Assembly (NCBI GenBank): GCA_012519705.1
Contig: JAAYPR010000026.1
Coordinates: forward strand, 1-36,511
Direction of reading: 5' to 3'
Source: Campylobacteraceae bacterium
GTDB taxonomy: Bacteria > Campylobacterota > Campylobacteria > Campylobacterales > Campylobacteraceae
DNA: 36,511 nucleotides
The notes below the pieces were generated by a model, which was not told where the DNA came from, made no database searches, and saw only the letters and a program-made list of their open reading frames with translations. This document shows, piece after piece, positions 1 to 36,511 of the stretch. A program made the translations under genes and the position numbers. How positions within the stretch are numbered: the stretch's first letter is position 1; each line of letters begins with the position of its first letter.

Positions 1-120
1 GATAATTTTGTTTTGCATTTGAAAGAATGTGAATATAGGTACAATATTAAAAAAGATAATAAAGATTTATATAAGACTTTGCTAAAATTAATAAGAGAAA
101 ATCCGCTTAAGTTTAATTGA
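1..120 (+). pseudogene. C-terminal end of an IS1595-family (ISXO2-like) transposase, cut by the window edge
   Basis: The frame is open from base 1 to a TGA at 118-120 and gives 39 residues containing HLKECEYRYN and LYKTLLKLIRENPL. This is the usual C-terminal pattern of IS1595-family DDE transposases (HLKE-E-R-N followed by a leucine-rich helix). Only the tail is in the window, so it cannot be said whether the whole gene is intact. It lies just downstream of a defence-type nuclease gene. A decayed copy of the same family sits at the other end of the window on the minus strand. The assignment rests on recalled family motifs, not on a search. Confidence 0.7.
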
Positions 121-181
121 GCCTTATATTTTTTTAAAAAAGATGGACATCAAGTTTAATTTTAGACTAAAGTATTTTAAA

Positions 182-215
182 ATTTCGTATCAGATAGTTT
201 AGTCTGATACGAAAT
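182..215. terminator. Perfect 13-bp hairpin between transposase tail and nuclease gene
   Basis: Bases 182-194 and 203-215 are perfect inverted repeats around an 8-base loop. The hairpin lies between the plus-strand transposase end and the minus-strand nuclease end (281), so it could stop transcription from either side. It might instead be part of the insertion-sequence end. There is only a loose T-rich stretch after it on the plus strand. Confidence 0.5.
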
Positions 216-280
216 AGTAAGTATCTTTATTTATTCTGTAAATTTTGCATTGTAAATGCTTGAAAAATTTTATCCTACTC

Positions 281-2380
281 CTAGTCTATCTCATTCCCAA
301 ATTGCTTTTCTAAAGTTTGTCTTGCCAAGCCTACAATATAAGGAATATCATCCATTGAATTTAGTTCTATTTCTGTGTCTCCATTGCCCCAAGTCCCTAT
401 ATTTGATACATCTCTACATAGTCCTTTAGAATCTTCTAGCTCATTTAGTGGCATATTTATATAAACCTTTATGTTCTTAACTTGCGGAACAATATCTACA
501 AAATTTGTTTCAGCCTTGTAGGCAACATATTGCTTTAAAAATTCCTCTGTAATGTTTGGATCTAGAGACATTATCTCTTTTCTAAATTCTTCAAAAATTT
601 CTTTATTTTGTGCATTTAAAAGGTTTGGATGGTCATCAATAGTGTATGTGCTATCTGAAATTTTAGGCTCTTTATAGGTTTCTAAAATAGATGCTTCTAA
701 TTTCGGATAAGCCCACACTTCAACTGCTTGATTTGACAAGATAGAAGCCCTTTCTTTTATAGCATCTTCGTTCCAATTTGAGTTAAAATTTCTCAAAAAC
801 CCATTTAGTCTTAAAGGACTCATAGCAAAACCGCCCTGCATATCTCTTTTTTCTTCAAAAGACTTATCGCTATACTCAGAGTTATATCCGGTAAGAGTTA
901 GATTGCCCAATGTATGAAGCCATTTGGTTTGAACTTCTTGCCAATTTTCTCCCAAAGCTTCTTGCCACTTTTTTGACAAATCCTTATTTTGAGGCATAAT
1001 GTGCTCAATAGTGTAGTCATTAACATTCACTCTCTCTTTCCTGCCAAAATTCTCGAATCTCCTTAGCCAGTAGCTTCTATTTCTAAAATTATATAAATCT
1101 CTTGTTATCAACTCTTTCTTAAACTCATCATCTGTTGGAAATCTTTTGTATGATGTTAAAAGTGAAAAGGTCGCTTGAATACTTTCTAAATACCTATCTT
1201 TTTTAACCGATTTTGTGAAATTTGCAAATGTTTTGTTAAGTGAGTTTGTAGGAATTGCACAAACTGATCTTCTAAAGACATAGCTTTCTATTAACCTTAT
1301 AATCTTTACAAAATCATCTTTAGATAAACAATCGTTTTCATAATCATTATAAAGCTCTAATAACATTGGATATGCAACATCGACTTTTAACTCTTTTAAA
1401 TCTCTAAAAGCATATGATAGTTCCTTATCCTCTTCCTTTCCTAAATCCATTTTACAAAAATACTTAGAATAAACTCTTATATCAGCCACCAAAGACTCAA
1501 TAGTCAAACCCTCGCTTCTATGATATTCTTTAAAAGCGTCATAAACATTACTTATCTTTGGAATTTCTTTTGTTTTTACAGTTAGATAATGCCTCATAAA
1601 TGCATCAAAATCTTTTTGATAAGCCTCTTGCCCAAAATCAAGTTCCATTGGTCTCCAATACTTCTGATATAATTCCGTTTGAAGTTCAGGCTCTAATCCC
1701 ATTAAAATATAATTTCTAATCAAATCCGCTTGAGCTAGCTCTTTGCCCGTTGAGTTCATGCTTTCAAAAATCAGCTGAGGATTATCATGCTGCCTATCAA
1801 GTGAAATATCTACAATGAGTAGTTTTGATAAGCCTTTACAAACAACCTCAAGATTATATATATTTTCACTAAGCTTCTTTTTAAAAAACTCGTAATTCTC
1901 CATTATTCTAAGAGAGTATTTTTCTGGAAAATTCGCCTTATCTTTGTCAATAAGAGCTATTAAAGTATCTTTATCGGTTTGAGACAGTATAAGCTTGTAT
2001 TTTCTACTATCCTTTTTTCTAGGATCCATAAGATAAAAATCTCTTATTTCTTCTTTTGAAAAACCATCCATTATCTCTTGATTATCACTCAATAAATCAG
2101 ATAGTGCAGTTAAAAGCAATATAATTGTCGTAAGTCTTTGTTGACCATCTATAACCAAAAGCGGAGATTGTGCCGTAACCGAGTATTGACCATCTTGAAC
2201 ATACACAATAGAACCAATAAAATGAGCTTTTATACTATCATTAGAACCAGCCCTTAAAATATCTTCCCATAGCTGCAAACACTCTTTTTCTGTCCAACTA
2301 TAAGCCCTTTGATAAATTGGTATTACAAACTGCGAAGACTCATATATAAATTTAAGTAAATTTGCCTCAACTGCTTTCAT
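281..2380 (-). CDS. GmrSD-like DUF262/DUF1524 nuclease with C-terminal DUF5655 domain
   Basis: A 699-aa protein. The N-terminal DUF262 (ParB/Srx-like NTPase) shows IPIYQRAYSW at 20-29, DGQQRLTTI at 78-86 and FESMNSTGKELAQADLIRNYIL-type motif at 205-226. The DUF1524 His-Me-finger nuclease domain shows IEHIMPQ at 458-464 and LGNLTLTGYNSEYSDKSFEEKR-type motif near 491-512, which are its catalytic and structural motifs. Residues about 595-695 resemble DUF5655. Fused proteins of this kind include GmrSD type IV enzymes, which cut glucosylated or otherwise modified phage DNA, and BrxU. Here it is a single-gene system without a methylase. The start is well supported by an AAGGA site just upstream and a TATAAT box at 2418-2423. 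The target specificity cannot be read from sequence. Confidence 0.9.
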   Translation of the reverse strand: MKAVEANLLKFIYESSQFVIPIYQRAYSWTEKECLQLWEDILRAGSNDSIKAHFIGSIVYVQDGQYSVTAQSPLLVIDGQQRLTTIILLLTALSDLLSDNQEIMDGFSKEEIRDFYLMDPRKKDSRKYKLILSQTDKDTLIALIDKDKANFPEKYSLRIMENYEFFKKKLSENIYNLEVVCKGLSKLLIVDISLDRQHDNPQLIFESMNSTGKELAQADLIRNYILMGLEPELQTELYQKYWRPMELDFGQEAYQKDFDAFMRHYLTVKTKEIPKISNVYDAFKEYHRSEGLTIESLVADIRVYSKYFCKMDLGKEEDKELSYAFRDLKELKVDVAYPMLLELYNDYENDCLSKDDFVKIIRLIESYVFRRSVCAIPTNSLNKTFANFTKSVKKDRYLESIQATFSLLTSYKRFPTDDEFKKELITRDLYNFRNRSYWLRRFENFGRKERVNVNDYTIEHIMPQNKDLSKKWQEALGENWQEVQTKWLHTLGNLTLTGYNSEYSDKSFEEKRDMQGGFAMSPLRLNGFLRNFNSNWNEDAIKERASILSNQAVEVWAYPKLEASILETYKEPKISDSTYTIDDHPNLLNAQNKEIFEEFRKEIMSLDPNITEEFLKQYVAYKAETNFVDIVPQVKNIKVYINMPLNELEDSKGLCRDVSNIGTWGNGDTEIELNSMDDIPYIVGLARQTLEKQFGNEID

Positions 2381-2417
2381 TATATTTTCCTTATTATGTT
2401 TAGAATTAAAAAATTAG

Positions 2418-2423
2418 ATTATA
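2418..2423 (-). promoter_or_regulatory. -10 box of the GmrSD-like gene
   Basis: TATAAT is read on the minus strand, about 38 bases before the ATG at 2380, with no clear -35 box. That is normal for Campylobacter sigma-70 promoters. Confidence 0.5.
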
Positions 2424-2447
2424 TCACATTTTTTTAATGAATAAATT

Positions 2448-2582
2448 TTATAGCTTTTTCGGCACTTCTGCTATACAAACAAGTGCTTTATCCATCTCCT
2501 CATAAAGAGTGTTTGAAAAATTAGTATCCAAATCAAGCTTGGTAATACCAGCTTCTTCTCTTAAATCCCTTTTAAAAATACT
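2448..2582 (-). pseudogene. Remnant of a gene C-terminus with a NUDIX-box-like motif
   Basis: A minus-strand frame of 44 codons ends at TAA 2448-2450. It contains RDLREEAGI, close to the second half of the NUDIX box (RE-U-x-EE-x-G-U), followed by a plausible strand VCIAEV. It has no usable start codon and is closed upstream by a TAA, so it looks like the 3' end of a lost NUDIX hydrolase gene rather than a working gene. The motif is short, so the family call is tentative. The rest of 2381-2740 holds only promoter-like AT-rich sequence. Confidence 0.4.
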
Positions 2583-2740
2583 TTAAAATTATACTAAATT
2601 CTTTTAACTTTTTAGAAATATAGCGTATTTTATAGACAATAATATGTCCGAAAATAGTAGTAAATTTTCCTAAAAATGGTAAAATACTGCAAAAAAAGTG
2701 GGTAAATTTTATAAACCATCAAACAAAAAGGCAGTCCAAC

Positions 2741-3640
2741 ATGAAAATAAAACAACAATCAAAACGGCTAGATAGAGTTCATGATATCTTAAAGAGAATT
2801 TCTAAAACACCACTAACTATGAGTGAGTTAGCTAAAATTTACGGTGTCAGCACCAAGACTATCCAAAGAGACTTTAATGAGTATTTAAGCCATTATGGAG
2901 CTGTGAAAAAAGGCAGAAAATTAAGCATAAGAGATGTGGATACAAATATAGATAGTGATGATAAAATCGTCATAAACATCCTTGATAATATGGCAAAATC
3001 CCTTGGTTTTGAGTTTTATAATAAAGCTCATGTTTTGCTAAAAGGCATCACTTATCAGCTAAACCAACCCATCATAACGCACATTAGCAGTGAAGAACTA
3101 GATGAGAAAAGCTTAGAAAATTTCACCACACTAGAGAGTGCTATCAGTGAAAAAAGAGTGGTAGAGTGCAGGTATAAAAACCATAAATTTAGAGTCTTGC
3201 CTTTAAAACTTGCTATGTTTGAGGGGTTTTGGTATCTACTGCTTTTTGATACAAATGATAGCGATAAATTTAAGAAATTTTACCTAAGTGGAATTTCTGA
3301 TATAAACCCACTTGATGAGAGCTTTGAAATTTCGCAAGAGACAGAGAGTAGGCTAGGTAGGATAAACTCAGCTTGGGCGACCCTAGATAAGCCAAAAACA
3401 GCAACGCTTTTGCTTGATAAGCAGATAGTTAAATACTTTAAAAGAAAAGAGTATGCCAAACAAACTCTTAGAAGAGAAGCAGGAGATGGCTCGGTGGAGA
3501 TAGATATAGAATATACTGATTTAATGGAGATAAAACCACTAGTGTATTATTTCCTACCTTTTATAAAAGTGATTGAGCCAAAAGAGTTAGCTGATGTTAT
3601 CAAAAATGAAATGCAAGGTTATTTAGATGAAATATGCTAA
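2741..3640 (+). CDS. WYL-domain transcriptional regulator (HTH + WYL)
   Basis: A 299-aa protein. The N-terminal winged HTH at about 10-55 contains MSELAKIYGVSTKTIQRDF, a DeoR/HTH_11-type recognition helix. The WYL domain at about 120-190 contains ECRYKNHKFRVLPLKLAMFE then FWYLLLFD, and a WCX-like C-terminal part follows. WYL proteins sense ligands, often nucleic acids or nucleotides, and act as local repressors or activators. Some control BREX and CBASS loci. This gene lies between the GmrSD-like nuclease and a convergent unknown gene. It is a distant paralogue of the regulator at 23443-24315. The upstream ribosome site is weak (AAGGCA). Its target is unknown. Confidence 0.85.
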   Translation: MKIKQQSKRLDRVHDILKRISKTPLTMSELAKIYGVSTKTIQRDFNEYLSHYGAVKKGRKLSIRDVDTNIDSDDKIVINILDNMAKSLGFEFYNKAHVLLKGITYQLNQPIITHISSEELDEKSLENFTTLESAISEKRVVECRYKNHKFRVLPLKLAMFEGFWYLLLFDTNDSDKFKKFYLSGISDINPLDESFEISQETESRLGRINSAWATLDKPKTATLLLDKQIVKYFKRKEYAKQTLRREAGDGSVEIDIEYTDLMEIKPLVYYFLPFIKVIEPKELADVIKNEMQGYLDEIC

Positions 3641-3648
3641 TAATCAAA

Positions 3649-3683
3649 TTTGGATGTATGAAGTTAAGCGACATACATCCAAA
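3649..3683. terminator. Bidirectional terminator between convergent genes
   Basis: Bases 3649-3660 and 3672-3683 form a perfect 12-bp stem with an 11-base loop. It starts 9 bases after the WYL regulator stop and ends 16 bases before the stop of the minus-strand gene. Flanking A/T tracts suit use in both directions. Confidence 0.7.
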
Positions 3684-3698
3684 ACATAAGCTTTTATT

Positions 3699-4289
3699 TT
3701 AAAAACTTATCCAAGTAACACTTTCAGAGATTTCTTTACCACTCAAATTTCCACCAGTGTCAAAGTCATATTTTTGCCCTAAATGGACAAATCTATATCC
3801 TGTAATTTTCCCAAAAATAGGCAAAATTCGAACTTTTGCATAGTGGGTTGTTATCAAATTTGAGATAAATTTAAGCCGCTCTTCTAAGCTTTTAAAGCAG
3901 AGCTCTTTTTTATCAAATTCCACATATCTAGAGCTTTGAGATAGAGCTAACATAAAAATAGACTCGTTTTTTCGCTTGAAATTTGTATCTATATAGATGT
4001 AGTCATTTTCATATTTTTTAGCCTCGTTGTTTAGATTGATTGCATCTTTTAGCTCGTTTTCTATGTTGAGAGCAAAAATTTGAGCTAGTTTTTTAACCAA
4101 GCTTTCTGAGGTGTGCTGATAGTCAAAATATCCACTATAAAGATATTCATCTAAGCTTTTTGCAATTAAAAATTTAGCAAATGCTTTTTCAAATTTACCA
4201 TAACTATGATAACCTAAGCTTTTTGATAAAATTTGCCTCTCTACTGATGTTAAATTTGCAATTTTGGTTTGAAGTTTGCTAAATACCAT
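3699..4289 (-). CDS. Uncharacterised Campylobacter-type protein next to WYL regulator
   Basis: I take the ATG at 4289 (196 aa) rather than the upstream ATG at 4313, because an AAGGA site lies 7-8 bases before 4289 and none lies before 4313. The protein begins MVFSKLQTKIANLTSVER and has a helical N-terminal half. The C-terminal half looks alpha/beta (YIYIDTNFKRKNESIFMLAL, YAKVRILPIFGKITGYRFVH). It has no signal peptide, membrane segment or known catalytic motif. The terminal region TGGNLSGKEISESVTWISF is polar. It converges with the WYL regulator at 2741. From memory, similar proteins seem to occur beside WYL regulators in other campylobacters, but I could not check this. No function is assigned. 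Confidence 0.75.
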   Translation of the reverse strand: MVFSKLQTKIANLTSVERQILSKSLGYHSYGKFEKAFAKFLIAKSLDEYLYSGYFDYQHTSESLVKKLAQIFALNIENELKDAINLNNEAKKYENDYIYIDTNFKRKNESIFMLALSQSSRYVEFDKKELCFKSLEERLKFISNLITTHYAKVRILPIFGKITGYRFVHLGQKYDFDTGGNLSGKEISESVTWISF

Positions 4290-4572
4290 TTTATTATCCT
4301 TTTTAATTTCCATGCCGATACATTTTTTGCACGTTTTAAATGTTAATGGCTAATACTATATTTAGCACCACTATATGATTTATATAGTATACAAATCCTT
4401 TTAAATTTTAGATAATTATACCTAAGAGTGGGGACAAAATAGTGTCTAAATTTTACATACAAAAATTGATTTATTTTAGATAAGTCATAAGAGCAGGGGA
4501 GTGGTGTTTTTAATATTTAAATTCTTTCCTGTTTTTATTTTAAACTCAAAGTACTACTAATTTTCTCCTATT

Positions 4573-4603
4573 TTGCTTTTTGTTTAACGCAGACAAAAAG
4601 CAA
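4573..4603. repeat. 11-bp perfect hairpin in the gene-free stretch
   Basis: Bases 4573-4583 and 4593-4603 are perfect inverted repeats around a 9-base loop. No run of T follows on the plus strand. The octamer TGCAGACA-like sequence occurs in the right part and again at about 4608-4615. It could be a terminator, an RNA stem, or the trace of a mobile element. Confidence 0.4.
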
Positions 4604-5164
4604 GTTGTGCAGACAAATATCATCAAGTTATCATAAAATCCTTGAAAACTAAAAATTTACATTAATACACAGTTTTCAACACAAAACTTTATGGATAAGT
4701 TATAAATTCTCAAAAGGTAAAGTGCCTTAAATAACGCTATATAGTAGTTTAAGTAAGATTTCTAAAAACTAAAAAGAGAGTATAAAGAAAAGTTTGAAAA
4801 TTATAGTTTTCAATACTAAATATATAAAATAGTCTGTATTTTATCTTTTATCATAGTTTTGTTGGTATAAATTTATGCGAAGTTTTGCTAAGTTTTAGTT
4901 TTATGTTTTTATAAAATTTGCTAAACAAATAAATTCTTTTGTTGAAATTTATATTTGTATCAAAATATAAAAGATTGAAACTTTCTAGAATTTGCAATGT
5001 TAAATATTTTATATGTTTGTGCATAAGATACAGCTTTAAATTCTATAAAGGTATAAATAAGTTTTTTAAAATTAAATAGCACTCCCCTCTTTTGAAAATT
5101 CCATGAGATTATGAAAATATTTAAAACTTATTTAAATTTAAGCTATTAATTAATATAATTTCAT

Positions 5165-5182
5165 ATTGATTATCAAAATAAT
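5165..5182 (+). promoter_or_regulatory. Fur-box-like site upstream of TonB receptor
   Basis: ATTGATTATCAAAATAAT reads as three imperfect copies of the NAT(A/T)AT hexamer used by Fur. It lies 21 bases before the start codon, where bound repressor would block transcription. Iron-repressed receptors usually carry such a site. The match is imperfect. Confidence 0.45.
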
Positions 5183-5203
5183 ATTATAAAAAAAGGATAA
5201 GCT

Positions 5204-7333
5204 GTGAAAACTAAACTAAGTTTGTGCTTGGTTCTTGCTATGAGTTATGCCACGGCAAATGACGTAGTAAGACTTCAAGAAATAGAAGTTGTTACCGCAA
5301 CTGGTAGCACGCAACACATAAAAGATGCTCCAGCTAGCATAAGTGTTGTTGAGTCGCAGGATCTTAAAAATAGACCTGTTAAAGATATAGGTGAGATGAT
5401 AAGCGATGTGCCTGGAGTTGATATTAATACGCATGGAAATAGCGGTCTAAAAAACTTTACCATTCGTGGTTTTGGTCCCGAATATACTCTAATTTTAGTT
5501 GATGGAAAGAGACAAAACCCTGTAAAAGGCTCTTTTTCAAATGGTATGGATGTTACAACTGCTTCATTTATGCCACCTCTTGCAATGATAGACAGAGTTG
5601 AAGTTCTAAAAGGTCCAGCATCTACACTGTATGGCTCAGAAGCTGTTGGAGGTGTGATAAATATAATCACCAAAAAGCACCCCACTACAGCAACTGGCTC
5701 ACTTCAGATAGATGGGACGCTACAAGAGGACTCAGACTTTGGAAATAGTTACAATATCAACGCCTATGTAGCAGCGCCAATACTTGAGGATATACTTTCT
5801 TTCAACCTTCGTTTTGGCTACTATGATAAAGAGCAAAACGACCTTTACTGGCCTGACCTTAAAAATAGAAATGATTTATATGATATAGAAAAGCAATACG
5901 GCGGACCTGGAAAATATAAGCACGAAGTAGTTGGAGCTAGGTTAAACTATAGTTTGAATGAAAACAACTTCTTTTATTTAGATTTAGAGCGTGCTGTTAA
6001 TACTATAAATTCCAAAAAAGCAGGTGGGGCTGTTGCTTCGGTAGATGCAAGTGGAAATTTAATCCCAGGCAAAGGCGCAAGATCATTTAACTATAAAACT
6101 AAAAAAGACAACTTTGTTTTAAATCACGATGGTGAGTATAGTTGGGGTAGGACAAATACTTACTTGCAATACAGCCACCTTTGGGGAAATACCTCATTTA
6201 AAGGAATGGATAGTAAAATTTACACAGCAGAGAGCAAAGCAGTTGTGCCATTTGATTTAAAAGATTTTGGTTATCTCAATGCAACATTTGGCGTAAAATG
6301 GGACAAAGAAGAGCTTTATGATAGAAACCCAGAAGTACCAACACCCTTTTCAAACCAGCAAGCAAAAGCCTTTCCGGGAACTAAAAAGCAAGAAAATATC
6401 GCACTATATACAGAGCTTGAGTACTTAATGACTGATAATTTTTCATTAACGGGTGGGCTTAGGTATCTTTATAACGACCAGTTTGGAAGCGAACTTATAC
6501 CAAGAATTTACGCGGTTTATCATGCTAATGACTGGCTAACCTTTAAAGGTGGAGTTGCAAAAGGATATAGGCTTCCAAGCCCAAGAGAGCTAAATGATGG
6601 TATTTATAATATAAATAGCGATGGTGTGAATCTTGGAGATCCTAACCTAAAACCCGAAGAAAGCACTAACTATGAGCTAGGTTTTGTAGTAAATGCATTT
6701 GATGTGGCAAGCATTTCACTTATGGGGTTTTATACAGAGTTTGAAAATGAACTTAGAAACTCAGATGCTTCAGAAATGGTTGGGCAAACTGTATTGGGAA
6801 ATGTTTGTACTCCAAGCAAAGGCGGGTGGACTTGCACTAAGAGAATCAACGAGGGAAAAACCAAAACAAAAGGTTTTGAGCTTGGCATCAATACAGCCAA
6901 ATATGAAGGATTTAGCGGAAATTTCTCATGGACTTATGTGGACAAAGAGTATGATGGTGGTCCAAATAACGGCAAAAGGATAGGCGGTATCCCTAAACAT
7001 GTATTAATGGCAAAACTAAACTATGAAATTGGTGATTTTAGTGCATATATAAGAGGTAGAGCTAGACTAGATACAGCTTATAGGGGAAGAGGAACTCCTC
7101 CTTTTGAAAAATATAAAGATTTTTATACTGTTGATATAGGAGCATCTTATAAGATAGATAAACATCAAACTATAAGTATAGCTGTAAATAACCTATTTGA
7201 TCAAGATTATCTTGAGCCAGTGCAAACTGGAAGCAGGAATAGAGGCAGCGTAAATGTACCAACTTATACAAATAGATACCAAGACTTTAATGAAGGTAGA
7301 AATTTTTGGCTAAGTTATAGGTATGATTTTTAA
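5204..7333 (+). CDS. TonB-dependent outer-membrane receptor (CirA/CfrA-like, ferric siderophore)
   Basis: A 709-aa protein, the normal length for the family. The signal peptide is at 1-18 (cleaved near ATA-ND), followed by a TonB-box-like segment RLQEIEVVTATG. The plug domain is at about 35-155 with IRGFG, LVDGKRQN, RVEVLKGPASTLYGSEAVGGVINIITK, and the beta-barrel fills the rest, ending in a terminal Phe. Late barrel signatures include KPEESTNYELG and SIAVNNLFDQDYLEP. A cysteine pair (NVCTPSKGGWTCT) sits in an outer loop, as in CirA/FepA-like receptors. The start is GTG, with AAGGATA 5-11 bases upstream. It stands alone, without its own ABC transporter or TonB. The Fur-like site suggests iron control. 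The ligand, perhaps a catecholate, is inferred from family resemblance only. Confidence 0.9.
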   Translation: MKTKLSLCLVLAMSYATANDVVRLQEIEVVTATGSTQHIKDAPASISVVESQDLKNRPVKDIGEMISDVPGVDINTHGNSGLKNFTIRGFGPEYTLILVDGKRQNPVKGSFSNGMDVTTASFMPPLAMIDRVEVLKGPASTLYGSEAVGGVINIITKKHPTTATGSLQIDGTLQEDSDFGNSYNINAYVAAPILEDILSFNLRFGYYDKEQNDLYWPDLKNRNDLYDIEKQYGGPGKYKHEVVGARLNYSLNENNFFYLDLERAVNTINSKKAGGAVASVDASGNLIPGKGARSFNYKTKKDNFVLNHDGEYSWGRTNTYLQYSHLWGNTSFKGMDSKIYTAESKAVVPFDLKDFGYLNATFGVKWDKEELYDRNPEVPTPFSNQQAKAFPGTKKQENIALYTELEYLMTDNFSLTGGLRYLYNDQFGSELIPRIYAVYHANDWLTFKGGVAKGYRLPSPRELNDGIYNINSDGVNLGDPNLKPEESTNYELGFVVNAFDVASISLMGFYTEFENELRNSDASEMVGQTVLGNVCTPSKGGWTCTKRINEGKTKTKGFELGINTAKYEGFSGNFSWTYVDKEYDGGPNNGKRIGGIPKHVLMAKLNYEIGDFSAYIRGRARLDTAYRGRGTPPFEKYKDFYTVDIGASYKIDKHQTISIAVNNLFDQDYLEPVQTGSRNRGSVNVPTYTNRYQDFNEGRNFWLSYRYDF

Positions 7334-7342
7334 ATGCAAATA

Positions 7343-7367
7343 AAAGCTAGGGTTTAACCCTAGCTTT
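7343..7367. terminator. Bidirectional terminator between TonB receptor and sixA
   Basis: A 10-bp perfect stem (7343-7352 with 7358-7367) with a 5-base loop sits between two convergent genes whose stops are 39 bases apart. A T-rich run follows on the minus strand. Confidence 0.8.
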
Positions 7368-7372
7368 AAAAA

Positions 7373-7855
7373 CTAGTCTTTTGTTGGATAACTATAAAAT
7401 AGAACTTCCCCACTTTTTTCTTCTATATCGCTGAAGTTCTCCACATCAAACCCAATACCAAAAATCCCACACGTTGGGATATGGCCTATAGCTGAGTCGC
7501 TTAAAACTTCGCATACATCAGTTATAGCATAGTTGTGCCCTACTATAAAGATAATATTTGCATCATCTTCGATGTTTTTTACAAATTTAAGCAAATTTTC
7601 ACCTTCAAACTCATACAAAGCATCGTTTGTTTTAAATTTGCCTTTAAAGTTCATGCTTTCACTTATAATAGTAGCAGTTGCTAACGCCCTAACTGCTGTG
7701 CTTGTGTAGATTATATCAGGTATAATTTTTTTCTCTTTTAATATTTCTCCAAGAGCCTCGGCGTTTGCTCTGCCTCTTTTATTTAATTCTCTTAAAAAGT
7801 CAGTTGAGCCCTCTTTTTTTGCCTTTGCATGTCTGATAAAATAAATGGTTTTCAT
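7373..7855 (-). CDS. sixA: SixA-type phosphohistidine phosphatase (histidine phosphatase superfamily)
   Basis: A 160-aa protein with the RHA signature at R8-H9-A10 (FIRHAKA) and the second catalytic histidine in VGHNYA at H107. It lacks the long insert of phosphoglycerate mutases, which fits the small SixA type. SixA removes phosphate from histidine on phosphotransfer proteins, best known for ArcB-HPt and NPr in E. coli. Those partners are unlikely here, so the real substrate is open. It converges with the TonB receptor. The ribosome site is weak (AAAGGG, about 10 bases from ATG). It is probably transcribed alone, since a hairpin lies between it and pepT upstream. Confidence 0.88.
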   Translation of the reverse strand: MKTIYFIRHAKAKKEGSTDFLRELNKRGRANAEALGEILKEKKIIPDIIYTSTAVRALATATIISESMNFKGKFKTNDALYEFEGENLLKFVKNIEDDANIIFIVGHNYAITDVCEVLSDSAIGHIPTCGIFGIGFDVENFSDIEEKSGEVLFYSYPTKD

Positions 7856-7934
7856 CTGTTTTTAGCCCTTTGTAAATTCATTAAAATTAGAGCATTGTAT
7901 CAAAAAATAGTTTAAATTTTAATATATAGAGAAG

Positions 7935-7959
7935 TTGGTAGCTTTAAAAAAGCTACCAA
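7935..7959 (-). terminator. Terminator after pepT
   Basis: An 11-bp perfect stem (7935-7945 with 7949-7959) with a 3-base loop begins 5 bases past the pepT stop. The T tract after it is poor, but the position suits the end of the minus-strand operon. Confidence 0.6.
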
Positions 7960-7963
7960 AAAT

Positions 7964-9196
7964 TTAGCTTTTCGCCACAAGCTTAACTATCTCTTTTACC
8001 ACTTCATGTGAAGCTTTTAGAGATTTTACTGGAAGATACTCAAAAACCGAGTGGAAGTTATGAGCTCCTGTGAAAATATTTGGGCATGGAACTCCTTTTT
8101 CAGAAATCACCGCACCATCATATCCGCCTCTCATAGGTTTGACTTTCATCTCAACTCCAGCGTTTTTATACGCCTCTTTTGCGAATTTGATGGCTGGGGC
8201 ATTTTCATCTTTTAGAAAGTTATAGACATTTTTATATCTATCACTTAGTTCTATTTCGATTCTATTATCCCACACCTTGTTTAGCCCATCAGCTAAGTTC
8301 TGTAAAAACTCCATCCTCTCTTTATATTTTTGCTCATCAAACTCTCTAATATCAAGCTTTAAAATAGTTTTTGCACTATTACCGCTCATCTCTTTTACCC
8401 AGTAATACCCTTCCTTGTTTTCGGTATATTCAGGTGCTTCGCCACCAGGCAGAAGTGAGATGAATTTGTGAGCTAAAAGAAGTGAGTTTACTAAATTTCC
8501 TTTTGCGTTCATAGGGTGAGCACTTTGACCCTTGAAGGTTAGTTTACAGTCCCCTGCATTCCAGTTTTCATAGATGAACTCGCCTATTTCACAGCAGTCT
8601 AAGCAGTATCCAAAGTCAGCCTCAACCTTGCTTATATCCAACGCCTTTGCCCCGCGAAGCCCTTGTTCCTCATCAGGCACAAAACATGCGATTATATCGC
8701 CGTGTTTAACGTCAGGATTTTTAACAAAATACTCAAACATACTAACTATACTTGCAATCGCTGCTTTATCATCAGCTCCAAGTAAGCTCGTGCCATCAGT
8801 TACGATGATACTGTCGCCAACGTAGTTTTTAAGCTCTTTATGTTCACTCTCTTTTAGATAGATGCCTAAATTTTCATTTAAGCAAATATCGCCACCGCTA
8901 TACTCTACTACTTTTGCTTTTGTGTCGTTTGTCTGCTCAGCACTTGTATCAAGATGAGCAAAAAACGCCACACTCGGAACTTTTTTATCTAAATTTGAAG
9001 GAAGTTTAGCTATCAAAATAGCTTTTTCACTTAGGCTTATCTCTTTAATGCCTAAATCTTCAAGCTCTTTTTTGATAAGTTTTGCAAGTTCAAGTTGGTT
9101 AGGGCTAGATGGCATAATGCCATTAGCCCCATTTTCGCGGTTAGTAGTAGTGTTAATTTTTGTGTAGTTTAAAAATCTCTCTACTATATCCATCAT
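7964..9196 (-). CDS. pepT: Peptidase T (tripeptide aminopeptidase, M20B)
   Basis: A 410-aa protein, the family's usual length. It removes the N-terminal residue from tripeptides in the cytoplasm using two zinc ions. The metal motifs are present: AHLDTS (H81, D83), GADDKAA (D142), PDEEQG (E176/E177), CLDCCEIGE (D200) and a late TGAHNFHSVFE histidine. The dimerisation lid starts near GQSAHPMNAKG. The ATG at 9196 is followed at once by a second ATG at 9193 that is better spaced from the AAGGA site, so the protein may be one residue shorter. It starts 6 bases after the stop of the DcuC-like carrier, so it is the last gene of the peptide-use cluster. Confidence 0.95.
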   Translation of the reverse strand: MMDIVERFLNYTKINTTTNRENGANGIMPSSPNQLELAKLIKKELEDLGIKEISLSEKAILIAKLPSNLDKKVPSVAFFAHLDTSAEQTNDTKAKVVEYSGGDICLNENLGIYLKESEHKELKNYVGDSIIVTDGTSLLGADDKAAIASIVSMFEYFVKNPDVKHGDIIACFVPDEEQGLRGAKALDISKVEADFGYCLDCCEIGEFIYENWNAGDCKLTFKGQSAHPMNAKGNLVNSLLLAHKFISLLPGGEAPEYTENKEGYYWVKEMSGNSAKTILKLDIREFDEQKYKERMEFLQNLADGLNKVWDNRIEIELSDRYKNVYNFLKDENAPAIKFAKEAYKNAGVEMKVKPMRGGYDGAVISEKGVPCPNIFTGAHNFHSVFEYLPVKSLKASHEVVKEIVKLVAKS

Positions 9197-9202
9197 CTGT
9201 CC

Positions 9203-10522
9203 TTATAGAATAACAAACGCTATCACGATAACTGAGATAACCATGCCTAAAGCTGTTCTTTTTGCGATCTCAAAAGGACTAACTCCTGCAAGACCAGCAC
9301 AAACGATACAACCACCAGCAAGTGGAGATGCTGTTCTACCAAGTGCACCAGCAATCGCTGCTGCCATACCAAGCTTATCTTGAGCAAAACCAAAGTCAGA
9401 TGCGTGAGTTGTGATAGCTTCGTTAAACGCAAACGCAGCCGCATCACCTGAGCCAGTTACAACAGCCATCATAAACGGTATAAATGTTCCACCAAATTTT
9501 ACATACTCTTGCTCGTTTTTTAAGATTTCTATGATGTAGTCTATCGCCCCACAAGCTGAAAGACCAGCAACGAAAACACCAGCTGCTATGATGATACCCA
9601 TAACATCAGCATAAGCACTTCCCATACCTTTGAAGAACTCTTTTGTTATTGTTTCAGGGTTTGTCCAAGTAACAAAAAGTGTTACGATAGCACCGATAAT
9701 CATCGCTTCAGCAACGCCCATTTTTGTCCATTTTAACCATGAAATTTCATTTAAGCTTGTTCCGCCAACGATTAAGATAGCAAGAGGAATCAAAGGCATT
9801 AAAGCGTGAAGATAGTTGATTTTTACATCTTCTTTTGGTGTATCAGTAGCAGCAACACCGCCACTTGCTAAAAGATAGTTTGTTCCTTTGTTGTAATCTT
9901 TTAAAACTATAGCAACTAAACTCATAGAAATTAAAACTATAGCAAGTGCTGTAAGTGCACTTGGCATTTGAACTTTAATAACATCTTGAACTGTATAAGC
10001 AGCATTTCCTGACTTTACAACCATTTCTGTTACGAAAATGTTGTGAGCAGAACCTGGGCTTAAAGTCCCACCAAAAGTTCCAGCAAAAACAGCTGCTGCT
10101 GCCATAGCCGGTCTAATACCTGCCGCCATCATAAGTGGTATCAAAGTTGTTCCAACCGCAGCTGAACATCCAGCAGCTGATGGAAGTGCTATGTTAATAA
10201 AATATGTTAATATCGTAACCAATGGAATTAGGAAAAATCCTATATTTCCAAGTGGTTTTGTAAGAGCATCAACAAGTTGTTGATCGCACTTTGTATATCT
10301 TAAAACAAAAGCAAAACCCATACTAGCACAAATCGCCTTTATAAGACCAGCTTTTACCATACCTGTAGTAAAAGCAGTAAGCCCATCCATCGGCTTTAGC
10401 GACAGAACGCAAAGCAGTAGTCCCACTCCAAGCAGAACTGTTTTTGTATCTCTTTTTTTAATAAGAAGAACAACAACAGCAACTAGGCCAGCAACTGCCA
10501 GCCACAATCTTAATGTTTCCAT
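9203..10522 (-). CDS. DcuC-family anaerobic carrier, copy 2
   Basis: A 439-aa hydrophobic protein with about 11-12 predicted membrane spans and small-residue-rich hairpins (IALPSAAGCSAAVGTTLIPL, AGALGRTASPLAGGCIVCAG). These match the DcuC/C4-dicarboxylate anaerobic carrier family. DcuC in E. coli moves succinate and related C4 acids. Here the gene lies between peptidases and next to a close paralogue, so an amino-acid-like, peptide or acyl-amino-acid substrate is also possible. It follows copy 1 by 33 bases and has AAGGAG upstream. Bases 9723-9817 are identical to 11076-11170 in copy 1, although the flanking sequence is clearly diverged. Confidence 0.85.
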   Translation of the reverse strand: METLRLWLAVAGLVAVVVLLIKKRDTKTVLLGVGLLLCVLSLKPMDGLTAFTTGMVKAGLIKAICASMGFAFVLRYTKCDQQLVDALTKPLGNIGFFLIPLVTILTYFINIALPSAAGCSAAVGTTLIPLMMAAGIRPAMAAAAVFAGTFGGTLSPGSAHNIFVTEMVVKSGNAAYTVQDVIKVQMPSALTALAIVLISMSLVAIVLKDYNKGTNYLLASGGVAATDTPKEDVKINYLHALMPLIPLAILIVGGTSLNEISWLKWTKMGVAEAMIIGAIVTLFVTWTNPETITKEFFKGMGSAYADVMGIIIAAGVFVAGLSACGAIDYIIEILKNEQEYVKFGGTFIPFMMAVVTGSGDAAAFAFNEAITTHASDFGFAQDKLGMAAAIAGALGRTASPLAGGCIVCAGLAGVSPFEIAKRTALGMVISVIVIAFVIL

Positions 10523-10555
10523 AAAAACTCCTTTTCTTTAAGAATTCACTATTTT

Positions 10556-11872
10556 TTAGAGAATAACAAATGCTATCACACAAACTGCGATAACCATACC
10601 TAAAGCTGTTCTTTTTGCGATCTCAAAAGGATTTACTCCTGCAAGACCAGCACATAGGATGCAAGCTCCAGCTATTGGAGATGCTGTTCTACCAAGTGCT
10701 CCTGAAATTGCCGCTGCTAAACCAAGTTTATCTTGAGCAAAACCAAGCTCAGCTGCGTGAGTTGTGATAGCTTCGTTAAACGCAAACGCAGCCGCATCAC
10801 CTGAACCAGTAACAACTGCCATCAAGAATGGTATAAATGTTCCACCAAATTTAACATATGATTGTTCGCTTTTTAAAAACCCGATAACAAACTCAATCGC
10901 TCCACAAGCTGTAAGACCAGCAACGAAAACACCTGCTGCTATAATGATACCCATTACGTCAGCGTAACCATTTCCCATGCCTTTAAAGAACTCTTTTGTA
11001 ATTTTCTCAGGATCTGTCCAAGTTACAAAAAGTGTTACAATAGCACCGATAATCATCGCTTCAGCAACACCCATCTTTGTCCATTTTAACCATGAAATTT
11101 CATTTAAGCTTGTTCCGCCAACGATTAAGATAGCAAGAGGAATCAAAGGCATTAAAGCGTGAAGATAGTTAACTTTTGCTTCATCTTTTGCTTCATCAGC
11201 CATAGCTCCACCACTTACTAAAAGATAGTTTGTTCCTTTGCTATAGTCTTTTAAAACAATAGCTACAATACTCATAGTTACTAAAGATATGCCTAAAGCT
11301 GTAAGTGCATTTGGTATCTGTACACTTATAGCATCTTGAACTGTATAAGCCGCGTTTCCTGCTTTAACAACCATATCTGTCATAAAGATATTATGCGATA
11401 GTCCAGGACTTAGAGTTGAGCCAATAGTTCCTGCAAAAACTGCCGCTGCCGCCATAGCTGGTTTAACACCTGATGCCATTAGAAGCGGTATTAAAGTTGT
11501 TCCAACCGCAGCTGCACATCCAGCAGCTGATGGGATAGCAATGTTGATGAAAAATGTAAGTGCTGTAACCATTGGGATTAGGAAAAATCCTATATTTCCA
11601 AGTGGTTTTGTAAGAGCATTAACAAGTTGCTGATCGCATTTTGTGTATTTTAAAACAAAAGCAAAACCCATACTAGCACAAATCGCCTTTATCAGACCAG
11701 CGTTTGTCATAGACTTAGTAAATGCCTCAAGTCCAGCCATTGGCTTTAGTGAAAGCAAGCAAAGTGCTAAACCAACCCCGATTAAAACTGTTTTTGTATC
11801 TCTTTTTTTAACAAGAAGAACAACAACAGCAACAAGGCCAAGAACCGCTAACCATAGTCTTAACGTTTCCAT
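10556..11872 (-). CDS. DcuC-family anaerobic carrier, copy 1
   Basis: I choose the ATG at 11872 (438 aa) because AAGGAG stands 6-9 bases before it and because METLRLWLAV then matches the start of copy 2. The longer frame to 11908 would overlap pepE. The protein has the same membrane topology and motifs as copy 2 (IAIPSAAGCAAAVGTTLIPL, ISGALGRTASPIAGACILCAG). The two carriers are most alike in the middle and at the ends and differ most in the cytosolic loop near residues 215-225 (ASGGVAATDTPKED against VSGGAMADEAKDEA). It lies 13 bases after pepE, in the operon. The substrate is not known; C4-dicarboxylate is the family default. Confidence 0.85.
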   Translation of the reverse strand: METLRLWLAVLGLVAVVVLLVKKRDTKTVLIGVGLALCLLSLKPMAGLEAFTKSMTNAGLIKAICASMGFAFVLKYTKCDQQLVNALTKPLGNIGFFLIPMVTALTFFINIAIPSAAGCAAAVGTTLIPLLMASGVKPAMAAAAVFAGTIGSTLSPGLSHNIFMTDMVVKAGNAAYTVQDAISVQIPNALTALGISLVTMSIVAIVLKDYSKGTNYLLVSGGAMADEAKDEAKVNYLHALMPLIPLAILIVGGTSLNEISWLKWTKMGVAEAMIIGAIVTLFVTWTDPEKITKEFFKGMGNGYADVMGIIIAAGVFVAGLTACGAIEFVIGFLKSEQSYVKFGGTFIPFLMAVVTGSGDAAAFAFNEAITTHAAELGFAQDKLGLAAAISGALGRTASPIAGACILCAGLAGVNPFEIAKRTALGMVIAVCVIAFVIL

Positions 11873-11885
11873 AAAAACTCCTTTT

Positions 11886-12584
11886 TTAAAGTTTAATTTT
11901 ACTACCAAGTTTTATGGTAGAAACTTCTTTTTTATACTCAAATTTTAGTGCGTCAGCGTAACCTATAAGCTCGGCTTCATCTCCAGCTATATTAAGAGCA
12001 GTTCCCTCAGGAAGAGCGTAAACTATCTCGCTAGGGTTTGCTATCAAAAACTCTTCAAGTCTCTCTTCCCTGCTCTCGCCGTTATGACCTGGAATTTTAC
12101 CGCTTATAAAGTGTGGGTTTATCTGATAAGGGAAAATCCCTAAGCTATCAAAAGATTTTGGCATAGCGATAGGCATATCGTTTGTTGTCATCATGGTTTT
12201 ACCAGCGATGTTTGCCCCAGCACTCCAGCCAAAATAGAGCGTGCCGTTTTTTACAGCTTCTTTTATAGGCTCTATCAAATCAAGCTCATACAAAGTTTTT
12301 AAAAGCATAAATGTATTTCCGCCCCCAACTGCTATGGTTTTAGCGTTTTTAATAGCAGCTTTTTTATCTTCAAATTTATGAATTGATTTAACATTTTTGT
12401 TTTCTAAGCAGTTTTGAACTCTTAGCTCATACTCATCATTTGTTCTTCTAACTCCAGCATAAGGGATGAAAAGAATTTCTTCATCCCAGTTTTTGCCTAA
12501 AAACTCTTTTATCCAACCTTTTGAGTGGGTTAGATAACCAGTGTCTTTATAACTTGATGCACTTAAAAGTAGAGCTTTTTTCAT
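11886..12584 (-). CDS. pepE: Peptidase E (alpha-aspartyl dipeptidase, family S51)
   Basis: A 232-aa cytoplasmic protein. It hydrolyses dipeptides with N-terminal aspartate. The nucleophile elbow GWSAGAN has Ser121, Asp136 lies in MTTND and His158 in INPHF. This is the same spacing as the Salmonella/E. coli triad 120/135/157. GGGNTFML near 87-94 is also typical. It sits between the AbgA-like hydrolase (18 bases upstream) and the first DcuC-like carrier (13 bases downstream). Aspartate released here could feed fumarate/aspartate metabolism, which fits a C4-acid carrier next door. Confidence 0.95.
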   Translation of the reverse strand: MKKALLLSASSYKDTGYLTHSKGWIKEFLGKNWDEEILFIPYAGVRRTNDEYELRVQNCLENKNVKSIHKFEDKKAAIKNAKTIAVGGGNTFMLLKTLYELDLIEPIKEAVKNGTLYFGWSAGANIAGKTMMTTNDMPIAMPKSFDSLGIFPYQINPHFISGKIPGHNGESREERLEEFLIANPSEIVYALPEGTALNIAGDEAELIGYADALKFEYKKEVSTIKLGSKIKL

Positions 12585-12602
12585 ACTTTTTCCTTTTTTG
12601 TT

Positions 12603-13919
12603 TTAATTTTTGCCATTTATCTTATAAGCTGAGCGAACAAAAACATCAACTCCAGCTAACAAACTATCTTCATCGAAGTCAAATTTTTCGTTATGGTGCC
12701 CTGCTGCTAGCGTGGTTCCTACCATCAAGTAAGCACTTTTTCCACCTTGATTTTGAACTGAGTGCATAAAGTGAGCAAAGTCCTCGCACGCCCCAAAGTC
12801 AAAGTCTCTAACTATTTTGTCATCATCGATAAAAGGTGACTCTTTTGCACTCTCTTCGTAAATTTTAGTTACTTCTGCGTCACTATCGCCACCAGCTGTT
12901 CCGCCTGTGATTTTGATGTCATACTCAACGCCGTAAATTTGACTCACGCCTTTTACGATGTCAAATGCTTGCTCTCTCATAAAATCATTAAGTTCAGTTG
13001 TCTCGCCTCTTGTCTCACACGCTAGATAGCCATTTGGTGCGATAACGTTTCTTCCCTCTCCTGCTTTTAAAACTCCAACGTTTATTCTAGTTACACCTTT
13101 AGCGTTTCTTGTGATTCCATGCATGCTAAGAGCCATTTGTGCTGCTGCTAAAAGAGCGTTTTTACCATCTTGTGGTGCACCTGCTGCGTGAGCTGATGTG
13201 CCTTTGATAGTTACGTCAAATTTACTAGTTGCAAGAAGTTTGTTTGTTCCACAAATTATCCCTCTTGGCGTTGTAGCTTGGAATCCCATATGTCCACCAA
13301 GCAGGTAGTCAACCCCGTCCACAACTCCAGCTGCTTCCATACCAACCGCACCCCTTGTGCCCTCTTCTGCTGTTTGGAAGATAAATCTAAACTTTCCATT
13401 AAAGTCATCTAAATTTTCAGCTATAAGCTTTGCTGTATAAAGCCCCATTGTTATGTGTCCATCATGTCCGCATGCGTGAGTAATACCATCAATATCTGCT
13501 CTAAAGCCCTCTTTTGCTGGTCTATGGCTCTCATCTTTGCTCTCTGTTACATCAACGCCGTCAATATCAAATCTAAAAGCTGTAAATTTACCAGGTCTTC
13601 CAGTGTCGATGTCCGCAACAAGTCCTGTTAAGCCATCTTCCATAACATCAAGGTATTTTTTTTGCTCATCGTTTAGCAAGGTTTTTGCTCTCTCGATTGC
13701 TTTTTGGCAAGCTTCTTTGCTTCCAAGTCCTTGTCTTGCATCAGGCTTTACAACTTCTCTACCCATTTTAAGAGTGTAGCCCATTTTGCTCATTCTATCT
13801 GCAATGACTGCTGTGGTAAAAAATGTAAACCAACCAGTTTCAGGATGAGTGTGGAAATATCTCCTATCCTTAATCATCTCTTCTTTTAGTTCATTAACTC
13901 TACTAGCTATTTTATCCAT
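12603..13919 (-). CDS. AbgA-like M20D amidohydrolase (p-aminobenzoyl-glutamate / N-acyl amino acid hydrolase)
   Basis: I use the ATG at 13919 (438 aa) since AAGGAG lies 6 bases before it; the longer frame to 13952 adds 11 residues without support. Motifs follow E. coli AbgA closely: WFTFFTTAVIADRM, KMGREVV, DTGRPG, HACGHDGH (148-155), EEGTRG (185-190), NVGVLKAGEGRNV and the end AGHHNEKFDFDE. AbgA works with AbgB to split p-aminobenzoyl-glutamate; no AbgB or AbgT is seen here. Related M20D enzymes cut other N-acyl or N-aryl amino acids. The carriers next to it may bring in the substrate. Lacking AbgB, its true substrate may differ. Confidence 0.88.
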   Translation of the reverse strand: MDKIASRVNELKEEMIKDRRYFHTHPETGWFTFFTTAVIADRMSKMGYTLKMGREVVKPDARQGLGSKEACQKAIERAKTLLNDEQKKYLDVMEDGLTGLVADIDTGRPGKFTAFRFDIDGVDVTESKDESHRPAKEGFRADIDGITHACGHDGHITMGLYTAKLIAENLDDFNGKFRFIFQTAEEGTRGAVGMEAAGVVDGVDYLLGGHMGFQATTPRGIICGTNKLLATSKFDVTIKGTSAHAAGAPQDGKNALLAAAQMALSMHGITRNAKGVTRINVGVLKAGEGRNVIAPNGYLACETRGETTELNDFMREQAFDIVKGVSQIYGVEYDIKITGGTAGGDSDAEVTKIYEESAKESPFIDDDKIVRDFDFGACEDFAHFMHSVQNQGGKSAYLMVGTTLAAGHHNEKFDFDEDSLLAGVDVFVRSAYKINGKN

Positions 13920-14032
13920 ATCTTCTCCTTCTTTATCAGTGTATGTTATCAAAATTTTATCTAACTTTTAACCTAAATTTCTTGCCAATCAATTTATCCA
14001 TAATACCCCTGAAGCACCCTCCTTTATTAAAT

Positions 14033-15268
14033 TTACTGTTTTGCTAAGCTTAGCATCGTGTGAGCTAAAAGAGTTGTTCCTTTAACCGCATCATCAAAGT
14101 TTATCTCTTCTTTTATATTATGACTGATGCCGTCCTTACAAGGCACGAAAATCATCCCAACTAAATCTGCAATCCCTTGCATATGCATAGCGTCATGCCC
14201 TGCCCCACTTGGTAGTTTGATAGCTTTTATATCAAGTTCTTCCGCCAAGCTTTCAAGTAAATTTACAATTTCTTCATCAAGTTTAACCGGCGTATCTTTT
14301 GCTAAGCTTAGAAGTTCATACTCTAAATTCCAAGTTTTACAAATTTCATCTATAGAGTTTCTGATTTTCCCGTCAAGTTCGTTTAAATCGCCCTCGTCTA
14401 TATCTCTTATGTCAATACCTAAAACGCATTTTCCTGGGATTACATTCATAACTCCAGGTGTTGCATTTGCATACCCAACAGTTGCGACTGCTGTTTTATA
14501 CTCTTTTGCTAGCGAGTTTATTTTTAGGATTATCTCACTTGCACCAACTAAAGCATCTTTTCTCATATTCATAGGTGTTGCACCGCTATGGTCTGCACTT
14601 CCTATGATGGTTAGCTCGTAGCGAATCGGTGCTGCGATTCCTGTGACTATACCAACTGGGGTATTTTTATTTTCCAACACTGGACCTTGCTCAATGTGAA
14701 GTTCAAGATAGGCTTTATATGTGCTATCTTTTAAAACTGCGTTTTTTAAATTTGAAGGCTCACACCCAAACTCTTCCATAGCTTGAAAAAGTGAAATTCC
14801 ATTCCCATCTTTTAGTTTATGAAGGTCATCTAAGCCAAGTTTACCAGCTACAATTTTACTTCCAACTGTAGCCATTTTAAACCTACTTGACTCTTCGCAA
14901 GCAAAAACTATAAGCTCAAGCGGACGGTTTAGTTTAGCTCCACTCTCTTTTATAGCTCTAATTGCCTCAAGTCCAGCCATAACTCCCAAAGTTCCGTCAT
15001 AAAACCCGCCATTTGGAACACTATCTATATGTGAGCCAACACTTACTGGGGCTAAATCTGGGTTTTCTACTTTGTCAAATCTAGCAAATATATTTCCAAC
15101 TGAGTCCTCTTTGACACTAAGACCTGCTTCATCTATAAGAGTTTTTAGATACTCTCTTGCTTCTTTTTCTTCTTTAGAAAATGCAAGTCTAGTTAGTCCA
15201 CCGCCCTGCAAAGCTCCAAATTTAGAAATTTCTCTAAATTCATTTTCAAATCTTGTTTTATTTATCAT
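14033..15268 (-). CDS. N-carbamoyl-L-amino-acid hydrolase / allantoate amidohydrolase-like (M20C)
   Basis: A 411-aa protein of the HyuC/AmaB/AllC group. Metal ligands can be seen in GSHIDSVPNGGFYDG (H80, D91), FACEESSRF (E125/E126), LELHIEQGPVLE (H191) and a late DGISHNIKEE histidine. ADHSGATPMNMRKDAL and PSGAGHDAMHM are further family motifs. These enzymes release ammonia and CO2 from ureido or carbamoyl substrates, or hydrolyse related amides. No dihydropyrimidinase or allantoinase is nearby, so the substrate is undecided. It lies 13 bases after the rhomboid gene and has GGAGGAGA just upstream of ATG. A 113-base gap to the AbgA-like gene could hold an internal promoter. Confidence 0.85.
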   Translation of the reverse strand: MINKTRFENEFREISKFGALQGGGLTRLAFSKEEKEAREYLKTLIDEAGLSVKEDSVGNIFARFDKVENPDLAPVSVGSHIDSVPNGGFYDGTLGVMAGLEAIRAIKESGAKLNRPLELIVFACEESSRFKMATVGSKIVAGKLGLDDLHKLKDGNGISLFQAMEEFGCEPSNLKNAVLKDSTYKAYLELHIEQGPVLENKNTPVGIVTGIAAPIRYELTIIGSADHSGATPMNMRKDALVGASEIILKINSLAKEYKTAVATVGYANATPGVMNVIPGKCVLGIDIRDIDEGDLNELDGKIRNSIDEICKTWNLEYELLSLAKDTPVKLDEEIVNLLESLAEELDIKAIKLPSGAGHDAMHMQGIADLVGMIFVPCKDGISHNIKEEINFDDAVKGTTLLAHTMLSLAKQ

Positions 15269-15281
15269 CTCTCCTCCTTAA

Positions 15282-15848
15282 TTATCTTCTTCCATAGGCT
15301 AAATATGCGTATAAATAGCCTATTCCAAAGCCAAACAGGTGTGCATACCAGCCGATATTCATCCCTGCAAGCATAGGCACAAAACTCATAAGTAAAATCG
15401 CCATAATAAGCCCATTTCTCATATATGGATTTACATAGGCTAAAAATCCAAGCAAAACTGAAATAGCCCCACTCGCTCCAACTAAATTTACTATGACGCC
15501 ATTTTGTGCTGCAAAATATGTATAAGAAAGACTAAGGATTGAGGTTAAAACTCCACCTATTATATAAAGAAGTCCAAATTTTAGGCTTCCTAAGCGGTGC
15601 TCTAAAACAGAGCCGAACTGATACAAAACCGCCATATTCATAAGAAGATGAAGTAAGTTTCCATGCATAAACATCGTGGTAAACACCTGCCAGTAAAAAC
15701 CACGAAAAACGAAGTAGTTAAGTCCAAAATATGCCATATAAAACGGAGTGTTAAGCATATAATGAACCATAAAAAAGACAATCACATTTATAGATATAAG
15801 ACTAAGTGTTACTCTCAAATTAAAACCTTTTTGCGATAATTGTATCAT
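15282..15848 (-). CDS. Rhomboid-family intramembrane serine protease
   Basis: A 188-aa integral membrane protein with six hydrophobic spans. The rhomboid signatures are present: MHGNLLHLLMNM (H62, H67, N71), the GASG nucleophile loop with Ser126, and the catalytic His170 in GWYAHLFGFGIGY. It is a minimal bacterial rhomboid without extra domains and cleaves membrane proteins within the bilayer. The start at 15848 has almost no ribosome site, and a TATAAA-like box lies about 20-30 bases upstream, so the leader is very short. It seems to be the first gene of the minus-strand cluster. Confidence 0.92.
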   Translation of the reverse strand: MIQLSQKGFNLRVTLSLISINVIVFFMVHYMLNTPFYMAYFGLNYFVFRGFYWQVFTTMFMHGNLLHLLMNMAVLYQFGSVLEHRLGSLKFGLLYIIGGVLTSILSLSYTYFAAQNGVIVNLVGASGAISVLLGFLAYVNPYMRNGLIMAILLMSFVPMLAGMNIGWYAHLFGFGIGYLYAYLAYGRR

Positions 15849-15942
15849 ATTTTTTACATAAAAAACTACTTTTATAAAAGAAATTTTAACTTTGAGAGTT
15901 ATTTTTTGTAGATAGCTAAATTTTTATTTTACATTTTTTATT

Positions 15943-16581
15943 TTACAACTTCCAGGCAATTTTTCCAAACCCAGCAAATCTATTAGCACTTAGGCATGAA
16001 CTATCGCCTCTAGCACAGCTTACTATATAGCTATTTTCTATCTTTGTGCCAGCCCTATGGGTGTTGTTTTTCTTTAAGTTCATATAGTCTAGCTGATTTC
16101 TACCGCGAGTATTGTGGATAAATCCAACTCTTCCATCCTTATAAACATCTCTAACTACACCTATATGAGTGATTTGCTTTTTTTTGCTGTTTTTTGTTCT
16201 GCTTGTTGTGTTGTAGAAAAAGATTAAATCCCCTGGTCTTGGGTTTTCTGTAGAGATAGCGTTATTTGCCGCATACAGTCTGTAAATTCCGGCTGATTTC
16301 CCGCCACCACTCATATGCTCCATAAGCTCACTGCTATCAAAGTAAATATTATCATTTCTATCATTTAAAACCGTGATAAACCCTGAGCAGTCTCCGCCTA
16401 TTCTTTTTCCAGTTTTTCTGTCTATGCTTGATAAAAGTGCCCAAGTTTCAGGATTTAGTTTAAAAGCAAGCTCGTCACTAATACTTGCATCCCCTATGGT
16501 AAGAGCGTTATTTTTCTCAGCACATCCAGCCATAAATAAAGAAAACGCTAAAGAACATAAGACGATTTTAAATTTATACAT
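15943..16581 (-). CDS. NlpC/P60-type (C40) lipoprotein, likely murein endopeptidase
   Basis: I prefer the ATG at 16581 (212 aa) because it has TAGGA 6 bases upstream and gives a clean lipoprotein signal, MYKFKIVLCSLAFSLFMAGC, with the lipid-bearing Cys at 20. The longer frame to 16653 hides this signal. The catalytic set of the C40 family is visible: Cys65 in GGDCSGF, RPGDLIFF near 115-122, His139 in ITHIGVV and His156 in FIHNTRG. It would trim peptidoglycan stem peptides from the periplasmic face of a membrane. It is divergent from murA, another cell-wall gene. Confidence 0.85.
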   Translation of the reverse strand: MYKFKIVLCSLAFSLFMAGCAEKNNALTIGDASISDELAFKLNPETWALLSSIDRKTGKRIGGDCSGFITVLNDRNDNIYFDSSELMEHMSGGGKSAGIYRLYAANNAISTENPRPGDLIFFYNTTSRTKNSKKKQITHIGVVRDVYKDGRVGFIHNTRGRNQLDYMNLKKNNTHRAGTKIENSYIVSCARGDSSCLSANRFAGFGKIAWKL

Positions 16582-16671
16582 AGTTTTCCTAAGGTTGTAA
16601 GTTTTTAAAGGAAGCATTTTACAAATCTTTGGTAAATCAATGGCTATTACCATTCATAAGTAATTTTTTTG

Positions 16672-16677
16672 TATAAT
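16672..16677 (+). promoter_or_regulatory. -10 box of murA
   Basis: TATAAT lies 42 bases before the murA ATG within a T-rich tract. No clear -35 box. Confidence 0.55.
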
Positions 16678-16718
16678 TTTTGGGTTTTAAAATTTAAGAT
16701 TTAATTTAGGATTATAGT

Positions 16719-17993
16719 ATGGATTATTTAGAAATAAACGGCGGGAAAAAGCTAAGTGGAGAGGTTAAAATAAGCGGTGCTAAAAACGCAGCTCTACCGC
16801 TTATCGCTCTTACGATTCTTTCAAAAAAAGAGGTTAAAATTTCAAATTTACCAGATGTGGTAGATATAAAAACTCTTATAAAACTTCTTTCAAATTTAGG
16901 CGCAAAAGTGCAGTTTGAAAGTGCTCACACTTGCAAAATAGACACTTCTACCATCAACTCAACAAAAGCAACTTACGATATAGTTAGAAAAATGAGAGCT
17001 TCTATCCTAGTTCTTGGACCTTTGCTTGCTAGGTTTGGGCATTGTGAGGTTTCACTTCCTGGTGGGTGTGCGATCGGTGCAAGACCGATAGACCTGCACT
17101 TATCAGCACTAGAAAAAATGGGTGCAAAGATAGAGATAAAAGATGGTTATGTAGTTGCAACTGCAAAGGACGGGCTAAAAGGTGCGACCATTAGCTTTGA
17201 TAAGATAACAGTTACAGGGACTGAAAATATCGTCATGGCGGCAGCTTTAGCAAAAGGAACAACTAGGCTAATAAATGCTGCAAAAGAACCAGAAGTTGAA
17301 GCAGTATGTAAAATTTTACATAAAAGTGGCGTGAAGATAGAAGGTATCGGCACTGATGAGCTAGTCATCCACGGAACTGGCGGGGAGCTTTTAAACATCG
17401 AAAACATCAAAGTCATTCCTGATAGAATAGAAGCTGGAACATACCTATGTGCTGGAGCTATCACAAACTCAAAAATCACTGTAACAAATGTAGAGCCAAA
17501 ACATCTTGGAGCGGTTTTAAGTAAATTTGAAGATATGGGGTTTAGCTTTGAGATAGAAAAAGATAAAATCACCATCCTACCAGCTAAAGAGATAAAACCT
17601 GTTGAAATCATCACAACCGAATACCCTGGCTTTCCAACGGATATGCAAGCACAGTTTATGGCGATAGCCTGCATAGCAAACGGCACAAGCGTCATAGATG
17701 AAAGACTTTTTGAAAACCGCTTTATGCATGTAAGCGAACTTTCAAGAATGGGAGCTGATATCAGACTAAACGGACATATAGCAACTATAAATGGCAAGGA
17801 ACTAAACGGAGCAGATGTGATGGCGACGGACTTAAGAGCGAGCTCGGCTCTGGTTTTAGCAGCTCTTGTTGCAAAAGGCACGACTAGGGTTCATAGAATT
17901 TACCACCTTGATAGAGGTTATGAGAACTTAGAAGGCAAACTAGGAAGCCTTGGAGCTGATATAAAAAGAAAAAACGATAGTAAGGAAAACTAA
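16719..17993 (+). CDS. murA: UDP-N-acetylglucosamine 1-carboxyvinyltransferase
   Basis: A 424-aa enzyme that transfers enolpyruvate from PEP to UDP-GlcNAc, the first committed step of peptidoglycan synthesis, in the cytoplasm. The reactive Cys is at 117 in [15 protein letters not shown], so it should be sensitive to fosfomycin. SGAKNAALP (19-27) holds Lys22-Asn23, and TDMQAQ holds the catalytic aspartate region. The two inside-out alpha/beta domains are full length. AGGATTA precedes the ATG. moeA begins 2 bases after its stop, so the two are probably cotranscribed. Confidence 0.97.
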
Positions 17994-17995
17994 AG

Positions 17996-19183
17996 ATGAC
18001 AGTAAAAGAGAGTTTAGATTTGATTTTTGGAAATGTAGAGGAGCTAAATTTAACTAAAAAGGTGAATTTAAACGAATGCGTTGGAGAAATTTTAGCATCA
18101 GATTTAAAGGTTGTAAAAGATCTGCCTTGTTTTGATAACTCAGCTCTTGATGGATATGCTTTTGACTACGCTGAAGTTGGAAGCACTCTTAAAATAGTGG
18201 GAACGATTTACGCTGGGGATAAAACCGAGTATATCCTAAAAAAAGGTGAATGCTACAAAATCATGACTGGGGCGATGATGCCAAAAGGTGCAAATACAGT
18301 TGTTAGGCTTGAGGATGCGAAATTTATCAAAGACGAGTCTGGCGAAGAGCTTCTAAAAACTGATGAGAGTATAAAGAAATTTGATGCTTTTAGACTAAAG
18401 GGCGAGGAGACAAAAGTAGGTGAAATTTTGCTAAATAAAGGCGAAGTTTTAACCCCTGCAAAAGCCATGCTTCTAGCAAGTCAGGGCATAAATGAAGTAG
18501 AAGTTTTTACAAGACCTAGGGTTGCCCTATTTTCAAGTGGAGATGAGCTAAAAGAGCCTTGGGAAGTGGCAAGCGAGTATGAAATCTATAATGCAAATGC
18601 TAGCGGGATAAAAGCTCTGCTAAACGACTATGAGTGCGACTACAAAGGCATCATCACTGATGATTTGGATAGCACGATTAATGCTATAAAAAATAACCAA
18701 AACTACGATGTCATCGTCACAAGTGGTGGTGCAAGTGCTGGAGATAAGGACTATATGGATGAGGCTTTGCAAAGCCTTGGATACAGACAGCTGTTTGATT
18801 ATATCCAAATCAAACCTGGTCGCCCAACAAAGTGCTATATAAAAGATAAAAATATAGTTTTTGTGCTTCCTGGCAACCCAACTGCCGCATTTTTGCTCTG
18901 TTTTTTGGTAGTGCTTCCAACTTTAAAGAGAATTTCTGGGCAAAATGAGCCATATTTTAAAACCATAAAAGCTAAATTTAATGGAAATTTAAAGCTAAAA
19001 AGTGGTAGAACAAACGCAACTTTTGGAATTTACGAAGATGGTAAATTTAGTGTTATAGATGATAATAAATTTGGTTCAGGCACGATAAAACCGCTATCTA
19101 AAGCTACTCATTTACATTTATCAGATGTTTCTCAGAGTGGTTTAAGTGATGGCGAAACTATAAAAATAATAGAAATATCTTGA
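17996..19183 (+). CDS. moeA: Molybdopterin molybdenumtransferase MoeA
   Basis: A 395-aa protein that inserts molybdate into adenylated molybdopterin, the last step of molybdenum cofactor synthesis (needed for formate dehydrogenase, nitrate reductase and similar). It shows FDNSALDGYAF (about 43-53), KIMTGAMMPKGANTVVR, SSGDELKEP, VTSGGASAGDKDYM (MoCF_biosynth domain) and LPGNPTAAF. It starts 2 bases after murA with AAGGA upstream. Its stop codon is shared with the -35 box of the following tRNA gene. Confidence 0.96.
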   Translation: MTVKESLDLIFGNVEELNLTKKVNLNECVGEILASDLKVVKDLPCFDNSALDGYAFDYAEVGSTLKIVGTIYAGDKTEYILKKGECYKIMTGAMMPKGANTVVRLEDAKFIKDESGEELLKTDESIKKFDAFRLKGEETKVGEILLNKGEVLTPAKAMLLASQGINEVEVFTRPRVALFSSGDELKEPWEVASEYEIYNANASGIKALLNDYECDYKGIITDDLDSTINAIKNNQNYDVIVTSGGASAGDKDYMDEALQSLGYRQLFDYIQIKPGRPTKCYIKDKNIVFVLPGNPTAAFLLCFLVVLPTLKRISGQNEPYFKTIKAKFNGNLKLKSGRTNATFGIYEDGKFSVIDDNKFGSGTIKPLSKATHLHLSDVSQSGLSDGETIKIIEIS

Positions 19184-19208
19184 CATAAAGGGAAGTTTAT
19201 GGTACAAT
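19180..19208 (+). promoter_or_regulatory. Consensus promoter of tRNA-Gly
   Basis: TTGACA at 19180-19185 and TACAAT at 19203-19208 are 17 bases apart, a near-perfect sigma-70 promoter. The -35 box contains the TGA stop codon of moeA. The tRNA starts 25 bases after the -10 box. Confidence 0.8.
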
Positions 19209-19232
19209 TTCAGCTTTTACTACGAAAAGGTT

Positions 19233-19307
19233 GCGGGAATAGCTCAGTGGTAGAGCACAACCTTGCCAAGGTTGGGGTCGCGAGTTCGAACCTCGTTTCC
19301 CGCTCCA
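19233..19307 (+). tRNA. tRNA-Gly (anticodon GCC)
   Basis: A full cloverleaf: acceptor GCGGGAA with TTCCCGC, D arm GCTC/GAGC, anticodon stem CAACC/GGTTG with loop TTGCCAA, T arm GCGAG/CTCGT with TTCGAAC, discriminator T and an encoded CCA end. A run of T starts 7 bases later and may act in termination. Confidence 0.97.
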
Positions 19308-19356
19308 CTTCTTTTTTAATCTCATTTTTAAATTTCTATACTTTAAGAGCTAGCAA

Positions 19357-19911
19357 ATGAAAATTTTAGTCTGTATAACAGGTGCTAGTTTAGTAAATTT
19401 AGGGCTTAAGTTTTTAGATGAAATTTCCAAAACTGATAATGAAATTTATGCCATTCTTAGCCAAAATGCAAAGCTTGTTTTAAAAGCTGAAAACACTTTA
19501 GAATTTGACGAAAAAAACTATAAAAATGTAACTTTTTTAGATGACAAAGATGTGAGTGCTTGCGTAGCGTCAGGCTCATTTGGGATAGACAAAACTATCG
19601 TCGTGCCCTGCTCTATCAACACTCTAGCTAAAATTTCAAACTCCATCGCTGATAGTCTTATAACTAGGGCTTGTGCTGTGGCTCTAAAAGAGCAAAAAAA
19701 GCTTATTTTAGGCGTTAGAGAGATGCCACTTTCTGCTATCTCACTTCGTCAGATGAGTGAGTTAGCAAGCCTTGGCGTTGTTATCGCTCCACCGATAATT
19801 GGGAGTTATGCAGGGTTTGAGAGTGTAGAAAAGATAGAAAATTTCATAATTGGCAAATGGCTTGATACACTTGGTATCAAACATGAAATTTATAAAAAAT
19901 GGGGAAGATGA
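19357..19911 (+). CDS. ubiX: UbiX-family flavin prenyltransferase
   Basis: A 184-aa flavoprotein that makes prenylated FMN for UbiD-type decarboxylases. In futalosine-pathway bacteria such a pair is thought to act late in menaquinone synthesis, and mqnE is in this window. Motifs: VCITGAS at 5-11, VPCSINTLAKISNSIADSLITRA, REMPLSAISLRQM and PPIIGSY. The usual GASG has GASL instead. The N-terminal start is chosen from MKILVCITGAS, although the ribosome site is weak. The ATG of a 4-codon dead frame overlaps its stop (ATGA), as though a coupled gene once followed. Confidence 0.88.
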   Translation: MKILVCITGASLVNLGLKFLDEISKTDNEIYAILSQNAKLVLKAENTLEFDEKNYKNVTFLDDKDVSACVASGSFGIDKTIVVPCSINTLAKISNSIADSLITRACAVALKEQKKLILGVREMPLSAISLRQMSELASLGVVIAPPIIGSYAGFESVEKIENFIIGKWLDTLGIKHEIYKKWGR

Positions 19912-20095
19912 AAACGGCTTAGATAGCTCACTAACTCCGTTTAAAACATCTTGCACTTTTTATAAATAATCGTTTTTGGATTATAATAATTTCAAAACGA
20001 ATTTAAATTTAGACTTTTTGTGTTATTTAAAATGAGATATAAAATTCCATTATAGGAAATTAACTTGATAAGCTAGTATTAAGTGTAAAATTTTA

Positions 20096-20130
20096 CAAAA
20101 GATAGGGCAAATTAATTTCCCTATCTTTTG
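20096..20130 (-). terminator. Terminator of the three-gene operon, overlapping the last codons
   Basis: A 12-bp perfect stem (20096-20107 with 20119-20130) with an 11-base loop. On the minus strand the 5' arm covers the final codons and stop of the 527-aa gene and is followed by a T-rich tract. It can also serve the plus strand after ubiX. Confidence 0.75.
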
Positions 20131-21704
20131 CCAGCAATCATTTCTTTTAACTCTTTTTCTATATATTCATCAACTTTTTTAGCATCTATTTCACCAACAT
20201 TATGCCAAGCATTAAGCTCTTTTAATCCAAGATAACCAAATCCAACCCAAGCTATTAAATTTGATCTAAGTAAAAAATTTACTATCTCTCCACCACTTTT
20301 AGCCTTTGCATCCACTCCATCTATTATACAAAGCGTCCCGTGTCCGACTAAAAGCATACGCCTAAGTTCTGGAATATCTGCTTTTGGGAGGCACTCCTCC
20401 CACTCTTTTTCATGATAAAATCTTGCTTTTACAACATACATAACTCTTATAAGTAACTCTGTTATCAAAATAGGTATCGACATTGTCACCCCATGTCTAA
20501 AGTCATAACCTTCTTGAAAAACAATAGTGCATATTTCTGCAAAACTATAATAAGGATTCTTTGGTTTACCTTTTTTTGGCTTATGTTTAAATTTTCCAAA
20601 TTTTAATAATAAAAGTAATTCATAAAATGGTATTGGTATTCCGCTTCCCCTATTTCCTTTTTCTATTGTGCTATTTGAGCCAGCCAAATCAGATATAATG
20701 TGCCCTATCCAATTACAAAAACCACAAAAAATTTTAGCAACAAAATTATTACCGCGAAGCTCAAAAGTTTCTGTATCTATAGTAATAATTTTCCCATTAC
20801 TAACAAATGATGATGTGCTGGTAAACTGATTATATATCGAAAAAAATAAACCTATTAAATCAGGTGAATGACCCAAGCTTTTTAAACGATGATTTGTTGT
20901 AGATAAATCCTCTACTTTTCCGCCTGTTCCTTTGTTGCCGTTTGTGCTGGCTTGGTCATAATTTATTATAAATTTTTTTTCTAAAAATTGAATTAAATTC
21001 TTTCTATAATAACTTTTAAAATCTAAATACTCCTCCCTTTTGGCTATCTTTTTCTTAACATAGTTTTTATATTTTTCTTCTATTGCTTTCTTATCAAAAC
21101 CTAATAGAAAAGCTATTTTTTCTACAAAAACAAAAGTCTTTTCATCTATAAAACTACCAAGAATACTTTCGCTAGGCTTTCCGCTGGCAGTAGCCTTTCC
21201 AACAAACAAAACATCTATAATCCCACCTATAACGCCACAAGTTCCAGCTATCATATAGTCATATTTATCACATTTGGCGTTTTTGTATGTAAAATCTTCT
21301 TTTATTCTTTTTTGAAGCTCAAGAAGTTGGGAATTTGACATCAAATTTCTAAATGGGTCATCTGTCAAATCTATATTATGCTTTATTGCATATTTTTCTA
21401 CCGATTCTAGATATTCAGACCATGACATATCATCACGAAAATCAATCTGCTCTATGGTATCAATAGTTTTAATTTCTGCAACCAGTAAAAATTTTTCTTC
21501 TTTAGTATCAGTGCTTTTTATATCGCTATTTTCATCTTTAAAACTATCTACTAAATTTTGCATTTTAGAAAGCATTCTTTTTTGACGTGAAATTCTCTCA
21601 TTTAAGGCACTGTTTAGTTCTGCTGTTTTTTTAAATGCATTATCTAGTTGATGTTTTTGAACCCTTATGGAGTTTGCTTCTTCTTCTAAATATTTTTTAT
21701 TCAT
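20121..21704 (-). CDS. Uncharacterised membrane protein with coiled coil and NHR/GHSPD histidine motifs (third gene of WYL operon)
   Basis: A 527-aa protein. Residues 1-57 form a coiled coil. A hydrophobic, glycine-rich span lies at about 147-170, and further spans are likely near 405-425 and 485-497. The core carries NHRLKSLGHSPDLIG (271-285), WIGHIISDLAGSN (332-344), GSGIPIPFYELL (353-364), FRHGVTMSI (402-410) and VGHGTLCIIDGVDA (453-466). This pattern of His and Asp suggests a metal site or hydrolase core in or near the membrane. From memory the motif NHR-x3-LGHxP recurs in unnamed proteins of gut bacteria; that needs a search. Its start overlaps the stop of the 581-aa gene by 4 bases, which implies translational coupling. 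No known function. Confidence 0.85.
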   Translation of the reverse strand: MNKKYLEEEANSIRVQKHQLDNAFKKTAELNSALNERISRQKRMLSKMQNLVDSFKDENSDIKSTDTKEEKFLLVAEIKTIDTIEQIDFRDDMSWSEYLESVEKYAIKHNIDLTDDPFRNLMSNSQLLELQKRIKEDFTYKNAKCDKYDYMIAGTCGVIGGIIDVLFVGKATASGKPSESILGSFIDEKTFVFVEKIAFLLGFDKKAIEEKYKNYVKKKIAKREEYLDFKSYYRKNLIQFLEKKFIINYDQASTNGNKGTGGKVEDLSTTNHRLKSLGHSPDLIGLFFSIYNQFTSTSSFVSNGKIITIDTETFELRGNNFVAKIFCGFCNWIGHIISDLAGSNSTIEKGNRGSGIPIPFYELLLLLKFGKFKHKPKKGKPKNPYYSFAEICTIVFQEGYDFRHGVTMSIPILITELLIRVMYVVKARFYHEKEWEECLPKADIPELRRMLLVGHGTLCIIDGVDAKAKSGGEIVNFLLRSNLIAWVGFGYLGLKELNAWHNVGEIDAKKVDEYIEKELKEMIAGKR

Positions 21705-23446
21705 TTTGAAGACCCGCCTATTTTATTAGTAACACTACTAAATCCTTCTTGAACTTTACTTTTTAATGAAGAGCTTATTTCAAAGTATCCAATACTTAAA
21801 AATATATTAGCCATTTCTTCTAGTGTTTCCGTTTTTATAGTTTCTTTGAGGAAAAATTGAGTTTTATCATCCTCTGTTTCTTGTTCTTTATAATTTTCCA
21901 TTATAAAATCGAAATACAATTTATATTCAGATGAATTTGTAAGATTTTTTAATTTTGCCACATCTAATGGTTCTGGACATCTCATTCTATTTTTATAATT
22001 TTGATACAAGTCTTGCTTATCTGTCATTGATTTGGCTGCACCGGTAAAACTAAAAATCATTTTTTCTAGCAATGTTTTATTATAATTTGAATTATTAAAT
22101 TTTAAAACAATCTCATTAATAATATCAATAATATTATTAATACTTTTTTGTGTTTGTTTGATTGCTTCATGAAGCATAAGCTCTCTTTGTTTATATTTGT
22201 TTGTTTTGTTGCTCCCTGTTATATATCTAACACCTTGATATGTTCCAACACCGATTAAAATAGCGACACCTATACCAGTTACCATAGATGAAAAACCAAG
22301 CAACCCTCCCATTCCAAGAGCTGCTAAGCCAGATGTGATACCAGGAGCGCTAAATCCCACAACAGAACCTGACATATATAGTGCACCAAGAGGAACACCT
22401 ACACTAGATGCTCTTGCGGCAACATCTTTAAATAAAGATTTTATTTTATCATCATCTAAATTATCATGAAGTATAGAGTAGTCTTTTTTAACCGCCTCAA
22501 ATACAAACTCTATATCGCTGTCATTTAATCCAAATAGTTTTTTATTTTTTTGCAAAACAGCTATATCTTCTAAATTTGCTTTTTTAAATTCTTTTACACT
22601 TGTAAAATGTATGTGTATAATATCTTTTATTAATGAAATCATCATTGATTTTAATTGTGACGACTGGCAATTTTCTTTTATAATCTCTACAAGCTCTTGT
22701 GAGTTTATTAGATTATCTTCATCTATACTAGACATATACATTGCAACATCAAATATATTTTCTTTTCTAAGCTCAATTCTATCCATTAAAAAAAAGAGTT
22801 CAGCTGATTCTTTTGAGTCAAGCTTTCCATCATTTAAAAAAGCCATATTTATAATGGTTTTTACATAGGCTATTTTTAGTTCATTTGACATATCGTTGAT
22901 AATTTGTAGCTGATTTTCATCTTTAAAATTATCATATTTTATAATTTCATTTATAAACTCAGCAAAAAATTCACCGTCATAAAGAGCGAAATATTTAATT
23001 TGAAAAGGCTCTCTGTTCTTAAAGTAAATTTCTATATAGTCATAATCTAGTTTTAATTTACCCTTTTTATCTAGCTTCATCTTTTTTTCATACTTAGCAC
23101 CAGAAATTTCATCATATACGAAAACCATAGGTTTTTCTAAAAAACTTTTATAAAACACTCTAGTACCGGTAAATACAAATCCCTCACTAAAAGAGCCTCT
23201 AAGCGTTGTATCAACAATAGCTATGATAGAAGAGCAATACTCTTCATCTATATTAAAAACCTTTGATACTTTATCTAAATATCCTCTGTCGATTGGCGAT
23301 GTAAAAATTTTACAAGAAGCAATAGCTTCCATCTTATTTCCTACTTTGTCTAAAAAACTTAATTTTTCATCAGGCAGTTGTTGTTCTGAATAATTTCTAT
23401 CCATTCTCTTAACATTATCCCTAATGTATGTATTAACAGTGCTCAT
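21701..23446 (-). CDS. Uncharacterised PH/TerB-like protein with glycine-rich membrane hairpin (second gene of WYL operon)
   Basis: A 581-aa protein. Residues 80-170 look like a bacterial PH-type beta domain (GSFSEGFVFTGTRVFYKS to FALYDGEFFAEFINEII). Residues 185-320 are helical and TerB-like, with an acidic motif LNDGKLDSKESAELFFLMDRIEL at 204-226. Residues 345-410 are rich in glycine, serine and small hydrophobics (GMGGLLGFSSMVTGIGVAIL) and probably form two membrane helices. The rest is helical and charged, ending in a GSSK tail. TerB folds occur in tellurite-resistance and several anti-phage systems. It overlaps the WYL gene by 4 bases upstream and the 527-aa gene by 4 bases downstream. 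Domain calls are by eye and need profile searches. Confidence 0.85.
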   Translation of the reverse strand: MSTVNTYIRDNVKRMDRNYSEQQLPDEKLSFLDKVGNKMEAIASCKIFTSPIDRGYLDKVSKVFNIDEEYCSSIIAIVDTTLRGSFSEGFVFTGTRVFYKSFLEKPMVFVYDEISGAKYEKKMKLDKKGKLKLDYDYIEIYFKNREPFQIKYFALYDGEFFAEFINEIIKYDNFKDENQLQIINDMSNELKIAYVKTIINMAFLNDGKLDSKESAELFFLMDRIELRKENIFDVAMYMSSIDEDNLINSQELVEIIKENCQSSQLKSMMISLIKDIIHIHFTSVKEFKKANLEDIAVLQKNKKLFGLNDSDIEFVFEAVKKDYSILHDNLDDDKIKSLFKDVAARASSVGVPLGALYMSGSVVGFSAPGITSGLAALGMGGLLGFSSMVTGIGVAILIGVGTYQGVRYITGSNKTNKYKQRELMLHEAIKQTQKSINNIIDIINEIVLKFNNSNYNKTLLEKMIFSFTGAAKSMTDKQDLYQNYKNRMRCPEPLDVAKLKNLTNSSEYKLYFDFIMENYKEQETEDDKTQFFLKETIKTETLEEMANIFLSIGYFEISSSLKSKVQEGFSSVTNKIGGSSK

Positions 23447-24315
23447 AATGTTTTCTCCTTTTCCAAATAAATTTCAAGATTTTTAATTAATTTCTCTTTT
23501 AAATAAAGTGGTTCAAGTATGCTGATGTGTGGCAGCCAAAACAATACTAAGCCTAAAATTTCAGGCTCAAAGGCTGATTTCATCTCTAGGATAATATCCC
23601 CGTTTTCTAAGGTTTCTAAAATTCGTTGATTTGGAAAAATTTCCCTTCTTTGTATAAACTCGCTAATTTTTTTGTCAGCTTTTAGTTTTACGGTTATTAG
23701 ATTTTCAGAGATAAAAGTTTTGTTTTCTTTGATTAAAGCTTCAAATTTAGACTCTTTTTTAAATTTTTCGCCAAATTTTAAGTTAAAAACTTTACTAATT
23801 GTAAAGTTTTTTATAGTTTCATTTTCAACCGCCACTAAATACCAAATTCCATTTAAATTTAGTAGTTTATAGGGTTTTATAATTCGTTCTTTTTCGTTGT
23901 AGGTGAAATGTAAAGTTAAATTTTCTTTTATAGTTTTTTGAAGTTTTTTAAAAAGTTTTTCATCTATGTTTTCATAGTTAAATCCACTTACTAAATTTGT
24001 ATCATTTAACAAAATTTTATAGTCTATCTTTGGATAAAGACCGTAAATACCGCTCTTTTGACTAAAATTTGCAAGTTCGTAGTTTTTGATATTTGGTAGT
24101 GTTTTTAGAAAATACTCGCTATTTTCACAAGTTATAGGTAAATTTGAAAGTCGTTTGTTTAAATCTTCTCTGATGGTTCTTGTGGTTACGCCAAACTCTT
24201 TACTAAGCTCATCAACTTTTAGTCTCTCACCTAACAGAAGTCTTGTGATGATATTACTAAGTCTAAAGCTTAGTTTATCGTGGCTTTTAGGTTTGTCTTC
24301 TGTTGGAGCTTTCAT
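23443..24315 (-). CDS. WYL-domain regulator leading the three-gene operon
   Basis: A 290-aa protein. The N-terminal winged HTH contains VDELSKEFGVTTRTIREDL (about 38-56). The WYL domain contains LHFTYNEKERIIKPYKLLNL and IWYLVAVE (about 135-175), and a C-terminal WCX-like extension follows (ISEFIQRREIFPNQ to LPHISILEPLYLKEKL). AAGGA stands 8 bases before ATG. It is the first gene of the operon, so it likely controls itself and the two membrane proteins. WYL regulators of this build (CapW, BrxR) repress CBASS and BREX operons. Here the same role is inferred from position. It is a distant paralogue of the regulator at 2741. Confidence 0.88.
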   Translation of the reverse strand: MKAPTEDKPKSHDKLSFRLSNIITRLLLGERLKVDELSKEFGVTTRTIREDLNKRLSNLPITCENSEYFLKTLPNIKNYELANFSQKSGIYGLYPKIDYKILLNDTNLVSGFNYENIDEKLFKKLQKTIKENLTLHFTYNEKERIIKPYKLLNLNGIWYLVAVENETIKNFTISKVFNLKFGEKFKKESKFEALIKENKTFISENLITVKLKADKKISEFIQRREIFPNQRILETLENGDIILEMKSAFEPEILGLVLFWLPHISILEPLYLKEKLIKNLEIYLEKEKTL

Positions 24316-24331
24316 CTAAATTTTCCTTTTC

Positions 24332-24389
24332 AAATTAAGTTGTTTGTTATATCAAGATTAATTATCAAAAACCCAAACTTGCTTAATTT
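24332..24389 (-). promoter_or_regulatory. Promoter region of the WYL operon with an inverted-repeat candidate operator
   Basis: Perfect 8-base half-sites AAATTAAG (24332-24339) and CTTAATTT (24382-24389) lie 42 bases apart and flank a -10-like TATAAC on the minus strand (24346-24351). A second candidate, TATAAT, lies at 24397-24402. The arrangement suits autoregulation by a dimeric regulator, but AT-rich DNA gives such repeats by chance. Confidence 0.35.
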
Positions 24390-24459
24390 TTATAAAATTA
24401 TACCAACCACAAATGCAAGGTTGCTTCATTTTCAGTAAATTTCATTTATAAGCTTAAAA

Positions 24460-25659
24460 TCAGTAAAGATAATACCTAGCCTTCAGTGTTCCAAAGCTAT
24501 AAATCTCTATTCTCTCATGCTCAAGTAGAATTTCTTCATCAGTTAGTATATGGCTTCCACCTTTTTCTATGCCGTAAAACTTAAGTCTTAGCTCTAGCTC
24601 ATCATCTAGCATGATAACTTTATCAAGTCCTCTACTTTTTAGCTCATTTGCCAGCTCTTTGGCGATATCGTAGTCGTAGATGAAGTGCTTTTCTGGCTTA
24701 TCTCTAAAAATAAGCGGATAAAAAGCTTGGTTAAAAATCACAAAAACCGAATATGAGCTTAAAGTTATGAACAAAAACAGAGCCAAAACATTGTATTTTT
24801 TTCTAAATCTTGGAAGCCTAACTCTATATGAGGTAAAAAACACCTTCACCATCAAAGGAATGGCGATTACCGTATATGGTAAAAACTCCTCTAACTCAAC
24901 CCTTTGTCTAAAAGAAAGAAGCGAACTTAAGCAAAATGAGACTACGACTATAAACCAAAGTAGGTTTTTCCTCTCTTTCACCCACACTCTATACACCGCA
25001 TAGATAAAAAACATAAAGACAAACGGCGAAAAAACAGCCGCATAAACCCCGATAGTATCTAGAAAATACCCCTTTGGTTTGCCACCTACATCAAAGTCGT
25101 AAATTATCAAAGATAGTATAAAAAGCACTCCAGAGACTAAGCTAAGTCTTTTGTTTTTATAAAATGTAGCGTAAAAAAACACCCCTAAATAAAGTGTGCT
25201 AAAAGACCTATCTATCAAAAGCGTGACGGCAAGGACTAAAAGAGCTAAGCTCTTGCTTTTTATCTCATGAAAATAGAGAAACAAAAGTGTGAAAAAAAGT
25301 ATAATCCCAGCTTCATTTACCAAAATAGCACTTGCCATAACTCCTGGTAAAAACATATAAATAGTAGCACTCATCAGCCTGTCAAGGCGGGATTTAAGCA
25401 TGATTTTAGAAACTTTAAAGACTAAAATAGCGTTTGCTAAATGTATAAGTAAAAAAGGCAGTCTTAAAGCAAAGTCATTTTGCCCAAAAATAGCACATGA
25501 AATTTGGGTGATAAAGCCTACCAAGCCCTGTTTATTAAAGTAAATTTCAGCCTCGTCATAGCTTATGCTTAAATTTGAAATGGCATACAAAAGCAGGAGT
25601 AAATTTAGCAAAAATGCTAGTAAAAAAAGCTGATTTTCACTTCTAAATAGTTTTGACAT
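24460..25659 (-). CDS. Polytopic membrane protein, GT39/ArnT-like glycosyltransferase family
   Basis: A 399-aa protein with about ten hydrophobic spans and a small soluble C-terminal part (IAKELANELKSRGLDKVIML). The acidic pair in the first loop, SISYDEAEIYF (about 31-41), matches the DE motif of GT-C enzymes such as ArnT and PMT, which take sugars from lipid-linked donors. ALRLPFLLIHLANAILVF is also typical of the family. It overlaps the MFS gene upstream by 17 bases, so the two are coupled. The acceptor is unknown, perhaps lipid A or a surface glycan. Confidence 0.7.
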   Translation of the reverse strand: MSKLFRSENQLFLLAFLLNLLLLLYAISNLSISYDEAEIYFNKQGLVGFITQISCAIFGQNDFALRLPFLLIHLANAILVFKVSKIMLKSRLDRLMSATIYMFLPGVMASAILVNEAGIILFFTLLFLYFHEIKSKSLALLVLAVTLLIDRSFSTLYLGVFFYATFYKNKRLSLVSGVLFILSLIIYDFDVGGKPKGYFLDTIGVYAAVFSPFVFMFFIYAVYRVWVKERKNLLWFIVVVSFCLSSLLSFRQRVELEEFLPYTVIAIPLMVKVFFTSYRVRLPRFRKKYNVLALFLFITLSSYSVFVIFNQAFYPLIFRDKPEKHFIYDYDIAKELANELKSRGLDKVIMLDDELELRLKFYGIEKGGSHILTDEEILLEHERIEIYSFGTLKARYYLY

Positions 25660-26797
25660 CTCTACCTAGCCTATAAACAAAAAATAGTGAGATTAAAAGA
25701 AGCAGAGTTAAAAAGCTCAAAAATGCATCCCAACTTCTGTTATATAAAACTATGGGAACAAAGCTCCCAAGTGCTCCACCAAGGTAGTAAAAGCTTACAT
25801 AAAGTCCGTTTGATATAGCTTTATGCTCAGTTGCTAGGACATTGATATACCCAGAAGCGACAGAGTGGGCTATAAAATTTCCTAAGCACACTATAAGCAT
25901 AGCAGTAAATATCAAAGAAAAGTCTTTTACGTGAAGAAGTAGCGTCCCAATGATAAAAATCAAAACCCCCCACGCCATCGCCTTTGGCGGTGTTTTGAAA
26001 AAGCCTATCACCCTTTTATAGTTAAACGAGATAATCGCCCCTATAAAATAGCCTACATAAATCATACTTGTTTTTGAGCCACTATAGCTTCCATCTATCT
26101 TTAAAAGCTCAAATGGCAAAAAGTTTAAAATCGCTTGAAATGAAAAAAAGACAAAAAATATAAACGCACAAATTCGGGCGTTATGCTTAACTCTAAGAAC
26201 TAAAAATATATCTTTAAACTCTGTTTTTTTAATCTTAGCGGTTTTGTTTTCTGAAACCTTGCTTAGTAAAAAACTACTTACTAGTAAACTTGCCCCTAAA
26301 AGCACAAAAAACAGCTTCCAATCCCCTGATAAATCATAGCTAAGCCCACATAAAAACCTGCCTACAAACCCGCCTAAGATAGTTATGCCGATATAAACTC
26401 CTATCGCACTACCAACTTTTTCTTTTGGTGAGCTCATGGAAATGTAGGTCATTATGCCTGTAAGTGCTGCTGGAGCTATGATACCTTGGATTATCCTAAC
26501 AAAAAGCATAGCACCATAACTATGAGTGTTTACAAAGATAAACTCAGAGACTCCAAAGATAAAAAATGCAAAAACTAAAATTTTCTTGATAGAGAATTTC
26601 TCTAAAATATAGCCATAAAAAACACTTGCAAAAGCAAGTGGAAGTAAAATAGCAGTTGTAAAAAGTGAAGTTTGAAATTTAGTGATGTTTAGACTATGCT
26701 CAAACAGCGGTTGTAAGGGCTGAATAGCATACATCACACACAGAGTTAGCCCAGCACAAAGATACATAACTAAGATATCAAATTTTGTGCTGGTCAC
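25643..26797 (-). CDS. MFS transporter (YnfM/AraJ-like, 12 TM)
   Basis: A 384-aa protein with about 12 spans. The motif-A-like loop is FYGYILEKFSIKKILVFAF, and GFVGRFLCGLSYDLSGDWKLFF matches the end of the first half. The start is GTG at 26797 with AAGGA 6 bases before it; it begins 9 bases after the stop of the phosphoribosyltransferase gene. The family exports drugs, sugars or metabolites. In this purine-linked operon, export of a base or nucleoside is possible but not shown. Confidence 0.85.
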   Translation of the reverse strand: MTSTKFDILVMYLCAGLTLCVMYAIQPLQPLFEHSLNITKFQTSLFTTAILLPLAFASVFYGYILEKFSIKKILVFAFFIFGVSEFIFVNTHSYGAMLFVRIIQGIIAPAALTGIMTYISMSSPKEKVGSAIGVYIGITILGGFVGRFLCGLSYDLSGDWKLFFVLLGASLLVSSFLLSKVSENKTAKIKKTEFKDIFLVLRVKHNARICAFIFFVFFSFQAILNFLPFELLKIDGSYSGSKTSMIYVGYFIGAIISFNYKRVIGFFKTPPKAMAWGVLIFIIGTLLLHVKDFSLIFTAMLIVCLGNFIAHSVASGYINVLATEHKAISNGLYVSFYYLGGALGSFVPIVLYNRSWDAFLSFLTLLLLISLFFVYRLGRDVKTI

Positions 26798-26806
26798 CTT
26801 GCGTCC

Positions 26807-27247
26807 TTAAATTTCAATATCCCATAAGAAAACTATCCAGTCTTTTGCCTCTTTGATAGTAAAGTCAGGCTTAACTAAAGCTCTCTCTTTATAAAATAGA
26901 GTCGCTGTTTTAAACTCAACTTCTGGATATAAGTCTTTTAAAATTCTTAAAATTTCAACCATACTCTCGCCACTATCGATGATGTCTTCAACTATCAAAA
27001 CTCTTTTGTATTTAGAGAGGTCTGGGATGTTGAAAACCTCCACCGTGTCAAGCTTTTTATCATCATCGTAATGAATCGAGTTTAAAACAAACAAATTTCT
27101 ATTTTTCAAAGCATTTGCCATAAAATGCCCGATAGTAAGCCCTCCTCTTGCAACAGCAAGCAAAACTTCTGGCTCAAACTCTTTTTTTACAAGACGCGTA
27201 AGCTCTTTAACATCTTTTTCAAACTCTGTAAAACCGTAATTTATCAT
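26807..27247 (-). CDS. Purine-type phosphoribosyltransferase
   Basis: A 146-aa type I phosphoribosyltransferase with the PRPP loop VLIVEDIIDSGESM (about 82-95) and the PPi loop AVARGGLTIG (31-40). The short hood and C-terminal WDIEI are like Gpt (xanthine/guanine) and other small hypoxanthine enzymes. It would turn a free base plus PRPP into a nucleotide in the cytoplasm. It follows the purine permease by 4 bases, so uptake and salvage are coupled. The exact base cannot be fixed. Confidence 0.88.
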   Translation of the reverse strand: MINYGFTEFEKDVKELTRLVKKEFEPEVLLAVARGGLTIGHFMANALKNRNLFVLNSIHYDDDKKLDTVEVFNIPDLSKYKRVLIVEDIIDSGESMVEILRILKDLYPEVEFKTATLFYKERALVKPDFTIKEAKDWIVFLWDIEI

Positions 27248-27251
27248 CTCT

Positions 27252-28538
27252 CTACCCCACTATAAAAGCTAGCATACTAATCGCTGCCAATGTTACAATA
27301 CCTAAATTTATCTCTTCAAACTCTCTTTTTACAAGTCTTACAAAGAAATATGCCACAAACCCAAACGCAAGCCCCGTTGTAATCGAGTAAGTTAAAGGCA
27401 TAAGCATAACTATAAAAAATGCCGCAACATTTGTCGCCTGAGAGCTAAAGTCAATTTTTGCTAATTCACTAAACATCATAACCCCAACCATAACTAAAAC
27501 AGGATAAATTGCATTTGGCGGGATAGCTTTAAAAAGTGGCAACATAAAAAGAGTTAGCGTAAAAAATAGCCCCGTGAAAACTGATGTAAGCCCCGTTCTA
27601 CCACCTTCTTCAACACCGCTTGCACTCTCAGCAAAAGCAGTCGTTGTACTAACTCCTAGAAACGACCCAGCAGTTGAAGCAGTAGCGTCCACCATAAGAG
27701 TTTTTTCAAATTTTTTCATACCCTCTTCGTCATCAAATAAATTTGCTCTATTTCCAACACCTGAAAGTGTTCCAAGTGAGTCAAAAAGCTGAGTTATAAA
27801 AAATGTAATGATAGCTGGAAGTAGAGCTAAACTAAATGCTGAGAGAATATCAAGCTTGAAAAATATCGGTGAAATCGACGATGGAAGTGAGAAAAACTCA
27901 GTTGGATACGGAGAAATTCCAAAAACCCAAGCAAAAATCGAAGTTATTAAAACCGCGATGATAAACGCTCCTTTAATTTTAAGAGCCCAAAAAGTCATAA
28001 CCATTAGTAACCCAAAAACACCAAGCAAGGTATTTGTATCGCTTAAATCACCTAGAGTTACTAAAGTCGCATCACTATGGACGATTAACCCCATCTCTTT
28101 AAGCCCAACAAAGCTTATAAACGCCCCGATACCCGCACTTATCGCTCTTCTTAAATCCATAGGAATGCTTTTTAACACCCAAACACGAAACTGTGTAAAT
28201 GAAAGCACTAAAAAGATAAATCCACTTAAAAAGACAACTCCTAAAGCTGTCTCCCAAGGAATCCCCATACCTTGAACTAAGCCAAATGTAAAGTAAGCAT
28301 TTAGCCCCATTCCAACGCTCATCGCAATTGGTGTGTTTGCGATAATGCCGTTTAAAACAGTTGCAAATATCGTAATCAACGCTGTTGATGTAATCAAAGC
28401 ATCCATCGGAAGCCCTGCGTTACTCATAATGATAGCATTTACAGGAACTATGTAAATCATAGTTAAAAACGTTGTAAAGCCAGCATTAAACTCAGTTTTT
28501 ACATTTGTGCCATGTTTTTTTAATTTAAAAAAATCCAT
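27252..28538 (-). CDS. NCS2-family purine (adenine/guanine/hypoxanthine) permease
   Basis: A 428-aa protein with about 13-14 spans. It shows TEFNAGFTTFLTMIYIVPVN at the N-terminus, GMGLNAYFTF near 76-85, FDSLGTLSGVGNRANLFD and STTTAFAESASGVEEGGRTGLTSV. These are hallmarks of the AzgA/PbuG-like purine permeases. It is a proton symporter in the inner membrane. It starts 1 base after the mqnE stop, so it is the second gene of the operon. Confidence 0.93.
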   Translation of the reverse strand: MDFFKLKKHGTNVKTEFNAGFTTFLTMIYIVPVNAIIMSNAGLPMDALITSTALITIFATVLNGIIANTPIAMSVGMGLNAYFTFGLVQGMGIPWETALGVVFLSGFIFLVLSFTQFRVWVLKSIPMDLRRAISAGIGAFISFVGLKEMGLIVHSDATLVTLGDLSDTNTLLGVFGLLMVMTFWALKIKGAFIIAVLITSIFAWVFGISPYPTEFFSLPSSISPIFFKLDILSAFSLALLPAIITFFITQLFDSLGTLSGVGNRANLFDDEEGMKKFEKTLMVDATASTAGSFLGVSTTTAFAESASGVEEGGRTGLTSVFTGLFFTLTLFMLPLFKAIPPNAIYPVLVMVGVMMFSELAKIDFSSQATNVAAFFIVMLMPLTYSITTGLAFGFVAYFFVRLVKREFEEINLGIVTLAAISMLAFIVG

Positions 28539-28539
28539 C

Positions 28540-29616
28540 CTAATAAACCTTTATTTCATTATATAAGCTATCTCTTTCAACCGGAACTAAGCCAGAAGTT
28601 TTGATAAGCTCGATGAAGTCACTCATCTGAGTTCCCTTACCACTTGCCGCTCCAGCACTACTTTGGATAGTCTCTTTTTCAATCGTCCCATCTAAATCAT
28701 CACAACCAAACTCTTGAGCCACCATAGCTAAGTTTATCGTTGAAGTCGCCCAGTAAGCTTTGATATGTTTAACATTATCAAGCACTAGCCTTGAAATAGC
28801 AAATGTTTTTAAAATTTCCACCGAGCCTAAAAATTTCTCGATTTTTAAAAAGTTATTATCTCTTTGATAAACTAGCGGGATAAATGCGTTAAACCCGCCT
28901 TTTCCACTCTCTACTGCCCTATCTTGCACATCTCTAATTCTTAGCATATGATCGATTCTATGCTCTCTTTCTTCGATATGTCCAAAAAGCATGGTTGCGT
29001 TACTCTCTCTACCAAGCCTATGCCATCTTTCATGTATTTCTAGCCACTCATTGCTTTTAACCTTGCCATTACAAATTTTCTTTCTAACTTCTTCATCGAA
29101 AATTTCAGCCCCACCTCCAGGCATAGAGTCAACGCCGTACTCTATCATCTTCTCTAGCACTTCTTGATAGGTAAAGCCATTTTTTCTTGATAAAAAGTCC
29201 ACTTCCGCAGCCGTTAAAGCTTTAACATGCAAAAATGGATATTTCTCTTTTATCATCTTAAAAATTTCTAAATACCATTGCCAAGTAACATTTGGGTTGT
29301 GAGCGGAGACGATGTGGATTTCTTTTGTGCCTCTTTTAACTGTATCATCCACGATTTGCATAATTTGCTCGTGAGTCATAGTGTAGGCTTTATCGTTTTT
29401 TCTGTGAGCTGAAAATGCACAAAACAAGCAAACATCAGCACAGTAATTTGTAGGATTTATGTGTCGGTTTAAGTTAAAATAGACTTTTTTGCCATTTAAC
29501 TCTTCTCTTTTTTTGTTTGCAAACTTACCAAGAGTAAAAAGATCTAAATCATAAAGCTTAACTCCATCTTCATAATTTAGTCTCTCGCCACTTTCGAGTT
29601 TCTCTAAAATATTCAT
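28540..29616 (-). CDS. mqnE: Aminofutalosine synthase MqnE (radical SAM)
   Basis: A 358-aa enzyme that joins 3-(1-carboxyvinyloxy)benzoate with SAM to make aminofutalosine, an early step of the futalosine menaquinone route. The iron-sulphur motif is CADVCLFC (C59, C63, C66), with NRHINPTNYC just before it; GGGAEIFDEEVRKKI and GFNAFIPLVYQ follow. It belongs to the MqnE/MqnC/CofH group; the motif set and length favour MqnE. It is the first gene of the minus-strand operon and is divergent from the GlmS-like gene. Aminofutalosine later releases adenine, which the next two genes could recover. Confidence 0.92.
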   Translation of the reverse strand: MNILEKLESGERLNYEDGVKLYDLDLFTLGKFANKKREELNGKKVYFNLNRHINPTNYCADVCLFCAFSAHRKNDKAYTMTHEQIMQIVDDTVKRGTKEIHIVSAHNPNVTWQWYLEIFKMIKEKYPFLHVKALTAAEVDFLSRKNGFTYQEVLEKMIEYGVDSMPGGGAEIFDEEVRKKICNGKVKSNEWLEIHERWHRLGRESNATMLFGHIEEREHRIDHMLRIRDVQDRAVESGKGGFNAFIPLVYQRDNNFLKIEKFLGSVEILKTFAISRLVLDNVKHIKAYWATSTINLAMVAQEFGCDDLDGTIEKETIQSSAGAASGKGTQMSDFIELIKTSGLVPVERDSLYNEIKVY

Positions 29617-29716
29617 AAAAATTTACCTTAAAAAATAAAATTTGCCTATTATAGACATTTTGGGCTTAAAAACAAATTTTATAAACTTAAATATAAGTTC
29701 GTTTATCGAATTTGTG

Positions 29717-29722
29717 TATAAT
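29717..29722 (+). promoter_or_regulatory. -10 box of the GlmS-like gene
   Basis: TATAAT at 29717-29722 lies 35 bases before the ATG and is preceded by TGTG, an extended -10-like context. It shows that the shortened gene has its own promoter. Confidence 0.6.
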
Positions 29723-29756
29723 TTCGGCTGAAATTTTTAAACAAAAGGAGAGCTAA

Positions 29757-30860
29757 ATGCTTGAAGATAGCGTGAAAGTAGATGAAAAAGATGGATATAG
29801 ATTTTTCATGGAAAAGGAAATCCATGAACAAAGTAAAATCGCACAAAACATTATAAACGAAAGAGTAAAAGACGGCAGAGTTTGCCTTGATGAGTTAGAT
29901 GAAGATTTCTTTGAAGGCATTGATGAGATAGTCATCTGTGCATGCGGGACAAGCTATCACGCAGGACTTGCTGGAAGCTATCTTTTTGAAAGACTAGCTA
30001 GCATTAGAACTAAGGTTGAACCAGCAAGCGAATATAGATATAAAAAACCTTTTATGAACAAAAACTCACTATTTATCGCCATCTCTCAAAGTGGCGAGAC
30101 GGCTGATACACTAGGAGCTTTACAAGTTGCAAAAGATGCAGGACTTAAAACGCTAGTGATTTGCAACGTTGAAAACAGCTCAATGGTAAAACTAGCAGAC
30201 AAAGCACTTTTAACAAAGGCTGGGGTTGAGAGAAGTGTAGCTTCAACTAAGGTTTTTACAACTCAGGTTTTATTTTTATGGCTAATTGTTCTCTACCTTG
30301 CAAATTTAAGAAACACTATCTCAAAAGAGAAGCTTGATAGCGAAATAAAAGCACTTTTAAAAGTGCCAAATTCTCTAAATATACCAGAGAATTTACAAAA
30401 AAGAATTAGAGTTTTAACCAAACACTACATGCATGGACACGGCTTTTTCTTTATAGGTAGAGATGTGTTTTATCCACTAGCATTAGAAGGAGCCTTAAAA
30501 CTAAAAGAGGTTAGTTATCTTCACGCTGAGGGTTACGCAAGCGGAGAGATGAGACATGGTCCTATCGCCCTGGTTGATGAGAGACTCTACACTGTTGCTC
30601 TACTTCCAAAAAACAGACTTTATGAAGAGACAAAAGCAAATGTTAATGAGATAATCTCAAGAGACGGACACGTTTTTGTCATAAGTCCAAAAGAGTTTTA
30701 CTTAAGTGATGACTTTATCCAAACAAGCGAGCAAGACCACTATATGAATGAGTTTTTTGAAATGCTAGTGATTTTACAGTTTTTCTCACTTGAAATTTCT
30801 ATAAGACTTGGAAACAACATCGACACTCCAAGAAATTTAGTAAAAAGTGTGGCAGACTAG
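29757..30860 (+). CDS. GlmS-like double-SIS isomerase lacking the glutaminase domain
   Basis: A 367-aa protein that matches only the C-terminal isomerase half of glucosamine-6-phosphate synthase, which is normally about 600 aa. Motifs: KDGYRFFMEKEIHEQ linker, ACGTSYHAG, ISQSGETADTLGAL, RSVASTKVFTTQ, LKLKEVSYLHAEGYASGEMRHGPIAL and PRNLVKSVAD. The Lys, Glu and His that carry out isomerisation in E. coli GlmS are kept. The N-terminal Cys glutaminase is absent. AAAGGAG sits 5 bases before ATG and a TATAAT box lies upstream, so the gene is not a fragment of a longer frame. It may use free ammonia or act as an aldo-keto isomerase/deaminase. A normal glmS may exist elsewhere. Confidence 0.88.
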   Translation: MLEDSVKVDEKDGYRFFMEKEIHEQSKIAQNIINERVKDGRVCLDELDEDFFEGIDEIVICACGTSYHAGLAGSYLFERLASIRTKVEPASEYRYKKPFMNKNSLFIAISQSGETADTLGALQVAKDAGLKTLVICNVENSSMVKLADKALLTKAGVERSVASTKVFTTQVLFLWLIVLYLANLRNTISKEKLDSEIKALLKVPNSLNIPENLQKRIRVLTKHYMHGHGFFFIGRDVFYPLALEGALKLKEVSYLHAEGYASGEMRHGPIALVDERLYTVALLPKNRLYEETKANVNEIISRDGHVFVISPKEFYLSDDFIQTSEQDHYMNEFFEMLVILQFFSLEISIRLGNNIDTPRNLVKSVAD

Positions 30861-30862
30861 AT

Positions 30863-31222
30863 ATGATTTTTGAAGATGATTTGATTTACATAGAAAGGGA
30901 GTTTAGCGAAATTCCTTGGGTTAAAATTTTTGCTAAAAGTGGCGTTAAAGAGCTAAGTGAGTGTGACGAAAGGACTTTAAAAAGGCTCTTTGACGCTACC
31001 TTGATAACTGAAAAAACTATGATAGAGTTTTATAAACCTGAGAAAATCAACATCGCAAGTTTTGCAAACTATGTTCCAAAAGTTCATATTCACGTTATGG
31101 CACGGTTTAAAGAAGATAGTTTTTTCCCAGAGTCAATGTGGAGCAAAAAACAAAGAGATGGGAATTTAACCCTGCCTGAGTTTGATGAGTTTGCTCAAAT
31201 TCTAAAAGAAAATCTTAAATAA
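30863..31222 (+). CDS. HIT-family nucleotide-binding protein
   Basis: A 119-aa protein with VPKVHIHVMARF. The canonical HxHxH histidine triad reads K73-x-H75-x-H77, so the first His is Lys while the nucleophile-type middle His stays. HIT proteins cleave or transfer nucleotides (Ap4A, AMP-lysine). The altered first position may change rate or specificity. It begins 2 bases after the GlmS-like gene with no clear ribosome site and is probably coupled to it. Confidence 0.75.
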   Translation: MIFEDDLIYIEREFSEIPWVKIFAKSGVKELSECDERTLKRLFDATLITEKTMIEFYKPEKINIASFANYVPKVHIHVMARFKEDSFFPESMWSKKQRDGNLTLPEFDEFAQILKENLK

Positions 31223-31293
31223 TAAAATTTATTATTTAACTGTTTAATATCCCAAGCTAGAATCTCTTTCAAATTTAATATAAAGGATAAATT

Positions 31294-31863
31294 ATGAAAA
31301 AGATTCTATTTTCAACCCTAGCGGCTTCGATGCTTTTTGTAAACTTAGCAAATGCTAAAGAGTATGTTTTAGACACTGCTCACACAGAAGTTGGCTTTAA
31401 AGTTAAGCATATGCAAGTTAGCAACACTAAAGGAAACTTTGGCGAGTTTTCAGGTGAGCTTGACTTCGACACTGATAAAAGAGTGCTTAACAAACTAAAT
31501 GCTGTTATAAAAATGAACTCTATCAACACAAACAACGACAAAAGAGACGACCACTTAAGAACAGCTGAGTTTTTCGATGTAGAGAAATATCCGGAGATGA
31601 AATTTGAGATGACTAAGTTTATCCCTGATTCAGACGATAGCGATGAAGGCAAAGTAATTGGAAATTTAACTATAAAAGACGTTACAAAAGAGATAGAGCT
31701 TGACTATGAGTTTGGCGGACTTGCTAAAAATGAGCAGATTGATAAAGTTGGCTTTACTCTAGAAGGCGAAATAGATAGAACAGCGTTTAACGTTGGTGAT
31801 GCTGGGTTTGCTATAGGAAGCAATGTTAAGATAGAAATCGAAGTTGAAGCTGACGCTAAGTAA
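31294..31863 (+). CDS. YceI-family periplasmic protein
   Basis: A 189-aa protein with a signal peptide MKKILFSTLAASMLFVNLANA (1-21) and the lipocalin-like YceI beta barrel: YVLDTAHTEVGFKVKHM, GEFSGELDFD, RDDHLRTAEFFDVEKYPEMKFE and GEIDRTAFNVG. The family binds isoprenoid chains in its cavity and is often linked to quinones or stress. The periplasm is the likely site. AAGGATAAATT precedes the ATG. It has its own terminator at 31885-31910. Confidence 0.92.
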   Translation: MKKILFSTLAASMLFVNLANAKEYVLDTAHTEVGFKVKHMQVSNTKGNFGEFSGELDFDTDKRVLNKLNAVIKMNSINTNNDKRDDHLRTAEFFDVEKYPEMKFEMTKFIPDSDDSDEGKVIGNLTIKDVTKEIELDYEFGGLAKNEQIDKVGFTLEGEIDRTAFNVGDAGFAIGSNVKIEIEVEADAK

Positions 31864-31884
31864 CTTTTAAACTCCCATTTTTAT

Positions 31885-31910
31885 GAAGTGGTAAGCTTCT
31901 TTACCACTTC
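31885..31910 (+). terminator. Terminator after the YceI gene
   Basis: A 10-bp perfect stem (31885-31894 with 31901-31910) with a 6-base loop, 21 bases after the stop. A pyrimidine-rich run follows. Confidence 0.65.
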
Positions 31911-32176
31911 TCTCTGCCCATTTCCCCCCCTGCTTATTTCCCCCCTACTCGCTCCGCTCCTCTCTGCTTCTGTTTTAAATGTCCAAATTTTATCCCCACT
32001 TTTTTCAAAAACCCTATAAATTCCAGTTCTTTACACTAAATTTAGTGTCAAATTTGTATTATTTTAAAATCTTCTTAAAAACTAAAATTAATTTCATAAA
32101 TGTTTTTATAATTTTATCTAAATATAAGCTTATGAATTGTATATTTTCAAGATTATTACTTTTTAAAGGAGATAAG
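31911..32176. other. Intergenic stretch with C-tracts
   Basis: Two copies of ATTTCCCCCC occur at about 31921-31930 and 31936-31945 (C7 and C6), followed by CTCGCTCCGCTCC. This strikingly C-rich patch lies in AT-rich DNA. From 31971 the sequence is AT-rich and holds the promoter region of the YjiH-like gene. No gene is seen. Confidence 0.6.
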
Positions 32177-32824
32177 ATGAGCGAAAATGTATCTGAAAAC
32201 AGCAATAAAAAGCTCATTGTTGGGACGATTGCCTTAATTTTGGCGATTATATTTTTTGGTGGTTTCACGAAAGATTATTTAGGTGGAATCTTTGACTTTA
32301 GTAAACTAACTGGTAGTTTCCCACAAACTCTTAAGTTAACCGGCGGTGACGGGGCAAAAGGTGGTTTTATCTTTGCTTTTAGTTTAGCACCAAGCGTTAT
32401 GCTTGCACTTGGCTTTGTGGCGATATTTGAGAGATATCATGCACTTTATGCAGCTTCAAGATGGCTAACTCCGGTTCTAAAACCGATGATGGGAATTCCT
32501 GGAAACTGCTCTATTTCACTGATTGCTAGTACTCAAAGCACTGATGCTGGTAGTTCAACAGCAAAGTTTCTTAGACTAGAGGGTGCTATAACTCATAAAG
32601 AGCTTTTGATTTTCGCAGCGTTTCAGTTTAGTGCTGGTGCGATGCTGACAAACTTTTTATCATCTTTCGCACCGGTTTTAATCACTCCAGACAAAGCTGG
32701 CAACGTAGCTCCAGTGTCGATTGCACTATGTTTAGGGGTGATTTTGGTATTTAAGATTTTTGGTGCGAATTTAATGCGTCTTTATGTTAAAAAATTTGTA
32801 AAAGATGACGAGGTAGAGATATGA
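32177..32824 (+). CDS. YjiH-like nucleoside-recognition (Gate) domain membrane protein
   Basis: I choose the ATG at 32177 (215 aa), which has AAAGGA 6 bases upstream; the longer frame to 31979 adds 66 unlikely residues. The protein has about five spans and a Gate-domain motif, PMMGIPGNCSISLIASTQSTDAGSSTAKFL. E. coli YjiH has the same size and pairs with YjiG. This pair stands beside the isoaspartyl dipeptidase gene in E. coli and beside an M20 peptidase here, which suggests a transporter for a small peptide or acyl amino acid. It overlaps the next gene by 4 bases. Confidence 0.8.
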   Translation: MSENVSENSNKKLIVGTIALILAIIFFGGFTKDYLGGIFDFSKLTGSFPQTLKLTGGDGAKGGFIFAFSLAPSVMLALGFVAIFERYHALYAASRWLTPVLKPMMGIPGNCSISLIASTQSTDAGSSTAKFLRLEGAITHKELLIFAAFQFSAGAMLTNFLSSFAPVLITPDKAGNVAPVSIALCLGVILVFKIFGANLMRLYVKKFVKDDEVEI

Positions 32825-33285
32825 GTCAAAAAAAAGATAATAAACTAATAACCGATGTTTTTGTAGATGGTGCTAGAAAAGGTTGGGATATCGCTGTTCA
32901 CAGCACCATTCCAAACGTTTTAATGGCTTTTGTGATTATTTATATCCTAAACAAATCAGGGCTTTTAAGCATCATGGGTAAATATATCGGCTTTATAATG
33001 ACCCCACTTGGACTTCCTGGTGAGTCGATAGCGGCGTTTTTGGCAGCGTTTTTAAGCTGGGGCGGTGGAGCTGGTGTTTTAGTAGCACTTATGCAAGATG
33101 GAACGATTAACGCAAACGATGTAGCAGTTTTACTTCCTGGGATGGCACTAGTTGGCTCAACTGTTCAGTATATGGGGAGAATCTTAGGGGTTTTAGGAGT
33201 TCCTGGTCGCCACTACGGAGTATTATTTGGAATTTGTATCGTAAATGCTTATTTAGCGATGCTTGTTATGAGTATTTTGGTGTAA
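32821..33285 (+). CDS. YjiG-like nucleoside-recognition (Gate) domain membrane protein
   Basis: A 154-aa membrane protein with about four spans. It shows RKGWDIAVHSTIPNVLMAF, LPGESIAAFLAAFLSWGGGAGVLVAL and LPGMALVGSTVQYMGRILGV. The size equals E. coli YjiG. It overlaps the YjiH-like gene (ATGA) and is followed 9 bases later by the M20 peptidase, so the three form one operon. Its function is inferred from pairing and context. Confidence 0.8.
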   Translation: MSQKKDNKLITDVFVDGARKGWDIAVHSTIPNVLMAFVIIYILNKSGLLSIMGKYIGFIMTPLGLPGESIAAFLAAFLSWGGGAGVLVALMQDGTINANDVAVLLPGMALVGSTVQYMGRILGVLGVPGRHYGVLFGICIVNAYLAMLVMSILV

Positions 33286-33294
33286 GGGTTTGGT

Positions 33295-34419
33295 ATGAAA
33301 CAAGAAGAACTAGCACTATTTTTAGATGAACTAAAAGAACTTACCGACATAGAAAGCCCAACCTACTACAAAGAAGGTGTGACTGAAGTTTTAAACTGGT
33401 TTGTTAAAAAAGCAGACTCGCTTGGTTTAAAACATAAAGTTTTAGAGCTAAATAGCGACAAAGTAGCAGACTGTCTGTTTATCTCAAACAACTTAGAAGC
33501 AGATAGTTACGACATACTTTTAGTAGGTCATATGGATACTGTCTTTCCAGTTGGCTCTGTTGCAAAAGTTCCTTTTACGCTAAAAGATGGCAAGATAAAC
33601 GCTCTTGGCATCATCGATGACAAAGCTGGGGCTTTACTTAGCTTTTACATCATAAAAGAGCTTGATTTAGACTCTATAAATGTAGGAATTTTACTTAACT
33701 CTTGCGAAGAGACAGGCTCTGCTCCTTCAAAAGAAGTTATAAAAGAGTATGCTAGAAAATCAAAGCAGTGCTTAGTTTTAGAACCAGCTCGTCCTGATGG
33801 TTCGCTAGTAGCTACTAGAAAAGGGATAGTTGCTTGCGTGGTTGATTTCCACGGAGTTGCTGCTCACGCTGGTAATTACCACGAACTTGGTCGCTCAGCT
33901 GTAGTTGAGGCTTCAAATTTCATAGTTGAACTTTCAAAACTGACTGATTATAAAGCCGGTCATACATTTAACGCTGTTATGACAAGTGGCGGAACAGCTC
34001 ATAACGTCGTGCCTGACTTTGCAAGTGTAACTTTTGAGATGAGATATAGAGTAAGTTCATCAGAGCAGTTTTTAAAAGAAAAACTTGATGAAATTCTCGC
34101 CAAACCTTTTATAGACGGCGTTACAAGCAAAGTAACTATCGCAAACACTCTTCCACCGATGATAGATGAAGAGAGCTTACCACGCATCAAAGCACTATTT
34201 GACGAAGTTGCAAAAGAGCAAAACACAAAAGTTACTTGGGTAGATGCTGGCGGGGCAAGTGATGGAAATATCATCTCATCAGTTGGATGTCCTGTGATAG
34301 ATGGTCTTGGACCAACAGGCGGGGAAATTCATACACATAACGAATACATGGTAGTTGACTCCGTAGTTCCAAAGTGCAACCTTGTAGTAGAGGTTATAAA
34401 AAGACTTACAAACTCTTAA
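33295..34419 (+). CDS. M20 metallopeptidase, CPG2-like (glutamate carboxypeptidase type)
   Basis: A 374-aa protein with no signal peptide. Metal motifs: LVGHMDTVFP (about 76-85), GIIDDKAGALLSFY, NSCEETGSAPS, LEPARPDGS, FHGVAAHAGNYHELGRSAVVEA and a late GLGPTGGEIHTHNEYM histidine. These follow carboxypeptidase G2, which removes C-terminal glutamate from folates and other N-acyl glutamates. The usual G-x-aDmK reads IDDKAG. It sits with the YjiH/YjiG pair, so the pair may import its substrate. It is the fourth M20 enzyme in the window. Confidence 0.87.
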   Translation: MKQEELALFLDELKELTDIESPTYYKEGVTEVLNWFVKKADSLGLKHKVLELNSDKVADCLFISNNLEADSYDILLVGHMDTVFPVGSVAKVPFTLKDGKINALGIIDDKAGALLSFYIIKELDLDSINVGILLNSCEETGSAPSKEVIKEYARKSKQCLVLEPARPDGSLVATRKGIVACVVDFHGVAAHAGNYHELGRSAVVEASNFIVELSKLTDYKAGHTFNAVMTSGGTAHNVVPDFASVTFEMRYRVSSSEQFLKEKLDEILAKPFIDGVTSKVTIANTLPPMIDEESLPRIKALFDEVAKEQNTKVTWVDAGGASDGNIISSVGCPVIDGLGPTGGEIHTHNEYMVVDSVVPKCNLVVEVIKRLTNS

Positions 34420-34430
34420 TTTATACAAAA

Positions 34431-34468
34431 TAAGCAAATTTGGGTAGGTTTTTACTCAAATTTGCTTA
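34431..34468 (+). terminator. Strong terminator after the M20 peptidase
   Basis: A 16-bp stem (34431-34446 with 34453-34468, one G-T pair) with a 6-base loop starts 12 bases after the stop and separates the peptidase operon from the next promoter. Confidence 0.8.
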
Positions 34469-34500
34469 AATTTCCTTTGGCATTTTAACTCTTTTTTAGA

Positions 34501-34506
34501 TATAAT
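34501..34506 (+). promoter_or_regulatory. -10 box of the 100-aa gene and flavodoxin group
   Basis: TATAAT lies 33 bases before the ATG at 34539. It probably serves the three plus-strand genes to 35981. Confidence 0.55.
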
Positions 34507-34538
34507 CACCACAAAATTGTAAAAAAGAAAGGACTAAA

Positions 34539-34841
34539 ATGGCTGAAAAAAGAGAACTAGAAGAAGAAATTTCAAGATTAGAAGAAGAGATACAAAAACT
34601 TACAAAACTACAAAAAGAAAACATCGATAAATTTGACAAACTAGAAAAAGAGTATGCCGACATCAGAGGCAACCGTATCTACGATGAAGATTTAAGAAGA
34701 GCAAAAGAGAAACATATCTATAGCGACTATGTGATAAAAATACTTTTTATCATCGCTATTTTACTGATGGCGTTTGGAACTTATGTTTTAATGGAGAAGA
34801 TAAACTTCGCCCAGCCCATAGTAGTCTGCCCAGCAAATTAA
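34539..34841 (+). CDS. Small coiled-coil protein with one membrane anchor
   Basis: A 100-aa protein. Residues 1-45 are a strongly charged coiled coil (EEEISRLEEEIQKLTKLQKE). A single hydrophobic span is at 67-85 (IKILFIIAILLMAFGTYVLM), and a short tail ends in CPAN. AAAGGA lies 6 bases before the ATG. It resembles a bitopic inner-membrane scaffold, but no family is recognised. It is followed 29 bases later by another unknown gene. Confidence 0.8.
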   Translation: MAEKRELEEEISRLEEEIQKLTKLQKENIDKFDKLEKEYADIRGNRIYDEDLRRAKEKHIYSDYVIKILFIIAILLMAFGTYVLMEKINFAQPIVVCPAN

Positions 34842-34870
34842 AATAATCAACCACAAAAAAAGGAGAAAAG

Positions 34871-35473
34871 ATGAGAGAGCTAACGGTTTTTATTGGATTA
34901 AAAAAGAAAAACATTGACTATATTGAGAAGATTAAAGATGAGCTTTTTGAACTATTTGTTTTGCTGAAACAAGAGGGAGAAAACGATAAATATTATAAAT
35001 ACAACTGCAAAGATGGCGAGTTTTTAGAGTATTATTTTCATCCATTTACTATGCTAAATGAAGATAATGAACCCTCTTATATAAAAGGTCCTATTTTGTT
35101 TATGGATAAGATAGAAAATAGCGACAGATCAGTCGATAGCTTCTTAAAAGAAAATCAAAGAAAATACCTTCTTGAGTATCTTGAACAGCTCGAAAACAGC
35201 GGAACAAGCTTTTTAGAAGAGATTAGAGCTGATATAAACAAAACTCTAAGTAACTACAGAAACATAGTTTCAAATTTAGAAGAAGAGATAAAAAGACTTG
35301 AGGCTTTTTTAGAGTACGATGAGTTTTATAACGACAAAAAAGAGAACTTAATGTATGAGATAAAAAACGCTCACTTTAGTAACTTAAAAGATAGAATTTC
35401 ACTATTTTTTAAAGGCATCAAAGGTGGCAAAAACAAAAAAGAGTTTCAAGCTCTACTAAGCGATAAAAATTAA
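34871..35473 (+). CDS. Uncharacterised cytoplasmic protein with a helical C-terminal half
   Basis: A 200-aa protein with no signal or membrane segment. Residues 1-80 look alpha/beta with aromatic-rich strands (KYYKYNCKDGEFLEYYFHPF). Residues 90-200 are helical and charged, with a heptad-like part (NIVSNLEEEIKRLEAFLEYDEF). AAAGGAG precedes ATG by 5 bases. It lies between the coiled-coil protein and flavodoxin. No function is assigned. Confidence 0.8.
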   Translation: MRELTVFIGLKKKNIDYIEKIKDELFELFVLLKQEGENDKYYKYNCKDGEFLEYYFHPFTMLNEDNEPSYIKGPILFMDKIENSDRSVDSFLKENQRKYLLEYLEQLENSGTSFLEEIRADINKTLSNYRNIVSNLEEEIKRLEAFLEYDEFYNDKKENLMYEIKNAHFSNLKDRISLFFKGIKGGKNKKEFQALLSDKN

Positions 35474-35495
35474 ACTTAATTAAGAAAGGAAAAAT

Positions 35496-35981
35496 ATGAG
35501 TATAGGTCTGTTTTACGGAAGTACAAATGGCGGTGCAAAAAGTGTTGCTACTTTGGTGGCAAATGAGCTTGGAGCTGAAGTTTTTGATGTGAAAGAAGTT
35601 AAGAGTGCTGATGAGTTTGCTAAGTTTGACACTTTGGTTTTAGCTAGTTCAACTTATGGTCTTGGAGAAATGCAAGATGACTGGCTAAATGCTCTTGATT
35701 TACTTGATGATGTAAATTTTGTCGGTAAAAAAGTAGCTTTAGTTGGAGTTGGAAACCAAGCAAGACATGGCGATAGCTTTTGTTCAAGCATAGTTGATTT
35801 CTTACCAAAAGTTAAAGGGGCGAGCTTGATTGGCTCAAGTGAGCTTGATGGGTATAAGTTTGACTACTCAGCTGCATTTATAAATGGTAAGTTTATCGGT
35901 CTTTGCGTTGACTTTAAAGGCGATGAAAACTGGGAAGCAAGAGCTAAAGCTTGGTGCGACAGACTTAAAAAGGAAATTTAA
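35496..35981 (+). CDS. fldA: Flavodoxin (long-chain type) with altered FMN loops
   Basis: A 161-aa electron carrier with FMN. In related bacteria it takes electrons from pyruvate or 2-oxoglutarate oxidoreductase. The fold follows the family: GLFYGSTNGGAKSVA at 4-18, SSTYGLGEMQDDW at 51-63 and LVGVGNQARHGDSF at 82-95. The phosphate loop usually reads T-x-T/S-G-N-T, but here it is S9-T10-N11-G12-G13-A14. The third loop usually has GDQ and an aromatic FMN-stacking residue, but has GNQ and His. AAAGGA precedes the ATG. The gene is followed by a strong terminator. Confidence 0.9.
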   Translation: MSIGLFYGSTNGGAKSVATLVANELGAEVFDVKEVKSADEFAKFDTLVLASSTYGLGEMQDDWLNALDLLDDVNFVGKKVALVGVGNQARHGDSFCSSIVDFLPKVKGASLIGSSELDGYKFDYSAAFINGKFIGLCVDFKGDENWEARAKAWCDRLKKEI

Positions 35982-36021
35982 CTAAGTTTTTAACTAAGTT
36001 TTATTCGTTAAATTTTTACTT

Positions 36022-36049
36022 TTTCTACTCATATTTTTATGAGTAGAAA
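36022..36049 (+). terminator. Terminator after flavodoxin
   Basis: A 12-bp perfect stem (36022-36033 with 36038-36049) with a 4-base loop, 41 bases after the stop, then a T-rich run. Confidence 0.75.
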
Positions 36050-36130
36050 CTTACTTTTTGTTGTGAAGTGATTAAATTTTTAAGCCTTAAGACAACTTAA
36101 ACTAATTTTTTACTTCGCTTACGCTCGTAA

Positions 36131-36511
36131 CTTTTCAAGAACTCTTATTAACTTTAGTGATGTCTTATAAGTTTTTATTATCTCTTTTTATTCCTTTAAA
36201 TTTACTTAGTCTGTATTGCAATACTCAAAAAAGTTTTTTATTCCGTTTATATGATTTCTGCCATTTAAAAGCTCGTTTTCGCTATGTTTAACTCCATAGT
36301 GAGCCTTAGTTTTATATCAACTATCCCGTTATAGGTTTTTTAGTTATTAGAATAAATTATACCCTCATCGAAGTCGATGAACTCTTCTTCTTTTAAAGTA
36401 ATGTATGTTTGAAATTTATCAGACTGCTTTGCAAAGTCGTGAAACTCAGCACACTCGGCATGGTTTTTATCATCGAAACTTTTAGCAATATTGTCTATGT
36501 GAGAACTATAA
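36131..36511 (-). pseudogene. Decayed IS1595-family transposase, cut by the window edge
   Basis: Read on the minus strand, pieces in shifting frames spell a transposase: IIYSNN-stop-KTYNGIVDIKL, then HYGVKHSENELLNGRNHINGIKNFFEY, then KFKGIKRDNKN and TYKTSLKLIRVLEK. The HINGI(E)-F(W) motif and the final leucine helix are IS1595 hallmarks and match the intact tail at the left window edge. A stop codon at 36340-36342, at least two frameshifts and a missing HLKECE segment show that it is dead. The upstream part, about 36343-36511, gives an open frame of 56 codons that fits the family poorly and may be a recombined piece. Confidence 0.65.

What the first reader, a model, noticed from the sequence alone, without database searches (positions are those of the whole stretch)
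20121..24315. Candidate undescribed WYL-controlled two-membrane-protein system
Seen: three minus-strand genes with two ATGA-type 4-base overlaps, a single promoter region and one terminator, coding a WYL regulator, a PH/TerB-like protein with a glycine-rich membrane hairpin, and a coiled-coil membrane protein with clustered histidines. They sit between ubiX and an unrelated operon, like an insertion. Established: WYL regulators such as CapW and BrxR control CBASS and BREX defence loci, and TerB-like folds occur in stress and anti-phage systems. Inference: a sensor (TerB/PH) signals to a membrane-acting effector, for example by changing membrane potential or by hydrolysing a lipid or nucleotide. 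There is no nuclease, helicase or ATPase.
Basis: partly seen in the sequence, partly recalled or inferred. Interest (0 to 1): 0.85.

Follow-up and report, generated by a model that had tools for sequence, protein, structure and literature searches.

The report
WYL-linked Bunzi anti-phage defence operon
The three genes are an intact copy of Bunzi, an already named two-protein bacterial defence against viruses, with a regulator gene added in front, so the operon is real and probably defensive but not undescribed.

Summary
In detail: three minus-strand genes with two 4-base overlaps, a strong terminator-like hairpin and low GC encode a WYL regulator, a PH/TerB/Gly-rich-hairpin protein and a coiled-coil membrane protein. 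The claim 'undescribed' fails: the last two match, nearly full length, the PADLOC models of the named anti-phage system Bunzi (BnzA E 5.7e-141, BnzB E 2.9e-175). The defence guess is thereby supported. Adjacent bnzA-bnzB pairs occur in 12 intact loci across Campylobacterota, Gammaproteobacteria, Bacillota, plasmids and phage-like contigs. Two points go beyond the label. (1) In ten loci the BnzB core sits beside another hairpin protein, PADLOC candidate PDC-M09A, instead of BnzA, and there it always lacks the roughly 145-residue N-terminal region that it has in all 12 BnzA loci. (2) The WYL gene is a general Campylobacterota defence regulator, also found beside Eleos, HerA-like and other defence genes, present at four of five intact Campylobacterota Bunzi loci. 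The mechanism is inferred only: BnzA senses, BnzB acts in the membrane. Novelty is modest.

The parts
23443..24315 (-). WYL-domain transcription regulator (HTH-WYL-WCX), first gene of the operon
   Evidence: homologues 39-42% identical beside other Campylobacterota Bunzi loci
21701..23446 (-). bnzA: PH-like + TerB-like + Gly-rich hydrophobic hairpin + helical tail, 581 aa
   Evidence: PADLOC PDLC03833 BnzA E=5.7e-141, residues 1-565 on model 1-539 of 544; fold evidence
20121..21704 (-). bnzB: N-terminal coiled coil + membrane core with invariant Asp/His, 527 aa
   Evidence: PADLOC PDLC03834 BnzB E=2.9e-175, model positions 7-502 of 504; alignments A1, A6
20097..20129 (-). terminator-like inverted repeat AAAAGATAGGG - 11 nt - CCCTATCTTTT overlapping the bnzB stop codon
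   Evidence: sequence; fold -18.7 kcal/mol, z -4.9, 0 of 200 shuffles as stable
24316..24459 (-). 144-base gap upstream of the WYL gene, presumed promoter/operator (not demonstrated)
   Evidence: promoter-like hits not above shuffles

Best explanation
This is an intact, probably horizontally acquired Bunzi anti-phage system (BnzA + BnzB) with a WYL regulator as first gene of the operon. Shown: match to the named system, pairing of the two genes across phyla, domain anatomy. Inferred: the WYL protein keeps the operon low and releases it on a signal; BnzA sits at the membrane through its hairpin and senses infection with its PH/TerB part; BnzA then switches on BnzB, whose membrane core, bearing invariant Asp and His residues, damages the membrane or acts on a membrane-linked substrate and so stops the phage or the infected cell. 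The BnzB N-terminal coiled-coil region is the predicted docking site for BnzA, because it is present in all loci with BnzA and absent in all loci with the alternative partner M09A.
For: Near full-length PADLOC matches to BnzA and BnzB. Adjacent bnzA-bnzB in 12 intact loci from several phyla, plasmids and phage-like contigs. Patchy distribution: clear BnzB-family genes in 3 of 153 genomes of the family, one of them divergent and beside M09A. Low GC. Defence genes beside relatives: type I restriction next to L043 and L007, PDC-M40B near L040. A WYL gene within about 4 kb in four of five intact Campylobacterota Bunzi loci although those genomes hold only 1-3 WYL domains each. Same WYL clade beside Eleos, HerA-like, mad2-like and PDC-M40B genes. 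Repression of a defence locus by a WYL protein is established for BrxR (PMC9122601). PH-like and TerB-like folds in BnzA. BnzB residues D146, D149, D164, D250, H272, H279, H335, S338, D339, D401 and R403 are kept even in distant relatives with the other partner.
Against: No experiment on this copy. No fold match for BnzB, so its activity is unknown. The direction of signalling (BnzA to BnzB) and membrane damage are inference. Most Bunzi loci outside Campylobacterota have no WYL gene nearby, so the regulator is optional and its role here is untested.
Confidence: 0.85

Rival explanations
1. On the effector step: BnzB is a membrane-embedded, metal-dependent hydrolase (lipid or nucleotide substrate) gated by BnzA.
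For: Three His and at least six Asp invariant across divergent relatives despite partner change; motif-order resemblance to YdjM (Asp pair, then His pair, then H-x3-D-x3-SG), seen by eye.
Against: Profile comparison with YdjM gives probability 0.2%; no Pfam hydrolase match; no fold match.
Confidence: 0.35
2. On the effector step: the BnzA hairpin and BnzB together form a pore or otherwise depolarise the membrane on infection; the conserved polar residues serve assembly or ion passage.
For: What both partner types share is a protein with a Gly-rich hydrophobic stretch plus the BnzB core; hydrophobic segments in both proteins.
Against: Conservation of many Asp/His residues is more typical of a catalytic or metal site; no channel fold match.
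Confidence: 0.4
3. The operon is a membrane stress module unrelated to phages that merely resembles Bunzi.
For: TerB-like and PH domains also occur in stress proteins (general knowledge).
Against: Near end-to-end match to both Bunzi proteins, patchy distribution, defence neighbours of relatives, carriage on plasmids and phage-like contigs.
Confidence: 0.05
4. An undescribed system.
For: Pfam and NCBIfam give no usable model for genes 2 and 3.
Against: PADLOC BnzA and BnzB models match over nearly the full length.
Confidence: 0.02

Closest known systems
Bunzi (BnzA + BnzB), Millman et al. 2022
   Same: Both proteins, nearly full length, same gene order bnzA then bnzB, TerB-like domain (TerB is listed for Bunzi in PMC10952713)
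   Different: This copy starts with an overlapping WYL gene that most copies outside Campylobacterota lack
PDC-M09 (PADLOC phage defence candidate M09A/M09B)
   Same: M09A partners a BnzB-core protein in ten loci and also carries a Gly-rich hydrophobic segment; the C-terminus of one such BnzB matches M09B
   Different: M09A is shorter with no detected PH/TerB part, and its BnzB lacks the N-terminal region
Eleos (LeoA + LeoBC, dynamin-like)
   Same: LeoBC shares a weak match with M09A (E 5e-9) and with a plasmid BnzA fragment (2.7e-4) in their Gly-rich parts; same WYL clade beside it in L117
   Different: No GTPase in this operon; similarity limited to Gly-rich segments, possibly compositional
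BrxR/CapW-type WYL regulators
   Same: HTH-WYL-WCX layout, gene at a defence locus (PMC9122601)
   Different: Operator, ligand and repression untested here; not shown to belong to the BrxR family proper

Membership tests
Bunzi | BnzA protein (PADLOC model PDLC03833) | tested here: met
   E 5.7e-141, model positions 1-539 of 544
Bunzi | BnzB protein (PADLOC model PDLC03834) | tested here: met
   E 2.9e-175, model positions 7-502 of 504
Bunzi | bnzA and bnzB adjacent, same strand | tested here: met
   4-base overlap at 21701-21704; same arrangement in 11 other intact loci
Bunzi | TerB-like domain in BnzA | tested here: met
   2h5n aligned over 131 residues, Z 7.1 (TerB-like assignment of 2h5n from memory); DUF533 match in two relatives, best E 1.3e-4. 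Moderate: Pfam TerB itself not matched
Bunzi | protection against phage | not testable with these tools
   needs an experiment
BrxR/CapW-like WYL regulator | HTH + WYL + C-terminal WCX domain | tested here: met
   PF08220, PF13280, PF25583, all over cut-off
BrxR/CapW-like WYL regulator | represses its own operon at an inverted-repeat operator | tested here: inconclusive
   only a 7-bp AT-rich repeat found upstream; repression not testable here
YdjM-like membrane hydrolase (PF04307) | profile similarity of BnzB to PF04307 | tested here: not met
   no Pfam hit; hhalign probability 0.2%
PDC-M09 | M09A partner beside the BnzB-type gene | tested here: not met
   window has BnzA and no M09A

The most novel reading that the evidence does not exclude
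Bunzi is one member of a wider set of modular systems in which a shared membrane core (BnzB) is combined with interchangeable hairpin partners (BnzA with PH/TerB sensing, or M09A), the BnzB N-terminal region being the docking part that comes and goes with BnzA; BnzB would be a new kind of membrane effector, and the WYL protein a plug-in regulator shared by several defence systems.
Probability: 0.45. Interest if true: 0.55.

Novelty: new member of a known kind. Interest (0 to 1): 0.3.

Why it matters
Bunzi has no known mechanism. The partner swap seen here points to the part of BnzB that should contact BnzA and to the residues that should do the work, which makes the mechanism directly testable. 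It also links an uncharacterised candidate system (PDC-M09) to a named one.

Tried and rejected
Pfam, NCBIfam and PDB sequence searches for BnzA/BnzB gave nothing usable. The weak LED_rpt match (E 0.0014, far under its cut-off) appeared in one of 14 family members only and was dropped. YdjM homology for BnzB, suggested by motif order, was tested with a profile comparison and not supported. Fold search with the BnzB model found no convincing relative (model pLDDT 73, pTM 0.58, 14 sequences), which does not exclude a known fold. BnzA and M09A align only in a short helical stretch after the hairpin (probability 68%), so common descent of the two partners is not claimed. Empty-site comparison was inconclusive because the two flanks are not neighbours in relatives. 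A Bunzi-specific WYL protein was considered and rejected: equally similar copies (39-41%) sit elsewhere. No operator-like repeat of note upstream of the WYL gene. The original Bunzi paper is not held.

Full report
Observation. The first has HTH, WYL and WCX domains. A hairpin overlapping the stop of the last gene folds far better than shuffles (-18.7 against a mean of -7 kcal/mol), so one terminator is credible; a promoter is not shown. The operon's GC is 27.5-30% over 20-24 kb against 33-41% in the flanking kilobases. The host is a 1.7 Mb genome that I take, from gene content, to be a Campylobacter-like member of Campylobacterota (inference).

Identity. PADLOC models name gene 2 BnzA (E 5.7e-141) and gene 3 BnzB (E 2.9e-175), both nearly full length. 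These are the two proteins of Bunzi, which PMC10952713 lists as a phage defence system with a TerB domain, citing Millman et al. 2022; it is reported on Salmonella IncHI1 plasmids (PMC11305592) and in Aeromonas trota (PMC11206119), and its mechanism is called unknown in a 2026 review (PMC12926258). The original paper is not held. So the system is not undescribed.

Distribution. In the host's family, clear BnzB-family genes occur in 3 of 153 genomes (a fourth match, G002, is a marginal hit to a 2351-aa frame). One of the three, G010, is divergent and stands next to M09A. In a phylum sample of 397 genomes, clear matches are in the window genome, G075, G307, G312, G370 and G418; G370 is broken by stops. 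Adjacent bnzA-bnzB pairs with open frames were found in the window, G075, G307, G312, G418, Agitococcus, Aerococcus, a Vibrio plasmid, a Lactococcus plasmid and three phage-like contigs.

Two partner types. BnzB homologues in seven clostridial contigs, a Lactiplantibacillus plasmid, a viral contig and G010 have no BnzA beside them; they sit next to PDC-M09A. With BnzA, 143-169 residues precede the D-x-x-D-Y motif of BnzB in all 12 loci; with M09A, 20-56 residues in all 10. Relatedness means these are not 22 independent events, but each type spans several lineages. M09A has a LeoBC-like match in its Gly-rich part (E 5e-9), and a plasmid BnzA fragment a weaker one.

The WYL gene. Four of the five intact Campylobacterota Bunzi loci have a WYL gene within about 4 kb, in different relative positions, though these genomes contain only one to three WYL domains. 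WYL genes also lie near four M09A-type loci and the Lactococcus Bunzi. Relatives of the window's WYL protein occur in 88 of 200 Campylobacterota genomes. In ten neighbourhoods of its close relatives none has Bunzi; four have PADLOC families among the neighbouring genes scanned: PDC-M40B, Eleos LeoBC-LeoA, a HerA/mad8-like protein and a mad2-like protein. So this is a shared defence regulator, not a defining Bunzi part. Repression by a WYL protein at a defence locus is established for BrxR (PMC9122601).

Structure. The BnzA model (pLDDT 72, six sequences) has a PH-like domain (3dcx Z 8.7; 3hsa Z 8.4) and a region matching 2h5n (Z 7.1), which from memory belongs to the TerB-like superfamily. The hairpin itself is poorly predicted (pLDDT under 50 at 358-415). 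The BnzB model (pLDDT 73, pTM 0.58) is helical with a long N-terminal helix; no fold relative was found.

Mechanism. Best reading: BnzA is the sensor and membrane anchor, BnzB the membrane effector, the BnzB coiled-coil region the contact. Because a protein with a Gly-rich hydrophobic stretch plus the BnzB core is what the two partner types share, I place the executing step there, and sensing in PH/TerB. Whether the step is catalytic or a pore is open; I give 0.35 and 0.40. A YdjM-like hydrolase was tested and not supported by profile comparison. The confidence of 0.85 refers mainly to the identity as a Bunzi operon with an added regulator; the mechanistic steps are inference.

Verdict. Good observation, plausible defence guess, wrong about being new. 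Interest 0.3, mainly for the partner swap.

Noticed in passing
window 284-2380 (-) and 2741-3640 (+): A GmrSD-type restriction protein (PF03235 + PF07510 + DUF5655; PADLOC Orf5/HEC-06) diverges from a second WYL regulator: a second WYL-linked defence locus on the same contig.
   Followed up: partly
L045 3175-7480 (G010:C17): In another genome of the same genus a WYL gene (apparently split by a frameshift) is followed by a divergent BnzB and PDC-M09A.
   Followed up: partly
L117 1311-6240: Eleos LeoBC-LeoA genes followed by a 101-aa ORF and a WYL gene of the same clade as the window's.
   Followed up: partly
L019 4100-7401: On a Klebsiella IncHI1B plasmid the Bunzi locus looks broken: a 189-aa BnzA-like ORF, an IS3 transposase, then BnzB; BnzB matches occur on 491 plasmid records, 270 of them Enterobacter.
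   Followed up: no
L020 2025-3856: Between the WYL gene and bnzA of a Lactococcus plasmid lie a 234-aa ORF and a 372-aa second BnzB-like protein (E 1e-17).
   Followed up: no
L041 6550-7254: An unclassified 234-aa ORF sits between the WYL gene and bnzA; no Pfam or PADLOC match.
   Followed up: partly
window 19912-24459: The two flanks (ubiX side and glycosyltransferase side) are far apart in four related genomes, so the operon lies at a synteny break.
   Followed up: partly
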